Assembly (NCBI RefSeq): GCF_001517625.2
Contig: NZ_LN999827.1
Span: 267,348-331,347 of the forward strand
Length of the DNA stretch: 64,000 bases
From: Clostridium sp. AT4
GTDB taxonomy: Bacteria; Bacillota; Clostridia; Lachnospirales; Lachnospiraceae
Direction: 5' to 3'
The position numbers and the translations under genes are program-made. Positions 1 to 64,000 of the stretch are shown in pieces. Within the stretch, counting starts at the first letter, position 1. Each line of letters begins with the position of its first letter. The notes beneath the pieces are model-generated. The model worked only from the letters and a program-made list of their open reading frames with translations, did no database searches and was not told the origin of the DNA.

Positions 1-171
1 GATGATTTCAACACATTGAAAAATGATCTTATTTACCAACATTATTATCGCACAGAGAAAGAACTCTACACAGCAATCAAAGAATTTGCATATGTACAAT
101 ATAATCATGTACATCCGCATTCTTATAATGACTACAAAACGCCTTATGAGACTCGCTACGGAGTCGTATAA
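1..171 (+). CDS. IS3-family transposase OrfB, C-terminal end (cut by window edge)
   Basis: An open frame from base 1 gives 56 residues and a stop. It contains YRTEKEL, AYVQYNHVHPHS and a final TPYETRYG, which resemble the end of the DDE (rve) integrase domain of IS3/IS150-type OrfB proteins, where a Y-N-x-x-R/H-P-H-x-x-x-x-x-x-P motif is usual. The 5' part lies outside the window, so intactness cannot be judged. The following ~85 bases, up to the hairpin at 261, may contain the right end of the element; no terminal inverted repeat can be tested with one end only. Confidence 0.72.
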   Translation, partial: DDFNTLKNDLIYQHYYRTEKELYTAIKEFAYVQYNHVHPHSYNDYKTPYETRYGVV

Positions 172-260
172 ACCCTGTGATAGAAATTAAGAGTGTTACA
201 AACAAGCTTGACCATAACACCGATAACTGATTGATATAAGTTGTAACATAATATAAAAAA

Positions 261-314
261 TTGCCGCAAAAGCAATTCCTCTTTAAAAACAGGATTCCAT
301 TGCTTTTGCGGCAA
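261..314 (-). terminator. Intrinsic terminator of the CcdA-TlpA gene (possibly bidirectional)
   Basis: A perfect 15-bp inverted repeat (TTGCCGCAAAAGCAA at 261-275 with its complement at 300-314) is followed on the minus strand by a run of T (plus-strand A at 255-260). It sits 17 bases past the stop of the leftward gene. Confidence 0.85.
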
Positions 315-331
315 TCTTATTTTATGCTGTT

Positions 332-1693
332 TTATCTTCCTTCCATCTTCCCGTCCAACGTCTGACGTACAATGCTGTCCATCATATCCGCTGACAGCAT
401 ACCGCTCACATATCCAAATACGTTTCCATCCCGGTCAATCATAAAGGTGGTTGGGAAGGACATGATACCATAGGAATTAAACAGCTCTCCCTCTGTGTCC
501 ATCAGTACCGGGTAAGTATACCCTTTTTCTTCCATAAATGCGGCAATTTCTTCCTCAGAGCCTTCCTGTCCCATATTGGGCGCAGCAACGCCCAGAACAA
601 TTACCGCATCCTCTCCCTCTGTGGCAGACTTTTCATACAGCTTCTGAATATCCGGCATCTCAGCCTTACAGGGCGGACACCAGGTTGCCCAAAAGTTCAG
701 AAAAATCGTCTTTCCTCTGTAATCCTCCAGTCTGTGAATATTTCCGTACTGATCCTCCAGTTCAAAATCAACTGCCGGAATCACGGGACGCGCATCGGCT
801 GCCGTTTCTGCAGGCGCTGTTTCACCGGAAGCCTCCTCTGAAGCAGCTGTGCTTTCAGGCCCGCCTGTCCCGGACTCTGTACTTTCTCCTTCGTTATCTG
901 CTTCTGCTTTCTCCGCCACAGTGCCTTCTTCCATACGCTCCGTCCGGGGAACCTGTGTGCCGGAAATGCGTGATAAATATCCGGTCACATCATTCATTTT
1001 CCCGGTAAACATCAGAATACCCATAAGCACCATAAGGATACCGCCGATCTTTACCGTATACCGTACCACTCCCCTGTATTTCCTAAACAGTTCCAGAAGC
1101 CGGGTGGTAAAAAGCCCCACAAACAGAAACGGCAGCACAAAGCCCAGCGTATAAACGCCAATCAGGCCAAAGCCCTGTGATCTGGTCGCCGCGGAAGCGG
1201 CCATCAGAAGGACGCTTGTAAGAGCCGGTCCCACACAGGGCGTCCAGGCAAAGCTGAAGGTAAAGCCCATGAGCAGGGCAGTAACCGGAGACATGGCAAG
1301 GCGGTCCAGCTGAAACGGAAGACGGTGCTCCCTTCCCAGAACCGAGGATGTTCCAAATATCCCCAGCTGATACAGGCCAAACAGCATCACGAGAATACCG
1401 CCCACCCGTGCAAACATAGCCTGGTGGCTGTGAAAAAATCCTCCTACAGCCGATACGCCAAGCCCCAGAAGAAAAAAGGCAAAGCTGACTCCTGCCACAA
1501 AGAAAAGGGTATGAACCAACACTTTGCTTTGTTTATAATGAATCTTTCCGTCTTCGCCCTTTACGGCTGTTCCGCCGGAAAGATAGCCGATATAAAGGGG
1601 CAGCAAAGGCAGCACACAAGGGGAGAAGAAGCTTAGAAGACCCTGTAAAAATACGGTTACTGCAGATATACTTACATCCAATGTAAATCCCAT
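332..1693 (-). CDS. CcdA-type thiol transporter fused to a TlpA-like thioredoxin
   Basis: 453 residues. The N-terminal ~235 residues are a CcdA/DsbD-gamma membrane domain: a first helix with FFSPCVLPLLPLYIGYLSG, and a second conserved Cys in FAWTPCVGPALTS, the pair that passes electrons across the membrane. A ~65-residue Glu/Ala/Thr/Ser-rich linker leads to a TlpA/ResA-like redoxin domain with the WCPPC active site and a cis-Pro loop (SFPTTFMI). The predicted role is to carry cytoplasmic reducing power to the cell surface to reduce or isomerise extracellular thiols. The fusion places transporter and outward-facing oxidoreductase in one chain. The start is supported by GGAGG 7-8 bases upstream and by a promoter at 1724-1753; the gene appears monocistronic. 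Confidence 0.9.
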   Translation of the reverse strand: MGFTLDVSISAVTVFLQGLLSFFSPCVLPLLPLYIGYLSGGTAVKGEDGKIHYKQSKVLVHTLFFVAGVSFAFFLLGLGVSAVGGFFHSHQAMFARVGGILVMLFGLYQLGIFGTSSVLGREHRLPFQLDRLAMSPVTALLMGFTFSFAWTPCVGPALTSVLLMAASAATRSQGFGLIGVYTLGFVLPFLFVGLFTTRLLELFRKYRGVVRYTVKIGGILMVLMGILMFTGKMNDVTGYLSRISGTQVPRTERMEEGTVAEKAEADNEGESTESGTGGPESTAASEEASGETAPAETAADARPVIPAVDFELEDQYGNIHRLEDYRGKTIFLNFWATWCPPCKAEMPDIQKLYEKSATEGEDAVIVLGVAAPNMGQEGSEEEIAAFMEEKGYTYPVLMDTEGELFNSYGIMSFPTTFMIDRDGNVFGYVSGMLSADMMDSIVRQTLDGKMEGR

Positions 1694-1723
1694 AAATAAC
1701 CTCCAATTCTAAAATGTACTCTT

Positions 1724-1753
1724 TTTATACCCTGATATCTGCCCTTTTGTCAA
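1724..1753 (-). promoter_or_regulatory. Sigma-A promoter for ccdA-tlpA
   Basis: On the minus strand, TTGACA (1748-1753), an 18-bp spacer and TATAAA (1724-1729), about 30 bases ahead of the ATG. Confidence 0.7.
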
Positions 1754-1814
1754 GTGAGCTTGTCACAGACAAATATTATTTCAAAAGTTCATAAAAAGTT
1801 CATCTGCGCCAATA

Positions 1815-1844
1815 TTGGCATATATTTTAAAAATATGATATAAT
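1815..1844 (+). promoter_or_regulatory. Sigma-A promoter for the subtilase gene
   Basis: TTGGCA (1815-1820), an 18-bp spacer and TATAAT (1839-1844), followed by the ribosome site AGGAAAGGAG just before the ATG at 1872. Confidence 0.65.
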
Positions 1845-1871
1845 ACAGCCTCAGGAAAGGAGTTTTCAGAT

Positions 1872-3137
1872 ATGAACCATTTTATGGCAGCAGCCCTTTC
1901 AGCGGCGCTTTCCATTTCTATGACAGCATCATCTTCCCCGCTTACGGCTTTAGGCGCAAAGAACGGCAGCCGGGATTTTTCACTTTTTTTCAGCGGACCC
2001 GGAGTAGAAGCTGTTTCTTCCGGCGACGAATATTCCGAATATCAATGGGCCCTGCGCAATATGGGTAACCTGCAGAGAACGGAACGAAAGCTGAATATCC
2101 GCACATTAGACAGTATCTATGTTCACTATGGAGAAAGCGGCATTGACGGCATTTCCCTGCCGCCTCTCGGTCCCAGCAATTACGACGCCATTCAGACGGA
2201 CGCCGTATTGGGTATTGATATCAATATTAAGGAAGCCTGGCAGCTCTATGGGCAGCAGCCCGATAAACGCCCTGTCACTGTGGCTGTGATCGACACAGGA
2301 ATCGACACCTCCCATAAGGATTTAAAGGACGCCATCTGGATCAATGAGGATGAAATCCCCGGAGATTCCATTGACAATGACGGAAACGGCTATGTTGATG
2401 ATGTAAACGGCTGGAATTTCATTTCAAATACCAATCAGCTCTTTGCAGGCGATGAAGATACCCACGGCACCCACGGAGCAGGAACCATCGCAGCTGTAAA
2501 GGGAAACGGCGGCATAGCCGGCATCGGAGACAGCCATTATATAAAAATCATGGTATTAAAAGCCCTGGGAGGAGAAGAAGGAAAGGGATCTCCTGAAAGC
2601 GTAATCGAGGCAATCCGCTACGCAGAAGCCAATGGAGCGCAAATCTGCAATTTAAGCTTTGGCTCCGGACAAACCTCCCCTGAATTTGAGGCCGCCATCC
2701 GGGATTCCCATATGCTCTTTGTGGCTGCTGCCGGAAACGGCAACCAGTATGAAATCGGCTATGACATTGACAGACATCCGGTTTATCCTGCCAGCTTCCC
2801 CTATGATAATATTATTACCACGGGAAATCTTCTGTTTAACGGTCATCTGGATGAAAGCTCCAACTACGGACAGATAAACGTAGATCTGGCTGCTCCCGGA
2901 ACCTATATCCTGAGCACCGTACCAGCCGATACCTACGCCTATATGACCGGTACCTCCATGGCTGCTCCCATGGTCACAGGCGCAGCGGCTCTTCTCTACT
3001 CCGGTCGTCCGGATCTCAGCCTTTCAGATGTAAAAACTGCCCTTCTTTCCACAGTTCATAAGCTGGCCCCCTTAAAGGGAAAAACCGCTTCCAGCGGTAT
3101 GCTGGATGTGGCGGCGGCTATGAAGTGGGAAAAATAA
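1872..3137 (+). CDS. Secreted subtilisin-like serine protease (S8 family)
   Basis: 421 residues. A hydrophobic N-terminus (residues ~5-28) looks like a signal peptide, and residues ~30-130 may be a propeptide. The catalytic triad is visible: Asp141 in VAVIDTGIDTSH, His198 in HGTHGAGTIAA and Ser362 in GTSMAAPMVTGAA; Asn289 in AAAGNG is the usual oxyanion residue. Between Asp and His lies an insert DNDGNGYVDDVNGWNF, typical of thermitase/lantibiotic-protease-like S8 enzymes, where it often binds calcium. There is no cell-wall anchor or C-terminal domain. It is probably an extracellular peptidase. It stands alone between a divergent and a convergent neighbour, so its substrate cannot be told from context. 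Confidence 0.9.
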   Translation: MNHFMAAALSAALSISMTASSSPLTALGAKNGSRDFSLFFSGPGVEAVSSGDEYSEYQWALRNMGNLQRTERKLNIRTLDSIYVHYGESGIDGISLPPLGPSNYDAIQTDAVLGIDINIKEAWQLYGQQPDKRPVTVAVIDTGIDTSHKDLKDAIWINEDEIPGDSIDNDGNGYVDDVNGWNFISNTNQLFAGDEDTHGTHGAGTIAAVKGNGGIAGIGDSHYIKIMVLKALGGEEGKGSPESVIEAIRYAEANGAQICNLSFGSGQTSPEFEAAIRDSHMLFVAAAGNGNQYEIGYDIDRHPVYPASFPYDNIITTGNLLFNGHLDESSNYGQINVDLAAPGTYILSTVPADTYAYMTGTSMAAPMVTGAAALLYSGRPDLSLSDVKTALLSTVHKLAPLKGKTASSGMLDVAAAMKWEK

Positions 3138-3150
3138 TCATTTATTTCCA

Positions 3151-3216
3151 AAAAAACAGCCTGCCGGCTGCCGGGACTCATCAAAAGCACCGTCAGCCAG
3201 AAGGCTGTTTTATTTT
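3151..3216. terminator. Bidirectional terminator between the subtilase and the decarboxylase operon
   Basis: AAAACAGCCT (3153-3162) pairs with AGGCTGTTTT (3202-3211), with A and T runs outside both arms. It can stop transcription from the rightward subtilase and from the leftward operon ending at 3241. Confidence 0.75.
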
Positions 3217-3240
3217 ACATATGCAGTTTTATCCCGTCAT

Positions 3241-4653
3241 TTACACAGGGTAAGCCTTATTTTCCTTATCAGCTACAGTCACATCTACCTTTTTCTGCTG
3301 TGCTTCTCTGTACTGGAAGAACTCCTTGGCTACAGCCGGGAACAGAGCGTAGCTTAATACGTCCTCATCCTGCTGCTTCCACTGAGCGCATTCCTTCTCA
3401 AACTGAGAAAGCTGAGGCTGGATCAGATCTGCCGGACGGCAGGTGATCGGCGTCTCGTCACCGATGATCTTCTTCTGTACTTCCGGATTAAATGGCTTTA
3501 CAGTCTGTCCGAACTCACCAAGCATGATCTTCTTGGACTCCTTCGGAACCATCTTATAGCGCTCACCCATAAGCACGTTGAGAACTGCCTGTGTACCAAC
3601 GATCTGAGAAGAAGGAGTTACCAGAGGTGGCTCTCCGAAGTCTTTTCTTACTCTTGGAATCTCCTCTAATACCTGCTGATACTTGTCTTCCTGTCCTGCT
3701 TCCTTTAACTGGCTTACAAGGTTGGAAAGCATACCGCCAGGTACCTGATACTGCAAGGTCTTGATATTTACACCCAGAACCTTCGGATTTAAGAGGCCGC
3801 TCTTTAAAGCTTCCTCACGAATCGGCTGGAAGTATGCCGCAATTTCCGCCAGAAGATTCTGATCATAGCCTGTATCATATGGAGTGCCTCTGAAGGTCTC
3901 AACCATAACCTCAGTTGCCGGCTGACTGGTTCCCAGAGCCAGTGGTGACATGGCGCAGTCGATAATCTCACAGCCTGCCTCTACGGCCTTCATATAGGTC
4001 ATGGAAGCAACGCCGGATGTATAATGGGTATGAAGGTCGATCGGAAGCTTTGTACCTTCCTTTAATGCCTGTACCAGCTCTGCCGCCTGATATGGAGTCA
4101 GAAGACCTGCCATATCCTTGATACACAGAGAGTCTGCACCCATATCCTCGATCTTTCTTGCAATGTCTCTCCAGTAATCCAGAGTATAAGCATCACCCAG
4201 GGTATAGCACAGAGCAATCTGAGCATGTCCCTTTTCCTTCTTGGTAGCCTTTACGGCTGTCTCCAGATTGCGGATATCATTTAAACAGTCAAAAATACGG
4301 ATAATATCAATACCATTTGCAATGGACTTCTGTACGAAATACTCTACTACATCATCTGCATAATGGTTGTAGCCCAGGATATTCTGTCCGCGGAACAGCA
4401 TCTGCAGCTTTGTATTCTTAAAGCCGTCTCTTAATTTTCTTAAACGCTCCCATGGATCTTCCTTTAAGAAACGCAGGCAGGCATCAAAGGTAGCGCCTCC
4501 CCAGCACTCTACTGCATGGTAGCCTACTTTGTCCATCTTATCGATGATGGGAAGCATCTGCTCTGTTGACATTCTGGTCGCAAGCAAAGACTGATGGGCG
4601 TCACGCAGGACGGTTTCCACGATCTTTACCGGCTTCTTCTCTATCTCTGCCAT
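3241..4653 (-). CDS. Oxaloacetate decarboxylase alpha / pyruvate carboxylase B-like carboxyltransferase (5S type)
   Basis: 470 residues; the product carries the HMGL-like TIM barrel (EIVETVLRDAHQSLLATRMS-type start, WGGATFDACLRFLKEDPW) and the PYC/OADA domain. Metal and substrate ligands expected for the 5S fold are present: Asp in LRDAHQS, Lys in CIKDMAGLL, and His-x-His in DLHTHYTSG. It ends without the C-terminal biotin domain of full-length OadA; the biotin carrier is the separate gene at 5890. The protein should transfer CO2 between biotin and pyruvate/oxaloacetate, like the transcarboxylase 5S subunit. It is the last gene of the operon, 40 bases after oadB, with AAGGAGG-like spacing before its ATG. 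Confidence 0.9.
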   Translation of the reverse strand: MAEIEKKPVKIVETVLRDAHQSLLATRMSTEQMLPIIDKMDKVGYHAVECWGGATFDACLRFLKEDPWERLRKLRDGFKNTKLQMLFRGQNILGYNHYADDVVEYFVQKSIANGIDIIRIFDCLNDIRNLETAVKATKKEKGHAQIALCYTLGDAYTLDYWRDIARKIEDMGADSLCIKDMAGLLTPYQAAELVQALKEGTKLPIDLHTHYTSGVASMTYMKAVEAGCEIIDCAMSPLALGTSQPATEVMVETFRGTPYDTGYDQNLLAEIAAYFQPIREEALKSGLLNPKVLGVNIKTLQYQVPGGMLSNLVSQLKEAGQEDKYQQVLEEIPRVRKDFGEPPLVTPSSQIVGTQAVLNVLMGERYKMVPKESKKIMLGEFGQTVKPFNPEVQKKIIGDETPITCRPADLIQPQLSQFEKECAQWKQQDEDVLSYALFPAVAKEFFQYREAQQKKVDVTVADKENKAYPV

Positions 4654-4693
4654 AGTTAAAAATCCTCCTTAAATACTGTGATAAAATTCCCTT

Positions 4694-5839
4694 TTATACG
4701 CCAAAGATTGCCATAAAAGTACCGGCTGCTACAGCCGTGCCGATCACGCCTGCAACGTTTGGTCCCATTGCGTGCATCAGCAGGAAGTTGGTAGGATCAT
4801 ACTCGGAACCAACCTTCTGGGATACGCGGGCTGCCATAGGTACGGCAGACACGCCTGCGGAACCGATAAGAGGATTGATCTTTCCTCCGGTCAGCTTGCA
4901 CAGAAGCTTTCCTAACAGGATACCGCCTACGGTACCGAAAATAAATGCAACCAGACCTAAAAGAACGATCTTGATGGTAGTTACATTTAAGAATGCCTCT
5001 GCACTGGTAGTAGCACCTACGGATGTACCCAGCAGGATAACGACAATGTACATCAGGGCATTGGATGCTGTCTCTGCCAGCTGTTTTACAACACCGCTCT
5101 CACGGAACAGGTTTCCTAACATCAGCATACCTACTAATGGAGCAGTAGACGGCAGAATCAGGCAGACTACAATTGTTACAATGATCGGGAATAAAATCTT
5201 TTCCAGCTTGGATACGGAACGGAGCTGTTCCATCTTGATCTTGCGCTCCTTATCCGTAGTGAGCAGCTTCATAAACGGCGGCTGGATAATAGGAACCAGA
5301 GCCATATAGGAATAAGCTGCAACTGCGATTGGACCCATGATCTGGGTCTGTCCCAGCTTACTGCAAAGGAACAGAGAGGTAGGGCCGTCAGCACCGCCGA
5401 TGATGGAAATAGCAGCCGCTTCCTTTCCTGAGAATCCCAGGAAAATTGCCAGGAAATATGCGGCATAGATACCCAACTGAGCAGCAGCACCCATAAGGAA
5501 GCTGATGGGGTTTGCGATCAGCGGACCGAAGTCTGTCATGGCTCCTACGCCAAGGAAGATCAGGGACGGAAGGATACTCCACTCATCCAGAGTAAAGAAA
5601 TACCACAAAAGACCGCCGATGCCGTTGGACGTTTCTTCCGGAGAATACATGATTTCCGGATAGATATTTACAAGCAGCATGCCAAATGCGATGGGGATCA
5701 GCAGCAGAGGCTCAAATCCCCGGCGGATTGCCAGGTATAAGAAGACCAGCGCCACACCGATCATCACATAGTTCCCAATGGTCAGATGGAAAAACGCCAT
5801 CTGTCCCAAAAGGTTTGTTACTAAATTGCCAAAATCCAT
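4694..5839 (-). CDS. oadB: Na+-translocating decarboxylase beta subunit (OadB/MmdB/GcdB family)
   Basis: 381 residues with about nine to eleven hydrophobic segments. The family signature GGADGPTSLFLCSKL, whose Asp is essential for Na+ transport and decarboxylation in studied homologues, is intact, as is the C-terminal block MHAMGPNVAGVIGTAVAAG. Its length matches the family. This integral membrane subunit decarboxylates carboxybiotin and couples it to Na+ export. It lies between the biotin carrier and the 5S-like gene in the operon, as expected for a complete membrane pump. Confidence 0.93.
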   Translation of the reverse strand: MDFGNLVTNLLGQMAFFHLTIGNYVMIGVALVFLYLAIRRGFEPLLLIPIAFGMLLVNIYPEIMYSPEETSNGIGGLLWYFFTLDEWSILPSLIFLGVGAMTDFGPLIANPISFLMGAAAQLGIYAAYFLAIFLGFSGKEAAAISIIGGADGPTSLFLCSKLGQTQIMGPIAVAAYSYMALVPIIQPPFMKLLTTDKERKIKMEQLRSVSKLEKILFPIIVTIVVCLILPSTAPLVGMLMLGNLFRESGVVKQLAETASNALMYIVVILLGTSVGATTSAEAFLNVTTIKIVLLGLVAFIFGTVGGILLGKLLCKLTGGKINPLIGSAGVSAVPMAARVSQKVGSEYDPTNFLLMHAMGPNVAGVIGTAVAAGTFMAIFGV

Positions 5840-5889
5840 AATGTTACCTCCATAATGGAATCCAACTTACTGCGGATCCGTGTTTCTGC

Positions 5890-6282
5890 TTAGTTCAGAG
5901 TGGCTAAAACTGCGCCGGACTCAACGGAATCGCCTGTGGATACATTTATGCTGGCAACGGTACCGTCCTGAGGAGCAACGATGTCATTTTCCATCTTCAT
6001 AGCCTCAAGAACAAGAACAGTTTCGCCTTTCTTTACTGCCTGGCCTGCTGCAGCCTTTACAGCTACGATTTTTCCAGGCATAGGAGCCGTTACCTTAACG
6101 GAGCCTGCTGCGCCTGCAGGTGCAGCAGGAGCTGGTGCCGGTGCGGCAGCGGGAGCTGGTGCCGGTGCAGGTACGGGGGCTGCGGGAGCCGGTGCGGCTG
6201 CAAAAGCGGCTGGTGCGGCTGCGCCTTCTTCAACGGTTACTGCATATGCTTTTCCATTTACTGTAATGGTATATGTCTTCAT
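5890..6282 (-). CDS. Biotin carboxyl carrier subunit with Ala/Pro hinge
   Basis: 130 residues: a short N-terminal beta segment (KTYTITVNGKAYAVTVEEG), a flexible Ala-Pro-rich linker (residues ~22-60), and a C-terminal biotinyl domain with the biotinylation motif EAMKMEND. It matches MmdC / transcarboxylase 1.3S-type carriers in size and layout. It should swing the biotin between the two carboxyltransferases of this operon and the OadB pump. The ATG follows an AGGAGGA ribosome site. Confidence 0.93.
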   Translation of the reverse strand: MKTYTITVNGKAYAVTVEEGAAAPAAFAAAPAPAAPVPAPAPAPAAAPAPAPAAPAGAAGSVKVTAPMPGKIVAVKAAAGQAVKKGETVLVLEAMKMENDIVAPQDGTVASINVSTGDSVESGAVLATLN

Positions 6283-6314
6283 GATCTGTTTCCTCCTTGA
6301 TTTGAAATGAGTCT

Positions 6315-7148
6315 TTATCTTCTTCTGGAACTGCTTACGCGGCGGATGGAGCGTACCACCAGACCGTTGGGTGAAGTTCCCTCATAGGCCGCAATCGCTG
6401 CTGCCATCACTGCTACAAGCTCTGCATCATCTGCCAGCTCCGGTCCTGTTGTCTGTAAAGCAGAAACTGCCGGTGCAGCAGAAACAGCCGGTACAGGAGC
6501 TTTCGCAGGTTCTGCCTTCTTATCAGCCGCTTTATTCTTCTGTCCTTCTTCCCATGCATGGATGAACTTAAAGCAGGAAATCAGAAGGCTGATAAATACC
6601 AGTACACAGAATACGGTTCCAAGACCGATGAGCGTATATACGCTGGCCGTCCTTAACAGGCCTCCGATGGAGCTGTCCTCCTCAACGCCTGCAGACATAT
6701 CGGTAAACTGAGCCTGGATCTGCTGTGTTGCCATATTCAAGTTCATAACATACTTTTTGGTTCCCTCTGCAAACTCTACAGGAAGGATCACCGTATAGCT
6801 TCCGTCCTCCAGAAGCACCACAGAGCCATCCTCAATATCAACACTGCGGAGAGCGCCCATCTCTTCCCGCACATCAAGCTGGGCCTGATAAAGCTCTGCA
6901 GAAACGGTATCTCCCTGAGACTGGGCCAGCTTGCCCTGGACTACCAGCTGTTCATCGGAAGCGCCCAGAGTCTGAGCTGCGGATAAAAGAAGGGACTGTC
7001 CCATGGCGTCTTCCACAGGCGTACCGTCCATGCTGATGGATAAGCTTTCTGTTTCCTCCTCTGTTTTAGAGCAGGCAGACAGACTTACCAGGCAGGCAGA
7101 TACTAAAACTGCTGCTGCCATCCTTTTAAATAATCGTCTCATATACAT
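6315..7148 (-). CDS. OadG-type subunit fused to an N-terminal lipoprotein domain
   Basis: 277 residues. The N-terminus is a lipoprotein signal (MRRLFKRM..., lipobox LSAC at about residue 26-29), followed by a ~130-residue outward-facing domain of unknown fold, then one membrane helix (YTLIGLGTVFCVLVFISLLISCF), a Lys/Ala/Pro linker and a short C-terminal segment (DDAELVAVMAAAIAAYEG...VVRSIRR) typical of OadG/MmdD small subunits. Those subunits normally assemble and anchor the decarboxylase complex; usual lengths are below ~130 residues, so the lipoprotein part is an addition. The start could also be the Met two codons on. It lies 11 bases after the carboxyltransferase gene. Confidence 0.8.
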   Translation of the reverse strand: MYMRRLFKRMAAAVLVSACLVSLSACSKTEEETESLSISMDGTPVEDAMGQSLLLSAAQTLGASDEQLVVQGKLAQSQGDTVSAELYQAQLDVREEMGALRSVDIEDGSVVLLEDGSYTVILPVEFAEGTKKYVMNLNMATQQIQAQFTDMSAGVEEDSSIGGLLRTASVYTLIGLGTVFCVLVFISLLISCFKFIHAWEEGQKNKAADKKAEPAKAPVPAVSAAPAVSALQTTGPELADDAELVAVMAAAIAAYEGTSPNGLVVRSIRRVSSSRRR

Positions 7149-7159
7149 GTCACCCCTCT

Positions 7160-8611
7160 TTAAACCGTGCCATGCTTCTTTGAAGGACGGTCCTCACTTT
7201 TTGTATAAAGCATATCAAATGCAGCTGCCAGCCTCTGGCGGGTTTCCTCTGCCTTGATGATATCGTCTGCATAGCCTCTTCTTGCGGCAGCCACTGCTCC
7301 GGACTGAGTCTTTGTATACTCGGCAGTCTTTTCGCTGATCAGAGCCACTGCATCATCAGAAGCCTCGATTTCCTTTGCATACATGATCTTAACCGCAGCC
7401 TCAGGCTCCATAGTGCCGATCACTGCATTTGGCCATGCATATACCAGGTCGGTTCCCAGGCTCTTGCTTCCCATGGTAAGGCCTGCGCTTCCCAGTGCCT
7501 TTCCGGTTACTACAGTCACCTTTGGAACAGTAGCGTCTGCATAAGCGTAGGTTAAGCGGGCTGCTGCTCTGGCGATCCGTCTTTCGCTGCACATCTTTGC
7601 CTTATAGCCGTTTACATTTGTGAGGGTCAGCAGAGGAATACTGAATGCGTCGCAGAAGCTGATCAGCTCCACTGCCTTGTCACAGCCCTTGCCGGATAAA
7701 GCAGCCTCAAACTCATCTGCCTTCTTTCCATCCTCATAACGCTCTGTGCGGTTTGCCACACAGCCCACAGTCACGCCATTTAAACGGATGAATGCAGTTA
7801 CCATAGAAGGTTCATAATCCTTCTTTACTTCCATTACAAAATGATTATCAGAAATCATGGATAATACCTGGATAGGATCTCCCGCCAGACCTTCAATGCC
7901 GCTGCACATACGGTTTAAATCATCCTGGCAGTCCTCCTCGGAAAGATCCTCTTCGTTATTAGCAGGAAGAATGGATACCAGAGTACGGATCTGAGACAGA
8001 ATGGATGCTTCATCACCGGTAAAATCAACAACGCCGGACTCCTTGCTCTGGAATGCAGCTGCCGCTGTATCACATTTTGCCTTATAATTGCCCTCTAATG
8101 CATTGGGAGCATTTACAAAGAGCTGCGCGGACTTCTCTTCCATAAAGGTAAAATCTGCCATTCCGGCTGCCACAGCCATTCCGCCGCCGCAGGTACCGAA
8201 TACTGCCATGATCTGAGGGATCACACCAGATGCCATTGCCTGGCTTAAATACAGCTTTCCAAAGCCATCCAGCGCATCTGTTGCCTCCTGCAGACGCAGT
8301 CCGGCACAGTCTACCAGACCGATCACAGGTGCTCCCATCTTCATAGCCATGGAATAAATGCTGCAGATCTTCTTTGCATGCATCTCACCCATGGAGCCTC
8401 CCAGTACGGATGCATCCTGGCTGTATACATAAACCAGGCATCCTCCGATGGTGCCGTAGCCTGTAATCACACCGTCAGCCGGTGTTTCCTGCTCAGCCAT
8501 GTTAAAGTCCGTGTTTCTAGCGGTGATATACGCGCCGACTTCAACAAAACTGTTCTCATCAAGCAGGGATGCAATACGGCTGCTTGCTGAAGTTTGTGCT
8601 GAATTACTCAT
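7160..8611 (-). CDS. mmdA: Acyl-CoA carboxyltransferase (methylmalonyl-CoA decarboxylase alpha / 12S type)
   Basis: 483 residues from the chosen ATG at 8611, which has GGAGG eight bases upstream; a longer in-frame start at 8704 would lie inside the promoter and is not supported. The protein has the two-half crotonase-like carboxyltransferase fold: GLVDCAGLRLQEA in the N-half, with FGTCGGGMAVAAG forming one oxyanion loop, and GKALGSAGLTMGSKSLGTD plus AWPNAVIGTMEPEAAVKIM in the C-half. These match propionyl-/methylmalonyl-CoA enzymes. As first gene of the operon, it probably takes CO2 from (S)-methylmalonyl-CoA onto the biotin carrier. Substrate specificity (methylmalonyl versus glutaconyl or malonyl) is inferred, not read. 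Confidence 0.88.
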   Translation of the reverse strand: MSNSAQTSASSRIASLLDENSFVEVGAYITARNTDFNMAEQETPADGVITGYGTIGGCLVYVYSQDASVLGGSMGEMHAKKICSIYSMAMKMGAPVIGLVDCAGLRLQEATDALDGFGKLYLSQAMASGVIPQIMAVFGTCGGGMAVAAGMADFTFMEEKSAQLFVNAPNALEGNYKAKCDTAAAAFQSKESGVVDFTGDEASILSQIRTLVSILPANNEEDLSEEDCQDDLNRMCSGIEGLAGDPIQVLSMISDNHFVMEVKKDYEPSMVTAFIRLNGVTVGCVANRTERYEDGKKADEFEAALSGKGCDKAVELISFCDAFSIPLLTLTNVNGYKAKMCSERRIARAAARLTYAYADATVPKVTVVTGKALGSAGLTMGSKSLGTDLVYAWPNAVIGTMEPEAAVKIMYAKEIEASDDAVALISEKTAEYTKTQSGAVAAARRGYADDIIKAEETRQRLAAAFDMLYTKSEDRPSKKHGTV

Positions 8612-8709
8612 TTTCCAGTCCTCCATCATTCTAAAGTTTACAATACTGGCTGGAACTGCAAAAAATCCCCTTACAGTTCCGCATAAAAACAAAAATACTG
8701 CCATATATG

Positions 8710-8738
8710 ATTATAATAAGATTTTTGTCAAATGACAA
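8710..8738 (-). promoter_or_regulatory. Sigma-A promoter of the decarboxylase operon
   Basis: On the minus strand, TTGTCA (8733-8738), exactly 17 bp, and TATAAT (8710-8715). A second TTGACA overlaps the spacer. The leader to the ATG at 8611 is about 90 bases. Confidence 0.8.
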
Positions 8739-8792
8739 GACCCCAGAACCATGAAATTGCCTGTTTTCGATAAATTATTAACAAATTTTTTC

Positions 8793-8877
8793 AAAAAAAC
8801 GGGCGCAGTCCCCATGCCTGCATCCAGAGAGTTCCTCTCGCTTTATGCAGGTACATGAAACAGCGCCCATTTTTTAT
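8793..8877 (-). terminator. Terminator of lysC
   Basis: GGGCGC (8801-8806) pairs with GCGCCC (8863-8868), and CCTGCAT (8817-8823) with ATGCAGG (8845-8851). A run of plus-strand A at 8793-8799 gives the T tract on the minus strand. It is downstream of the leftward lysC stop at 8942. Confidence 0.75.
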
Positions 8878-8941
8878 CTTTCATACTGTATATTTTGACA
8901 TTTTTCAGCAAAACACATCTGCATTTTCCATAAAAATACAA

Positions 8942-10153
8942 TTACACCGTGAAAAACCGGTCATGAATGGCCTGTACCGCCTGATCTGCATCCCTACGGT
9001 CTACCAGCACAGAAATTTTGATCTCGCTGGTGGAAATCATATTGATATTGATCCCCGCATCATACAGCGCCTCAAAGAGCTTTGCAGCTACTCCCGGATT
9101 ATTGATCATGCCTGCTCCTACAACAGAAACCTTAGCCACATCGCAGTTCGTCTCCATACGGCTGTAGCGCAGCTCCTCTTTATGCTCCGTCAAAAGCTCT
9201 GCCGTTTTATTCAGATCCTTTTCTGCCACTGTAAAGCAGATATCCTTCCCTTCCTCATGGCCAATGCCCTGGAGAATAATATCCACATTTACATGATTTC
9301 TTGCCAACAGAGAGAACACCTTAAATGAGGTTCCGATCTCATTTGGCACGCCAATAAGGGCAATCCTCGCAATATCCTTATCCTTTGCCACGCTGCTGAT
9401 ATATGAACGCTCCATACGCTTTGCAACTCCCTTCACTTTTGTTCCCGGATGGCCTGTAAAGCTTGACAGAACCTCCATTTTTACATTGTACTTTCTTGCC
9501 AGCTCCACCGAACGGTTATGGAGCACCTGCGCTCCCAGCGTCGCCAGCTCCAGCATCTCATTATACGTCACCTCATCCAGCTTTCTGGCTCCTGCAACCT
9601 TTCTGGGATCTGCCGTGTAAACACCGTCCACATCCGTATAAATCTGGCACAGGTCGGCCCCCAGAACCGCAGCCAGAGCTACCGCAGAGGTATCCGAACC
9701 GCCCCGTCCCAAAGTGGTAATATTCTGGTTCCGGTCGATTCCCTGAAATCCTGTAACAATCACTATTTTCTTCTGATTCAGCTCCGCCTCAATGCGCTCC
9801 GTATCCACCTTTCGGATACGCGCATCTCCCGAAACCGTATTCGTGCTGATGCCGGACTGCCAGCCGGTAAGAGAAATCACCGGATATCCCAAAGCCTCAA
9901 TCGCCATCGCACAGAGCGATACCGAAATCTGCTCTCCTGTAGACAAAAGCATATCCATCTCTCTGGCCGAAGCCTTTGGGTTAATCTCCTCTGCCTTCTG
10001 AATCAGATCATCTGTCGTATCCCCCTGGGCAGACAATACTGCCACCACCTGATTTCCCGCCTTATATGTCTCTGTAATGATCCTTGCAACATTGCGCAGC
10101 CGCTCCGTGTCAGCCACAGAGGTCCCGCCGAATTTCTGTACGATCAAACTCAT
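8942..10153 (-). CDS. lysC: Aspartate kinase
   Basis: 403 residues, the usual length for a monofunctional aspartokinase. It begins with the hallmark VQKFGGTSVADTERL, followed by the amino-acid kinase core (TTLGRGGSDTSAVALAA, IYTDVDGVYTADPR) and two C-terminal ACT domains (from ~residue 265, including IALIGVPNEIGTSFKVFSLL and VSVVGAGMINNPGVAAKLF) that bind feedback amino acids. It catalyses the first step from aspartate to lysine, threonine and methionine. It is monocistronic, with its own promoter and terminator. No lysine riboswitch or T-box is visible in its short leader. Confidence 0.95.
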   Translation of the reverse strand: MSLIVQKFGGTSVADTERLRNVARIITETYKAGNQVVAVLSAQGDTTDDLIQKAEEINPKASAREMDMLLSTGEQISVSLCAMAIEALGYPVISLTGWQSGISTNTVSGDARIRKVDTERIEAELNQKKIVIVTGFQGIDRNQNITTLGRGGSDTSAVALAAVLGADLCQIYTDVDGVYTADPRKVAGARKLDEVTYNEMLELATLGAQVLHNRSVELARKYNVKMEVLSSFTGHPGTKVKGVAKRMERSYISSVAKDKDIARIALIGVPNEIGTSFKVFSLLARNHVNVDIILQGIGHEEGKDICFTVAEKDLNKTAELLTEHKEELRYSRMETNCDVAKVSVVGAGMINNPGVAAKLFEALYDAGININMISTSEIKISVLVDRRDADQAVQAIHDRFFTV

Positions 10154-10234
10154 ATCTGTTTTCCTTCCTTAACCCCAAACCAGGGTAAATATAAAGAGCC
10201 ATGGCCAAACGGCCACCGCCCTAACCTATACCAT

Positions 10235-10262
10235 ATTTTACTCATATGAACCCTTTTGTCAA
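10235..10262 (-). promoter_or_regulatory. Probable sigma-A promoter of lysC
   Basis: On the minus strand, TTGACA (10257-10262), 16 bp, TAAAAT (10235-10240). The ~75-base leader contains a small hairpin (GGTGGCCGTTTGGCCATGG) and the ribosome site AAGGAAGGA. Confidence 0.6.
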
Positions 10263-10274
10263 CTTGTTTCCTCT

Positions 10275-10329
10275 TTGAGTTTCCGCACTTTACACTGTGT
10301 TCTGGTGTCTGCAAAATACAGAAACTCAA
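10275..10329. repeat. Small inverted repeat next to the long palindrome
   Basis: TTGAGTTTC (10275-10283) is complementary to GAAACTCAA (10321-10329), enclosing 37 bases. It has no T run, and its role is unknown. Confidence 0.5.
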
Positions 10330-10359
10330 GTTTTCCTCCCCGGAACACCTCCGCCGGAG

Positions 10360-10596
10360 ATTGCGCCCCCTGTGCCAGCCTTCCCATGCCGGTCTGCCAG
10401 GGCGACTTTGGAGGCCATTTAGAAAGACATAGAGGCTGGAATTTTTCGTTAAGCTCCATATCAAACCTGTCTGAGCACGGCGAGTTTTTGATATGGAGCT
10501 TGCTTTTAGAAAAATTTCAGCCTCTTAGACTTTCTTATGACCGGAAACCGGAGCCATGGAAGACCGGCATGGGAAGGATGGTGTAGGGGGTGCAAT
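10360..10596. repeat. 237-bp imperfect palindrome (long hairpin or MITE-like element)
   Basis: This fills most of the 454-bp gene-free stretch between lysC and the transporter operon. Nested perfect blocks are CCTTCCCATGCCGGTCT (from 10379) with its complement ending at 10577, and AAGCTCCATATCAAA (10451-10465) with its complement at 10487-10501. Between them GAGGCTGGAATTTTTC pairs with GAAAAATTTCAGCCTC (one mismatch), and the outermost ATTGCGCCCCCT pairs with AGGGGGTGCAAT (one G.T). The central loop is 21 bases. Compensating G.T changes suggest the arms diverged while staying pairable. No open frame is credible and no flanking target duplication is obvious. Confidence 0.75.
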
Positions 10597-10607
10597 TCCC
10601 TCTCCCA

Positions 10608-11432
10608 TCACCCCTTGACCGCTCCCATGGTAATACCCTGAGTAAAGTAATTCTGGAACATCAGGAACACCGCAACAATGGGAACCGCCGCCAGAGCCGC
10701 ACCCGCCATGATGACTCCGTAGTTGGTGGAGAACTCCTGCTGGAGTGTCGCCACGCCCAGAGAAATCGTCAGGTTCGTTCTGGAATTTAACATTACTAAC
10801 TGCATGAAATAGTCATTCCATGTATTAATAAAGGTAAAGATCGCAAGCGCTCCCAGACCCGGCTTTACGATCGGCATAACAATGCTTGTAAAGGTACGGA
10901 TTTCACCGCTTCCGTCGATCTTTGCAGCCTCCAAAAGCTCTGTAGGAACATTTTCACTGAACTGCTTCATGAGGAAGATACCAAAGGGCCAGCCGCACAA
11001 AGGAAGGATAACGGCCCATGGAGTATCATGGATCCCCATAAAGGAAACCAGCTTCATCAGCGGCACCAGGATTACCTGCTTTGGAAGGGCCATTGCGAAT
11101 ACAAAAATACTGAACAGCAGCTTATCGCCGTAAAAGCGCTTCTTTGCCAGCACATAACCGGCCATAGAGGCTGCCACACAGACGATGATCAGCGTTACAC
11201 CGGCGATAAAGATACTGTTGATCAGCCACTGGAGCGCCGGGTTCTGAAACAGCTTCTCAAAGTTTTCCAAGGTCGGGTGAAGAGGGAACCATTCCGGAGG
11301 CAGCTTGATCGTAACCTTCTGGGATTTAAAGGCTCCCGTCAAAATCCAGTAGAAGGGGAAAATAAATACCACACTGAGAAGGAGCAGAAGCACCATAGAG
11401 GCGGCATCCAGAATTTTCACTTTATTTTTCAT
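10608..11432 (-). CDS. CUT1 sugar ABC transporter permease (MalG/UgpE type)
   Basis: 274 residues with six predicted membrane helices. The EAA loop that docks the ATPase is seen as ELLEAAKIDGSGEIRTFTSIVMPIVKPG, where the motif EAA...G...P is conserved. It is the last gene of a three-gene operon with a partner permease and a solute-binding lipoprotein; no ATPase is encoded here, so a shared MsmK-type ATPase elsewhere is likely. The link to sialic acid comes only from the neighbouring nan genes. Confidence 0.88.
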   Translation of the reverse strand: MKNKVKILDAASMVLLLLLSVVFIFPFYWILTGAFKSQKVTIKLPPEWFPLHPTLENFEKLFQNPALQWLINSIFIAGVTLIIVCVAASMAGYVLAKKRFYGDKLLFSIFVFAMALPKQVILVPLMKLVSFMGIHDTPWAVILPLCGWPFGIFLMKQFSENVPTELLEAAKIDGSGEIRTFTSIVMPIVKPGLGALAIFTFINTWNDYFMQLVMLNSRTNLTISLGVATLQQEFSTNYGVIMAGAALAAVPIVAVFLMFQNYFTQGITMGAVKG

Positions 11433-11446
11433 CTTCTCATCCCCCT

Positions 11447-12343
11447 TTAATATTCAACGTCGCTGCCCAATGCCTTAAACTGGACAAAGCTGATAAAACC
11501 AATGATCAATGCAAGTATTACGCCCATGGCATTGGCGTAGCCATATTCGAACTTCTTAAATGCTGTCTCATACAGATAGTACATGATAGTAGTCGTTCTG
11601 TAATTGGGTCCGCCGGAAGTAAGCAGCTGGATCAAAGAGAAGCACTGGAAGGAGTTGATGGTAGTGATCACCACGATATACAGTGTGGTGGGCAGAAGGC
11701 TGGGCCATTTGATCTTCCAGAATACCTGAAAATCATTGGCGCCGTCTACCTGAGCTGCTTCTACATAATCCTTGGGAACATTTCCCAGAGAAGCGATATA
11801 GAGAATAATGGGCTGTCCTACGCTGGTAGTGATCAGTATAATCAGAATGGCCCAGAGAGCATATCTTTTATCTCCCGTCCACATAATGTTCTTTTCAATC
11901 AGATCCAGTGATTTTAAGATCCAGTTTAAAATACCGTTTAAAGGGTCGTAGATCCATTTCCAGACAACTGTTACCGCTACAGTACCCGTAACCACAGGCA
12001 GGAAGAACACACATCGGAAGAAGGATCTTGTAAATGGATTCTTCTCGTAAGTCATGGCTGCTACAAAAAGCGCAAACAGTACAGTAATGGGAACGGAGCC
12101 TACTACCAGAAGCAGGGTGTTCACCAGGGATTTCTGCCATACAGGATCTGCAAACATAGTCATGTAATTAGACAGTCCTGTAAAGGTCATTCCCTTCATA
12201 TTATAACGGAAAAAACTGGTAACTACGCCCATTCCCATGGGAACCAGCACAAACAGCACAAAAAACAGCATGGCCGGCAGCAGGAATGCATAGGAAACCA
12301 GCGTTTCCCTCATTCTGATCTTATTGATTTTCCTTGACTTCAT
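11447..12343 (-). CDS. CUT1 sugar ABC transporter permease (MalF/UgpA type)
   Basis: 298 residues with about six membrane helices and the EAA motif YVEAAQVDGANDFQVFWKIKWPSL. It ends 14 bases before the second permease gene and follows the binding-protein gene by 66 bases. It forms the heterodimeric channel with the 10608 product. The family imports oligosaccharides and sialic acids; substrate assignment here rests on context. Confidence 0.88.
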   Translation of the reverse strand: MKSRKINKIRMRETLVSYAFLLPAMLFFVLFVLVPMGMGVVTSFFRYNMKGMTFTGLSNYMTMFADPVWQKSLVNTLLLVVGSVPITVLFALFVAAMTYEKNPFTRSFFRCVFFLPVVTGTVAVTVVWKWIYDPLNGILNWILKSLDLIEKNIMWTGDKRYALWAILIILITTSVGQPIILYIASLGNVPKDYVEAAQVDGANDFQVFWKIKWPSLLPTTLYIVVITTINSFQCFSLIQLLTSGGPNYRTTTIMYYLYETAFKKFEYGYANAMGVILALIIGFISFVQFKALGSDVEY

Positions 12344-12409
12344 GGCAGTTCTCTCCTTCTAAAAATGACTCCCCATACTACAGGCTGTAATATGGGGAGA
12401 ATACCTGTC

Positions 12410-13801
12410 TTATTGTGCGTTTACGATAGACTGGTTTGCCTTTGCTACAAAGTCGTCCAGAGCAGCCTTTGGCTCGGAATCGCCGTTGATCACTGCCTGG
12501 AGCATCGGGAACCAGTAGGTTCTCATCTCTGCAAAGCCCGGAATTGTGTTGTAGTATGGAGAATAGTATTTTGTAAGAGAAGCGTAGAAGGACATATCCT
12601 CATTTCCTTCATACAGATCGCCCATGGACTGGCGAACCGGGAATACGCTGGTCTTTACTACGTTCTTTGGTCCCCACTCTTCATCATTGCAGATGAAATC
12701 AATAAACTTCTTGGATGCCTCTGCTCTTGCCTCGTCTCCGTTGTCAAATACGCAGAAGCCGTTTACAAGATACTCTAATGCAGGTGTTCCGTCCTCAGAT
12801 GGGAATGGAAGTGCGATTGCCTCAATTCCGTTCTCCTTTAATGTCTCTGCTCTCTGGCTTGCAAGTCCTGGAGACCAGAGGGTTGTAAATGCGGTATTTC
12901 CTGCTACAAACTGATCTACGTCCTCACCGCCGTTATATGCGGAGCCGTTTAACATATATCCGTTGTCTACCCACTCTTTGATCTTTGTCATGGCCTTTAC
13001 GCCGCCTTCGTCATTGAGGGTGTATGTAGTAATCTCAGGATCTGTTACAGAACTGTCATACAGGTTTGTAACGAATGCGCGGATACCCTGGTCGCCTCCC
13101 TGTCCGGAGCAGTATACGGTGCCGCCCATAAAGCCTGCTTCAGAAAGCTTTTTCATCATTTCCTCAAACTGCTCTGTGGTCCAGGTGCGGTCGCCTTCCA
13201 GGTTGATGCAGTCCATAGCGCCTGCTTCCTCTAATGCATTCTTGCTCACTGCCATACAGAATGCTGCGCTGCTGATGGGATACATATAATAGCTGTCGCC
13301 GGACTTGCAGGAGTTGATCAGAGCCTCATTGTCTACGTCCTTTACAAATTCCTCTGTGAACATATCGTCCAAAGCTACCAGCTTGCCGTTCTGTGCGTAG
13401 GAAATGATACGTCCGGGAGCATCAAAGAGCACATCGCATACAGTGCCTGCCTCGATGGCTGCCGTGATCTTCTCCGGTCCTGATGTAAAATCGATGGTCT
13501 CCAGCTTCACCTTGATATCCGGGTTCTTTGCCTCAAATGCATCGATGATCTCCTGCTCATAGGTTCCTGCCGGATTGTCACCGTCCTGTGTAAAGGTCGG
13601 GAATGCCCACCATGTGATCTCTGTCATGCCTTCTGCCGTGGCAGTTCCCTCTGCCTTATCAGAAGCAGCTTCGCTTCCCTTTGCTTCCTCGGTCTTAGCA
13701 TCTGCCTTTGTATCTGCTGTCTGCGCACTTCCCCCGCCGCAGCCTGTAAGTACGGATGCCGCCATAGCTGCCGCAAGTCCCAAAGATACTATTTTCTTCA
13801 T
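12410..13801 (-). CDS. Extracellular sugar-binding lipoprotein of the nan-linked ABC transporter
   Basis: 463 residues. The lipoprotein signal ends in VLTGCGGG (Cys ~21), followed by a Lys/Ala/Glu spacer and a family 1 solute-binding fold (EITWWAFPTF..., EIIDAFEAKNPDIKVKLE, CDVLFDAPGRI). It captures the substrate outside the membrane for the two downstream permeases. It is the first gene of the operon, with a strong promoter at 13877-13905 and GGAGGA before the ATG. The closest described role for such a binding protein beside nanA/nanK/nanE is uptake of sialic acid or its anhydro form, as in Ruminococcus gnavus; this is inference. Confidence 0.85.
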   Translation of the reverse strand: MKKIVSLGLAAAMAASVLTGCGGGSAQTADTKADAKTEEAKGSEAASDKAEGTATAEGMTEITWWAFPTFTQDGDNPAGTYEQEIIDAFEAKNPDIKVKLETIDFTSGPEKITAAIEAGTVCDVLFDAPGRIISYAQNGKLVALDDMFTEEFVKDVDNEALINSCKSGDSYYMYPISSAAFCMAVSKNALEEAGAMDCINLEGDRTWTTEQFEEMMKKLSEAGFMGGTVYCSGQGGDQGIRAFVTNLYDSSVTDPEITTYTLNDEGGVKAMTKIKEWVDNGYMLNGSAYNGGEDVDQFVAGNTAFTTLWSPGLASQRAETLKENGIEAIALPFPSEDGTPALEYLVNGFCVFDNGDEARAEASKKFIDFICNDEEWGPKNVVKTSVFPVRQSMGDLYEGNEDMSFYASLTKYYSPYYNTIPGFAEMRTYWFPMLQAVINGDSEPKAALDDFVAKANQSIVNAQ

Positions 13802-13876
13802 ACGAAAGTTCCTCCTTCTTGTTTCTCCCCGTTCCGTCTCTTACCCCCGGCGGAAACATTTTTTATTGTTAAACAC

Positions 13877-13905
13877 ATCATAGCATAGTATTTTCTTTTT
13901 GTCAA
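13877..13905 (-). promoter_or_regulatory. Promoter of the sialic-acid ABC transporter operon
   Basis: On the minus strand, TTGACA (13900-13905), 17 bp, TATGAT (13877-13882). An AT-rich GAAAAAAATTTC box lies just upstream, at 13913-13924. Confidence 0.8.
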
Positions 13906-13969
13906 TTTGCCCGAAAAAAATTTCTTTTCTTTTTTTATTCCGTTTTTTTTCAGCAAAATAAATAAATTA

Positions 13970-14012
13970 AGGAGCTTCGTTTTTGCATTTTTATGCATCT
14001 AACGAAGCTCCT
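13970..14012 (-). terminator. Terminator of nanA
   Basis: A perfect 12-bp inverted repeat (AGGAGCTTCGTT at 13970-13981 with its complement at 14001-14012) plus an inner TGCAT/ATGCA pairing. The minus strand continues into an AT-rich, T-biased stretch. It separates nanA from the transporter operon. Confidence 0.7.
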
Positions 14013-14073
14013 GTCTGATGTACTGTTCTATTTTATACAAATACTGATGCCGCCATCCTTTGGAAACGTCATT

Positions 14074-14997
14074 TTAAATCTCCTGCAGCGCGGCTATGGC
14101 AGCATCGATCATGGTAGCGCACTTCTTTACCTGCTCCATATCCTCAGGGATCAAACCGGGCATGGGTTTTCTCACGCTTCCCAGATCAAGTCCCTCACGA
14201 AGCTTTAAAATCTCCTTCATCACTGCATAAAGATTTCCATGGCAGGCGCACATGGCATAAATAATGGCATCCGCATCATACTGGATCTTTCTCGCCGCCT
14301 CATACTTTCCTTTCCTGCACAGCTCAAATATTTTTAAATACAGCTCAGGCATTACCCCATAAGTACCGCCAATGCCTCCGTCGGCTCCCATGGCCAGGCC
14401 GGATACCAGCTGCTCATCCGGTCCGTTAAATACAACGAAATCCTTTCCGCCCTCCATCTTAAACATCTGGATATCCTGTACGGGCATGGAACTGTTTTTC
14501 ACAGCAGCCACTCTTGGATTTTTGCACATTTCTCTGAACAGAGGCATGGTAAGAGCTACGCCTGCCAGCTGCGGAATGTTGTAAATCACAAAATCCGTAT
14601 TGGGAGCTGCGGCAGAAATGTCATTCCAATACTGAGCAATGGCATGCTCCGGTAAATGGAAATAAATGGGCGGAATAGACGCTACCGCATCCACGCCCAG
14701 GCTCTCTGCATGAGCTGCCAGCTCACAGCTGTCCTCCGTATTGTTGCAGGCCACATGGGCGATAACGGTCATCTTTCCCTTTACGGTTTCCATCACAGCT
14801 TCCAGAACTGCCTTGCGTTCCTCCTTGCTCTGGTAAATACATTCGCCGGAGGAACCGCCCACATAGACGCCCTTTACTCCTTTTTTCAACAGATGCTCTG
14901 CCAGGGCTTTGGTCCGCTCTGTGCTGATGCTTCCATCCTCCTCGTAGCAGGCATAAAATGCCGGAATAATCCCCTGATACTTTGTAATATCTCTCAT
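14074..14997 (-). CDS. nanA: N-acetylneuraminate lyase (DHDPS/NAL family)
   Basis: 307 residues with the TIM-barrel aldolase layout: substrate-carboxylate loop GGSSGE at ~45, catalytic Tyr in YNIPQLAGV, Schiff-base Lys in AVKNSS, and the GADGGIGGTYG loop. The GGSSGE (rather than GGTTGE) signature and YNIP(Q/A)L(A/T)GV favour sialate lyase over dihydrodipicolinate synthase. It splits N-acetylneuraminate into pyruvate and N-acetylmannosamine in the cytoplasm. It has its own promoter and terminator and lies among the nan transporter, kinase and epimerase genes. Confidence 0.88.
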   Translation of the reverse strand: MRDITKYQGIIPAFYACYEEDGSISTERTKALAEHLLKKGVKGVYVGGSSGECIYQSKEERKAVLEAVMETVKGKMTVIAHVACNNTEDSCELAAHAESLGVDAVASIPPIYFHLPEHAIAQYWNDISAAAPNTDFVIYNIPQLAGVALTMPLFREMCKNPRVAAVKNSSMPVQDIQMFKMEGGKDFVVFNGPDEQLVSGLAMGADGGIGGTYGVMPELYLKIFELCRKGKYEAARKIQYDADAIIYAMCACHGNLYAVMKEILKLREGLDLGSVRKPMPGLIPEDMEQVKKCATMIDAAIAALQEI

Positions 14998-15031
14998 AAT
15001 GCTCCACCTTTCTTTCCTACCGGATATCTCC

Positions 15032-15059
15032 AGTATAACACTTTAATTATTTTTTTCAA
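15032..15059 (-). promoter_or_regulatory. Promoter of nanA
   Basis: On the minus strand, TTGAAA (15054-15059), 16 bp, TATACT (15032-15037), overlapping an AT-rich box similar to those at the nanE and transporter promoters. Confidence 0.6.
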
Positions 15060-15094
15060 CAAAAATATAATGGTAAAAATTTTTTCTTTGGTCA

Positions 15095-15123
15095 TTGTGT
15101 TTAAACCGTTCCAATGGTATGAT
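15095..15123 (+). promoter_or_regulatory. Promoter of the SGNH esterase gene
   Basis: TTGTGT (15095-15100), 17 bp, TATGAT (15118-15123), with AGGAGGAA ahead of the ATG at 15151. It is divergent from the nanA promoter. Confidence 0.65.
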
Positions 15124-15150
15124 AGGCGTAAGAAAAGGAGGAAATGCTTT

Positions 15151-15792
15151 ATGAAAAAACATATTGTGTGCTTTGGAGACTCCAATACCCACGGATACTG
15201 CGCAGAAACCGGCGGACGCTTCTCTGAAAAGGAACGGTGGACTTGTCTTTTGCAGGAGCTTTTAGGAACGGAATATCTGGTTCTGGAGGAAGGCCTGTCC
15301 GGAAGAACCTGCTGTTTTCCCGATCCTCTCTATGAAGGGCTTAACGGCCTTGATTCCATCTATTCCTGCCTGATGAGCCACGAGCCTGTAGATCTGTTGG
15401 TCATCATGCTTGGCACCAATGATACCAAGGAACGCTTTGGCGCATCCTCTGCATGTATCGCACTTGGATTAAAACGTCTGATCGAAAAGGCCCGGTCCAT
15501 TTCTGACTGTTGGAGAAACGGCCCCAATATTCTGATCGTAACACCCAAAAATATCGATCCTGAATACGCCGGTTCCAGTGTAGGAAATACAATGGGGCGG
15601 GGCTGTGCAGAAAAATCTGCCGGACTGGGTTCAGAATATGAAAAAATTGCCCTTCTTACAGGGTGCCGCTATTTTGATGCCAACACGGTTGTGACGGAAA
15701 ACAATCACATCGATTTCATGCATCTCACTGCTCAGGGGCATCGGGAACTGGCAGAAGCTTTGGCAAAACAGATTCCCTGTCTGATTCCATAA
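15151..15792 (+). CDS. SGNH/GDSL-type hydrolase, possible sialate O-acetylesterase
   Basis: 213 residues from the ATG preceded by AGGAGGAA; longer in-frame starts have no ribosome site. Block I is CFGDSNTHG (nucleophile Ser ~10), block III is LGTNDTKERFG (Asn), and block V is HIDFMHLTAQGH (Asp and His). There is no signal peptide, so it acts inside the cell. Similar arylesterase-like GDSL proteins deacylate small esters. Being divergent from nanA within a sialic-acid cluster suggests removal of O-acetyl groups from imported sialic acid, but this is contextual. Confidence 0.75.
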   Translation: MKKHIVCFGDSNTHGYCAETGGRFSEKERWTCLLQELLGTEYLVLEEGLSGRTCCFPDPLYEGLNGLDSIYSCLMSHEPVDLLVIMLGTNDTKERFGASSACIALGLKRLIEKARSISDCWRNGPNILIVTPKNIDPEYAGSSVGNTMGRGCAEKSAGLGSEYEKIALLTGCRYFDANTVVTENNHIDFMHLTAQGHRELAEALAKQIPCLIP

Positions 15793-15796
15793 ACAT

Positions 15797-15863
15797 TAAA
15801 ACGCAGTAACGTACCTGTCTCCACAAATATTGTGCGAAAGGCAGATAGGTTGCTGCGTTTTTG
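15797..15863. terminator. Bidirectional terminator between the esterase and rpiR genes
   Basis: The arms AAACGCAGTAAC (left) and the complementary GTTGCTGCGTTTTT (right, from 15850) pair with one bulge. They are flanked by A and T runs between two convergent genes. Confidence 0.75.
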
Positions 15864-15871
15864 TTCATTTA

Positions 15872-16729
15872 CTAGCAGAGCTTTTCCAATACCGACCCTG
15901 ATGTCTTTTCATTGTTCACACTGCACTGTTCAAAGTAACGGCGGTAATATTCCGTATAGATCAGGTCCACCAGAAACAGCTGGCTGATCTCTGCCGAGGT
16001 AGACCCGCCCTGAAGAGGCCCCTCATTGGCTCCGGATAAAAGGGTGACATCCGAATAGGCGCTCAGAGGTGATTTCACAAAACGGGTAATACAAATAATC
16101 TTGGCGCCGGACCGCTTCGCTACCTCTGCCACATGGATGGTATCCTTGGTTGCTCCGGAATAGGAAAAAATAACCGCTGTATCCCGCTCATCCATAGTAG
16201 CCGCAGCCATGGCCTGCATATGGCTGTCCTGTATACAAAATACCTTGTTTTCAATACGCATAAACTTATTCATTGCCTTCATGGCGGTAAGCATACTGGC
16301 TCCTACGCCAAAGAAAAACACTCTTCTGGCCCGGTGGATCAGTGTGATGGCCCGGTCAATATCCTCCTCCTTTATCATGGAAAAAGTTTCATTCAGGGCA
16401 TTGATATTGGTATTTAATACCTTTCTGGCCAGTTCCCCAAAGGAATCCTCCATAGAAATATTGTTCCCTGTAAACTGGTCTACCTGCTCCTGTCCCTTAC
16501 TGATGCTTAAGGACAGCATCATCTTAAATTCCTGGTATCCCTTTAAATCCATAGTCTTGCAGAATCGGAACACACTGGTGTCTCCCACCTCACAGGCCTC
16601 CGCCAGATCTGTAATGGACATAAACAGAACGTCCCTTGGATTTGCCAGAATATAATCTGCCACTTTCTTTTCTGCCTTGGTAAACTGATTATATGCGGAT
16701 TTGATACTCGTTATAAAATCTCCCTGCAT
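15872..16729 (-). CDS. RpiR-family transcriptional regulator (HTH + SIS)
   Basis: 285 residues from the ATG at 16729, nine bases after AGAGGA; the upstream Met codons at 16738 and 16747 are poorly spaced. N-terminal HTH_6 domain: FTKAEKKVADYILANP...SITDLAEACEVGDTSVFRFCKTMDLKGYQEFK. C-terminal SIS sugar-phosphate-binding domain: VFFFGVGASMLTAMKAMNKF...IFSYSGATKDTIHVAEVAKRSGAKIICIT. Regulators of this family (NanR/MurR type) sense phosphosugars such as ManNAc-6-P or GlcNAc-6-P. It follows the nanE and kinase genes in one direction, so it is probably the local regulator. Confidence 0.85.
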   Translation of the reverse strand: MQGDFITSIKSAYNQFTKAEKKVADYILANPRDVLFMSITDLAEACEVGDTSVFRFCKTMDLKGYQEFKMMLSLSISKGQEQVDQFTGNNISMEDSFGELARKVLNTNINALNETFSMIKEEDIDRAITLIHRARRVFFFGVGASMLTAMKAMNKFMRIENKVFCIQDSHMQAMAAATMDERDTAVIFSYSGATKDTIHVAEVAKRSGAKIICITRFVKSPLSAYSDVTLLSGANEGPLQGGSTSAEISQLFLVDLIYTEYYRRYFEQCSVNNEKTSGSVLEKLC

Positions 16730-16824
16730 ACGATCCATTCCTCTCAATCTGTATAATTTCTTCCATTTTATCCAGTTTCTTTTGCCTTGTCCATACTTTT
16801 TCAGGCTTTTATCTGATTTTTCAT

Positions 16825-17730
16825 TTATTGTAACTTTCCGTTTTCTTTTCTTTTTTCCTCTCTCCCCAGCCAGGCAGCTCCCAAAAGACCGGCTCTGTTT
16901 CCCAACTCGGCAGGAAGAATATTCACATCCCTGAAGCTTGGCATAATGCGCTCCATAGTACGCACTCTTACCTGCTCTGTTACATAAGGCTGGGCCATGA
17001 CGCCGCCGCCTAAGATCACACAGGACGGATTAAAAATATGGATCAGCGTCTGCAGTCCGTTTACAATCTCATCGATCCACTCATCCACAGCCGCCTGCAC
17101 CCCCGGCTGGTCGATAGCCGCAAATATCTTCCTCCCGTCTGTAAGCGCTGGATCAATGACCATGGCTCTGGCTGCAAGTGCTGTGGCTGAAGCGTATTTC
17201 TCATAGCAGCCGCTGAAAAACTCTCCCTCTTTCCGATCCTCAGGATGAATCAGAAGACCGCCAAATTCTCCTGCGGAAAAGGCGCAGCCATGGTACACCT
17301 TCTGATCCATCACAATCGCTCCGCCCACACCGGTGCCGTAGGTCAGACAGAGAAAATCCCTCTCTCCCCTTCCTGCGCCGAAGATTCCTTCACCCAGTGC
17401 GGCTGCATTTACATCATTTTCTACGGCTACAGGCACATGAAAACGCTCTCTCAACATGCGGCCGATCTCCATTCCCGTATAACCGGGAATGTTTTCATTG
17501 GCATAGCGTATCATTCCTCTTTGGGAATCTACCTGTCCGGCGGTGCTGATCCCAATGGCATCAAAACCATGATAGCTTTCCAGAATCTTTACAGCCTGTT
17601 CCACTACATGGGCACCTCCAAGCCGGGCATTGGTCGGAGTCTCCCTTACTTCTTTTATTTCGTCCTTTATTCCCGTCCATATCCCTGACTTAATGGCGGT
17701 TCCTCCGATATCCAGTGCTGCTGTCCCCAT
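16825..17730 (-). CDS. nanK: ROK-family sugar kinase, probable N-acetylmannosamine kinase
   Basis: 301 residues. ATP-binding phosphate-1 loop ALDIGGTAIKSGI; catalytic Asp in VENDVNAAALGE; phosphate-2 loop LTYGTGVGGAIVM; and the adenosine motif CVILGGGVMAQP. The ROK zinc signature CxCGxxGCxE is not intact: the region reads FFSGCYEKYASATAL, so fewer metal ligands are present. Located 10 bases after nanE and in the nan cluster, it should phosphorylate ManNAc to ManNAc-6-P. Glucokinase or fructokinase activity is an alternative that context makes less likely. Confidence 0.82.
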   Translation of the reverse strand: MGTAALDIGGTAIKSGIWTGIKDEIKEVRETPTNARLGGAHVVEQAVKILESYHGFDAIGISTAGQVDSQRGMIRYANENIPGYTGMEIGRMLRERFHVPVAVENDVNAAALGEGIFGAGRGERDFLCLTYGTGVGGAIVMDQKVYHGCAFSAGEFGGLLIHPEDRKEGEFFSGCYEKYASATALAARAMVIDPALTDGRKIFAAIDQPGVQAAVDEWIDEIVNGLQTLIHIFNPSCVILGGGVMAQPYVTEQVRVRTMERIMPSFRDVNILPAELGNRAGLLGAAWLGREEKRKENGKLQ

Positions 17731-17740
17731 CGTGCTCCTC

Positions 17741-18439
17741 CTATCGGTTCTTCACTGCATCCATAAAACGGTTTGCAATCTCTAACGGTCTTGTGATCGC
17801 TCCGCCTACCACAATGGCAAACGCTCCCGCATCCAGCATTTTTACCGCCTGATCTGGGTAATGGATTTTCCCCTCTCCGATAACCGGAACGTCCACAGTC
17901 TTTGATAAACGGCTTACCAGCTCATAATCCGGGCCGTCCATATGAGGAGAATCTGCCGTATAGCCGCTCATGGTAGTTCCCACAATATCCATTCCCAGCT
18001 TCCAGGCATTGACTCCCTCCTCATAGTTTGATATATCTGCCATAAGAATGGCATCCGGATATTTCTGGCGCACCTCTTTTATAAACTCATTTACGGTCTT
18101 TCCGTCTCCCCGTGCGCGCAGCGTACAGTCTAACGCGATCACATCGCTTCCAACAACGACAAGCTCATCGACCTCCTTCATGGTAGGAGTAATGTAGCTT
18201 TCAAAGCCGGGATACTGGATCTTTACCAGTCCGATAACCGGAAGTCCTGTCTCCTCCTTGATCGCAGCTACGTCCCGGATGCTGCTGGTGCGGATCGCCG
18301 GAGTCCCCGCCATCTTTGCCGCTCTCGCCATCAGGTACATCACAGATTTTTCCTCCACATACAGAGGTTCTCCCGGAATAGCCTGGCATGAGATGATCAT
18401 CTGCCCCTTGATCTGCTCAAATAGTTCCTGCTTGTTCAT
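17741..18439 (-). CDS. nanE: N-acetylmannosamine-6-phosphate 2-epimerase
   Basis: 232 residues from the ATG at 18439, preceded by GGAGGAGATAC; the earlier in-frame start at 18460 lacks a site. The NanE TIM-barrel pattern is clear: the early conserved IISCQAIPGEPLY, then VIGLVKIQYPG, the VALDCTLRARGDG segment, and VPVIGEGKIHYPDQA followed by AIVVGGAITRP. It converts ManNAc-6-P to GlcNAc-6-P, the step after NanK. It is first in the nanE-nanK-rpiR transcription unit. GlcNAc-6-P deacetylase and glucosamine-6-P deaminase are not in this window. Confidence 0.93.
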   Translation of the reverse strand: MNKQELFEQIKGQMIISCQAIPGEPLYVEEKSVMYLMARAAKMAGTPAIRTSSIRDVAAIKEETGLPVIGLVKIQYPGFESYITPTMKEVDELVVVGSDVIALDCTLRARGDGKTVNEFIKEVRQKYPDAILMADISNYEEGVNAWKLGMDIVGTTMSGYTADSPHMDGPDYELVSRLSKTVDVPVIGEGKIHYPDQAVKMLDAGAFAIVVGGAITRPLEIANRFMDAVKNR

Positions 18440-18506
18440 GTATCTCCTCCTGTTCTGCAACCACCCTTACAGACATTCCCCATTTTGCCCAAAAGGTCGA
18501 TGCCAT

Positions 18507-18574
18507 GAAATATTTCTTTTATAACTATATCATAAAGAAATATTTTTTTCAATTATAAATGTGTTGAAATATTT
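18507..18574. promoter_or_regulatory. nanE promoter with three GAAATATTT boxes
   Basis: The minus-strand promoter is TTGAAA (18547-18552), 17 bp, TATAGT (18524-18529). Three plus-strand GAAATATTT boxes at 18507, 18537 and 18566 are spaced 30 and 29 bases apart, about three helical turns. The middle one overlaps the promoter spacer. They are candidate operator sites for the RpiR regulator. Confidence 0.6.
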
Positions 18575-18590
18575 TTTTATTACTCATTTT

Positions 18591-18638
18591 AAAAACAGGA
18601 CTGCCCTGAGAATGGCATCTCACAGACAATCCTGTTTC
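18591..18638 (-). terminator. Terminator of the AIM24-family gene
   Basis: AAACAGGA (18593-18600) pairs with TCCTGTTT (18630-18637), with an inner TGAGA/TCTCA pairing. The minus strand runs into TTTTT and AT-rich sequence. Confidence 0.65.
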
Positions 18639-18656
18639 CATTTCAAACGTGTTCCA

Positions 18657-19430
18657 TCAGATATTCGGCATCTTTGCCGTTGGCATCATCAGCACCTTTC
18701 CTGTGCCGCGGTATACATTTACCAGGCCTTCGCCCGAAGCTGCGGAGCCGATCAGGCTCTTTCCGGAGCGCTCTACCGTAAAGTCCAGGCTCTTGCTCCA
18801 GGCAATAGCATAATTGCCGTCCACCTTGAGCACATCGTTCTGAAGCTCAATCTCGATCAACTCCTCTTTCGGGCATTCAGATTCGATACAGAACACTCCG
18901 TTCCCATTCAGGCTCAGGTTAAACAGTCCCTCTCCTCCGGCCACTGCAGAAGAGAAATTGGAACGCATCACCGCTTTGTGCTGCAGGGTAGATTCACAGG
19001 CTAAAAACAGACCGTCATCCAGCACCACTCCGCCGCCCCACTGGGCTGCATCCATCAGGATCAGATACTTATAGGTAGGTTCCAGCACCAGAACGCCGCT
19101 TCCCGTATACTCCGGCTTTATGGCGGATTCTCCGGTTGCCTTGCCCCGGACCGCTTTGCCGAGGAAATCTCCCACGCCCTTAATGCCGGTGGTTGCCTTT
19201 ACATCTCCTAACATCCACTGCATGGCGCCTGCCTGAATGGTCACATTAGACTGATCCAGACTGCATACCAGCTGGCGCTTTCTCACATTCATCTGCGCGC
19301 AGTAATAAGCGGTTACTGCCGATCCGGGAGTCACGCTTAAGTCGCGCTGATATTCGATTACCTCAAAGGCTCCCAGCTTTGCAAGGACTTTTACGTCATC
19401 ATTGTCGGTGAAATTAGAAATACGGTACAT
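18657..19430 (-). CDS. AIM24 / TIGR00266 family protein
   Basis: 257 residues, no signal peptide or membrane helix. Gly-rich beta segments match the AIM24 (DUF124) fold: SVTPGSAVTAYYCAQMNVRKRQLVCSL-type strand, GAMQWMLGDVKAT, then a second repeat with GVVLDDGLFLACE and GGEGLFNLSLNGNGVFCIES. The bacterial family is widespread, and its biochemical role is not established. It is probably cytoplasmic. It lies 54 bases after the DUF5722 gene on the same strand, so the two may be co-transcribed. Confidence 0.82.
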   Translation of the reverse strand: MYRISNFTDNDDVKVLAKLGAFEVIEYQRDLSVTPGSAVTAYYCAQMNVRKRQLVCSLDQSNVTIQAGAMQWMLGDVKATTGIKGVGDFLGKAVRGKATGESAIKPEYTGSGVLVLEPTYKYLILMDAAQWGGGVVLDDGLFLACESTLQHKAVMRSNFSSAVAGGEGLFNLSLNGNGVFCIESECPKEELIEIELQNDVLKVDGNYAIAWSKSLDFTVERSGKSLIGSAASGEGLVNVYRGTGKVLMMPTAKMPNI

Positions 19431-19484
19431 AGATTCCCTCCTGTTCTCTCTTATATCGCAGCCTGCGGCAGATATCGTTTGATT

Positions 19485-21221
19485 TTATTTTTCCAGATTC
19501 TTCCACTTGAAGTTTGGAATCACATCAGACCACTTTTCAATTCCGATAATAGACTTGGCAAACTCTGAGGTTTCCAGAGTCGAATTTTTCTTGTCAATAT
19601 CCCGGAATACCTGCCAGATCTTCTTGCGTTTCGTTGCTACGATCTTATCCGGCTGATTCATATCGCACTCCCACAGGCCGAACTTCAGTCCCTGCTTTGC
19701 CTCGCTGGGAGCATCCACCTGGCGGCTTACCGTATATGCGTCAATATATGGATTACTGTCTACAAGGTAGTAGGAGTACGCATAGGCAGCTGCCTGGATC
19801 TCAGGAATATCGCCTCTGGTGGGACTATAGGAGGTAAAGCCCTGCTCGGTCAGAATAATATGACGCACATTTCCCGAAGGAGCCTTCAGTGCCTCCTGGT
19901 TAAAGTAATTGGTAAGTACGTTCAGATTGGCAAAATTTATAACTGGTGAGTTAAAATCATTTGTAAAGAGCCCGGTAGCTTTGGGATCATCCCAGAATTC
20001 CGGCTCAATCATGGGACAGGGATACGGATGATAGGCCAGTCCCCAGTCCATCTGCCCCTGAACATTAGCAATGGAATTGAAGCTGTCTACGATCTCCTTG
20101 CCGCCGTATTTCAGCTTTCCGTCAATCTCATTCATCCAGTTGTAATCCAGTGAGAAATACACCCGGTCATTGGCATTGGTACTCTTGATGGCCGTGTAGA
20201 AAATACGGAACGCCTGCTGGTATACTTTTACATAATTTGTAAGATCCATAGAGCCCATATAGTTCCACTGCTGATTATTGATCTCATTTCCAATGATCCA
20301 GTTGGAAACCTTTCCATGGTTGGAATCTTTTCCGCTGTAGTGGTCAGCCAAAAAGGCCGCAATGGCTCTGGTCTGCTCAAAACCGGCTTCGTTTGCCCCG
20401 TTGAACATATAATAAAAGGCATTGGAAGACTTCTTCGTACCCGGATAGATCAGATCCGGACGGTTGGGGTTCCAGTCATTTAAAATGATCACCGTGACGG
20501 TCATTCCCTTATTGGAAAGAGCGCTGATGGTCCTGTCATAATCATCCATGATGGCCTTGTTAAAATGATAGATCTTGCCGTCATATTCATATTCAATGCC
20601 TGTACCCATGATCTGTGAAAACGCAATATTGGTGGTTACATGCTTTACGCCCAGGTCAAAGGCATCCTCCAGCATATCAATTTCGATGTTCAGTCCCTTT
20701 TTAGTCAGAGGATCCTTGAATGCTTCCGTATTTTTGGCCACTGCCTCAGGATTGGTAATGTAATGAGGCTCGCTGATGGCTTTATACTCTGTGCCGTCAT
20801 AAGCAGCTAGTACAAATTTGCTGTACAGGCGGTCTGCTGTGCTTCCGAAATTTAACGGCACCTGAGCAGAGGATGATATAAGGGCGTCTGCCGAAGCAAT
20901 ATAATCGGTTCTTCCATCCAGACTGTTCTCATAGGTCTGCTGTTCAAATATATAGACCTTTCCATCGGTGCCGGCTGTATCGCCGCTGGTGGAAAAGGCG
21001 ATTTCCACATTCTGCTTGTCTGCCGTCACCTTACAGGAACGGATCTGGCCTGTGAGCGCAATATCCTCTTTTGCTGCCTCCTGTGCAGCTTCACCTGAAG
21101 CCTGTGTTTCCTCCGCGGATACAGACCTGGAAAAAGCACCCAGGCTTACTGCTGTCACTCCAAAAAACAGCGCGGCTGCCAGAGCCATGCCTCTGCTTCT
21201 TTTAAACAGTTTATGCTTCAT
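19485..21221 (-). CDS. Secreted DUF5722-type glycoside hydrolase-like protein
   Basis: 578 residues. A signal peptide (residues ~8-36, cleavage near VSAEE) is followed by a beta domain of ~130 residues (IALTGQIRSCKVTADKQNVEIAFS) and a TIM-barrel region. The barrel resembles clan GH-A enzymes: Glu313 in IIGNEIN sits where an acid/base is expected, and Glu459 in IILTEQGF where a nucleophile is expected, 146 residues apart. The overall pattern resembles DUF5722 proteins, whose substrate is not known to me. There is no anchor or carbohydrate-binding module, so it is probably released. It lies directly upstream of the AIM24 gene. Confidence 0.72.
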   Translation of the reverse strand: MKHKLFKRSRGMALAAALFFGVTAVSLGAFSRSVSAEETQASGEAAQEAAKEDIALTGQIRSCKVTADKQNVEIAFSTSGDTAGTDGKVYIFEQQTYENSLDGRTDYIASADALISSSAQVPLNFGSTADRLYSKFVLAAYDGTEYKAISEPHYITNPEAVAKNTEAFKDPLTKKGLNIEIDMLEDAFDLGVKHVTTNIAFSQIMGTGIEYEYDGKIYHFNKAIMDDYDRTISALSNKGMTVTVIILNDWNPNRPDLIYPGTKKSSNAFYYMFNGANEAGFEQTRAIAAFLADHYSGKDSNHGKVSNWIIGNEINNQQWNYMGSMDLTNYVKVYQQAFRIFYTAIKSTNANDRVYFSLDYNWMNEIDGKLKYGGKEIVDSFNSIANVQGQMDWGLAYHPYPCPMIEPEFWDDPKATGLFTNDFNSPVINFANLNVLTNYFNQEALKAPSGNVRHIILTEQGFTSYSPTRGDIPEIQAAAYAYSYYLVDSNPYIDAYTVSRQVDAPSEAKQGLKFGLWECDMNQPDKIVATKRKKIWQVFRDIDKKNSTLETSEFAKSIIGIEKWSDVIPNFKWKNLEK

Positions 21222-21341
21222 TTTGAGATTACCTCCAGAATTGATGTGTGTACTTACGGATGACCCGTTTTGATGTCAACCTCTATGATACATAATCTAT
21301 CTTACAAATTCAATTACGATTTTATTACATTATCTTAAGTC

Positions 21342-22220
21342 TTACTTGTATACCTTCTTTAAAGTAAATCCCCGCCCCTGAACCTCATTGATCTGATTGA
21401 TGATCATAAACGCTTCCGGATCCTCATCCAGCACCAGCTGGTTCAGCCTTGGCAGATCCCGCTTGGAAATCACAGCCAGCACCATATCCTGTTCCCGGTG
21501 AAGGTAACCGGTTTCCATGTGGAGAAGGCTGGTTCCGCAGTCCAGCCGCTGGCTGATCAGGGCATTAATCTGTTCATGGCGTCGGCTTACTATCTTCACC
21601 TGCATCTTTGTCATGCCGGCCATGAGAACCTTATCCAGCACCAGGGTATAAGTCACGATCAGAAGAATGCCGTAAAGCACTGCCTCTGCGGATGAAGTAA
21701 TGAGCTGCATTGCCAGGATCACGCAGTCCAGTACATAAAGAGACAGGGATACATTGATGCCGCACTTCTTGCGCAGGATCAGACAGGGGATGTCCACACC
21801 TCCGGTAGAAGCGCCTGCCTTTATGACGATCCCGATTCCCGCTCCAATGAGAATACCGGCATAAATTACGGCTACCAGCCGTTCTTCCATGTAAAAGCCA
21901 TGTATTCCCGTGCGCTCCATTACTGCCAGGGCAGCGGGATAAAACACGGTGCTTAAGGCCGTGGTAAGGGCAAATTCCTTTCCTAACTGCCACAGCCCCA
22001 GACCAAAGACCGCAATATTAAAAATACTTACAAAAAGGCTCACAGGGATTCCCCAGAGCCGGTTAAAAAACAGGCCCATGCCCGTAGTACCTCCGGTTAC
22101 AAGCCCATTCGGCATGATAAACAACACTACGGCCATGGCATAAATCGCATTTCCAAATAAAATGGCTCCCACCCGTGCGGTCATACGAAGCCATTTTTGT
22201 CTGTCATTCTTCTGTTCCAT
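21342..22220 (-). CDS. YitT-family membrane protein (DUF161 + DUF2179)
   Basis: 292 residues from the ATG at 22220 (AGGGAGAA upstream); the in-frame codon at 22265 lacks a site. Five to six membrane helices include the family segment PNGLVTGGTTGMGLFFNRLWGIPVSL and IVIKAGASTGGVDIPCLIL. A C-terminal cytoplasmic DUF2179 domain follows: TKMQVKIVSRRHEQINALI...GTSLLHMETGYLHREQDMVLAVISKRDLPRL. The function of the family is unproven. It is monocistronic and divergent from the thiamin operon. Confidence 0.88.
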   Translation of the reverse strand: MEQKNDRQKWLRMTARVGAILFGNAIYAMAVVLFIMPNGLVTGGTTGMGLFFNRLWGIPVSLFVSIFNIAVFGLGLWQLGKEFALTTALSTVFYPAALAVMERTGIHGFYMEERLVAVIYAGILIGAGIGIVIKAGASTGGVDIPCLILRKKCGINVSLSLYVLDCVILAMQLITSSAEAVLYGILLIVTYTLVLDKVLMAGMTKMQVKIVSRRHEQINALISQRLDCGTSLLHMETGYLHREQDMVLAVISKRDLPRLNQLVLDEDPEAFMIINQINEVQGRGFTLKKVYK

Positions 22221-22295
22221 TACAAGATTCTCCCTTATTTTATTTCCTATCACCGAGGGTATCATTTTTCATGGGAGCTGTCAAGAAACTTGCAC

Positions 22296-22323
22296 TTGAC
22301 AATCTCCTTCCTGCGTTTATAAT
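22296..22323 (+). promoter_or_regulatory. Sigma-A promoter of the thiW-thiM operon
   Basis: TTGACA (22296-22301), 16 bp, TATAAT (22318-22323). The transcript would have a ~290-base leader before thiW. Confidence 0.8.
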
Positions 22324-22406
22324 ACATTTAGAACTTTTGTATCTGTTTCCTTTTTCGGATGCTGAGCCGGTGTGAGGGGGAGCGCCCTGATGCTGCGTAC
22401 AAAAGG

Positions 22407-22513
22407 ATAGCGATGGGAGTCCGTGTTTCGGATTGAGAGGATGCAATCGAGCATCGACCGCAGAGCGCATATTCTGCGCCCTATTACAGCTGTCTGGAAG
22501 TTGCCGTCGCTAT
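22407..22513 (+). ncRNA. Structured leader, probably a divergent TPP riboswitch
   Basis: The leader folds into an aptamer-sized domain closed by ATAGCGATGG (22407-22416) with CCGTCGCTAT (22504-22513). It holds an AGTCCG/CGGATT hairpin, the sequence TTGAGAGGATGC with a perfect GATGC/GCATC hairpin, GACC, and a CGCAGA/TCTGCG hairpin. The order (G)GGAG, hairpin, (C)TGAGA, hairpin, GACC resembles the 5' half of thi-box RNAs. The usual CCTGAT...AGCGTAGGGA half is only weakly matched by CTATTACAGCTGTCTGGAAG. Position ahead of thiW/thiM supports thiamin-pyrophosphate control; the assignment is tentative. Confidence 0.55.
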
Positions 22514-22537
22514 GCCTGTATTCCGGGAACATAGACT

Positions 22538-22563
22538 TGACGCACGCAGGTGCGTTTTTTTGT
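22538..22563 (+). terminator. Regulatory terminator in the thiW leader
   Basis: ACGCAC (22540-22545) pairs with GTGCGT (22550-22555) around a GCAG loop, followed directly by a run of T to 22563. It lies between the structured leader and thiW, as expected for a transcription-attenuating expression platform. Confidence 0.7.
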
Positions 22564-22617
22564 ACCCTGAAATGCTCCCTGCCGGCATTTCCCGCAGCAG
22601 AAAAGAGGAAGGAATCT

Positions 22618-23334
22618 ATGAACAAAAACAAACACGCTGCAAAACTGGTCTTTCTTGCCATGATGACAGCCCTGGGAGTGGTCATTTCCCCCATTCTCCG
22701 GGTAGAGGGAATGTGTCCCATGGCACATTTTATCAATGTCACCTGTGCGGTCATGCTTGGCCCCTGGTATGCCTTTGTGTGCGCCCTTGCCATTGGCATC
22801 ATCCGCATGACCTGTATGGGGATCCCGCCTTTAGCACTCACAGGAGCTATATTCGGAGCCTTTTTATCCGGTATGCTCTACCGAATGTCCCGTGGCAGGC
22901 TGGTATGGGCCTTTGCAGGGGAGGTCATCGGCACAGGCATCATCGGAGCCATACTCTCCTATCCTGTCATGACCTTTGTCTGGGGAAAAACCGGCCTTAC
23001 CTGGTTCTTTTATGTGCCTTCCTTCATTGCAGGCACGCTCATTGGAGGAACCATTGCATTTCTGTTTTTAAAGCATCTGCAGAAAGCCAGACTCTTATCC
23101 ATGTTCCAGGAAACTCTGGGTTCCCGGACGTATGATTCCGGAGAGGACGTGGTAAATGATGCGCTGGGAATCGCATTTTCAGGCTTTATCGGCTATCTGG
23201 CTGTGACGGTAGCTGTCCATCAGCTTGTACCTCAGGGCGGTTCTGTGATAAACAGTCTCCGCTATATAGTTCTGGTCGGCTTTCTGGCAGCCGCCCTGAT
23301 ATACTGGAGCATCAAACGGCCCAAAGCAGCCTGA
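22618..23334 (+). CDS. thiW: ThiW-type ECF transporter S component (thiazole/thiamin precursor uptake), extended
   Basis: 238 residues from the ATG preceded by AGAGGAAGGA. The N-terminal ~165 residues match ThiW: KLVFLAMMTALGVVISPILRVEGMCPMAHFINVTCAVMLGPWYAF, then GIIRMTCMGIPPLALTGAIFGAFLSG, with about five to six helices. A further ~70 residues hold a charged loop and two more helices (DALGIAFSGFIGYLAVTVAV, RYIVLVGFLAAALIYW), longer than usual. ThiW is thought to be the substrate-binding S unit for hydroxyethylthiazole, working with a shared ECF module. It is first in the operon and 48 bases ahead of thiM, which uses the thiazole. Confidence 0.85.
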   Translation: MNKNKHAAKLVFLAMMTALGVVISPILRVEGMCPMAHFINVTCAVMLGPWYAFVCALAIGIIRMTCMGIPPLALTGAIFGAFLSGMLYRMSRGRLVWAFAGEVIGTGIIGAILSYPVMTFVWGKTGLTWFFYVPSFIAGTLIGGTIAFLFLKHLQKARLLSMFQETLGSRTYDSGEDVVNDALGIAFSGFIGYLAVTVAVHQLVPQGGSVINSLRYIVLVGFLAAALIYWSIKRPKAA

Positions 23335-23382
23335 AACGCGCATTTTCCCATTTCCATACTTACATCAAAGGAGGATCTCATC

Positions 23383-24201
23383 ATGAATCCTATCTCCCTC
23401 TTGCATAAAGAAGCACCTTTAATCCACTGCATCACCCACCCCATTGTAGTCAATGACTGTGCAAATGCAGTTCTGGCTCTGGGCGCACGTCCTATCATGG
23501 CGGAGCATCCCAAAGAAGCAGCCTCGATTGCCCAAATAGCCCGTTCCCTTACTGTCAGCCTGGGAAATATCACCGATGCCAGGGCCGAATCCATTTTTCT
23601 GGCAGGAAATGTGCGTCCGGCTGTCATAGATCTGGTAGGCATCACCTGCAGTGATTTCCGTATGAAGCTTGCCAGACGGTTTCTGGAAGAATGCCGTCCC
23701 GCTGTGATCAAGGGAAATGTTTCCGAGATACGCGCCATTGCCGGCGCAGGCTTCCACAACCAGGGGATCGACGTAAGCCGGGAAGACGCTGTCACTAAGG
23801 ATGACCCAATGGCACAGTTTCGTCTGGCCAGGCTGATGAAAGAGATTTCAGACCGCACACAGGCCGTCGTAGCTGCCAGCGGTGAGGTGGATATTATTGT
23901 ATCTCCTCAGGATGATAAAGCCTATTTTCTTGAAAACGGTTCTCCATCCATGGCCCGCATCACGGGAACCGGCTGTATGCTTACCTGCATTATGGGAACC
24001 TTTATGGCAGTAGTATCCCCCCTTGAGGCAGCGGTCTGCGGAGCTGCTGTCCTGGGAATTGCCGGAGAACGGGCCGATGCTTCAAAGGGACTTGGAACAT
24101 ATCACATAAGCCTGTTGGATCAGCTTTCCCTGATGACAGATGAAACGCTGAAATCCGAAATCCGTCTGCATTCTGTTGATCTTTCTTCTACAGCTTCATA
24201 A
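23383..24201 (+). CDS. thiM: Hydroxyethylthiazole kinase
   Basis: 272 residues with the ribokinase-like ThiM signatures: PLIHCITHPIVVNDCANAVLALGARPIMA at the N-terminus (substrate site) and NGSPSMARITGTGCMLTCIMGTFMA, where the GTGC motif forms the catalytic anion hole. It phosphorylates 4-methyl-5-(2-hydroxyethyl)thiazole for thiamin salvage. AAAGGAGG precedes the ATG. Its last 14 bases overlap the convergent ThiE/TenI gene. Confidence 0.95.
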   Translation: MNPISLLHKEAPLIHCITHPIVVNDCANAVLALGARPIMAEHPKEAASIAQIARSLTVSLGNITDARAESIFLAGNVRPAVIDLVGITCSDFRMKLARRFLEECRPAVIKGNVSEIRAIAGAGFHNQGIDVSREDAVTKDDPMAQFRLARLMKEISDRTQAVVAASGEVDIIVSPQDDKAYFLENGSPSMARITGTGCMLTCIMGTFMAVVSPLEAAVCGAAVLGIAGERADASKGLGTYHISLLDQLSLMTDETLKSEIRLHSVDLSSTAS

Positions 24202-24802
24202 AACCGGACATCATACATCCGCCTGCCGCTCCTGTACTCAGGATCTCCGGCAGGCGTTCTTCATTTACTCCGCCAATGGCATAAACAGGAACACTGCTTT
24301 CCATACAAACCTGGCTTAAGAAATCCAGTCCTCTCCCCGGAAGCCCTTTCTTACAATCTGTCTCATAGATATTGCCTGCAAACAGATAATCTGCGCCCAG
24401 CCGGACAGCCTCTTTTACCTCTTCCAACGAGTGAATGGATGTTCCCACACACTCTGCATCCAGCGGTCTCCCTTCCCTTCTCAATATACTCATCGGAAGA
24501 TGAAGCTTCCTCATGCCCAGCTGTGCGGCTGCTGCAGGAGCTGTGTTCAAAATCAGCATCCGATCCTGTTCCCGGCAGATCTGATCCACTTCCTCTGCCA
24601 GCTTCCTGTAAATCTCAGGGCTTAAGTCCTTTTCCCTGAGCACTACTGCTCTGGGTTTGACACTTACAATCTTCCGAATCTGATCCAGATAGCTCTCCCA
24701 GAGTCCCGTTCCCGGTTCAAAACAGCCATCTTCTGTCTGATCCGCCCCCTCCGGCACTCTGCAGAGCCTGTGATTGGTTACTGCTACCATACGTTCATAC
24801 AT
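24188..24802 (-). CDS. Thiamin-phosphate synthase / TenI family protein
   Basis: 204 residues from the ATG at 24802, ten bases after AAAGGG. The frame stays open to an ATG at 24892, but that extension runs through the tuf terminator hairpin and is rejected. ThiE/TenI barrel features: AVVLREKDLSPEIYRKLAEEV, LILNTAPAAAAQLGMRKLHLP, GTSIHSLEEVKEAVRLGADYLFAG and AIGGVNEERL. True ThiE enzymes usually have Q-L-R in the first motif and pyrophosphate-binding Thr/Lys residues in YxxxGPxFxTxTK; here the loop reads NIYETDCKKGLPGRG, so catalytic competence is uncertain. It may couple thiazole phosphate with HMP-PP or be a TenI-like paralogue. Confidence 0.78.
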   Translation of the reverse strand: MYERMVAVTNHRLCRVPEGADQTEDGCFEPGTGLWESYLDQIRKIVSVKPRAVVLREKDLSPEIYRKLAEEVDQICREQDRMLILNTAPAAAAQLGMRKLHLPMSILRREGRPLDAECVGTSIHSLEEVKEAVRLGADYLFAGNIYETDCKKGLPGRGLDFLSQVCMESSVPVYAIGGVNEERLPEILSTGAAGGCMMSGFMKL

Positions 24803-24826
24803 AAGCTGCATTTCCCTTTCTGTATT

Positions 24827-24856
24827 ATAAAAAGCCCCCGGAAACTCCGGGGGCCA
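24827..24856 (-). terminator. Terminator of the str operon (after tuf)
   Basis: GCCCCCGG (24834-24841) pairs with CCGGGGGC (24847-24854); the minus strand continues with TTTTT and then TATAAT, which may serve the following ThiE/TenI gene as a -10 element. Confidence 0.88.
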
Positions 24857-24932
24857 ACTCGTTTGGGCACAATATCCATTCAGATATATCATTTATCACG
24901 TTCGTACGGCCTGATGGCCTGTAACGATTTAA

Positions 24933-26126
24933 TTACTCTACGATAGATACAACTCTACCGGAACCTACTGTACGTCCACCCTCACGGATAGCGAAACGCA
25001 GACCCTGCTCCATAGCTACTGGATGAATCAGCTCTACGGACATCTCTACGTTATCACCAGGCATACACATCTCTGTACCTGCTGGCAGCTCGCAAACGCC
25101 GGTAACGTCAGTTGTTCTGAAGTAGAACTGTGGACGGTAGTTGTTGAAGAAAGGTGTATGACGGCCACCCTCGTCCTTGGTCAGAACGTAAACCTGAGCG
25201 GTAAACTTGTTGTGGCACTTTACAGAACCTGGCTTGCACAGACACTGTCCACGCTCGATCTCTGTTCTCTGAACACCACGCAGCAGAGCACCGATGTTAT
25301 CACCAGCCTCAGCGCTGTCAAGAAGCTTACGGAACATCTCGATACCAGTTACAACGGTCTTACGAACGTCCTCATGGATACCGATGATCTCAACTTCGTC
25401 GTTCAGGTTCAGAGTACCACGCTCTACTCTACCAGTAGCAACAGTACCACGGCCAGTAATGGTGAATACGTCCTCTACAGGCATAAGGAATGGCTTCTCT
25501 GTCTCACGTACAGGATCTGGAATGTAGCTGTCAACAGCGTCCATCAGCTCCATAACCTTGTCGCCCCATGGGCCCATTGGATCCTCAAGAGCCTTCAGAG
25601 CAGAACCCTGGATGATAGGTGTATCATCACCTGGGAACTCGTACTCATTTAACAGCTCACGGATCTCCATGTCAACCAGCTCAAGCAGCTCAGCGTCGTC
25701 TACCATATCGCACTTGTTCATGAATACTACGATATAAGGAACGCCTACCTGACGGGACAGAAGGATGTGCTCTCTTGTCTGAGCCATAACACCATCAGTT
25801 GCAGCTACAACCAGGATAGCGCCGTCCATCTGAGCAGCACCAGTGATCATGTTCTTAACGTAGTCAGCATGTCCTGGGCAGTCAACGTGTGCATAGTGTC
25901 TCTTCTCTGTCTGATACTCAACGTGAGAAGTAGAGATGGTGATACCACGCTCTCTCTCCTCTGGAGCCTTATCGATGTTCTCGAAATCTACCTTTGCGTT
26001 GCCTGCAACTCTCTCTGAAAGAACCTTTGTGATAGCTGCGGTCAGAGTAGTTTTGCCGTGGTCAACGTGTCCAATGGTACCGATGTTACAATGTGGTTTA
26101 GTTCTGTCAAACTTAGCTTTAGCCAT
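24933..26126 (-). CDS. tuf: Elongation factor Tu
   Basis: 397 residues, full length. GTPase motifs are GHVDHGKTT (P-loop), [20 protein letters not shown] and SALKALED; the beta-barrel domains follow ([21 protein letters not shown], and the ending [15 protein letters not shown]). It delivers aminoacyl-tRNA to the ribosome. Last gene of rpsL-rpsG-fusA-tuf, 100 bases after fusA, with a good AGGAGGA ribosome site and a strong terminator. Confidence 0.98.
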
Positions 26127-26226
26127 TTTATAACGTCCTCCTTAATTTGCGCCCCTTTTAGGGCTGATATAGTTAGTCAGGCTATCAATCATTATATTCT
26201 ATTTTACTTTGATTTACAAGCCTTTT

Positions 26227-28344
26227 TTACTTTTTGTGGTCAGCAAGAACCTTCTCCTGAACGTTCTTTGGAACTGGCTCATACTTCTCGAAGAACATGG
26301 AGTAGTTGCCGCGTCCCTGTGTTCTGGAACGAAGGTCTGTAGAGTAGCCGAACATCTCAGACAGCGGAACGTAAGCCTTAACCATCTTACCGCCGCCAAT
26401 GTCCTCCATACCCTCGATACGTCCACGGCGTGAATTGATATCACCGATAACATCACCCATGTACTCCTCAGGCATGGTAACCTCTACCTTCATGATCGGC
26501 TCAAGCAGGATTGGATTACCCTTCTGCATAGCATCCTTGAATGCCATGGAACCTGCGATGTGGAATGCCATTTCAGAAGAGTCAACCTCATGGTAAGAAC
26601 CGTCGTATACATCTGCCCAAACGCCCAGTACAGGGAATCCGCCCAGAACACCAGTCTTAGCTGCTTCCTCAATACCTGCGCCGACTGCCGGGATGTACTC
26701 CTTAGGAATAGCACCGCCAACAACGGATGAAGTAAACTTGAAGGTCTCTTCTGCGTTTGCTTCCATTGGTGTGAAGTGAACCTTACAGTGACCGTACTGT
26801 CCACGACCACCAGACTGCTTTGCATACTTGCTGTCAACGTCAACGGCCTTGGTAAAGGTCTCCTTGTAAGCAACCTGAGGAGCGCCTACGTTAGCCTCTA
26901 CATTGAACTCACGCAGCAGACGGTCTACAATAATATCCAGATGAAGCTCGCCCATACCGGAGATAATGGTCTGGCCGGTCTCTTCGTCTGTACGAACCTT
27001 GAAAGTAGGATCTTCTTCTGCCAGCTTGACTAAAGCGTCGCCCATCTTGTCCTGGCTTGCCTTTGTCTTTGGCTCGATCGCGATATCGATAACCGGCTCC
27101 GGGAACTCCATAGACTCCAGGATAACAGGGTTCTTCTCATCACAGATGGTATCGCCTGTACCGGTTGTCTTAAAGCCTACTGCTGCAGCGATATCGCCGG
27201 AGTAAACCTTATCAAGTTCATTTCTCTTATTAGCATGCATCTGAAGGATACGTCCTACACGCTCCTTCTTGCCCTTTGTAGCATTCAGTACGTAAGAACC
27301 GGAGTTCAGAGTACCGGAATATACACGGAAGAATGCAAGCTTGCCCACGAATGGGTCAGTCATAATCTTGAATGCAAGCGCTGCGAACGGCTCTTCATCA
27401 GAAGAATGACGAACAATCTCATTTCCGTCCAGGTCAACACCCTTGATCGCAGGGATGTCTAATGGAGATGGCATGAATTCGATAATAGCATCCAGAAGCT
27501 TCTGAACGCCCTTGTTTCTGTAAGCGGTACCGCAGCATACAGGAACTGCTGTACACTCGCAGGTAGCCTTTCTTAATACCTTCTTCAGCTCATCATTGGA
27601 AGGCTCCTCGCCCTCAAGATACATCATCATCAGGTCATCGTCCAGCTCGCAGATTTTCTCTACCAGCTCGGTACGGTATAACTCTGCATCGTCCTGCATA
27701 TCTTCAGGAATGTCAACGATAGAAATGTCATCGCCCTTATCATCATTATAGATGTAGGCCTTCATCTCAAACAGATCGACGATTCCCTTGAAATCCTCTT
27801 CCTTGCCGATTGGCAGCTGAATGCAGATAGCGTTCTTGCCCAGACGGGTCTTGATCTGCTCTACAGCGCCGTAGAAGTTTGCACCCAGGATATCCATCTT
27901 GTTGATGAATGCCATACGGGGTACATTGTAAGTGTCAGCCTGACGCCATACGTTCTCAGACTGTGGCTCAACGCCGCCCTTTGCACAGAACACACCTACA
28001 GCGCCATCCAATACACGCAGGGAACGCTCAACCTCAACAGTGAAGTCTACGTGTCCAGGTGTATCGATGATGTTGATACGGTGCTCTAATGCGCCTGGCT
28101 TCGGCTTGCAGTTTTCCTGCAGAGTCCAGTGGCAGGTTGTAGCAGCGGAAGTAATGGTAATACCTCTTTCCTGCTCCTGAGCCATCCAGTCCATGGTAGC
28201 AGTACCTTCGTGAGTATCACCGATCTTATAATTTACACCAGTGTAATACAGAATACGCTCGGTTGTGGTAGTCTTACCAGCATCGATATGAGCCATGATT
28301 CCGATATTTCTGGTTCTTTCCAACGGATATTCTCTTCCAGCCAA
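26227..28344 (-). CDS. fusA: Elongation factor G
   Basis: 705 residues, full length. GTPase motifs: [19 protein letters not shown], the switch region [21 protein letters not shown] and NKMD. Domain IV carries [33 protein letters not shown], and domain V the [10 protein letters not shown]-type loop ([19 protein letters not shown]). It catalyses ribosomal translocation and, with RRF, recycling. It lies 43 bases after rpsG. Confidence 0.98.
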
Positions 28345-28387
28345 GGGATTTTCCTCCTTAATTTAACGAAAAAAAGCCGGTCTGCAA

Positions 28388-28963
<576 letters not shown>

Positions 28964-29090
28964 CTATATATTTCCTGCAACCACAGGTACAATATCACGG
29001 ATCCGGCACTAACAAATGCGGAAATATCTTCCGCCGTCACTTTACTGCTGTTAGTGGTACTAATCTGGTTTGTTCCAAACTGCTTTGAAA

Positions 29091-29510
29091 TTACTTCTTG
29101 TCTTTCGGTCTCTTAGCGCCGTACTTGGAACGAGCCTGCTTTCTGTTTGCTACGCCTGCTGTATCCAGTGTACCTCTAACGATGTGGTATCTGGTACCTG
29201 GCAGGTCCTTAACTCTTCCTCCACGGATCAGAACAACGCTGTGCTCCTGAAGGTTGTGTCCCTCTCCTGGGATGTAGCTTGTTACTTCGATACCATTGGA
29301 AAGACGTACTCTGGCGATCTTTCTAAGTGCAGAGTTAGGCTTCTTAGGGGTAGCAGTCTTAACAGCGGTACATACGCCGCGCTTCTGTGGTGCAGATACG
29401 TCTGTTGCCTTCTTCTGTAAAGAGTTGTAACCCTTCTGCAGAGCTGGTGCAGTAGACTTCTTTGCGCTGCTCTGTCTTCCCTTTCTAACTAACTGGTTAA
29501 ATGTTGGCAT
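29091..29510 (-). CDS. rpsL: 30S ribosomal protein S12
   Basis: 139 residues from the ATG at 29510, preceded by AGGAGGTGAAAAGG. Conserved N-terminus [12 protein letters not shown]; decoding-centre loops [20 protein letters not shown] and [25 protein letters not shown]. The lysines where streptomycin-resistance changes occur (K in TPKKPNS) are present. First gene of the str operon. The 232-bp gap to rpsG holds small hairpins but no clear gene. Confidence 0.97.
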
Positions 29511-29599
29511 CCTTTTCACCTCCTGTGATATTGACTGTTGGTTGCTGTGTCTTTCAGCTTTTGTGCACCAAAACATAAGTGTTTTGAACACACTTTTTC

Positions 29600-29627
29600 A
29601 TTATAGCATAAGGCGTAAATCTGTCAA
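29600..29627 (-). promoter_or_regulatory. Promoter of the str operon
   Basis: On the minus strand, TTGACA (29622-29627), 16 bp, TATAAT (29600-29605). The leader to rpsL is about 85 bases. Confidence 0.82.
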
Positions 29628-29731
29628 GTATTTTTTGAGGGTGCTCTTTTACATTTTTCTATAAAACATTTACGCAATTTTTATTGCATCATCTGGTATT
29701 TTCATGGATAATCAAATATACGCAGCCCCTG

Positions 29732-29759
29732 CCCCGTTTTTCATTTCTTTGTCTGCGTA
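29732..29759 (+). promoter_or_regulatory. Candidate sigma-I promoter of sigI
   Basis: CCCCGTTTTT begins at 29732 and CGTATTCTATCT at 29756, 20 bases after the CCCC. The same two blocks occur ahead of the PepSY gene at 31480-31511. C-rich -35 and CGWA -10 elements are what is reported for SigI promoters, so this suggests autoregulation. Confidence 0.55.
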
Positions 29760-29781
29760 TTCTATCTTTGGGAGGATTACT

Positions 29782-30510
29782 ATGAAATTCGAGGAACATA
29801 AAATCGTTCAGCAGGTCATGCGCTCCAGGCAGGATCCTGAGGCAGCGGATCAGCTGATCCGATCCTATATGCCATTTATCAAAGCAGAAACCGCACGCTT
29901 TATCCACCGTCCTCCGGTTGAGGGACGGGATGATGAGCTGTCTGTGGCCATGTTTGCTTTTTATGAAACAATGACGGTTTATAATCCGGACAGAGGTCCT
30001 TTTCTGCCTCTTGCAGCAGCCGGAATCCGAAACCGCCTGATCGACTATTTCCGGAAGGAGCAAAAGCACAGTGGGCAGCTCTCCTTAGACCAGCCTGCGG
30101 AGGAGGACGGCTGCACTCTTTTGGAAAAGACCGATCCGGGAGTTGATGATATTTCCGATTATCAGGATCTGGCTGCCGCTCAGTCGGAAATCGAAACATT
30201 TTCCGCAGAGCTTGCAGGTTTTGGACTTTCGCTCACTGATGTGGCAGACAGCTGCCCCCGCCAGGAGCGCACCCTGGACGCCTGCATGAAGGTTCTGGAT
30301 TACGCCAAAAAGCATCCGGAGCTTCTGGAACAGATGATCCGCAGCCGTAAACTCCCCTTAAGCCAGCTGGCTCTGGGCTCAGGGGCAGAAAAAAAGACGC
30401 TGGAACGTCACCGGAAATATCTCATTGCCATTCTTCTTGCTTTTACAAACGGATTTGAAATCATACGCGGTCATCTCTCACAGATGAAAAAAGGAGGCGC
30501 AGCAGAATGA
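29782..30510 (+). CDS. sigI: RNA polymerase sigma factor of the SigI family
   Basis: 242 residues from the ATG after GGGAGGATTACT; the longer frame upstream covers the promoter. Sigma region 2 is recognisable (LIRSYMPFIKAETARFIHR...DDELSVAMFAFYETMTVYNPDRGPFLPLAAAGIRNRLIDYFRKEQKH). The C-terminal SigI-specific helical domain follows (SLTDVADSCPRQERTLDACMKVLDYAKKHPELLEQMIRSRKLPL), with a DNA-binding segment near AEKKTLERHRKYLIAILLAFTNGFEIIRGHL. In Bacillus this family responds to heat and envelope stress; in cellulolytic clostridia it responds to extracellular polysaccharides through RsgI. The stop overlaps the start of the anti-sigma gene (ATGA). Confidence 0.9.
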   Translation: MKFEEHKIVQQVMRSRQDPEAADQLIRSYMPFIKAETARFIHRPPVEGRDDELSVAMFAFYETMTVYNPDRGPFLPLAAAGIRNRLIDYFRKEQKHSGQLSLDQPAEEDGCTLLEKTDPGVDDISDYQDLAAAQSEIETFSAELAGFGLSLTDVADSCPRQERTLDACMKVLDYAKKHPELLEQMIRSRKLPLSQLALGSGAEKKTLERHRKYLIAILLAFTNGFEIIRGHLSQMKKGGAAE

Positions 30511-31418
30511 AATATCTGATCATGGAATGTCATATGGCTTATGCAGTGGTGCTGGATGAGGACGGGCGTTTCCTGAAGGCCGCCAATATGGATTATGAGG
30601 TAGGACAGACGGTAGATACCATTATGGAAATCGTAGAACCCGGAGCCGCCTTTTCGGAAGCGGACTGCCAGTCTGATTCTTTTTACGATACAGTATTTGA
30701 GGAAGCGGTGGAAGTACAGCCTGCCGTCCGAAGGACCAGCCGCCTTTCCCGCTGGTTAAAGTCTGCTCTTCCCGCAGCCGCAGCCCTTTGCCTTCTGCTG
30801 TCTGGAGGCCACTATTTTATTATGAGCCCTTACGGAACAGTACGGCTGTCCATCAACCCGGAAGTAGAGCTGTCTGTAAACCGGCTGGATTATGTGCTTT
30901 CATTATCCGGCATCAACCGGGATGGAGAGGACTTGATCCGGGGATATGACTATAAAAGGAAGAAAGTCGAAGAAGCTGCGGCAGATCTGGCCGAGCGGGC
31001 CATAGATATGGACTATCTGGCTCCAGGCGGGACGATCTATGTAGGCGTTTCCTCTGCTCATGAGGACTGGGCGGATGAGATGAAAAGGGATCTCACCTGG
31101 GAGCTTGACGGTCGCCTTGGATCGGATATCCATATAAGTGCTGATCCCAAACCTGATGAGAGTCCGGAATCTGGTACGGCGCGTGAAGCCGAAACCGCAT
31201 TTCCTGCTGCTCCCCCCGTTTCCGAAACAGTGCCTGCCGCTGTGCAGACTGCCCCGGCGGCACATCAAACTGTCCCGACAGCCCACCCGAATGATAATTG
31301 GAATGAGGATTCAGATGAACAGCGGGATGAGGATTGGGATGATACCACCAATCATGGCTCAGACGATAATCAGGAGGACGACTGGGATGACGCAGCAGAT
31401 GATGACAGCAATGATTAA
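30507..31418 (+). CDS. rsgI: RsgI-type membrane anti-sigma factor with Trp/Asp-rich tail
   Basis: 303 residues. The cytoplasmic RsgI_N domain (residues ~1-60: AYAVVLDEDGRFLKAANMDYEVGQTV) binds SigI. One membrane helix (~LPAAAALCLLLSGGHYFIM) follows. The exterior conserved domain begins GTVRLSINPEVELSVNRLDYVLSLSGINRDGEDLI, as in other RsgI proteins, and runs to ~residue 215. After an Ala/Pro/Thr linker the last ~45 residues are acidic with spaced Trp (DNWNEDSDEQ, DEDWDD, DDWDD). No carbohydrate-binding or enzymatic sensor domain is present, so the tail may be the sensing part. Translationally coupled to sigI by a 4-base overlap. Confidence 0.88.
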   Translation: MKYLIMECHMAYAVVLDEDGRFLKAANMDYEVGQTVDTIMEIVEPGAAFSEADCQSDSFYDTVFEEAVEVQPAVRRTSRLSRWLKSALPAAAALCLLLSGGHYFIMSPYGTVRLSINPEVELSVNRLDYVLSLSGINRDGEDLIRGYDYKRKKVEEAAADLAERAIDMDYLAPGGTIYVGVSSAHEDWADEMKRDLTWELDGRLGSDIHISADPKPDESPESGTAREAETAFPAAPPVSETVPAAVQTAPAAHQTVPTAHPNDNWNEDSDEQRDEDWDDTTNHGSDDNQEDDWDDAADDDSND

Positions 31419-31479
31419 AATCGACCTGATATCAGGGACATATTAAACTTTTAAAAAAATTATATTTTTTTCATTTCGA

Positions 31480-31506
31480 CCCCGTTTTTTTCAAATGCAC
31501 TCCGTA
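31480..31506 (+). promoter_or_regulatory. Candidate sigma-I promoter of the PepSY gene
   Basis: CCCCGTTTTT begins at 31480 and CGTATTCTGTCT at 31503, 19 bases after the CCCC. It closely matches the element before sigI and lies about 60 bases ahead of the ATG. Confidence 0.55.
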
Positions 31507-31567
31507 TTCTGTCTATGTAAAGAAAAAACAATCCAAGCACAGGTGATAGATCAAGGAGGAAACTATA

Positions 31568-32002
31568 ATGAGAAAGATGAACCTAAAAAAATCTATGATG
31601 GCAGCAGTTGTTGCAGCAATGGCACTTGTAACTGTAATCGGCAGCACGATTACCGCATCAGCATCCCCCAGAACTGCCAAAAAGATAATCGGCATTGAGC
31701 AGGCAAAGGAAGCCTCTTTAAAGGCTATGAAAATTAAAGAAGCGGATGCTGTGTTCACAGAACAGGAATGCGAACTGGACGATGGCGTATATGAGCTGGA
31801 ATTCACTGCCGGAAAGTTTGAGTATGATGTGGAAGTAAACGCTTATACCGGTAAAGTGATCAAGGCTGATTACGAAAACAACCGTGACTGGGATGATCTG
31901 CGGGATGACCGTTGGGATGACGACCGCGATAACAGCTGGGATGATGACGACCGCTGGGATGACGACAGATTCGACGATGATGATGACCACTGGGACGACT
32001 AA
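31568..32002 (+). CDS. Secreted PepSY-domain protein with Trp/Asp-rich tail
   Basis: 144 residues. Signal peptide (residues ~7-33, ending SASA), then one PepSY domain: IIGIEQAKEASLKAMKIKEADAVFTEQECELDDGVYELEFTAGKFEYDVEVNAYTGKVIKADYE. The last ~40 residues are a tract of Asp and Arg with regularly spaced Trp (NRDWDD, DRWDDD, NSWDDDD, DRWDDD, DHWDD). PepSY domains inhibit or modulate proteases or act as surface sensors; the tail could bind cations. It lies 149 bases after rsgI with its own sigma-I-like promoter and AAGGAGGA ribosome site, so it is probably a SigI target. Confidence 0.8.
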   Translation: MRKMNLKKSMMAAVVAAMALVTVIGSTITASASPRTAKKIIGIEQAKEASLKAMKIKEADAVFTEQECELDDGVYELEFTAGKFEYDVEVNAYTGKVIKADYENNRDWDDLRDDRWDDDRDNSWDDDDRWDDDRFDDDDDHWDD

Positions 32003-32037
32003 TCCGTTCTCTGTAAGACAGTGACCATCCCCGGCTC

Positions 32038-32082
32038 AAAGCCGCATGGCAAATGCTGACGCAGAAGCCTGCGGCTTTTTTC
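32038..32082 (+). terminator. Terminator after the PepSY gene
   Basis: AAAGCCGCA (from 32038) pairs with TGCGGCTTT, followed by TTTTTT to 32082. Confidence 0.75.
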
Positions 32083-32220
32083 ATGTGTTCCCACTTTCTT
32101 AAATTTTTTCTGTTTCTATGAAACTTTTATATGCTTCCGTTCGTCTAATTTATATTATATGAGGTGCAGAAGCCATTTGCATCCTAAACTTAAATATGAT
32201 TTAGACAGGATGGACTACTA

Positions 32221-33639
32221 ATGATATTTTCCAGCTTTGACTTTTTATTTCGTTTTCTTCCTTTATTTCTGATTCTTTATTTCATATGTCCGGAGAAATG
32301 GCGGAATCAGTGCCTTTTTGCCGGAAGCCTGATCTTCTATTTTTATGGAGCCAGACACTCCCCTCTTTATTTTGTCCTGTTTCTCCTTTCAATACCTGTA
32401 AACTTTTTCATCGGACAGCTTATTGGAAGAAAACGGGATGCAAAAGAACGCAGCTTCTGGCTGAATGCCGGGATCTTCTATAACCTATTCTGGCTGATCC
32501 TTTTTAAATACAGCACATTTATAACGGAAAACTTAAACCTGCTCCTGTCATATACAAAAACAGGTCTGCAGTTTCCCGTCGTCCGCCTGTCCCTCCCCCT
32601 TGGAATCAGCTTTTACACCTTTCAGGCCATCGCCTATCTGGCCGATGTATATAGGAAGGAAATCCGCAGTGAACATTCCCTCCTTCGCTTCTGTACCTGG
32701 TTTTCCATGTTTACCCAGGTAACCTCCGGCCCCATTACCCGTTATCAGGAAATCCGCTCTCAGCTGATCCGGCGCCGTTTTTCCATGAACCGTCTGGAAA
32801 CCGGTCTTAGAGAGTTTACTATTGGCTTAAGCCTTAAGGTGCTGCTTGCCAATCAGCTCGGCAGGCTGTGGAGCCAGGTCGGAGCCATTGGATACGAAAG
32901 CATCTCCACGCCGCTTGCCTGGATGGGAATCATTGCATTCAGCCTTCAGCTTTACTTTGACTTTTACGGCTACTCCCTCATGGCCCAGGGAATCGGCTGG
33001 ATCCTGGGATTTCAGATTCCCAGAAACTTTGCCTATCCCTACCAGTCTCTGACAATGGCGGAGTTCTGGCGTCGGTGGCATATAACCCTTGGAAAATGGT
33101 TCCGCGACTATGTATATATTCCTCTTGGTGGCAATCGAAAAGGCTTTGTCATTATGGTGCGCAATCTACTCACCGTGTGGCTTCTGACTGGTTTCTGGCA
33201 TGGCGCTGACTGGAATTTTCTTCTCTGGGGTCTTCTGCTTTTTGCTCTGATCTCTGTTGAAAAAATGGGACTGGGACGTATCTTAAACCGTTTTCCAACC
33301 GCGGGGCACCTGTATATGGCTCTTGTGATTCCTTTAAACTGGCTGGTCTTTGCCATTTCACAGCCGCCACAGATCCTTATTTATTTACAGAGGCTCTTTC
33401 CGTTTTTCACAGCCCCCGGAACCTACACCTGGTTTGAGGGAGACTATCTGAAATACGGCCGCATCTATGGGTTGTCTCTTCTTGCAGGCCTGGTTTTTAT
33501 GACCGATCTGCCAAGGCGGATCTACAGCCAGCACCGCCGCAGTTTTCTGACTGCCGTTATACTTATAGTTCTGTTCTGGCTCTGTGTTTACTGTATTAAA
33601 ATGGGAATGGATGACCCGTTTTTATACTTCCGGTTCTAA
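32221..33639 (+). CDS. MBOAT-family O-acyltransferase (AlgI/DltB-like)
   Basis: 472 residues, about ten to twelve membrane helices. MBOAT hallmarks: N-terminal FSSFDFLFRFLPLFLILYF, PLGISFYTFQAIAYLADVYR, the region FYGYSLMAQGIGWILGFQIPRNFAYPYQS, FWRRWHITLGKWFRDYVYIPLGG, and the invariant His in TGFWHGADWNFLLWG. These proteins move acyl (usually acetyl) groups across the membrane to extracellular polymers. The downstream SGNH protein at 33676 is the usual partner that completes transfer, as in alginate or exopolysaccharide acetylation. The polymer is not identified by neighbours. Confidence 0.9.
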   Translation: MIFSSFDFLFRFLPLFLILYFICPEKWRNQCLFAGSLIFYFYGARHSPLYFVLFLLSIPVNFFIGQLIGRKRDAKERSFWLNAGIFYNLFWLILFKYSTFITENLNLLLSYTKTGLQFPVVRLSLPLGISFYTFQAIAYLADVYRKEIRSEHSLLRFCTWFSMFTQVTSGPITRYQEIRSQLIRRRFSMNRLETGLREFTIGLSLKVLLANQLGRLWSQVGAIGYESISTPLAWMGIIAFSLQLYFDFYGYSLMAQGIGWILGFQIPRNFAYPYQSLTMAEFWRRWHITLGKWFRDYVYIPLGGNRKGFVIMVRNLLTVWLLTGFWHGADWNFLLWGLLLFALISVEKMGLGRILNRFPTAGHLYMALVIPLNWLVFAISQPPQILIYLQRLFPFFTAPGTYTWFEGDYLKYGRIYGLSLLAGLVFMTDLPRRIYSQHRRSFLTAVILIVLFWLCVYCIKMGMDDPFLYFRF

Positions 33640-33675
33640 GGAAAGTTCTAAGAAACAGATAGAAAGAGAAATTGT

Positions 33676-34602
33676 GTGAATAAAATGAAAAAATACTGGT
33701 ATACTATGATGCTTATTGGAAGTTTGATTGCCGTAAAAGGAAGTTCCCTTATTCCCCGGATATGGGAACTAGAAACGTTTTCAGGTGAACATAAAATCGA
33801 GCGGCTGGCAGAAACTGAGGATAAACAGCCATCTAACATCCCCCTATCCTCTGATTCCATTTCCGAAAGTGCTGCCTCCAAAGGCAGCACCGAAACTCCT
33901 ACAGCAAAGTTCCCCTCTCCAGAGTCCTCCCCTGCGGAGCCGCCCACTGACGGGTCTGCCCCTGAAGCTCCCCCTGTCACAGAGTCCTCCACAGAAGCGC
34001 CTCCGGCGGAGACTTTGCCGCCTGCTGACACCTCTGTTCCCGTTGACCTAAGCACCTCCCTTTTTATCGGAGACTCACGAACAGAAGGCTTAAAGGAATA
34101 CGGAGGTCTGGAAGAAGCAGAGTTTTTTGCCAATTCCGGCATGAGCAGCTTTAACCTTCTCTCAACCAATCTTACCGTAAAGGATGGAAGCAAAAAAACA
34201 CTGGAAGAACTTCTCTCCCAACACAGCTATGAGCGGATTTACCTCATGCTGGGCATCAATGAACTGGGATACCCTCCTTCCTCCGTAACAAAGAAGTACG
34301 CCTCTATCGTAGACTGGATCCACCAGCTTCAGCCCCAGGCCAGAATCATTCTGGAGGCTAATCTCCATGTAACAAAAAAGAAGTCCGATTCCGACCCGGT
34401 CTATGGAAACGGAAAAATTGATTCTTTAAATCAAGCTATTTACCAGATGGCTGTAGAAAAAGGCTGCGGCTATATAGATGTAAACAGTCTTTTTGACGAC
34501 GGCCAGGGAAACCTTGATTCCAAATATTCTGTAGACAATGCCCACATTATGGGAAAGTATTATACGGTCTGGGCCGAATGGCTCAGAACACAAAATGCAT
34601 AA
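33676..34602 (+). CDS. Membrane-anchored SGNH hydrolase/acetyltransferase, partner of the MBOAT protein
   Basis: 308 residues from a GTG at 33676 (GAGAAA upstream; an ATG three codons on is the alternative). One N-terminal helix (~6-28) anchors it outside. A Pro/Ser/Thr/Glu-rich linker (~50-120) precedes an SGNH domain: block I FIGDSRTEGLKEYGG with the nucleophile Ser, block III LGINELGYP with Asn in GINE, and Asp-x-x-His in DNAHIMG. It probably transfers or removes acetyl groups on a wall or exopolysaccharide, after the MBOAT protein delivers them. It starts 36 bases after the MBOAT stop. Confidence 0.82.
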   Translation: MNKMKKYWYTMMLIGSLIAVKGSSLIPRIWELETFSGEHKIERLAETEDKQPSNIPLSSDSISESAASKGSTETPTAKFPSPESSPAEPPTDGSAPEAPPVTESSTEAPPAETLPPADTSVPVDLSTSLFIGDSRTEGLKEYGGLEEAEFFANSGMSSFNLLSTNLTVKDGSKKTLEELLSQHSYERIYLMLGINELGYPPSSVTKKYASIVDWIHQLQPQARIILEANLHVTKKKSDSDPVYGNGKIDSLNQAIYQMAVEKGCGYIDVNSLFDDGQGNLDSKYSVDNAHIMGKYYTVWAEWLRTQNA

Positions 34603-34646
34603 AAAACACCGGATGGCCAGTTTTCCCTGTCCGTCCGGTGTTTTTA
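34601..34646. terminator. Bidirectional terminator between the SGNH gene and rpoC
   Basis: AAAAACACCGGA pairs with TCCGGTGTTTTT (34634-34645), with A and T runs outside, between two convergent genes. Confidence 0.85.
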
Positions 34647-34675
34647 TGATTCAATCTGTCATTCAGACCTGTATT

Positions 34676-37600
34676 TTATTCTTCTGCATCCTCAGAGCTT
34701 TCTTCTTCCTCTGCATCCTCGTCCTCGATTACAGTATCGTCCAGATCCAGAACCTCTTCTGCTACATTATCTTCTGTAAGCTCGCTGCTTTCCTCAGATG
34801 TCAGCTCTTCCTCTTCAGAAAGAAGGATCTCTTCCTCAGCTGCCGCTGCGATCTTATCATCCGTATCCAACTTTACAGTTCTGTAGCGCTTCATACCGGT
34901 ACCTGCCGGGATTGGCTTACCGATAATAACATTCTCCTTCAGACCAATCAGGTGATCTACCTTACCGTTGATAGCGGCCTCGGTCAGAACCTTGGTGGTC
35001 TCCTGGAAGGATGCGGCTGACAGGAAGGAATCTGTAGCAAGAGATGCCTTTGTAATACCCAGCATAACCTGCTTGCCCTCTGCGGGACGCTTGCCCTCTG
35101 CGATCAGAGCCTCATTCATCTCATTGAAATCCAGAACATCCATGGATACGCCCGGCAGTACATCACTGTCGCCGCTTTCCTCGATGCGGATCTTCTTTAA
35201 CATCTGATGAACGATCATTTCAACGTGTTTATCGTTGATTTCTACACCCTGGAGACGGTATACACGCTGTACTTCCTGGATCATGTAATCCTGTACGGCA
35301 CGAACGCCCTTGATCTTTAAGATATCGTGAGGATTTACGCTACCTTCGGTCAGCTCATCACCGGCCTCAAGCACCTGGCCGTCCATAACCTTGATTCTGG
35401 AACCGTATGGGATCAGATAGGTTTTGGAATTTCCTGTCTCGTTATCAGTAACTGTAATCTCACGCTTCTTCTTTGTATCCTTGATAGTTACAACGCCGCC
35501 AAACTCAGTGATAATGGCAAGACCCTTTGGCTTACGGGCCTCAAAAAGCTCCTCAACTCGAGGAAGACCCTGTGTGATATCGCCGCCGGCAACGCCGCCC
35601 GTATGGAAAGTACGCATGGTAAGCTGTGTACCGGGCTCACCGATGGACTGTGCCGCGATGATTCCGACTGCCTCACCAACCTGTACCGGCTGGCCGGTTG
35701 CCATGTTGGCTCCGTAGCACTTGGCGCACACACCGATATGGGACTTACAGCTTAATACGGTACGGATCTTCACAGACTTGCGTCCCTGCTTATCCAATAC
35801 CTTCATAACAGCTGCAGCACGCTTAGGCGTACACATATGGTTTGCCTTCATTACCAGCTCTCCCGTATCGGGATCAACGATATCTTCGGCAATATAACGG
35901 CCTGTAATTCTCTCCTGCAGATCCTCGATTACTTCATTTCCGTCTGTGAATGCCTTAATCTCCATAAATGGAATATCCTTGCCCTCACAGCAGTCTACCT
36001 CACGGATGATCAGATCCTGAGATACATCTACCAGACGTCTGGTCAGGTAACCGGAGTCAGCCGTACGAAGAGCCGTATCAGACAGACCCTTACGTGCACC
36101 ATGAGCGGAAATGAAGTACTCCAGTACGTCAAGACCTTCACGGAAGTTAGACTTGATAGGAAGTTCGATGGTGTGACCGGTTGTATCGGCCATCAGTCCT
36201 CGCATACCTGCCAGCTGCTTGATCTGCTTATCAGATCCTCGCGCACCGGAGTCAGCCATCATGAAAATGTTGTTGTACTTATCCAGTCCGGTCAGCAGAT
36301 CGTGGGTCAGCTGATCATCGGTGGTCTTCCAGGTTTCGATTACTTCTTTATAGCGCTCCTCCTCGGTGATCAGACCGCGGCGGTAGTTCTTTGCAATGTG
36401 GTCTACGGTAGCCTGTGCATTTGCGATCAGTTCCGGTTTGCTTGCAGGCACGGTCATATCGGAAACGGATACGGTCATGGCTGCTCTGGTAGAGAACTTG
36501 TAGCCGATTGCCTTGATGTCATCCAGAGTAACGGCCGTCTGGGTAGCGCCGTGTACGTTGATAACCTTCTCAAGGATCTGCTTTAACTGCTTTTTAGCTA
36601 CCAGGAAGTCAACCTCCAGCTTTAACTCATTTTCAGGAATGGAACGGTCTACAAAGCCAAGATCCTGAGGAATGATCTCGTTGAAGATCAGACGGCCGAT
36701 GGTAGACTCGATAATACCGGTTTTTACCGTGCCGTCAGGCAGAGTCTTTGATACTCTTACCTTTACCCTGGAGTGCAGAGTAGCTTCATGGTTTTCATAA
36801 GCCAGAATTGCCTCATTTACACTCTTGAAAATCATTCCCTCGCCCTTTGCACCGGGACGCTCCTGGGTCAGGTAGTAAATACCGAGAACCATATCCTGAG
36901 ACGGAACAGCCACAGGACCGCCGTCAGAAGGCTTTAACAGGTTGTTCGGGCTTAAAAGCAGGAAGCGGCACTCAGCCTGTGCTTCCACAGACAGAGGAAG
37001 ATGAACTGCCATCTGGTCGCCGTCGAAGTCAGCGTTGAACGCGGTACAAACAAGAGGATGAAGCTTAATGGCCTTACCTTCTACCAGGATCGGTTCAAAA
37101 GCCTGGATACCCAGCCTGTGCAGCGTAGGAGCACGGTTCAGCATAACAGGATGCTCTTTAATTACATCCTCCAGTACATCCCAAACCTCAGTCTGGAGCT
37201 TCTCCACCATCTTCTTTGCGTTCTTGATATTGTGAGCGGTGCCATTGGATACAAGCTCCTTCATAACGAAAGGCTTAAACAGCTCAATAGCCATTTCCTT
37301 TGGCAGACCGCACTGATAAATCTTTAATTCAGGTCCTACTACGATAACGGAACGTCCGGAGTAGTCAACTCGCTTGCCTAACAGGTTCTGACGGAAGCGT
37401 CCCTGCTTACCCTTTAACATATCAGAAAGGGACTTAAGCGCACGATTTCCAGGTCCTGTTACAGGGCGGCCCCGGCGGCCATTGTCGATCAAGGCGTCTA
37501 CTGCCTCCTGGAGCATACGCTTCTCATTGCGGACGATGATGTCCGGAGCGCCCAGTTCCAGAAGTCTGGCAAGACGGTTGTTACGGTTGATGATCCTTCT

Positions 37601-38527
37601 GTACAGGTCATTTAAGTCAGAGGTAGCAAAACGTCCGCCGTCCAGCTGTACCATAGGACGTATATCCGGCGGGATCACGGGGATTACGTCCATGATCATC
37701 CACTCTGGACGGTTTCCAGAGTTTAAAAATGCCTCTACCACTTCCAGGCGCTTAATGATTCTTGCGCGCTTCTGTCCGGTAGCGTCTACCAGCTGCTTTC
37801 TTAAATCAGCTGAATCCTTCTCCAGATCAATGGACATCAGAAGCTCCTGAATCGCCTCAGCACCCATTCCCACACGGAAGGCAGTTGAGCCGCCGTACTT
37901 CTCTACTTCCTCACGGTACTCCTTCTCAGACAAAACCTGCTTATACTGAAGGCTGGTAACACCTGGATCCAGTACAACATAGGAAGCAAAGTAGAGCACC
38001 TTCTCCAGGGTTCTGGGGGAAATATCCAGAATTAGTCCCATACGGCTGGGAATTCCCTTAAAGTACCAGATATGGGAAACAGGAGCTGCAAGCTCGATAC
38101 GTCCCATACGCTCTCTTCTTACACTGGCCTTTGTCACCTCAACGCCGCAGCGGTCGCAGATCACGCCCTTATAGCGGATCTTCTTGTACTTGCCGCAGTG
38201 GCACTCCCAGTCCTTGCTTGGACCAAAAATCCTCTCGCAGAACAGACCGTCCTTCTCCGGCTTTAAAGTTCTATAGTTGATGGTCTCTGGCTTCTTTACA
38301 ACGCCGTGCTCCCACCACTCTCTCCACTCTCTGGAGGGAGCCCCTGAAGGCTCAGGCATACGGTTGCGCATGGCACCCTGCTCCCACCATTCTCTCCACT
38401 GCTTGCTGGGCTTGTCAGCAGGTTCAGGTGTCCTGTGGGTCCAGGATCTAATCTTTTCAGGGGAAGCCAGACCAATCTTAATGGCATCAAATGTCATTGG
38501 ATGATAAGTTTCATTTGTTTCCGGCAT
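34676..38527 (-). CDS. rpoC: RNA polymerase beta' subunit with duplicated N-terminal insertion
   Basis: 1283 residues. Zn-binding Cys cluster ([22 protein letters not shown]), the Mg2+ site [12 protein letters not shown], and the bridge helix/trigger loop ([36 protein letters not shown]) are intact. Near the start, IRSW at ~26-29 should lead directly to (x)[13 protein letters not shown]. Here about 45 extra residues intervene, built from two copies of an 18-residue unit (P-E-P...QWREWWEQG at 34-51 and P-E-P...EWREWWEHG at 58-75). The C-terminus is a long acidic tail (last ~60 residues Glu/Asp/Ser). It lies 19 bases after rpoB. The core enzyme function is not in doubt. Confidence 0.97.
38303..38431. 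repeat. Coding tandem repeat inside rpoC (period 72 bp)
   Basis: This stretch encodes rpoC residues ~33-75. The two units share the spaced residues PEP...PS..WREWWE.G and are offset by 24 codons. In DNA, the plus strand shows CTCCCACCACTCTCTCCACT and CTCCCACCATTCTCTCCACT about 72 bases apart, with one mismatch. Confidence 0.85.
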
Positions 38528-38546
38528 GAGCTCTTACTCCCTTCTA

Positions 38547-41500
38547 TTATTCGTCTTCACCATCATCTGTATAAGCGTCATACAGATCATCTGTGTCATT
38601 TCCAGCAGACTCGGAAGCCGATTCTACGCTTACAAATTCATTATCCTTGATCTCCTGCTCCTGATAACCGTAGGAAGCAAGGGATTCCTGATCGTTAAAG
38701 CGGCGGTCGCCCTCTAACATGGCGCGCAGCTCGGTATCACCGTAGTCGATATTTTCGGTCATCTCAACTTCGGTTCCATCCTCTCTCTGTACCTGTACAT
38801 CCAGGCCCAGAGACTGCATTTCCTTAAGAAGTACCTTAAAGGATTCGGGGATACCCGGCTCAGGAATATTCTCGCCCTTGATGATAGCTTCGTAGGTCTT
38901 CACACGGCCTACTACATCATCGGACTTTACAGTCATGATTTCCTGCAGGGTGTAGGATGCACCATATGCCTCCAGAGCCCAAACCTCCATCTCTCCGAAA
39001 CGCTGTCCGCCGAACTGAGCTTTACCGCCCAGAGGCTGCTGTGTAACCAGGGAGTATGGGCCAGTAGAACGTGCATGGATCTTATCGTCTACCAGGTGAT
39101 GCAGCTTCAGGTAATGCATGTGTCCAATGGTAACGGCTCCATCAAAATACTCTCCGGTACGTCCATCTCTTAAGCGGACCTTTCCGTCTCTGCCAATGGG
39201 TACGCCCTTCCACAGCTCTCTGTGCGCTCTGTTCTCAGACAGATACCCGATTGCCTCCGGAACAAGCTGTTCTTTATAAAGCTGCTCAAAGGTTTCTCCA
39301 TTCCATGGCTGTCCGGAAGGCGTCTCTGTGACACCGTCCTTTTCCCATTCTGCTTTCTCTGCCTCGTCAAAGGGCAGGTTTACATAGTGGTTTGCCAGCT
39401 CCAGGGTATCCTGTATATCATTCTCGTTTGCGCCGTCGAAGATCGGTGTGGAAACGTTAAAGCCAAGTGCTCTTGCAGCAAGGCTTAAGTGGATCTCAAG
39501 CACCTGTCCGATGTTCATACGGGAAGGCACGCCCAGAGGATTCAGTACAATATCAAGAGGACGGCCATTTGGCAGGAAAGGCATATCCTCTACAGGAAGC
39601 ACGCGGGAAACAACACCCTTATTACCATGACGTCCAGCCATCTTATCACCTACAGAAATCTTACGTTTCTGAGCGATATAGATACGTACCGTCTGATTTA
39701 CTCCCGGTGAAAGCTCATCGCCGTTTTCTCTTGTAAATACCTTTGCATCTACAATAATTCCATATGCTCCGTGAGGTACCTTTAAGGAGGTATCACGGAC
39801 TTCTCTTGCCTTCTCACCGAAGATCGCACGCAGGAGACGTTCTTCTGCTGTCAGTTCAGTTTCTCCCTTTGGAGTAACCTTTCCTACCAGAATATCTCCG
39901 GCACGGACCTCAGCACCGATACGGATAATACCACGTTCATCCAGATCCTTTAATGCATCCTCGCCTACACCGGGAACATCTCTGGTGATTTCTTCCGGTC
40001 CCAGCTTGGTGTCACGGGCCTCCGCCTCATACTCTTCGATATGAATAGAGGTATATACGTCATCCTGAACCAGACGCTCGGAAAGCAGAACCGCATCCTC
40101 GTAGTTGTAGCCTTCCCAGGTCATAAAACCGATCAGCGGGTTCTTTCCAAGGGCAATCTCGCCGTTGGAGGTAGAAGGACCATCTGCGATCACCTCGCCG
40201 GCCTCTACATGATCATTCTTATATACGATCGGCTTCTGGTTGTAGCAGTTGCTCTGGTTACTTCTCTTGAACTTTGTCAAATGGTATACATCTCTGTTTC
40301 CATCGGAATCTCTCTTGATAATGATCTCGTTGGAAGCGGAGCGTTCTACCACACCGGCATTCTTTGCCACTACGCAGACACCGGAGTCAACGGCAGCCTT
40401 TGCCTCAATACCGGTACCTACTACAGGAGCCTCTGTACTCAACAGCGGCACGGCCTGACGCTGCATGTTGGATCCCATCAGAGCACGGTTTGCGTCATCG
40501 TTCTGAAGGAATGGGATCATAGCAGTAGCCACGGAGAATACCATCTTCGGGGATACGTCCATCAGGTCAATGGTTCGCTTCTGGAACTCGGAGGTTTCTG
40601 TCTGGAAACGTCCGGATACGTTATTGTGAACGAAATGTCCCTCTTCATCCAGAGCCTCGTTCGCCTGTGCCACGATAAAGTTGTCCTCTTCATCTGCAGT
40701 CAGGTATACTACATCATCGGTGACTCTTGGATTGGCAGGATCAGCGGTCTTATCTACTACGCGGTAAGGCGCTTCGATAAAGCCGTACTGGTTTACTCTC
40801 GCATAGCTTGCCAGAGAGTTGATCAGACCGATGTTGGGGCCCTCAGGAGTCTCGATGGGGCACATACGGCCATAGTGTGTATAGTGAACATCTCGCACCT
40901 CGAATCCGGCACGGTCTCTTGACAGACCGCCAGGACCCAGGGCGGAAAGACGTCTCTTATGGGTCAGTTCAGCCAGAGGGTTGTTCTGATCCATAAACTG
41001 TGACAGCTGGGAGCTTCCAAAGAACTCCTTTACAGCAGCCGTTACAGGCTTGATATTGATCAGGGACTGCGGTGTGATGCCGTCTACGTCCTGAGTAGTC
41101 ATACGCTCTCTTACCACACGCTCCATACGTGACAGACCAATGCGGTACTGGTTCTGGAGCAGCTCGCCTACGGCACGGATACGGCGGTTGCCAAGATGGT
41201 CGATATCATCAGCCGTTCCCACTTCCTCTTCCAGATGCATATTGTAGTTGATGGAAGCAATGATATCTTCCTTTGTGATATGCTTTGGAATCAGATCGTG
41301 GATATTCTTTCGAATTTCTTCCTTTAAAAGCTCCTCATCCGAACCTGCTTTTTCCAGAATAGCAGACAGCACAGGGTAGTATACTAATTCTGTAACGCCA
41401 ACCTCCTCCGGATCGAAGGAAACATGAGCGTCAAGCTCAACCATCATATTGGAAAGAACCTTCTGCTTTCTGTTTGATCCTTCTACCCATACGAAGGGAA

Positions 41501-42479
41501 CGCCGGAGTTCTGCAGACGCATCGCAGACTCCTTATCAAGCTTTGTGCCTGCCTCGGCTAAAATCTCACCTGTCTCCTCATTCACCACATCCTCAGCCAG
41601 AACCTGGCCATTGAGGCGGAACTTAAAGGACAGCTTCTTATTAAATTTATAACGTCCCACCTTTGCCAGATCATATCTTCTGGGATCAAAGAACATACTG
41701 TTGAGCAGGCTCTCCGCGCTGTCAACGGATAACGGCTCACCGGGACGGATCTTCTTGTACAGCTCTAACAGACCGTCCTGATAGTTATCGGAGGTATCCT
41801 TTCCGAAGCTGGCAAGAAGCTTTGGCTCTTCGCCGAACAGTTCTAAAATCTCTGCATTAGTGCCGAAGCCCAGAGCACGGATCAGCACGGTAACAGGAAC
41901 CTTACGGGTTCTGTCCACGCGGACATAAAATACATCGTTGGAGTCTGTCTCGTACTCCAGCCATGCGCCGCGGTTGGGGATCACAGTACATGTATATAAC
42001 TCCTTACCCACCTTATCGTGACCAATGCCATAGTAGATACCAGGGGAACGCACAAGCTGGCTGACAATAACACGTTCTGCACCGTTGATAACGAAGGAGC
42101 CCGTGTCTGTCATCAGAGGCAGATCTCCCATGAATATCTCATGTTCGTTCATCTCATCTTTATCTTTATTGTACAGTCTAACCTTTACCTTAAGTGGTGC
42201 CGCGTAAGTGGCATCGCGTTCCTTACACTCTTCGATGGTGTACTTGACATCATCCTTACATAATGTAAAGTCAACGAATTCCAGGCTCAGATGTCCTGCG
42301 AAGTCAGTGATCGGAGAGATGTCATCAAATGCTTCCTTCAGTCCTTCGTCTAAGAACCACTGATAGGAGTCTTTCTGAATCTCGATCAGGTTTGGCATCT
42401 GAAGGACTTCCTTCTGCCTTGAATAGCTCATTCTTACGCTTTTCCCGGCCGGTACCGGACGTATTCTGCTTTTCTCCAT
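38547..42479 (-). CDS. rpoB: RNA polymerase beta subunit
   Basis: 1310 residues from the ATG at 42479, preceded by AGGGGTGAAACGTCA; the frame continues upstream through the leader to 42647, but without a start signal. Conserved blocks include the rifampicin region [37 protein letters not shown], where all usual drug-contact residues appear wild type, and DDMPFLPNG-like [30 protein letters not shown], then [24 protein letters not shown] near the C-terminus. Paired with rpoC in one transcript. The rplJL genes are not adjacent: the upstream promoter and a divergent gene show that rpoB starts its own unit here. Confidence 0.98.
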
Positions 42480-42637
42480 TGACGTTTCACCCCTGTTTTC
42501 TAATTTGGTTGCAATATCCCGTCCGGCTGGAGAATGCGCATCTCTTCCAGCACTCCGGGCCATTACTGTCGTTCTCGGTAATCGGGCGCCGCATAATGGG
42601 CGCAAAAAGCCCACGTCGCCACAATAGTGCACACTCC

Positions 42638-42666
42638 ATAATAACATAGGGACGTCAAGGTGTCAA
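42638..42666 (-). promoter_or_regulatory. Promoter of rpoB-rpoC
   Basis: On the minus strand, TTGACA (42661-42666), 17 bp, TATTAT (42638-42643). The ~155-base leader (42480-42632) contains small GC-rich hairpins such as GGGC...GCCC at 42598-42612, but no recognised control element. Confidence 0.75.
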
Positions 42667-42676
42667 GAATTTTTTC

Positions 42677-42705
42677 TTGCTTTTTTCTTACAAAAATGAT
42701 ATACT
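42677..42705 (+). promoter_or_regulatory. Promoter of the membrane-protein gene at 42789
   Basis: TTGCTT (42677-42682), 17 bp, TATACT (42700-42705), divergent from and close to the rpoB promoter. Confidence 0.6.
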
Positions 42706-42788
42706 GTTATAGAATGTCTTCTGGCAGGTATGACAGGTTTTTACTGCAAAGGAGAAGGAAATTATTTACAGTCTGGAGGTATACCGAT

Positions 42789-43241
42789 ATGGTACAAACC
42801 ATTCTAAATGTATTGCTGATACTTCTGGCGATCGCTGCAATCGTACTTGTGATCCTCTATTTTCTGGGAAGCAAGCTGCAGAAGCGTCAGGCAGAGCAGC
42901 AGCAGATGCTGGATGCTGCTGCACAGACCGTATCCATCCTGGTCATTGATAAAAAGAAGCTCAAGCTCACACAGTCCGGGCTTCCCAAGATGGTAGTGGA
43001 CCAGACGCCCAAGTATATGCGCTGGGCCAAAGTTCCCGTTGTAAAAGCAAAGATCGGTCCCAAGGTGATGACTCTGATCGCCGACGCAGGAGTATTTGAG
43101 TCTCTTCCTGTAAAGACAGAGGCAAAAGTAGTCTTAAGCGGTATCTACATTACACAGATCAAAAGCGTTCGGGGAGGTGCCATCCCTGCTCCTCCAAAGA
43201 AAAAGGGATTTTTTGCAAGATTTAAAAAGGACAAGCAGTAA
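42789..43241 (+). CDS. Conserved membrane protein of unknown function
   Basis: 150 residues from the ATG with GGAGG upstream; a longer frame from 42660 crosses the promoter. One N-terminal membrane helix (ILNVLLILLAIAAIVLVILYFLG), a short coiled Gln/Glu-rich segment (KLQKRQAEQQQMLDAAAQTV), then a compact beta-rich cytoplasmic domain (SILVIDKKKLKLTQSGLPKMV...KAKIGPKVMTLIADAGVFESLPVKTEAKVVLSGIYI) and a basic tail. I do not recognise a named family with certainty. It is a single gene between rpoB and a terminator. Confidence 0.8.
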   Translation: MVQTILNVLLILLAIAAIVLVILYFLGSKLQKRQAEQQQMLDAAAQTVSILVIDKKKLKLTQSGLPKMVVDQTPKYMRWAKVPVVKAKIGPKVMTLIADAGVFESLPVKTEAKVVLSGIYITQIKSVRGGAIPAPPKKKGFFARFKKDKQ

Positions 43242-43244
43242 TTC

Positions 43245-43288
43245 AAAAGCAGCCGGTATCTGAAGGTTTCAGACGCCGGCTGCTTTTA
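43245..43288. terminator. Bidirectional terminator
   Basis: AAAAGCAGCCGG (43245-43256) pairs with CCGGCTGCTTTT (43276-43287), between convergent genes. Confidence 0.85.
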
Positions 43289-43325
43289 TATTTCTTTTTT
43301 ATGTTTCTGTTTTATCCAGACAGAA

Positions 43326-43751
43326 CTATGCTGTACATGACTGCACATCCACGCAGATACGGCAGTCCGACATATGCTCATAGTTAATGTCCAGGGAATA
43401 ATCTACATTGACCTTTATGCTGTTCTCCTGCTCTTCCACATAAAAGTGATTGGCCTGAATGCCGATCACCAGATTGCCCACAGGAGTGCTGTAGCAGGAA
43501 AGGTTCTTTTTATTCTTTTCAAACAGCATACGGCTGTTCGTAACACCCTTTTTTATAATATCCATGGAAGAAGGGGAAATTTTAATGACATTTTTCACCC
43601 GCTCCTCCGCTCCTTCCAGTATCTCTTCATAAAGGATATAATGCTTTCCGTTTTTCTGATAATAATCCCCGCGGACGATCATTTCCACATCGTTATCCTC
43701 ATGATCCAGAGTATGAACACCACGGATGGTAATCAGTACATCTTTTGTCAT
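43326..43751 (-). CDS. DUF1934 (YwiB-like) beta-barrel protein
   Basis: 141 residues. Typical DUF1934 pattern: DVLITIRGVHTLDHEDNDVEMIVRGDYYQKNGKHYILYEE, then VTNSRMLFEKNKKNLSCYSTPVGNLVIGIQ and a final VNVDYSLDINYEHMSDCRICVDV strand. The protein is small, calycin-like and cytoplasmic, with unestablished function; such genes often sit near cell-wall or argS genes. It starts 36 bases after ddl with AGGAGGAG before the ATG, so it is probably co-transcribed with ddl. Confidence 0.88.
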   Translation of the reverse strand: MTKDVLITIRGVHTLDHEDNDVEMIVRGDYYQKNGKHYILYEEILEGAEERVKNVIKISPSSMDIIKKGVTNSRMLFEKNKKNLSCYSTPVGNLVIGIQANHFYVEEQENSIKVNVDYSLDINYEHMSDCRICVDVQSCTA

Positions 43752-43787
43752 GCCGTTCTCCTCCTTCTTTTATACCGGCTGTATCGT

Positions 43788-44855
43788 TTAAGCAAACCGT
43801 TTCAGGCCGTGCTCCAGAAGCATGTCTACCAGCTGCTCCTTGCCGATTCCTCTGGCCTCCCACAGCATGGGGTACATACTGATAGCAGTGAATCCGGGCA
43901 TGGTGTTGATTTCATTAAATACCACTTCTCCATCTTCTTTTACGAAAAAGTCCACTCTGGACAAGCCGTAGCCGTCTACCGCCTTAAAAATGGCCGCCGC
44001 CGCCCTGCGGATCTTCTCCGCAGCGTCTCCCGGAAGCTCAGGGTCTGTCACTGTCTTTGATTCTGCGTTGTAATACTTTGCGTCAAAATCATAAAAATCT
44101 GCCGCAGCCAGGATTTCACCCACGCCGGAAGCCTTCACTTCCTCGCTTCCTCCTCCGAATACAGCACACTCCACTTCACGGCCCACGATCATCTCTTCTA
44201 CCAGGATCTTGCGGTCATGGCAGGCTGCCTCTGTAAGTCCGGCCTCCAGCTCCTCCCGGTTATCCGCCTTGCTCACTCCCTTGGAAGAGCCTGCGTTGGA
44301 GGGTTTGATAAATACAGGATAGGCGAAGCGGCCTTCAATGCGGTTTACCACCTTGTTCATATCCTCAAGCTGCTCCTTCATCACCGGCACATAGGCCGCC
44401 TGCCTTATCCCCAGCTCATCTACAATGATCTTTGTATAAAGCTTATCCATGGAAACAGCGGATGCCAGTACTCCGCAGCCCACATACGGTATCTTTGCCA
44501 GCTCCAAAAGTCCCTGGATCGTGCCGTCCTCTCCGCAAAGGCCATGAAGAACCGGGAATACCACATCCAGCTTCACCTCTGTCATTGTCCCATTCTCCAT
44601 AAACAGGGCGCACTTCTTCTCTGCATCCGGAAGGATTGCAGCAGAAACCGTTCCCTTTCTCCAGGACTCATCCCTGATTGCCTGGACAGAGTCCACCTTC
44701 AACCACTTTCCCTCCTGTGTAATTCCGATCAGAATCAGGTTATATTTATCTGTATTGATACGGTCAATCACATTGGCAGCCGACATACAGGACACAACGT
44801 GCTCCGAAGACTGCCCGCCGAAAATAACCGCTGCTGTTTTCTTTTCCATCGTCAT
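43788..44855 (-). CDS. ddl: D-alanine--D-alanine ligase
   Basis: 355 residues from the ATG at 44855, seven bases after AGGAG; an open frame upstream to 45020 covers repeats and promoter and is rejected. ATP-grasp motifs: AAVIFGGQSSEHVVS at the N-terminus, HGLCGEDGTIQGLLELAKIPYVGCGVLASAVSMDK, FIKPSNAGSSKGVSKA (ATP loop), and VVFNEINTMPGFTAISMYP (metal ligands). It makes the D-Ala-D-Ala dipeptide for peptidoglycan. The omega-loop region near the residue that separates D-Ala from D-Lac ligases reads as an ordinary D-Ala enzyme, but that was judged only by eye. Confidence 0.95.
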   Translation of the reverse strand: MTMEKKTAAVIFGGQSSEHVVSCMSAANVIDRINTDKYNLILIGITQEGKWLKVDSVQAIRDESWRKGTVSAAILPDAEKKCALFMENGTMTEVKLDVVFPVLHGLCGEDGTIQGLLELAKIPYVGCGVLASAVSMDKLYTKIIVDELGIRQAAYVPVMKEQLEDMNKVVNRIEGRFAYPVFIKPSNAGSSKGVSKADNREELEAGLTEAACHDRKILVEEMIVGREVECAVFGGGSEEVKASGVGEILAAADFYDFDAKYYNAESKTVTDPELPGDAAEKIRRAAAAIFKAVDGYGLSRVDFFVKEDGEVVFNEINTMPGFTAISMYPMLWEARGIGKEQLVDMLLEHGLKRFA

Positions 44856-44890
44856 TTTCACTCCTATTCCATCTTTCTGCCCCACAGGGC

Positions 44891-44920
44891 GTATACAGTA
44901 TAGCATATGTGGAGATAAAT
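44891..44920 (+). promoter_or_regulatory. Possible sigma-F promoter of spoIIR
   Basis: GTATA (44891-44895), exactly 15 bp, then GGAGATAAAT (44911-44920), which fits the forespore sigma-F pattern GYRTA-N15-GGNNANANTW with one mismatch. spoIIR is a known sigma-F gene. The leader would be about 160 bases and includes the repeats below. Confidence 0.45.
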
Positions 44921-44961
44921 AGAAATACCCCAAAACAATCAGGACGGAGGGATCTCCGATG

Positions 44962-44990
44962 CTTCTTGTCCGGCCCAGCCGGACAAGAAG
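44962..44990. repeat. Perfect 13-bp inverted repeat ahead of spoIIR
   Basis: CTTCTTGTCCGGC (44962-44974) and its exact complement (44978-44990), separated by CCA. No T run follows, so it is not a standard terminator. Confidence 0.8.
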
Positions 44991-45003
44991 ACCCCGCCGT
45001 CCG

Positions 45004-45060
45004 CAGCTTTCGCGGCCCAAATCAGCTTTCGCGACCCAAATCAGCGATCGCGACCCAAAA
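45004..45060. repeat. Three tandem 19-bp repeats ahead of spoIIR
   Basis: CAGCTTTCGCGGCCCAAAT, CAGCTTTCGCGACCCAAAT and CAGCGATCGCGACCCAAAA follow one another without gaps, directly upstream of the ribosome site. The period is not a multiple of three, so it is not a protein repeat. Three units without spacers also rule out CRISPR. Confidence 0.85.
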
Positions 45061-45087
45061 ATCCAAGAAAGGAGCCCCCAACGCCCT

Positions 45088-45738
45088 ATGAAAAAACACC
45101 CTTCCTATTTTTTCCCATTCCCAATCTTCCACATCCTCCCCATCCTCCTTCTAACCCCCTTCCTGCTCCTGGCCTCCGCCCGCACCATCTCCCAGGAAAC
45201 CATGGCCGCCAGAATCGCCCCGGACATCCTCCGTTTCCATGTTCTGGCCGAAAGCAACTCTCCAAAAGACCAATCCCTTAAGCTTGGCGTCCGCGATATC
45301 CTTTTAAGCCACATCCAGACACACGCCCCCAAAAACGCCACCAAGCCCCAACTGGCCCACTGGATCCTCCAGCAAAAAAACACCCTCACCCAGACCGCCG
45401 AAAGCTGGCTTACATCCCAGGGCTCCCCAGCCCCTGTATCCCTTACTCTGACCAAAGACTATTTCCCCACAAAAACCTACGGCGAAGCCTCCTTCCCCTG
45501 CGGCGTCTATGATGCCGTCCGGATTACCATAGGAAATGGAAAAGGACGCAACTGGTGGTGCGTCCTCTATCCCAGTCTCTGCCTTACCGATTCTTCCGCA
45601 AAAACTGTTCCCGAATCCTCGAAAAAAGAACTGGCAGAACATATGGCCCCTGATGATTACGAAACCATTTTCAATGAGCCTCCCAAAGTAGAGATCCGTT
45701 TCCGTCTCCTGGAACTTCTCACCCCAAAAAAGGACTGA
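45088..45738 (+). CDS. spoIIR: Stage II sporulation protein R
   Basis: 216 residues. N-terminal signal/anchor (FPFPIFHILPILLLTPFLLLAS), then the family core IAPDILRFHVLAESNSPKDQSLKLGVRDILL and the C-terminal FPCGVYDAVRITIGNGKGRNWWCVLYPSLCL. SpoIIR is secreted from the forespore to trigger SpoIIGA, which activates sigma-E in the mother cell. The codons are unusually rich in C (CCC, TCC, ACC) at the start. The ribosome site AAAGGAG is rather far (~13 bases) from the ATG. The 3' end overlaps the terminator of the convergent ispE operon. Confidence 0.93.
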   Translation: MKKHPSYFFPFPIFHILPILLLTPFLLLASARTISQETMAARIAPDILRFHVLAESNSPKDQSLKLGVRDILLSHIQTHAPKNATKPQLAHWILQQKNTLTQTAESWLTSQGSPAPVSLTLTKDYFPTKTYGEASFPCGVYDAVRITIGNGKGRNWWCVLYPSLCLTDSSAKTVPESSKKELAEHMAPDDYETIFNEPPKVEIRFRLLELLTPKKD

Positions 45739-45757
45739 CCATCTCCCGGTCAGTCCC
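45726..45757 (-). terminator. Terminator of the ispE-gntR operon
   Basis: GGACTGACC (45732-45740) pairs with GGTCAGTCC (45748-45756); TTTTTT follows on the minus strand. The hairpin includes the spoIIR stop codon. Confidence 0.82.
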
Positions 45758-45774
45758 TCCCTGCATACAAAATC

Positions 45775-45978
45775 CTACTTTTTCTGACGATCCAGCATCT
45801 CCCTGAGCGCCTCGTCGCTCTCATCGATCCAGACGTCCTCTTCCTCTTCATTCAGGCCCAGATACTTTGCCAGCGTCCGCTCGTCATCACTGTTGTTCCA
45901 GCGGCTGATGTACCGGTCGATTTCTTCAAACTCGATTTCCCCTGCCAGATAACGCTCCTTAAAATTCTTCTCTTCCAT
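45775..45978 (-). CDS. Small acidic protein of unknown function
   Basis: 67 residues, strongly acidic (about one third Glu/Asp): MEEKNFKERYLAGEIEFEEI, DRYISRWNNSDDERTLAKYLGLNEEEEDVW. AAGG precedes the ATG, and only 3 bases separate it from the end of the GntR gene, so it is the last gene of the ispE operon. The helical, acidic character is all that can be seen. I do not recognise it, although similar short ORFs after regulators occur in Lachnospiraceae. Confidence 0.7.
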   Translation of the reverse strand: MEEKNFKERYLAGEIEFEEIDRYISRWNNSDDERTLAKYLGLNEEEEDVWIDESDEALREMLDRQKK

Positions 45979-45981
45979 ATT

Positions 45982-46689
45982 TTACCTTCTCCCGCGGACA
46001 GGAAGAACATTTTCCTCCTGCTCCTTAATATTTTTCGAAACAGTAATCTCCTGATTATCAATATGCTCTCTGGCAGCCATCCTGGCCTCAGCCAGATTTC
46101 TCACCTTTAAGGCGCTTAAAATATGCTCATGCTCCACCATCAGCACCTGGCGCTTATCTGCATCCTTTATATATTCCAGACGGTAGCGGTACATCTGCTC
46201 TCTCAGGTTATTTAACATCTGCACCAGCTTTTCATTTCCCGTACTCTGGTAGATCACATCATGAAATGCTTCATCACTCTCTGCCATCTCCATAGGACTT
46301 CCGCTGCGGATCGCCCTGCAGAAATTCTCCTGGCACTGCTCCAGCCTGCGCAGATCCTCCGCTTCCATACGCTCGCAGGCCAGTTCAATCGCCAGCTCCT
46401 CCAGAGAACGGCGCACCTCCAGTACATCCCTCAGACTTTTTTCCGAGATTTTAGCCACTTCCGCTCCCTTTCGCGGGATCATAAGCACTAGTCCCTCAAG
46501 CTCCAGCTTCCGGATGGCTTCACGGATCGGAGTACGGCTCACCCCCAGCTTCTCAGCCAGCTGGATCTCCATAAGCCTCTCTCCCGGAGCCAGTTCCCCC
46601 TTTAAGATCGCCTGGCGCAGCGTATTAAACACCACGTCCCGAAGCGGAAGATACTCGTTCATATTTACCTTAAAATTATTGTCCATCAT
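45982..46689 (-). CDS. GntR-family regulator, FadR/FCD subgroup
   Basis: 235 residues. The N-terminal winged helix is YLPLRDVVFNTLRQAILKGELAPGERLMEIQLAEKLGVSRTPIREAIRKLELEGLVLMIPRKGAEVA. The C-terminal FCD helical domain has the metal-ligand pattern Asp (DEAFHDVIY), His in FHDVIY and the later HEHILSALKVRN and AREHI. Eighteen bases separate it from ispE. FCD regulators bind small carboxylates. A TTGTATACAT site upstream of ispE (47679) fits the family operator and suggests autoregulation. The effector is unknown. Confidence 0.9.
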   Translation of the reverse strand: MMDNNFKVNMNEYLPLRDVVFNTLRQAILKGELAPGERLMEIQLAEKLGVSRTPIREAIRKLELEGLVLMIPRKGAEVAKISEKSLRDVLEVRRSLEELAIELACERMEAEDLRRLEQCQENFCRAIRSGSPMEMAESDEAFHDVIYQSTGNEKLVQMLNNLREQMYRYRLEYIKDADKRQVLMVEHEHILSALKVRNLAEARMAAREHIDNQEITVSKNIKEQEENVLPVRGRR

Positions 46690-46707
46690 AATACTCTCCC
46701 CTGTGTT

Positions 46708-47619
46708 TTACCGCAGTCTGCCGGCTGCGCCTTGATTCATGTTATAAAAATTGGTAAGGTAAACCTGCTTTGCCAGATCTATCCCTTCCCCATACCGAAG
46801 CGCCTCGTATGCCTTTCTGGCTGAAGACGGATTGGAAAACAGACCGAATACAGTAGGCCCGCTTCCGCTCATCATAGCATTGATGGCCCCATATTCCTTC
46901 ATCAGTTCCTCAATCTGTCCGATCACCGGATAGCGGCCCGCCGTTACCAGTTCAAGAACATTTCCAAACCTTCCTGCCACCTCATAGAGATCCCTTTTTC
47001 GGATTGCCTCCACCATTCCGTCAATATCAGGATGATCCTCAGGCCTCAGCGTCCTGGCATCCAGCATTTCATATACGGTTTTTGTGGAAACGCTGATCCC
47101 CGGCTTTGCGATCAGCACCTGGCACTGAGGCATGGATGGCAGACGGGTAAGTTTTTCACCGATTCCTTCCGAAAGGGCCGTTCCCCTCATGATGCAGTAA
47201 GGTATATCTGCTCCCAGCTTCACCCCCCGCTCCATCAGCTGTGAGGTTGTAAGCCCCAGTCCAAACATCCGGTTTACGCCGTAAAGCACGGATGCAGCAT
47301 CAGTACTTCCTCCTGCCATCCCCGCTGATACAGGGATAAACTTTCTTAAGCGGATCGAAAGTCCTTCCTCAATACCAAATTCATCAAACAGCAGAGCCGC
47401 GGCCCGGTAAGCCAGATTCTGCTCATTGGACGGCAGATAAAAAAGATTAGTTTCCAAACGGATTCCCGGCTCCGCTGTCCGGTACAGGTCAATCCTGTCA
47501 TGGAGGCCCACTGTCTGCATGATCATGCGCACCTCATGGTATCCGTCCGGCTTTCTGCCCAGCACATCCAGAGCCAGATTGATCTTTCCGAATGCTTTTA
47601 AGCGTAAATGCGAAATCAT
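46708..47619 (-). CDS. ispE: 4-diphosphocytidyl-2-C-methyl-D-erythritol kinase
   Basis: 303 residues, GHMP kinase. N-terminal AFGKINLALDVLGRKPDGYHEVRMIMQTVGLHD (catalytic Lys/His region), ATP loop PVSAGMAGGSTDAASVL, and C-terminal AINAMMSGSGPTVFGLFSN. It phosphorylates CDP-ME in the non-mevalonate isoprenoid pathway. First gene of ispE-gntR-small ORF, with GGGGAG before the ATG. Confidence 0.96.
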   Translation of the reverse strand: MISHLRLKAFGKINLALDVLGRKPDGYHEVRMIMQTVGLHDRIDLYRTAEPGIRLETNLFYLPSNEQNLAYRAAALLFDEFGIEEGLSIRLRKFIPVSAGMAGGSTDAASVLYGVNRMFGLGLTTSQLMERGVKLGADIPYCIMRGTALSEGIGEKLTRLPSMPQCQVLIAKPGISVSTKTVYEMLDARTLRPEDHPDIDGMVEAIRKRDLYEVAGRFGNVLELVTAGRYPVIGQIEELMKEYGAINAMMSGSGPTVFGLFSNPSSARKAYEALRYGEGIDLAKQVYLTNFYNMNQGAAGRLR

Positions 47620-47678
47620 TCTCCCCGCTCCCCTTTTTCTCTTTCTCGTTTATATGTCTGTTTTTATAATACATAACA

Positions 47679-47688
47679 TTGTATACAT
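47679..47688. promoter_or_regulatory. Candidate GntR (FCD) operator upstream of ispE
   Basis: TTGTATACAT resembles the TNGTNNNACNA operator of FadR-type GntR proteins. It lies about 60 bases ahead of ispE, in the promoter region of the operon that encodes such a regulator. Confidence 0.45.
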
Positions 47689-47739
47689 GAAAATGCAAGG
47701 ATTTTCAATATAAAAAATAAACAAAAAGTAATACTTACG

Positions 47740-47771
47740 AAAAAAGAGACGCCCATTTTCCAGACGTCTCC
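47740..47771 (-). terminator. Terminator of the GntR/UTRA gene
   Basis: GAGACG (47746-47751) pairs with CGTCTC (47765-47770); T-rich continuation on the minus strand from the plus-strand A run at 47740-47745. Confidence 0.65.
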
Positions 47772-47776
47772 CATTT

Positions 47777-48544
47777 TTAATACTGTATATTCTTCTGCCG
47801 TATCAGATTAAACTGTATAATCCCTGTATTAAAATACTCATTTGCATATACAAGCGGCCTGTCCCGATCACTGTAATTTAATGTTTTAAGATACAGATAA
47901 GGTCTGGAACCCAGCTCCTTGACGGAAACGTATCCTTTCAGGCCCGGAATATCCGCCGGGTCTGCCGTATCGATCTCCACCTTGTCCCACTGGGCCTTTT
48001 CCCCGGAAAGGTCATAAATGTATCTGTAAATGGAATCCTCATAATGTGAAAACATCTCAAAGGATTCCTCTCCCCCGATCAGATCCATGCTAAAATAATC
48101 ACGGCAGTAGGCGCAGATCTGATCATCTGCCAGAAACAGCTTTTCAGCAACAACGAGCTGTTCATCTGGCTGCATCTGTAAAAGAGAGCAGATTTCTTCC
48201 TCTCTTTTTATTTTCCGGATCTTCAAAAGACGGACTGAAGGCGTATATCCGCTTTTTTGGATCATCTGCGTAAGCTCCATACAGGGGCTGAAGGTAACCT
48301 TGATATCCAGAGAATCCACATTTACAAAGGTTCCCCGCCCCTGACGCCTGAAAATGATTCCCTCTGAGGCCAGGTCATTTAAGGCCTGGCGGATGGTGAT
48401 CCGGCTTACGCCCAGCATTTCTGCCAAAGCCTCCTCTCTTGGAAGCTTATTGTCCCTTTTCAGATCCATTTCTTCTATATATTGAAGGATTGCCTCCTTC
48501 GCCTGCCCTGACAATGGTTTTATGCGTAATTTCTGAGTCGCCAA
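47777..48544 (-). CDS. GntR-family regulator, HutC/UTRA subgroup
   Basis: 255 residues. Winged helix ILQYIEEMDLKRDNKLPREEALAEMLGVSRITIRQALNDLASEGIIFRRQGRGTFV, then a UTRA ligand-binding domain (PSVRLLKIRKIKREEEICSLLQMQPDEQLVVAEKLFLADDQICAYCRDYF...PLVYANEYFNTGIIQFNLIRQ). It lies downstream of the purine permease and deaminase genes on the same strand, and probably represses them. The palindrome at 50466 is a good candidate for its site. Confidence 0.9.
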   Translation of the reverse strand: MATQKLRIKPLSGQAKEAILQYIEEMDLKRDNKLPREEALAEMLGVSRITIRQALNDLASEGIIFRRQGRGTFVNVDSLDIKVTFSPCMELTQMIQKSGYTPSVRLLKIRKIKREEEICSLLQMQPDEQLVVAEKLFLADDQICAYCRDYFSMDLIGGEESFEMFSHYEDSIYRYIYDLSGEKAQWDKVEIDTADPADIPGLKGYVSVKELGSRPYLYLKTLNYSDRDRPLVYANEYFNTGIIQFNLIRQKNIQY

Positions 48545-48640
48545 GGTGATTCCTCTCTTTCCTGTTTCCGATGTGCTTAAACATACATTCTAACTAAGAT
48601 GATAGAAGAATCACTTTTTTTTGTCAAGAAATACAGTATA

Positions 48641-49939
48641 TCATTTACGAAAGGCTTTTTTTCCATTGAGAAGCAGATTTAAAAGAATCGCACTGATGCT
48701 TACCATAAATAAGCCGTTGCTGAGGATCATCTGAAGTGTTCCGGGAATATTTACAAACGCATCGGATGCGAATGCTGCACCTACGCCGATGGCAATACTG
48801 GTTCCCACGATTTTAAAATTATTATCCTTTGAGAAATCCAGTCTGGAAAGCATGGAAATTCCCGATGAAGTGATCACTCCGAACAAGGCCAGGGTAGCTC
48901 CTCCCAGCACACACTTGGGAACCGCTGTAAATACCGCAGAAATCTTTGGGAAAATTCCTGCCAGTATGATCATGATCCCTGCGGTCGTTATGACCGAACG
49001 GCTCTTTATCTTTGTTAAACCGATCAAACTCACATTTTCATTAAACATGGTAGATGGGACGGAATTAAATGCTCCTGTGATCATCTGAGCTACTGCCTGC
49101 CCGCGGATCCCCCGCTCCTTAATCTCATTTTCTGTTTCCACATCTGCAATTTCATCCATCACGGAAAATACGCCGATGCACTGGATCATATTGATAATGC
49201 AGAAAATCGTCATAAGGAAAATAGGCCACAGCTTAAATTCCGGCACTCCGTAAGCAAAAGGCTGAACCGGCTGGAATATCTCTGCCTGCGCAATGGAAGC
49301 AATATCCACCATATGTAAAAAACATCCTGCAGCCGTTCCTGCGGTAATACCAAGAAGCAATGACATACTTTTCCAGATGCCTTTTCCATACTTTTCCACC
49401 ATCAGTATAAATATAAGCACTGCCAGACCCAGGATGAGATTTTCGACGGAGCCAAAGCCTGCGTTTCCCTCTCCCCCCGCCAGATCCCTCAGCGCGGTAG
49501 GCGCCAAAGTAATTCCAATCAGTGTTACAAAGGTTCCCACAACTACCTGCGGGAAAAGCTTTAAAATCTTATCCATGAAAAAGGATAAAAGAAAAATCAC
49601 CGCACCGGAGGCAATTACTGAACCAAACAAAGCCGCCATCCCATATTCCTTACCGATCAGGATCATGGGACTTAAGGGTGCAAAGGACGACCCCAGAACA
49701 ATCGGGTATCTGGATCCTGCCAGCTTTCCGATCCCCAGCACCTGGATCAGGATTGCAATGCCGCTTGTAAAGAAATTGGCTGAGACAAGAAAGGCTGTTT
49801 CCTTTTCATCCAATCCCAAAGCTCCTGCCAGTATCAGCGGAACTGCAATGGTTCCAGGGCACATGGTAAGCACATGCTGAAACCCCACTAACAGCATCCT
49901 GCCCCATCCCACTTTTTCGTCAAAACTCTCCTTTTTCAT
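48641..49939 (-). CDS. NCS2-family purine/xanthine permease
   Basis: 432 residues from the ATG at 49939, a few bases after AAGGAGTGGGT (a GTG two codons upstream lies inside the ribosome site). About twelve to fourteen helices. NCS2 motifs: GFQHVLTMCPGTIAVPLILAGALG at helix 1, SSFAPLSPMILIG at helix 3, and the signature GAFNSVPSTMFNENVSLIGLTKIKSR with the conserved Asn-Glu region; xanthine/urate transporters usually have a similar QNNGV-like motif here. It starts 19 bases after the deaminase gene, which supports a purine substrate. Confidence 0.88.
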   Translation of the reverse strand: MKKESFDEKVGWGRMLLVGFQHVLTMCPGTIAVPLILAGALGLDEKETAFLVSANFFTSGIAILIQVLGIGKLAGSRYPIVLGSSFAPLSPMILIGKEYGMAALFGSVIASGAVIFLLSFFMDKILKLFPQVVVGTFVTLIGITLAPTALRDLAGGEGNAGFGSVENLILGLAVLIFILMVEKYGKGIWKSMSLLLGITAGTAAGCFLHMVDIASIAQAEIFQPVQPFAYGVPEFKLWPIFLMTIFCIINMIQCIGVFSVMDEIADVETENEIKERGIRGQAVAQMITGAFNSVPSTMFNENVSLIGLTKIKSRSVITTAGIMIILAGIFPKISAVFTAVPKCVLGGATLALFGVITSSGISMLSRLDFSKDNNFKIVGTSIAIGVGAAFASDAFVNIPGTLQMILSNGLFMVSISAILLNLLLNGKKAFRK

Positions 49940-49958
49940 ACCCACTCCTTACTGAATA

Positions 49959-50438
49959 CTAATTCCAGTATCCCTCATGTACCTTTGCCGCTTCTACCTC
50001 TACTGCCTCTACCGGTCCGATGACCTTTATATCCTTCTGTCCTCTGGCGAACACCTCGCGGCACGGAAGATCAAAGGTGGGATTCTGTTCATTGCTTCCC
50101 GTAAGCTCCAACAGCCTTCTTTCTGTCATGCCGTAAACAACCCTTCCGATATTAGCCCAGTAAATCGCTCCCGCACACATCGCACAGGGCTCCGCAGTGG
50201 TATATAAGGTACAGTCCCATAAAAACTCTCTGGAATACTCATGGGAAGCCCTGGCTGCAAGGGTTGCCTCTGCATGGCCGGTGCAGATTTTTTCTGTAAT
50301 CTCAATATTCCCCTGCTCCATGATGATTTCCCCATCCTTGTTTACCAGCAGCGCTCCAAAGGGAGTATTACCGGCCGCTCTTGCCTCCTTTGAAATCTCG
50401 ATCGCTCTCCTTAAATAAAATTCATGGCTCTGATACAT
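49959..50438 (-). CDS. Nucleobase deaminase of the cytidine-deaminase fold (guanine deaminase-like)
   Basis: 159 residues. Zn site: TGHAEATLAARAS (His and catalytic Glu) and PCAMCAGAIYWANIGRVVYG (two Cys). Length and C-terminal FDLPCREVFARGQKDIKVIGPV resemble bacterial guanine deaminase GuaD rather than TadA, which has a different start and end. It would convert guanine to xanthine, or act on a related base brought in by the NCS2 permease encoded just downstream. First gene of the operon, with GGAGAGGGA before the ATG. Confidence 0.82.
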   Translation of the reverse strand: MYQSHEFYLRRAIEISKEARAAGNTPFGALLVNKDGEIIMEQGNIEITEKICTGHAEATLAARASHEYSREFLWDCTLYTTAEPCAMCAGAIYWANIGRVVYGMTERRLLELTGSNEQNPTFDLPCREVFARGQKDIKVIGPVEAVEVEAAKVHEGYWN

Positions 50439-50465
50439 CGTTCCCTCTCCTTTTCAAAGTATTAA

Positions 50466-50521
50466 GTAATAGGTATTACCTTTTGTGTTTTTACTATAGC
50501 ACACAATCATTTTTTTGTAAA
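50466..50521 (-). promoter_or_regulatory. Promoter and 14-bp palindromic operator of the purine operon
   Basis: The minus-strand promoter is TTTACA (50516-50521), 17 bp, TATAGT (50493-50498). The perfect palindrome GTAATAGGTATTAC (50466-50479) lies just past the expected start site, where a bound repressor would block transcription. HutC-type GntR proteins bind such AT-rich palindromes. Confidence 0.65.
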
Positions 50522-50532
50522 GAGTTCACAGC

Positions 50533-50567
50533 AAAAAAAAGCTGTCGGATCATTTTCCGACAGCTTT
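50533..50567 (-). terminator. Terminator of the YesL-family gene
   Basis: AAAGCTGTCGGA and TCCGACAGCTTT form a strong stem; on the minus strand it is followed by a run of eight T. Confidence 0.85.
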
Positions 50568-50580
50568 CACAACATGTGAA

Positions 50581-51315
50581 TCAATTTCCTTTTAAATTGT
50601 TAATGGCTTCTTCTACTTCTTTATTATCGTCATCCATAAGAGGAACCATGTCTGTTTCCTTATGCTCCTCTTTCTTTGGCATATATTTCTGGAAGATTGC
50701 CGTAAAGAAATAGGAATTGATAAAGGCAATCAGGGGAAATCCAAACAGAATTAACAGCATGGCTACCTGAGGCAGGAAAAACACACCGAAATAAGCAGCC
50801 GCAGCTGTAAGCACATCCAAAGCAATGATACCAATGGTCTGAAGCAGATGGCGCACGGACATGAAGAAGGCATTAAACAGCGTCCGCTTCACCGGATTAT
50901 AAAACCGGGACTGAAGGGCAAACACATAGGTGCTGATAAAGATATACAGCATCAGAAAGCCTCCGAATACAGCCGTCATCAAAAGCTTGGGAACACCTGT
51001 AAGACTGTTCATCTGGCCTGTAAGAAAGAACCAGAAGTCAAATGCCAAAAGCGCGCCTGCAGCCAGCAGGATCACCCATATAATCGTGGACTGCACAAAA
51101 TTCTCCTTAAAGGAATGGAAAAAGTTTTTGATCGTACCGTCATTTTCATCCCGGACCAGTTTCAAAGTCACATAGTACACAGCCGTTGTAGCAGCTCCCG
51201 CAGTGACAATTGGAATGGAACACACAATCCACAGAATGTTCAAAAGAATCAAATCTCCCAGCTTTCCGATAAAGCGCCAGACGGGATTGTCATAATTAAA
51301 CAGGCCTTGAAGCAT
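50581..51315 (-). CDS. YesL-family membrane protein (DUF624)
   Basis: 244 residues, about five to six helices. DUF624 pattern: N-terminal NYDNPVWRFIGKLGDLILLNILWIVCSIPIVTAGAATTAVYYV, later FFHSFKENFVQSTIIWVILLA. A charged C-terminal tail follows (KYMPKKEEHKETDMVPLMDDDNKEVEEAINNL). The family is often linked to sugar ABC transporters, but no such neighbour exists here. Its function is unproven. Divergent from the gene at 51489. Confidence 0.85.
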   Translation of the reverse strand: MLQGLFNYDNPVWRFIGKLGDLILLNILWIVCSIPIVTAGAATTAVYYVTLKLVRDENDGTIKNFFHSFKENFVQSTIIWVILLAAGALLAFDFWFFLTGQMNSLTGVPKLLMTAVFGGFLMLYIFISTYVFALQSRFYNPVKRTLFNAFFMSVRHLLQTIGIIALDVLTAAAAYFGVFFLPQVAMLLILFGFPLIAFINSYFFTAIFQKYMPKKEEHKETDMVPLMDDDNKEVEEAINNLKGN

Positions 51316-51488
51316 AATATACCCTCTTCTTTCTTAAAATAAAAATATCACAGAATATTGTACCATATCAGCCCCAAATGCGCAAACTCAAAATAGTTGC
51401 AGGAGGATGTGAAATAGCCTATAATAAATGGTATCATCAGCAACAGCCTGCTGACAGTAAAAATCTGCAAACGGAGGAAGCGACACGA

Positions 51489-52172
51489 ATGACTTTACGG
51501 CAAGAAGCTCAGGAAGAAAAAGAAAAACTCAAACATATGTCCTGGAAGGACAGGATCTGGTATATCTGGGAATACTACAAATTCCATATGCTGTTAGCAT
51601 TCATTGCTATGGTAATCCTCTGGGTGATCGGCACCTCTTTGTACCGGCAGTCATTTACCACCCGGCTTTCCATGGCGGTTATCAATGACCGTTCCGGCGG
51701 AAATTCCAGTACCGAGCCTTTGATGGCAGGACTGAGGGAAGCCCTGGACTGTGGGAAAAAGGATATTATCGAGATCAATGAAGGCCTGTTTCTGGATACA
51801 AATGAGGAAACCATGTCCCAGTATTCATATGCCAGCATGGCAAAAATCGCCGCTCTTGTATCCGGAGGAATGCTGGATATTATGATCGCTGATGAGGCTA
51901 CCATCCGCCATTACGAAACTCTGGATGCTTACCTGGATCTTAGTGAGCTTTTGCCGAAGGAGCTTTGCAGCCAGCTGGAGGATCAGTTTCTCTATACGAC
52001 AACCACAGACGGTGAAAAAATCCCCGCTGCCGTTTCTCTGGAAAAATCCTCTTTAAAGGATGATACGGGTATTATCATGGAGCCGCCCTATCTGGCTGTG
52101 ATCTCTAACACTCAGCATAAAGAAGATATCCTTGGGGCCATTTCCTATCTGTTCCGTTCCCTTGAGCCGTAA
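51489..52172 (+). CDS. Membrane-anchored protein of unknown function with extracellular binding-like domain
   Basis: 227 residues from the ATG preceded by GGAGG; longer in-frame starts lack a site. Cytoplasmic basic/acidic start with WKDRIWYIWEYYKFHMLLAFIAMVILWVIG, in which a single membrane helix follows an amphipathic stretch, then an exterior domain (SMAVINDRSGGNSSTEPLMAGLREAL..., DIMIADEATIRHYETLDAYLDLSELLPKEL). The latter resembles part of a solute-binding-like fold seen in many Lachnospiraceae membrane proteins, but no named family is assigned. Its last 68 bases overlap the convergent GNAT gene. Confidence 0.75.
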   Translation: MTLRQEAQEEKEKLKHMSWKDRIWYIWEYYKFHMLLAFIAMVILWVIGTSLYRQSFTTRLSMAVINDRSGGNSSTEPLMAGLREALDCGKKDIIEINEGLFLDTNEETMSQYSYASMAKIAALVSGGMLDIMIADEATIRHYETLDAYLDLSELLPKELCSQLEDQFLYTTTTDGEKIPAAVSLEKSSLKDDTGIIMEPPYLAVISNTQHKEDILGAISYLFRSLEP

Positions 52173-52890
52173 CATCCCTATGGCTTAATTTTCTTTCTTC
52201 AACCACTCTCATACCCAGGCATTCCGCCACTGCGCGGGAGGCCTGGTTTTTTTCATGGATCACCGCCAGAAGTTCTGCTGACAGTACCTCATGGGCGTAC
52301 TCTGCAATGGCTGTCACTGCCTCCCTTGCATATCCCAATTTCCGGTAAGGCTCAAAAATATGATATCCCAGCTCCAGCCACTGGCTTTTTTCGGGAAGTT
52401 TCCTCAAAGCATACTGCTCAAATATTTCCGCCCCCGGCGATGATACTCCTGCCATCCCCACAAGCTCATTTGTTTCCCTGCGCACAAGCGCCCAGGTACC
52501 GTATTCATAAAAAGCATACTGACTGCGGATATACTGCTCCATAGTCTCTTCCGACCGGAAAACCGCCTCTTCCCCGGCGTATTCCTCCTCAGGGATCTGC
52601 TTAACATCCCCTTTTACAAACTCCCGTATCATCAGCCGTTCAGTGAGATCGATCATCCAGGGAAGACCCAGATGACGCCGAAGGATCAGCTCCTCCAACT
52701 CTTCTGTATCATACTCCCAGCCAGGAACCACATAGGGGATCCCTCTCAGACTCCAATCGCCCTGCACAGCATTCTCTACACCCAAAACAGCCCTTCCGGC
52801 AGCTTTCGCCGCCAGAAGGGCCTGTGGTTCATCTGATATCAGAAGCCTGTGATCCGTTCCATCAATACGGATCCTGCGCTCCTTTGTCAT
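52105..52890 (-). CDS. GNAT-family N-acetyltransferase
   Basis: 261 residues from the ATG at 52890, preceded by GGAGAAG. The first ~80 residues form a separate N-terminal part (RIDGTDHRLLISDEPQALLAAKAAGRAVLGVE), and the GNAT_3/RimJ-like domain follows: RLMIREFVKGDVKQI, LVGMAGVSSPGAEI, LELGYHIFEPYRKLGYAREAVTAIAEYAHE (acetyl-CoA loop Y-R-x-x-G-Y-A), and AVIHEKNQASRAVAECLGMRVVEE. The substrate is unknown. It begins one base after the cyclophilin stop, so it is co-transcribed, and overlaps the convergent 51489 gene by 68 bases. Confidence 0.85.
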   Translation of the reverse strand: MTKERRIRIDGTDHRLLISDEPQALLAAKAAGRAVLGVENAVQGDWSLRGIPYVVPGWEYDTEELEELILRRHLGLPWMIDLTERLMIREFVKGDVKQIPEEEYAGEEAVFRSEETMEQYIRSQYAFYEYGTWALVRRETNELVGMAGVSSPGAEIFEQYALRKLPEKSQWLELGYHIFEPYRKLGYAREAVTAIAEYAHEVLSAELLAVIHEKNQASRAVAECLGMRVVEERKLSHRDVTAQGNGTDRKWPQGYLLYAEC

Positions 52891-52891
52891 C

Positions 52892-53410
52892 TCAGCACTT
52901 CTCCGGTTCCGGATATGTCTCTCCAAATGTATCAACTGTCATGGACTTGATCTTCTGCTCGCTTAACGGGCGGTCGCTGTAATCGGTGCGCTCATCTGCA
53001 ATCCGGTTTACGACCTCCATGCCCTCTGTGATCTTTCCAAATGCCGCATATGCGCCGTCCAGATGAGGAGATGTTTTATGCATGATAAAGAACTGAGAGC
53101 CTGCAGAATCAGGATGCATTGCCCTTGCCATGGACAGAACGCCCTCTGTATGCTTTAAGTCATTTTTAAAGCCGTTCTGGGAAAACTCACCCTTAATGCA
53201 GTAGCCGGGGCCGCCCATGCCTGTTCCCTGAGGGCAGCCGCCCTGGATCATAAATCCGCTGATCACGCGGTGAAAGATCAGTCCGTCATAGTATCCTTTC
53301 GATACAAGGCTGATAAAATTATTAACTGTGTTGGGAGCAATCTCAGGATATAACTCTGCCTTCATCACATCGCCATTTTCCATGGTAATAGTAATAACTG
53401 GATTTGCCAT
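52892..53410 (-). CDS. Cyclophilin-type peptidyl-prolyl cis-trans isomerase
   Basis: 172 residues from the ATG at 53410, nine bases after AAGGAG. Core motifs: YYDGLIFHRVISGFMIQGGCPQGTGMGGPGYCIKGEF (catalytic Arg in FHRV), GVLSMARAMHPDSAGSQFFIMHKTSPHLDGAYAAFGKITEGMEVV. There is no signal peptide, so it is a cytoplasmic folding catalyst. It is followed immediately by the GNAT gene. Confidence 0.95.
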   Translation of the reverse strand: MANPVITITMENGDVMKAELYPEIAPNTVNNFISLVSKGYYDGLIFHRVISGFMIQGGCPQGTGMGGPGYCIKGEFSQNGFKNDLKHTEGVLSMARAMHPDSAGSQFFIMHKTSPHLDGAYAAFGKITEGMEVVNRIADERTDYSDRPLSEQKIKSMTVDTFGETYPEPEKC

Positions 53411-53480
53411 TCTCATAATCTCCTTTTCATTTAATCTTATTCCACTATACCAAATCACAGGGAATTTGTCCAGCAAAAGG

Positions 53481-53514
53481 AAGGCCGCCCGGCGTCTTCT
53501 CCGGACGGCCTTCC
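53481..53514 (-). terminator. Terminator of hsp20
   Basis: AAGGCCGCCCGG (53481-53492) pairs with CCGGACGGCCTT (53501-53512), one mismatch; the minus strand continues into CCTTTTG. Confidence 0.65.
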
Positions 53515-53527
53515 CACTAGAAAACCA

Positions 53528-53989
53528 TTATTCAATCATAATATATTTCTTCTGCTCTATAGCAGGCTTTTCTTCCTTTTTCGGGATAAACAGCTTTAAA
53601 ATACCGTGCTTAAACTCACCCTTTATATCTTCCTCAACCATGTTCTCTCCTACATAGAAGGAACGCTCACAGGCTCCTGCATACCGCTCCCTGCGGATAT
53701 AGCGTCCAGTATCCTTTTCCTGCTCATCCTGATCCAGCCCTTTGGCTGCCTGAATGGTCAAATAGCCATTTTCCAGAGAAACCTTAACCTCATCTTTTGT
53801 AAATCCGGGCAGATCCATTTCCAGCTCATACCCCTGGTCTGTCTCTTTCACATCGGTCTTCATCAGATTTTTGCCTCTGCGTCCGTACAGCTTTTTTTCA
53901 GCTCTTCTTTCATCTCTTTCATCAAAAAACGGAAAATCTCTCATAAACTCGTCAAACATATCTTCTCCAAAAATACTAGGCATCAACAT
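53528..53989 (-). CDS. Small heat-shock protein, Hsp20/alpha-crystallin family
   Basis: 153 residues. The N-terminal arm is rich in Asp/Phe/Arg (MFDEFMRDFPFFDERDERRAEKK). The alpha-crystallin domain begins MKTDVKETDQGYELEMDLPGFTKDEVKVSLENGYLTIQA and ends with GEFKHGILKLFIPKKEE, whose G-x-L motif and C-terminal extension are normal. It is an ATP-independent holdase chaperone. AGGAGAG precedes the ATG. It is controlled by the CIRCE site upstream, so it is heat-inducible through HrcA. Confidence 0.93.
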   Translation of the reverse strand: MLMPSIFGEDMFDEFMRDFPFFDERDERRAEKKLYGRRGKNLMKTDVKETDQGYELEMDLPGFTKDEVKVSLENGYLTIQAAKGLDQDEQEKDTGRYIRRERYAGACERSFYVGENMVEEDIKGEFKHGILKLFIPKKEEKPAIEQKKYIMIE

Positions 53990-54128
53990 AAATCATCTCT
54001 CCTTTTCGTGAAACCTTTTTGGATCTGTGATCTGCGATCTTATATCTTCCAATCCGTCTGCCGATCCACTATGGGAACCTCCGGAATCAAGTTCCTGCTT
54101 CTGAACTCTTTTCCTTTGTTCTAGCTGT

Positions 54129-54171
54129 AATATAACACTTATTATTAGCAATGTCAAGAGGTGAGTGCTAA
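54129..54171 (-). promoter_or_regulatory. hsp20 promoter overlapped by a CIRCE operator
   Basis: The minus-strand promoter is TTGACA (54152-54157), 17 bp, TATATT (54129-54134). The CIRCE element spans 54145-54171: GAGTGCTAA (54163-54171) is a perfect half-site, and TTAGCAATG (54145-54153) is the other half with three changes, with the standard 9-base spacer. HrcA binding would cover the -35 box. Confidence 0.82.
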
Positions 54172-54177
54172 TTTTTT

Positions 54178-54337
54178 TGTGAAGAATTTGTGAAGCCTTG
54201 ATTTTACGGGCTTCACATGGATTTTTCACTTACTTTCGCACTCGATTTTCTTGATTTGACCACATTTTTACCACAAATTCTTGGAAAAATATATTCATCT
54301 GATTTTCTTACCACATTTTACGACAACGACTTATGGT
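54178..54337. other. Probable left boundary zone of the mobile element
   Basis: The gene-free stretch between the hsp20 control region and the integrase stop. It has a GAAGCC/GGCTTC hairpin (about 54190-54214) and two close copies of ACCACATTTT(T)AC, at about 54260 and 54310. Tn916-type integrases bind short repeats inside the element ends, so these may be arm sites. The exact attachment point cannot be fixed without the other end. Confidence 0.4.
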
Positions 54338-55561
54338 TTATACCACAGCAGGTACGGTTTCTGGCAGGTTCATTTTAGACATCTCGTTCTCCACATGAGA
54401 CTTTTCTGCAATATGATTGTAGACATTCATTGTAATCTGTGCATCCGAATGGCCCATGACATACTGCATAACTTTAGGATTGACATTGTTCTCACCCAGT
54501 CTGGTACATCCCGTATGACGAAGGGTATGCGATGAAATAGGCGGCATCAGCTCCGGCTCTCGCTTCTCTTCTTCTGCCAGTTTGCTTTCTTTCTTATTAT
54601 AGGCATTGACAATGTTTTTCAGAAAGCTGTTCACTCCCGCCGGCATGATCGGACGTCCATGCTTTGTATTGAAGATGAATCCACTGCGTCCACCAATCTC
54701 CACATTACTCTGTAAACCAAGCATTAGGTTCAGTTCTCTCTGCTTACGGAACGCATCATATACCATCTGTGTCATAGGAATATCTCTGATTCCTGCATCC
54801 GTTTTGGTTTCTGAATCATGGAAACAATATCCTTCTTCACCTTCATAATATACAAGCTGTCCACCTACATGGATCTCCCGATTCTTCATATCCACATCTG
54901 ACCAGGTTAATCCAATGGTTTCACTCACTCTCAGGCAAGCCCCAAACATAACCTGCATCATTGGAAGATGAGGCTTATACACATTACTCTGTTCAACAAA
55001 CTTCAGAAGTTTTTCCTGCTGTTCCAGTGTCAGTGCTTCTTTCTCCTTTGCCGGAGCCCCATAATCTCCAAGTGTTCCTGTTACCGGATTCTTGCGGATA
55101 ATCCCATCTTCCACTGCCAGTTCAAAACTAGGATTCAATAAGCCATAAAGACCTTTGATCGTACTGTGTGCCAGTCCTTCATCTGACAATGCGGAAAAGA
55201 ACGTCCTTACGTGAGATGTCTTAAAATCTACAACACGAATGTTTCCCAAAGTATTTCGTATCCGGTAGTCCCACATACGGATATAATTCTTTTTCGTTCT
55301 TTCCTTGATATTCTTTGTTGCCATGTATCGCTCAAACAACGTATTTACAGTCAGCTTCTTGACTGATGCGTCTGTAATAAGCAGATCATCCATATCCTTA
55401 TTGATCTTCTTTTCCATTTCTCGCAGACTCGCCAGATCAGCTGCATAAATCGAATTACGCTTTCCGGTAATTTCATCCTTGTAGCGATACTCATAACGTC
55501 CATCCGGACGCTGGTATTCACCTGTTTTTAAATTTCTTCCTTTATTATCTTTTCTTGCCAT
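54338..55561 (-). CDS. int: Tyrosine recombinase, Tn916-type integrase
   Basis: 407 residues from the ATG at 55561 (AAAGGAATG upstream). An N-terminal AP2-like arm-binding domain (ARKDNKGRNLKTGEYQRPDGRYEYRYKDEITGKRNSIYAADLASLREMEKKI), a SAM-like core-binding domain, and a catalytic domain with Arg in LRVSETIGLTW, His-x-x-Arg in SHTLRHTGCTRLG, His in MGHSDAQIT and the nucleophile Tyr in MNVYNH. It integrates and, with Xis, excises a mobile element. Its position beside the host hsp20 gene, reading leftward, suggests the element's left end is at about 54.2-54.3 kb and the element extends right. Confidence 0.93.
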   Translation of the reverse strand: MARKDNKGRNLKTGEYQRPDGRYEYRYKDEITGKRNSIYAADLASLREMEKKINKDMDDLLITDASVKKLTVNTLFERYMATKNIKERTKKNYIRMWDYRIRNTLGNIRVVDFKTSHVRTFFSALSDEGLAHSTIKGLYGLLNPSFELAVEDGIIRKNPVTGTLGDYGAPAKEKEALTLEQQEKLLKFVEQSNVYKPHLPMMQVMFGACLRVSETIGLTWSDVDMKNREIHVGGQLVYYEGEEGYCFHDSETKTDAGIRDIPMTQMVYDAFRKQRELNLMLGLQSNVEIGGRSGFIFNTKHGRPIMPAGVNSFLKNIVNAYNKKESKLAEEEKREPELMPPISSHTLRHTGCTRLGENNVNPKVMQYVMGHSDAQITMNVYNHIAEKSHVENEMSKMNLPETVPAVV

Positions 55562-55785
55562 ATCAATCATTCCTTTCACTTCATTTTTCGTTATTCGGAA
55601 TGATTTTTGTCCTGTCGGTATCAGTCATTTACTGTCTGATATCTGCTCACAGATTAACATAATATTTTATGATTTCCAAGGGTGGATTCCTGCAAAATGC
55701 TAATTTTTATTTGCCTTTTTTACAGGAATACTTTTCACTTTTCATTCCGAAGGAAAGTTGTTGTATTTTATCTTCTTATCTTTCA

Positions 55786-55980
55786 TTACACTGCCATTGC
55801 ATCAAGATATTTTTTTATCTTATCCACGTTATAGAGAACACGTCTTCCAACAATCACTCTTGCTTCTGCATAATCTGCAATTTTCTTTGCAGTTACTTCT
55901 CCGCAGGATAACATTGCCATTAATCCTTCAATATCTACCGCCAGACGATTCTCAATCTTATACTCTGTTGTTTTTCTCAT
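55786..55980 (-). CDS. xis: Excisionase (Tn916 Xis-like)
   Basis: 64 residues from the ATG at 55980, ten bases after GGAGG. A basic start (MRKTTEYKIENRLAVDIEGL) leads into a winged-helix MerR-like DNA-binding fold (MAMLSCGEVTAKKIADYAEARVIVGRRVLYNVDKIKKYLDAM), typical of the small proteins next to Tn916-family integrases. It lies upstream of int on the same strand and should bias the recombinase toward excision. Confidence 0.85.
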   Translation of the reverse strand: MRKTTEYKIENRLAVDIEGLMAMLSCGEVTAKKIADYAEARVIVGRRVLYNVDKIKKYLDAMAV

Positions 55981-56480
55981 GATGCACATACCTCCTTTCC
56001 TCCGTATTCTTCTGCATCACCTCCCAGACAGCGGTTATGCCCGTTGTCAGTACACTCTACTTTTTGTTTAGACTTCTTACAATGATTTTCCATTCCGTTC
56101 GGCGTGTTGGCTTCCATTTGTACACCTGCTGTCAATGTTACAATCAACCTCTATCAGAATTATTCTGAATGTCGGCAGCTTCTTTCCAAACATACCGACC
56201 GTTTCCGGAGTATCTTCAACGCTCCCCATAAAAAGCTATGGATCTTGGCATCTGTGTTAGCTACATTTTCTATAAAGGAAAATATGGTGTACAGCTCATT
56301 CAATTTTCAAGGTACAAGAAGGATTTTAAATATCCCCTCATCTATACAGCCCTGTGAGGATAAAATGTTATTCGATTTTTGGAATTTTAAAAAATCCTTT
56401 CACTAATAAAGTCCGACAGAAGCGATTTACCAACCTGCTTTTGCGATAATTCACAAAATATTTACATTTCAGCTTTCACT
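55981..56480. other. Gene-poor leader between the leftward promoter and xis
   Basis: About 500 bases with no convincing gene. A 100-codon frame on the plus strand (56104-56406) lacks a ribosome site and family resemblance. The stretch would be the long untranslated leader of the leftward xis-int transcript from the promoter at 56512-56540; the only other thing visible is an AT-rich composition. Confidence 0.4.
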
Positions 56481-56601
56481 TTCGCTTTAATGCGAACTTT
56501 ATTGTTCTGTCATTATAATTCGCTTTAATGTTAATGTCAAGTATTTCATTCGCTTAGTTGCGAATGTTTCTGTTTACATTCTGAGATTTTGATAGTAAAA
56601 T
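56481..56601. promoter_or_regulatory. Divergent promoters with three TTCGC-type operators
   Basis: Leftward promoter: TTGACA (56535-56540), 17 bp, TATAAT (56512-56517). Rightward promoter: TTTACA (56573-56578), 17 bp, TAAAAT (56596-56601), leading to the XRE gene. Three boxes, TTCGCTTTAATGCGAA (56481), TTCGCTTTAATGTTAA (56519, half-site) and TTCGCTTAGTTGCGAA (56549), share the pattern TTCGC-N6-GCGAA. The second lies in the leftward promoter's spacer and the third just upstream of the rightward -35, a phage-like switch layout. Confidence 0.7.
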
Positions 56602-56633
56602 GGAATTATCAAATAGAAAGCAGGAAATCTGAT

Positions 56634-57194
56634 ATGACAATTGGTGATAAAATAAAAAAAATCCGGACATTCCGGAATATGACACAGGCAGAACTCGGTG
56701 CAGCTCTTGGCTGGGGCGATAAAGGTGCAAACCGCCTTGCCCAATATGAAACTAATTACCGGGTTCCCCGTAAAGATCTGGTTACTGAAATGGCTAAGAT
56801 TTTGGATGTGAATCCACTGACACTGCATGAGCCAACTACGATGAATGCTTCTGAACTGATGGAAATCCTGTTCTGGATTGACGAATTTAATCCTGGCATG
56901 ATTAATCTCTTTCAATTAGAGACTTATCCAAGCGAAAAATCAAATTCCAGTGGCGATACCGCTATCCGCTACCATGATTCTGATAGTTGGCCTGCTCATC
57001 CGCCTATTGGTATGTGGTTTAATTATGGGATTCTCAATGATTTTCTAAAAGAATGGACACTTAGAAAAGAAGAACTGACATCTGGTGCGATTACCAGAGA
57101 TGAATATTTTGAATGGAAAATCAACTGGCCACAGACCTGTGATGATTGTGGTAAACGGGAACCGTCGAAACAGTGGCTGAAATCAAGCGAGTAG
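56634..57194 (+). CDS. XRE-type (Cro/CI) repressor of the mobile element
   Basis: 186 residues from the ATG after CAGGAAATCTGAT. The N-terminal HTH is TIGDKIKKIRTFRNMTQAELGAALGWGDKGANRLAQYETNYRVPRKDLVTEMAKILDV. The C-terminal ~110 residues are Trp-rich (SWPAHPPIGMWFNYG, FEWKINWPQTCDDCGKREP) and include a Cys pair, C-D-D-C; this part looks like regulators found beside Tn916-type xis/int in Clostridia. It is transcribed away from xis-int and probably represses the leftward promoter through the TTCGC boxes. Confidence 0.85.
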   Translation: MTIGDKIKKIRTFRNMTQAELGAALGWGDKGANRLAQYETNYRVPRKDLVTEMAKILDVNPLTLHEPTTMNASELMEILFWIDEFNPGMINLFQLETYPSEKSNSSGDTAIRYHDSDSWPAHPPIGMWFNYGILNDFLKEWTLRKEELTSGAITRDEYFEWKINWPQTCDDCGKREPSKQWLKSSE

Positions 57195-57199
57195 AGCTT

Positions 57200-57363
57200 A
57201 GTGAAACTTAGCAAAACTTAAATTTATTATATTTTTTTCTTTTTACTCAAGGAAAAGGCACTGAAAAACCGATAATCCATTGTTTTCAGTGCCTTTTTTG
57301 CATATTTTTCTATTAAGATTCTCTCACATGCTTATATAAGTGAAACTTAGCGAAACTTAAATT
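57200..57363. repeat. 25-bp direct repeats flanking a terminator
   Basis: AGTGAAACTTAGC(A/G)AAACTTAAATT occurs at 57200-57224 and 57339-57363 with one mismatch. The second copy ends at the stop codon of the AlbA-type gene. Each copy contains two near-repeats of AAACTTA. This could be a duplication from insertion, or recombinase or replication sites. Confidence 0.75.
57253..57299. terminator. Bidirectional terminator between the XRE and AlbA-type genes
   Basis: AAAAGGCACTGAAAA (57253-57267) pairs with TTTTCAGTGCCTTTT, with A and T runs outside, between convergent genes. Confidence 0.85.
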
Positions 57364-58828
57364 ATGCCCAATATGGAATGTACTTTTTATATCTTGGTGC
57401 TGTATCCGGGTCCATTACTTTAATATATCCACCTTCGACAGCACTGGTAAGAAGTCTTGATGCCTTGGCCTTCTCTTTTTCTCCCAGACCAAATATTTTT
57501 CGAATATCTGAATTAGAAATACCTTCAAAATTGACATATGCTAGACACGCCTGCATATAGCAAGTCCGCATCCGATCTTCTTTGGTAGTTAATTCAAATG
57601 GTACTTTTGCAAACAATATTGCTTTTGTGAATTGGTTATTCTGATTTTCAATTCTCGGAGCAAGCAGCTCATTTTTACCGGTTGCTTCAACAATCTTATC
57701 ATAACCACTGCCACGCTCCTCACAAATACCACATTTGTGCATAAATCCGGCAATGTTTTCATTTCTGGATACTGGCACCGAATCTACAATTCTTTCGATT
57801 GCCACCAATGGTGCTCCGGCATTTGAAAACTCGATTCGATTTTTAAACACCTCCACCATTGGATTCGTTCCCCTTTGCTGAAGATCCTGATGTATCATAG
57901 CATTTGCCAGCAACTCACGGATAGCGATTTCTGGAAAACTGACAACAGATTTTCTCGTAGTTTCCACAATGACTTCTTCTTGCGGAATAATTGTCATAAT
58001 ATACTGCACGATTTCTTCATGTGAAAATGCATAACCTGCACAAAATTCCTTTTCTCTTATAGCATCCAATCTGGAATTTTCCTTGTACCAAATAACTCGA
58101 ACCGATCTCCTATGCAAAGATTCGAATTTTTTCAAATCTTTTGCAATCATCAAAGCACCCATATTCGTGATATCCCATGTCCCGGCATCATTTTTCATAA
58201 TAAATTTTTCATGTTGCAGGTCTTCTAGTACCTTATCTCGATTTCTCGGAATCGGCATTTCAAGTTTGTCATAATATTTAGAATAATCCAGTAATGACAC
58301 CATTTCATCCTCATTCAGATTTCCCATCGCAATTCGCAATTCATATGGTGTGGAATCAAATGTTCTCCACAATTCTCTTTCTTTATCCGGATACTCTTTT
58401 AAGTTCTTTTTATTTGTTCCAATTCTTATATACTCCCCACCAGCGAACTGTACCGGCTGTTTTTCTGCACAAGGAATCTCCATCAGCACAACCATTCCTT
58501 CATCCATCGGAACCTCAAAAAATCGGAAATTAATTCTTGGTGAAAGCATCCTGGAAAGCCATGCTTCCAATTCTTCATTTCCCTTTTTCATTTTGCGATA
58601 CTGAAATTCAGTGCCTACAATTTTGTGCGTTGCATCATCCATACCCCAAACAAGATATGCTTTTGGTCGTTCGCATAATGCTGCTGAATTGCTCAAAGCA
58701 GAAATATATTCACCAATCATCTGTGGCTGTTTATTATTACATTTAAATTCTACCCACTCAGTCTCATCCGGAAGTTTTGCAAGTTCCCGGACAAGGCTTT
58801 GCAGATATTCTATTGATCGTATTGCCAT
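57362..58828 (-). CDS. AlbA_2 (Schlafen-type) DNA-binding / GHKL-like ATPase protein
   Basis: 488 residues from the ATG at 58828 (GAGGGTGATTTT upstream). The N-terminal AlbA_2 domain is ETEWVEFKCNNKQPQMIGEYISALSNSAALCERPKAYLVWGMDDATHKIVGT, with the E-x-K pair of Schlafen-like nucleases. The middle region is RecG-like with a HATPase_c_4 segment (FPEIAIRELLANAMIHQDLQQRGTNPMVEVFKNRIEFSNAGAP...GICEERGSGYDKIVEA), and the C-terminal winged helix is FEGISNSDIRKIFGLGEKEKAKASRLLTSAVEGGYIKV. Such proteins act as regulators or occur in defence islands. It follows qatD by 29 bases on the same strand and may be co-transcribed with the Qat genes. Confidence 0.82.
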   Translation of the reverse strand: MAIRSIEYLQSLVRELAKLPDETEWVEFKCNNKQPQMIGEYISALSNSAALCERPKAYLVWGMDDATHKIVGTEFQYRKMKKGNEELEAWLSRMLSPRINFRFFEVPMDEGMVVLMEIPCAEKQPVQFAGGEYIRIGTNKKNLKEYPDKERELWRTFDSTPYELRIAMGNLNEDEMVSLLDYSKYYDKLEMPIPRNRDKVLEDLQHEKFIMKNDAGTWDITNMGALMIAKDLKKFESLHRRSVRVIWYKENSRLDAIREKEFCAGYAFSHEEIVQYIMTIIPQEEVIVETTRKSVVSFPEIAIRELLANAMIHQDLQQRGTNPMVEVFKNRIEFSNAGAPLVAIERIVDSVPVSRNENIAGFMHKCGICEERGSGYDKIVEATGKNELLAPRIENQNNQFTKAILFAKVPFELTTKEDRMRTCYMQACLAYVNFEGISNSDIRKIFGLGEKEKAKASRLLTSAVEGGYIKVMDPDTAPRYKKYIPYWA

Positions 58829-58857
58829 AAAATCACCCTCTAACTTTGCAATTAACA

Positions 58858-59586
58858 CTATTTTGAAAGAATATCTCGAAAATTAGCATAAACCATCTTA
58901 ATAATGTCTGGTTCATTATAATATCGTGCAACTAACTCGTATATTTTTATTAAGTTGTTAAATGTGTACTTTTTTCCATCAATTTTTGTAAACGGTCCAT
59001 CACTTTCAATTAATACTCTTGTTTTTGGTATCAAATACAATTTTTCTTTATTCTTTTCATTTGTTACCATGTTAGAATTAAGTGAAAAATAACATCCTAT
59101 ATCCACTAATTGTTGCAATTGCTCTCCGTTTCCATTAAACCAATGAATAATGCACCTACGAGGACGATATTTTTTCAAAATAGATATTGCTTCTTCCTCC
59201 GCTCTTCTAAGATGCACAGACATTAATTTATCCTTTTCTGCACACACTCTTACAATTTGCTCAAAATACATACATTGTTTATTACGCGAAATATAACTTT
59301 GTCTTGAAAAATCAAGTCCTATTTCTCCTACATAATTAGTTGTATTTACCAATTGCATAAAATCATAAAAATCCGCATCTTTCAGTGATACATCCTGTGG
59401 ATGGAATCCAAGTGCAAATTTCAAATATTTTGTTTCCGGATATATGCGTTTACAGGATATATATACTCCAGGCGAATTCGTCATGCACAATGTATATTGT
59501 TTTCTTTCATTTATTCCGTCATATATTTTCTGATGCTCTTTGTAATAATCCAGATGAAAGTGTGTATCAATAAGGTGTTGAATCAT
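58858..59586 (-). CDS. qatD: QatD: TatD-like metal-dependent nuclease of the Qat system
   Basis: 242 residues. TatD/amidohydrolase barrel: the first metal pair in LIDTHFHLDYY, FALGFHPQDV (His), VGEIGLDFSRQSY (Glu bridging ligand), MSVHLRRAEEEAISIL (His), CIIHWFNGNGEQL (His) and VLIESDGPFT (Asp). TatD family DNases are Mg2+-dependent exonucleases; in Qat systems this is the presumed nuclease effector, and catalytic residues appear intact. Its start overlaps the end of qatC by four bases. AT-rich, unlike the host genes to the left. Confidence 0.88.
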   Translation of the reverse strand: MIQHLIDTHFHLDYYKEHQKIYDGINERKQYTLCMTNSPGVYISCKRIYPETKYLKFALGFHPQDVSLKDADFYDFMQLVNTTNYVGEIGLDFSRQSYISRNKQCMYFEQIVRVCAEKDKLMSVHLRRAEEEAISILKKYRPRRCIIHWFNGNGEQLQQLVDIGCYFSLNSNMVTNEKNKEKLYLIPKTRVLIESDGPFTKIDGKKYTFNNLIKIYELVARYYNEPDIIKMVYANFRDILSK

Positions 59587-60953
59587 AATCCCAGATACTC
59601 CTTCATTCTCTGATCTGCGGAAAAAAGTTGTACTAAATCCTCTATACTTTTCTTGTATAATGATAAAAATTTTTCAACTTCCTCTTCTGTTAATTCTCCT
59701 ACGCATCTAATATATCTTTTTAATTCTTTATCCGAAGAATGTTTACAACGATAGATACTTCCAAGCACCGCTCTTAAATCTGCACTCTTCTCACTTTCTT
59801 CATATTCTATCAAAAAATCATAAGCTTCTCCCTGATAAGAATATTTTTTTATCTCATCTATGTCCAAAAGTGAACTTTTGCGTATCAAACACGGATAACA
59901 GTATCCACAGTTTACAGGATATTCTTTAGAGCCCTTTTTATTATATCTTGCTAAACAAGGATGTGAGCATGAAATTGTATCTGCATAACAGCTTTTAAAT
60001 GCATCTGTATCTTTAACTTGTCCTACAATCTCTCTCTTTGTATTGTACGCGAAAAAATTGGTAATAGTATTCTTTATTCCTACCTTTTCTAAGATATCAT
60101 TAAATTGTCTTAAAAAGTACGGATGAGTAGTTCTTGTGCTGCAAGTCCCTTTTCTTCCTCCCGTTAATGGAATATTGAGTCCGATAAATCCATTTTCTGG
60201 AATATAAACCGGTACATTTTCTCCCAAAATACCAGCCACACTAAGTGCTGCACATAAAAACAGTAATGATCTGCCACGAGAGGTATTTTCACTCCCCTTT
60301 AATATTCCTTCTTTTTCACTTATAGGAGCTCTGGAATTTGCTGTAAAACTAATAAATTTAACGAATTGTTCTGGATAAAGATCCTGAAAAGTCCTGGCAA
60401 ATAAATTCTGTCTTTTTGCAAGTTTAGGATATTCATTGTGTCCGATTAGACAAGGAGACTCCCCTTGTTCTAACAGTTTAATCGCACCACAAAAAGAATC
60501 CAATCCTCCAGAAAACAAGCATACACAATTACAGTTTTGAACATTCAAATGAATTCTATTTGCATGTTCCCTATAACTATATATTATCTCACTTTTTCTA
60601 AATGTAATATGCCAATGATCCCCTGTCAAAAATCCCAGTATGTTTTCCCATTGCAATTCCGTACGCTTCCATTTCTCATATTCTAATACTGGAATAGATA
60701 CGCTTATCTCTCTAGTCCAACAGTCTTTAAATTTTCTTCTGGACACTCTTTTATCCAAAGCAAAAATACTCAAACCTATTATGAACAAATCTTCGTATAT
60801 TGTAGAAATCTGCAGTTGATCCATTCGGTACCAGCTATCCGTTATGTTGGTAAAAATCGTACTATATTTTTTTCGGTTAATTGAAAAGACATATGCATCT
60901 TTCCATTCAGCATCTGGTTTTTTCTCTTGTTCTTTATCAATCCAAAACTGCAT
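59583..60953 (-). CDS. qatC: QatC: QueC-like enzyme of the Qat system
   Basis: 456 residues, about twice the size of true QueC. An N-terminal ~135 residues of unknown fold precede the PP-loop ATPase motif SGGLDS (148-153) and the QueC-like region EQGESPCLIGHNEYPKLAKRQNLF. A Cys cluster near 330-355 (SCSHPCLARY...NCGYCYPCLIRKSS) corresponds to the QueC Zn site. QueC makes preQ0; in Qat the homologue may modify a protein or DNA rather than tRNA precursors. The overlaps with qatD and the 2-base gap to qatB indicate one transcript. Confidence 0.9.
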   Translation of the reverse strand: MQFWIDKEQEKKPDAEWKDAYVFSINRKKYSTIFTNITDSWYRMDQLQISTIYEDLFIIGLSIFALDKRVSRRKFKDCWTREISVSIPVLEYEKWKRTELQWENILGFLTGDHWHITFRKSEIIYSYREHANRIHLNVQNCNCVCLFSGGLDSFCGAIKLLEQGESPCLIGHNEYPKLAKRQNLFARTFQDLYPEQFVKFISFTANSRAPISEKEGILKGSENTSRGRSLLFLCAALSVAGILGENVPVYIPENGFIGLNIPLTGGRKGTCSTRTTHPYFLRQFNDILEKVGIKNTITNFFAYNTKREIVGQVKDTDAFKSCYADTISCSHPCLARYNKKGSKEYPVNCGYCYPCLIRKSSLLDIDEIKKYSYQGEAYDFLIEYEESEKSADLRAVLGSIYRCKHSSDKELKRYIRCVGELTEEEVEKFLSLYKKSIEDLVQLFSADQRMKEYLGL

Positions 60954-60955
60954 CC

Positions 60956-61639
60956 TTAATCCTCCCCATAATACTTTTCAAATACAGATAAGGCATCGCT
61001 TAATGCATCCTCCACAATTTGTGATGTTCCCATGTTAGAAAAATCAACCGATTTCAAATTATCCAAGTTCAAATCACCGTCAATACTGTTTTCTATATAT
61101 TCATGCATGTCATTTAAAATTGCAGATGTTTGTGCAGGTGTTTTCCCTTTGGATATTTTTTCTTCATATCGAAAATCAAAGTTTTCTTTTATGTATTCTT
61201 TCAACATTTCCTTCAGTAATATATCAACTGAAACATTCCCTATATCCGCAATATCTTCTATTTCTAAATTCTCCATAGCCTGTGACAATGCATCCGCTGC
61301 CATATTATCTTCTACCGATGCACCATAATTTGTAAATTCATGAAGTAATTCTGTCCAAACAACTTCTGACGATTTTCCAATAAGATCTTCACGATGATAC
61401 TCACGTAATGCATTATCTATGCCTCCAGAGGCAACCTTTTGTGCAAAACCTAAGACTCCTGCTGCCGCCGATTGAAAACTACCACCTGTCGACATATCTT
61501 TTTTCATTGCGGTTGCATATTTACTGGCCGCTTTTGCTTTAGAATCAAAGTCTCTATTATTTATAAAGGCCGTCACTGCTCTTTTTGCGGTTGACCAATG
61601 CGGTGTTGTTGGTGCTATATATCCTTTTGATGTACCCAT
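60956..61639 (-). CDS. qatB: QatB: conserved Qat system protein of unknown fold
   Basis: 227 residues, mostly helical, acidic at the C-terminus. The start MGTSKGYIAPTTPHWSTAKRAV is a family hallmark seen in QatB proteins, followed by a Gly/Ala-rich segment (GGSFQSAAAGVLGFAQKVASGGIDNAL). There are no catalytic motifs. Its Gly-rich tail, ending DFSNMGTSQIVEDALSDALSVFEKYYGED, resembles a peptide that the QueC-like partner could act on, but that is conjecture. The ATG lies 1 base after the qatA stop. Confidence 0.87.
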   Translation of the reverse strand: MGTSKGYIAPTTPHWSTAKRAVTAFINNRDFDSKAKAASKYATAMKKDMSTGGSFQSAAAGVLGFAQKVASGGIDNALREYHREDLIGKSSEVVWTELLHEFTNYGASVEDNMAADALSQAMENLEIEDIADIGNVSVDILLKEMLKEYIKENFDFRYEEKISKGKTPAQTSAILNDMHEYIENSIDGDLNLDNLKSVDFSNMGTSQIVEDALSDALSVFEKYYGED

Positions 61640-61640
61640 A

Positions 61641-63488
61641 TTAGCTTTCCCTCTGCTCTTTTATTTCTGTAATCTGCTCGTCTGTTAACGTTCCTCTTTT
61701 TACCATGTTTTCTAATACAGTATTCATATTTTCCATATCACTATTATACATTGTTCTTAATGCAGCCATATCACCTGCTTTAATAGGAGCTGTTGATTTC
61801 CCAATTGCATCCACTATTTTTCCTTTATATGCATCAAAATTCAAAAACAAATCTCTTACAACAAAAAATTTCATTTCACCTTTTTCGATTTTAGATGCAA
61901 CAACCTTAAATGTATCCGCAATTTCTTCTGCACTCAATTTTTTCATATCTTTTATAATAGCCACCATTTGACCAGATTTAGCTCGTCCAATTCTTTCTAA
62001 AATTTCTTTCGTATTTTTACTGAATCCAGACTCGTCAATACTAAATCTTTTCAAATTTTCTCTTGTCAAATAAAAATATTTTTCCAATCGATATTTTTCT
62101 AATTCAACAGGTTTGCATTCTAGCCACTTTTTTATTTGTGCTGTGTTCCACGGATTCTGAGCATCAACCTTTCCTTCCTTCACTTTTGTTCGAATTTCCT
62201 TAAATTCTTTATTTTCAGTATCAAATTCTTTATTCCATTCATTCAATTGTATAAACAAGTCATTATCCAGCTTTTGCAGCACTAATAATTTAGCTAAAAT
62301 GGAAATATCAATTTCATCACCATAATAAATTTTTGCCAACTGGCGTTTGGTAATAAATGTGTTCAAAAAACGTTTTGCCTGGCGTGGATTGCCTTTCAAT
62401 GTAGAAGCAACAATTTCCCTTATTTCATCAATAATTTTCGCCGTTTCTTTAAAAGCTGTTTTTCCCCCATCCTGCCAATTCAACCCTAACTCATCAATCA
62501 ACTTATTAATTTCTTCTAATGTAATTACATCCCCAGAAATTGTTCTTTTTTCTTCAAATATCTTATCTATTAGATGCTTAAAACTCTCTTGTTCCAAATA
62601 GCTTTGTGTGACCAGTAATAATAGATAATTTTGTATATCCTTTGCCGATAACTCCGGAATATATATTGGCAGTTGAATAATTTTTTCAATGTATTCTTTG
62701 TCCAGTTCTACATCAAATCCATTCATTGGTGGATACTTTTCACGGATAGAGTACTTTATAACATTTTCATCTGCAGCAATAATAAATGTTGTCCTGTCAA
62801 CAGACAAGAATAGTTTAATTACTTCCAATATTTCAATTATTCGTTCTGGACGACATCTGTCTAAATCATCTATCATTACAACTACATTTTTAATATCGTC
62901 ACTTTTCAATGCATCAGAAAATTCCTCTCTAAATTTTCTGATATTGTTTATCGTGCTTTCATCATTTGATACATCTTCCTCTTTCCAATATTCATCTTTT
63001 AATGATTGTATGGAATTTGCTGCATTTTTGACTGTATTTCCAATTTCTTCAGCACTTCCCGTTACATTTAACAACATAGGCAATGGATTTCCTGTGGCCA
63101 CGCTTGCAACTACAGGTGCAAGCGTGGATATTGCTTTTGTTCCTAACTTAAACCAGTCAACTCTTTTTATTAATTTTCCCAATTTCTTTTTAGTTTCTTC
63201 TACAGGAACTTCTTCTTTAAGTTCCTGTAATAAAGCCTCCATAATTGCGGTTTTAGCATCGTCATATGATTCAAACATCCATGCATTAATAGTTACACAA
63301 ATAATTCCGTCCTGACTCTTAAGTTTTTCACCTATTAACTTCAATAAGGTTGATTTTCCTGCTCCCCATAATCCAAACACACCGACTGTCAATGGATTAT
63401 ATTGTTCATTTTTTGCAATATCGGCAATTATTCTTGCATACGGCTCATAAAATAAAATATCAATATCTGACGCATTATCTAGCCACAT
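61641..63488 (-). CDS. qatA: QatA: KAP-family P-loop NTPase of the Qat system
   Basis: 615 residues from the ATG at 63488, preceded by GGGAGGG. KAP NTPase: Walker A GLWGAGKST (39-47), the following ITINAWMFESYDDAKTAIMEALLQEL, a hydrophobic hairpin (FKLGTKAISTLAPVVASVATGNPLPMLLNV) and Walker B VVMIDDLDRCRPERIIEILEVIKLFLS with NAKRFLN-like GNPRQAKRFLNTFITKRQLAKI sensor region. KAP ATPases are tied to membranes and to phage defence. It is first gene of qatABCD and starts 42 bases after the HsdR stop. Confidence 0.9.
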   Translation of the reverse strand: MWLDNASDIDILFYEPYARIIADIAKNEQYNPLTVGVFGLWGAGKSTLLKLIGEKLKSQDGIICVTINAWMFESYDDAKTAIMEALLQELKEEVPVEETKKKLGKLIKRVDWFKLGTKAISTLAPVVASVATGNPLPMLLNVTGSAEEIGNTVKNAANSIQSLKDEYWKEEDVSNDESTINNIRKFREEFSDALKSDDIKNVVVMIDDLDRCRPERIIEILEVIKLFLSVDRTTFIIAADENVIKYSIREKYPPMNGFDVELDKEYIEKIIQLPIYIPELSAKDIQNYLLLLVTQSYLEQESFKHLIDKIFEEKRTISGDVITLEEINKLIDELGLNWQDGGKTAFKETAKIIDEIREIVASTLKGNPRQAKRFLNTFITKRQLAKIYYGDEIDISILAKLLVLQKLDNDLFIQLNEWNKEFDTENKEFKEIRTKVKEGKVDAQNPWNTAQIKKWLECKPVELEKYRLEKYFYLTRENLKRFSIDESGFSKNTKEILERIGRAKSGQMVAIIKDMKKLSAEEIADTFKVVASKIEKGEMKFFVVRDLFLNFDAYKGKIVDAIGKSTAPIKAGDMAALRTMYNSDMENMNTVLENMVKRGTLTDEQITEIKEQRES

Positions 63489-63530
63489 AAAAACCCTCCC
63501 TTGCCTTTTCATACCATCATAGTTTCTTTT

Positions 63531-64000
63531 TTACTTTCCATATTTAGCTGGTTCTTCCGCCACCATTTGAACCTGCTCATCTCGTTCAACTTTCCGGTAG
63601 TCCACGGTCTTTTTAGAACGCATTTCCCTATAAATCACCCCTGCTAACGCACTCATTACAGCATCGTACTTGCTTTTGTCCTCAAACAGTGATCCATAAC
63701 TGTCCTGGGCCTCCATATAGCTTTCCATTGCTGCATTTCCAAACGCTGATGGAAAAATACTTTCTGTAAATATTCTTGGATCAGAAGTGCGAGCCGAACT
63801 TTCCAGTTTATCATCTGCAATCAATTTATCATGCAAAGCACCCAGCATTACCCGATCACCTTCTGAAAACTGCCCTTTATACTTTTCATTAATCTTGTCC
63901 AATATTTCATCCAATGTGCTTTTCTGTCTGTTTCCCTGTACTCCCTGTTTCTTGGAAGGAACATACTGACCATCAACTTTCTCCAGTGTTATTGCACCTT
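63531..64000 (-). CDS. hsdR: Probable type I restriction enzyme R subunit, C-terminal part (cut by window edge)
   Basis: An open frame from the right window edge to 63531 gives about 155 residues. The segment IFPSAFGNAAMESYMEAQDSYGSLFEDKSKYDAVMSALAGVIYREMRSK resembles the helical C-terminal end of HsdR-type type I restriction subunits, where an acidic/aromatic LFED and a final (I/L)Y.E(M/F) are common. The preceding low-complexity VPSKKQGVQGNRQKSTLDEIL would be a linker. ATPase and nuclease motifs would be outside the window, so the assignment rests only on this tail. It reads leftward into qatA. Confidence 0.6.
   Translation of the reverse strand, partial: GAITLEKVDGQYVPSKKQGVQGNRQKSTLDEILDKINEKYKGQFSEGDRVMLGALHDKLIADDKLESSARTSDPRIFTESIFPSAFGNAAMESYMEAQDSYGSLFEDKSKYDAVMSALAGVIYREMRSKKTVDYRKVERDEQVQMVAEEPAKYGK

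Follow-up and report, generated by a model that had tools for sequence, protein, structure and literature searches.

A complete QatABCD operon with a short-tailed QatB on a mobilizable element of Clostridium sp. AT4

The 64,000-nucleotide stretch of Clostridium sp. AT4 DNA analysed here (the window) contains a complete QatABCD operon, as an earlier note on the sequence had said. Two features take it beyond another copy of Qat: its QatB belongs to a short-tailed clade, and its host is one of several Qat-bearing bacteria with no known route to 7-carboxy-7-deazaguanine (CDG). Judged from sequence comparison, the operon is likely a bona fide and probably functional Qat system, carried with a type I restriction-modification (R-M) system as cargo of an integrative mobilizable element and presumably acting through modification of QatB by QatC. 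The reaction catalyzed by QatC is a stated open question (PMC13279940).

Operon organization and family placement

The operon consists of four intact, adjacent open frames at 58858-63488, all on the minus strand:

61641..63488, minus strand: qatA, KAP-family P-loop NTPase, 615 aa
60956..61639, minus strand: qatB, 227 aa, short-tailed, MGTSKGYIAP plus two residues and then helix 1
59583..60953, minus strand: qatC, QueC-like PP-loop enzyme, 456 aa, with SGGLDS, TRTTHP and C-x19-CGxCxxC
58858..59586, minus strand: qatD, TatD-family nuclease, 242 aa

One base separates qatA from qatB and two separate qatB from qatC, while qatC and qatD overlap by four bases. These coordinates agree with the earlier note, which had described intact frames and a leftward order of KAP NTPase, QatB, QueC-like and TatD-like genes with 1-2-base gaps and a 4-base overlap. 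The open frame of qatA extends to 63512; the start at 63488, which the note had given, is the better one because a GGGAGGG ribosome-binding-like site precedes that ATG. The GC content of 58858-63488 is 0.328 versus 0.482 over 1-53000, bearing out the AT-rich island that had been proposed.

PADLOC profiles, which the note had named as a check, placed all four proteins in Qat families (QatA 1.2e-94, QatB 9.9e-16, QatC 1.1e-95 and QatD 1.1e-56), which excludes a chance match and, with the four-gene arrangement, confirms the claimed identity. NCBIfam also matched all four, above the equivalog cut-off for QatC alone (353 versus 280 bits); QatA (371 of 600 bits), QatB (62 of 100) and QatD (209.5 of 230) fell below theirs, indicative of a diverged Qat copy.

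QatA was matched by Pfam KAP_NTPase (7.5e-53), and its sequence reads GLWGAGKS and VVMIDDLDRC, which we take to be the Walker A and Walker B motifs; a search of solved structures by QatA sequence at 1e-3 gave no match. QatD was matched by Pfam TatD_DNase (7.3e-41) and has HxH, E, H, H and D residues, presumably those of the TatD metal site. The intact Walker motifs and TatD metal ligands reported in the earlier note were thus found, as were the SGGLDS and Cys cluster it had reported for QatC.

A short-tailed QatB

The QatB of the window begins with MGTS and has the QatB core fold, both features of the family (of five AlphaFold2 models built with 6 sequences, the best was good, at 86.6, and the other four lay at 59.8-66.3; among the 50 structure matches listed, the two QatB entries alone were used). 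MGTS starts 20 of the 21 listed QatB N-termini, the exception being G201 with MGSS; start codons for this list were assigned in this analysis, and the list leaves out G1105, L044 and the broken copy of G862. A long disordered tail with P16/W18 has been described for "many" QatB, and is usual but not defining. Both the P16/W18 segment and the long tail are absent here: about 12 residues precede helix 1, and about 50 residues of disordered tail are missing.

Short-tailed QatB forms a clade of seven members, supported at 100/100 on the QatC tree: the window's copy, G489, G699, G179, L004, L041 and a Planococcus maritimus plasmid. The tree used for the clade carried a long-branch warning for G201, G872 and G408, and G201 was omitted from the later QatC tree. 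In all members, the N-terminus MGTSKGY(I/L)xP leads straight into helix 1. Since the tail between peptide and core is gone, the first ten residues would by themselves provide the peptide on which QatC acts.

In P. aeruginosa, deletion of QatB residues 16-22 abolishes Qat defence. This segment, essential there, is absent from the window's QatB, an observation that counts against function here.

The QatC active site

QatC was matched to the solved QatC 9vlk_A at 4.8e-59 and did not reach the canonical QueC cut-off (Pfam QueC, 21.2 bits; cut-off 22). SGG-DS, T273, T275 and the cysteines C329, C349, C352 and C355 are invariant in 15 of 15 aligned QatC proteins, and in all 15 the positions of the CDG-reading Tyr/Asp are Thr/Thr. 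In P. aeruginosa QatC, changing Thr/Thr to Tyr/Asp abolishes defence (PMC13279940). The window's QatC has diverged from the studied systems, with 29-33% identity to the listed copies from proteobacterial plasmids. Among 50,697 phage records, two matched it, at 29% identity over 74%; the QatC protein search of genome contigs gave two loci, and the QatC alignment search of viral contigs gave four.

CDG pathway genes in Qat hosts

In the host genome, QueD was not found, QueE gave no match at E 1e-10 and QueC gave none over the cut-off, the single TIGR00364 match lying away from the Qat locus at 25.2 of 150.3 bits. The host therefore has no known route to CDG; TGT and the QueT importer are present. 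QueC and QueD are both missing in 9 of the 15 well-assembled Qat-bearing genomes of its phylum (at least 90% complete, at most 5% contaminated), this host counted, and eight of these nine carry four open Qat frames. Some QueC match was obtained in 19 of 20 genomes, and almost all of them have a short weak one below the cut-off, which we attribute to other PP-loop enzymes. The QueE search has its limits: all its matches at E 1e-10 were below the curated cut-off, and G862, which has QueD and QueC, gave no QueE.

Near-identical Qat operons were found in pathway-positive and pathway-negative hosts; the sole compared pair with both hosts negative (G264 and G315) is nearly identical, and selection therefore gives no argument for long residence in a pathway-negative host. 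On the QatC tree, host pathway status is not clustered and needs at least five changes; with untested rows set to negative it needs six, against a shuffled mean of 6.0, and 320 of 500 shuffles were as low. Among the 397 genomes of the family sample, Qat showed no significant association with QueD, either overall (4 of 8 versus 107 of 389, p 0.23, with low power and a weak match among the 4) or in the well-assembled part (3 of 7 versus 87 of 313, p 0.41, again with low power).

Pathway genes are present in four of the five hosts tested within the short-tail clade (G489, G699 and G179 by QueD and QueC, G1159 by QueC only), the hosts of L041 and the Planococcus plasmid being outside the set tested for QueC/QueD. 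The short tail and the missing pathway are thus separate points, and the window's copy may have recently entered a host in which it does not work.

Mobile element and neighbouring genes

The operon immediately follows hsdR within a mobilizable element of low GC, with 42 bases between the hsdR stop and the qatA ATG. The neighbouring features are as follows:

63531..64000, minus strand: 3' end of hsdR, which continues beyond the window; hsdS, hsdM and a second N6-methylase gene lie further on
57362..58828, minus strand: SLFN_AlbA_2 / HATPase_c_4 protein (Pfam), 29 bases after qatD
56589..57194, plus strand: HTH regulator of the element (Pfam HTH_3, 5.4e-07)
55786..55989, minus strand: small protein, putatively excisionase-like from its adjacency to the integrase (DUF6462, below cut-off)
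54338..55579, minus strand: Tn916-type tyrosine integrase (Pfam Phage_integrase 5.3e-29, Integrase_DNA 1.4e-19)

The hsdR frames of this locus (L002) were matched by Pfam HSDR_N (7e-09) and T1R_D3-like (2.4e-11) and by NCBIfam hsdR (1.5e-52, below cut-off); the 155 aa inside the window, taken alone, gave no match in PADLOC, Pfam or NCBIfam. The search for attachment repeats gave two candidate 13-base matches, versus about 0.2 expected by our own estimate. One of them is well placed if the element is about 23 kb long, which is a weak indication. A promoter scan was uninformative, with 35 sites versus 33.6 expected. Type IV CBASS was rejected as an identity, no CD-NTase or Cap10 match being found among nine window proteins (PADLOC and Pfam) and ten flanking proteins (Pfam).

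What might QatC attach to QatB?

For other Qat systems, it has been shown in print that QatB and QatC form a complex, that catalytic residues of QatC and Gly2 of QatB are required, and that QatBC alone suffices against lambda-vir; modification of Gly2 has been proposed. The window's copy would act as these do. QatB and QatC would form a complex, in which QatC, through the SGGLDS of its PP-loop, may spend ATP on activating an acid group and coupling it to Gly2, the residue that Met removal leaves at the QatB N-terminus. The modified QatB would then restrict phage, and QatA, as a DNA-binding NTPase, and QatD, as a TatD nuclease, would broaden the range.

The group joined is probably not host-made CDG: the pathway-negative hosts, together with the published replacement of the CDG-binding Tyr/Asp by two Thr, argue for a QatC independent of it. 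We tentatively propose, with slightly less than even confidence in the two parts jointly, that QatC joins another universally available or infection-made acid to Gly2, and that in the short-tail clade the first ten residues, held near the core, make up the entire substrate arm, a natural minimal QatBC. If QatC does not use host CDG, Qat operons could for that reason move freely between QueC/D/E-positive and -negative bacteria.

It is possible, if rather doubtful, that Qat does use CDG and that QueC/D/E-negative hosts obtain it by salvage, from neighbours or from 7-deazaguanine-making phages, or that their copies are idle. The related type IV CBASS enzyme Cap9 uses CDG (PMC13279940), the QueT importer is present in seven of nine pathway-negative well-assembled genomes versus two of six positive ones, and the window's host is the only pathway-negative one among the five tested in the short-tail clade. 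Gut bacteria are thought, according to the main text of PMC11130926, to exchange queuosine precursors; however, the transporter substrates named there are preQ0, preQ1, queuine and Q, and "CDG" is absent from that text. The Thr/Thr pair throughout the alignment and the scatter of pathway status over the QatC tree also speak against CDG use. Decay of the operon to a remnant might be read from the three sub-cut-off NCBIfam scores and the short QatB, but is highly improbable: the four frames are open with motifs kept, omega is low on all four genes (0.07-0.18 against L004, 0.07-0.13 against G489), and the short QatB is common to a seven-member clade that reaches a Planococcus plasmid.

That the AlbA_2/HATPase protein is a fifth component of the system is unlikely. 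Its gene lies 29 bases behind qatD and, among the loci examined, has the same place only in L004, L005 and L030, but these four loci are copies of one element, with 86-94% DNA identity. In the sister operon L029, qatD is not directly followed by such a gene, although a distant relative (5.4e-16) lies about 3.8 kb upstream of its qatA. In the four plasmid records examined of 94 matched, no Qat gene is annotated beside the AlbA_2 relative (the gene table being incomplete), and the protein had no match in viral contigs. Its omega of 0.015-0.03 is below the values of the Qat genes. The AlbA_2/HATPase protein is thus probably not part of Qat.

The many Qat genomes without known genes for the assumed substrate advise caution against CDG-only QatC assays, and hosts without CDG genes make dependence on host CDG directly testable in one strain. 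A QatB that lacks the disordered tail may lend itself more readily to structure determination with its N-terminus in place in the QatC active site, and its disagreement with the deletion result from P. aeruginosa is a useful one.

Comparison with known systems

Structures of P. aeruginosa QatBC are available (9y01/9y02, and 9zee/9zef in the sequence library), and 9vlk/9vll are probably E. coli Qat, the organisms being assigned from residue numbering and the paper. The window's operon shares with the QatABCD of P. aeruginosa and probably E. coli the gene order, the KAP NTPase, the TatD nuclease, a QatB that begins MGTS and has a common core fold, and the SGGxDS, TRTTHP and zinc Cys of QatC. Unlike those systems, its QatB tail is about 12 rather than 63 residues long and has lost the P16/W18 segment, no QueC/D/E was found in the host, and the operon follows a type I R-M system within a mobilizable element. 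With the other short-tailed operons (G489, G699, G179, L004, L041 and the Planococcus maritimus plasmid) it shares MGTSKGY(I/L)xP and one QatC clade, whereas the hosts of the four tested relatives have QueC (and QueD where searched). In contrast to type IV CBASS, the genes scanned here include neither a CD-NTase nor a TGT-like Cap10. Like Cap9 of type IV CBASS, QatC is an ATP-using QueC-family enzyme proposed to act on the N-terminal Gly of its partner; the base site is Tyr/Asp in Cap9 and Thr/Thr here.

Identity of the Qat operon

On sequence grounds, the operon first called as a Qat anti-phage system is a real Qat system, and that call was correct. The four genes all run leftward, separated by 1 and 2 bases at two junctions and overlapping by 4 at the third, as the earlier note described, and the frames, whose breakage it had named as a risk, are all open in the window sequence. 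The PADLOC search that it proposed recovered QatA (E 1.2e-94), QatB (9.9e-16), QatC (1.1e-95) and QatD (1.1e-56), and its AT-rich island was borne out (GC 0.328 at 58858-63488 vs 0.482 at 1-53000). NCBIfam assigns the same Qat families, but its naming cut-off is passed by QatC only, indicative of a diverged copy.

Features of the Qat locus
61641-63488 (-): qatA
60956-61639 (-): qatB
59583-60953 (-): qatC
58858-59586 (-): qatD
57362-58828: Schlafen-like AlbA_2/HATPase gene, behind qatD
past right edge of window: hsdR (Pfam and NCBIfam; NCBIfam score below cut-off)
past right edge: hsdS, hsdM and a second N6-methylase gene
past right edge: relaxase, MobC/NikA-like protein and actin-like protein
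left of Qat: Tn916-type integrase, excisionase-like gene and HTH gene

The reported active sites were also found to be intact. Alignment to solved QatC (E 4.8e-59) showed that the PP-loop SGGLDS and the Cys cluster are kept, and the TatD metal residues of QatD and the Walker motifs of QatA were read in the window sequence. Among solved structures, QatD is closest to PDB 3gg7_A, deposited as an 'uncharacterized metalloprotein', which may itself be a QatD.

Genomic setting

The window lies at 267348-331347 on a 617 kb contig; the genome spans 3.41 Mb and is 97.2% complete. Qat lies 42 bases behind hsdR and, given the restriction-modification (R-M) and relaxase/mobilization genes on its right and the integrase, excisionase-like and HTH genes on its left, looks like cargo of an integrative mobilizable element. 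The R-M/Qat part is copied in an Oscillospiraceae MAG (L004; 94% DNA identity over 9.5 kb), in genome G489 (86% over 10.7 kb) and, as a short copy, at locus L005 (86% over 3.2 kb). The ends of the element are uncertain; a 13-base direct repeat, at window 54162 behind the integrase and at 13486 of L002 (the locus around the window) at the 3' end of a chromosomal gene, possibly marks a ~23 kb element, as a weak candidate.

Among the loci examined, the AlbA_2/HATPase gene is placed behind qatD only in these element copies, and it is probably outside the Qat system. Its omega of 0.015-0.03 reflects stronger constraint than that on the Qat genes, and a relative on an Aliarcobacter plasmid sits within a type I R-M operon.

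The CDG pathway in Qat-bearing hosts

QatC genes were found in 6/391 genomes of the class sample, 8/397 of the family sample and 6/398 of the phylum sample, each including the window's own genome, giving 18 Qat-bearing genomes overall. All 18 contain TGT. Of the enzymes of the 7-carboxy-7-deazaguanine (CDG) pathway, QueD was detected in eight, one of them (G408) by a 42.7-bit match in a genome 78% complete, and QueC above cut-off in precisely the seven with strong QueD; this exact agreement shows that the method detects a real dependence where one exists. The QueC search also took in the genomes of L004 (positive) and L005 (negative). QueE was matched in six (threshold E 1e-10; none above the curated cut-off), an under-count by at least one, since G862 has QueC and QueD without a QueE match.

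By these criteria, QueC, QueD and QueE are all missing from 9 of the 15 well-assembled Qat-bearing genomes (completeness >=90%, contamination <=5%), own genome included. Eight of the nine have four open Qat frames, several of their QatB being recognised by place and an initial MGTS rather than by similarity to the window QatB; in the ninth, G1105, there is just a QatB-like gene with a split QatC. The queuosine-precursor importer QueT is present in 7/9 pathway-negative vs 2/6 pathway-positive well-assembled genomes. Gut Bacillota, Lachnospiraceae included, mostly lack QueDECF, according to PMC11130926.

In the family sample, 111/397 genomes match the QueD family, and the Qat-QueD association was not significant (p 0.23; low power). 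On the QatC tree, host pathway status changes at least five times and is unclustered (16/21 rows labelled; G201 and G1105 excluded; L004 host scored on QueC alone). Pathway-positive and pathway-negative hosts can carry near-identical operons: G862 and G947, hosts of different families, share the same Qat element (L036/L037) and identical QatC, with qatB broken in G862 and intact in G947, and the QatC of G517 and G605 are 99.3% identical. Speaking against an indifference of Qat to the pathway, 4/5 tested hosts in the window's own clade are pathway-positive, and the window copy may therefore be a recent arrival in its host.

Other Qat-like loci

L023 (8729-11377, genome G201) contains a qatB-qatC-qatD group; its QatB is very short and starts MGSST, and its QatC scores under the family cut-off. 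qatA was not found within this 20 kb locus. L040 (8312-10967, G1105) has a divergent QatB-like gene and a split QatC-like gene among apparent polysaccharide genes, with neither qatA nor qatD found beside the QatB-like gene, and is perhaps a degraded two-gene QatBC form. At L049 (5286-11086, a Planococcus maritimus plasmid), a short-tailed Qat operon is followed by recombinase, nucleotidyltransferase and S-4TM effector genes, possibly another defence system.

What does QatC do?

In line with the published proposal, QatC very likely uses ATP to act on Gly2 of QatB. PMC13279940 leaves open which group is joined; PMC13329287 speaks of 'carboxydeazaguanylation'. Host-made CDG is unlikely as the general substrate, because of the host distribution observed here and because changing the Thr/Thr site to the CDG-reading Tyr/Asp abolishes defence (PMC13279940). 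QatC might instead join another acid or a deazaguanine that is salvaged or made by phage, or the systems may be idle. Our search, which covered the relevant Qat and type IV CBASS literature incompletely, found no paper testing Qat against the CDG pathway.

The window host sharpens the main open question on Qat. Its short-tailed QatB is a variant that we have not seen described earlier. Its QatC keeps the TRTTHP motif, in which T273 and T275, invariant in 15/15 aligned QatC (near-copies and the split G1105 gene excluded), correspond by alignment to T278 and T280 of P. aeruginosa QatC.
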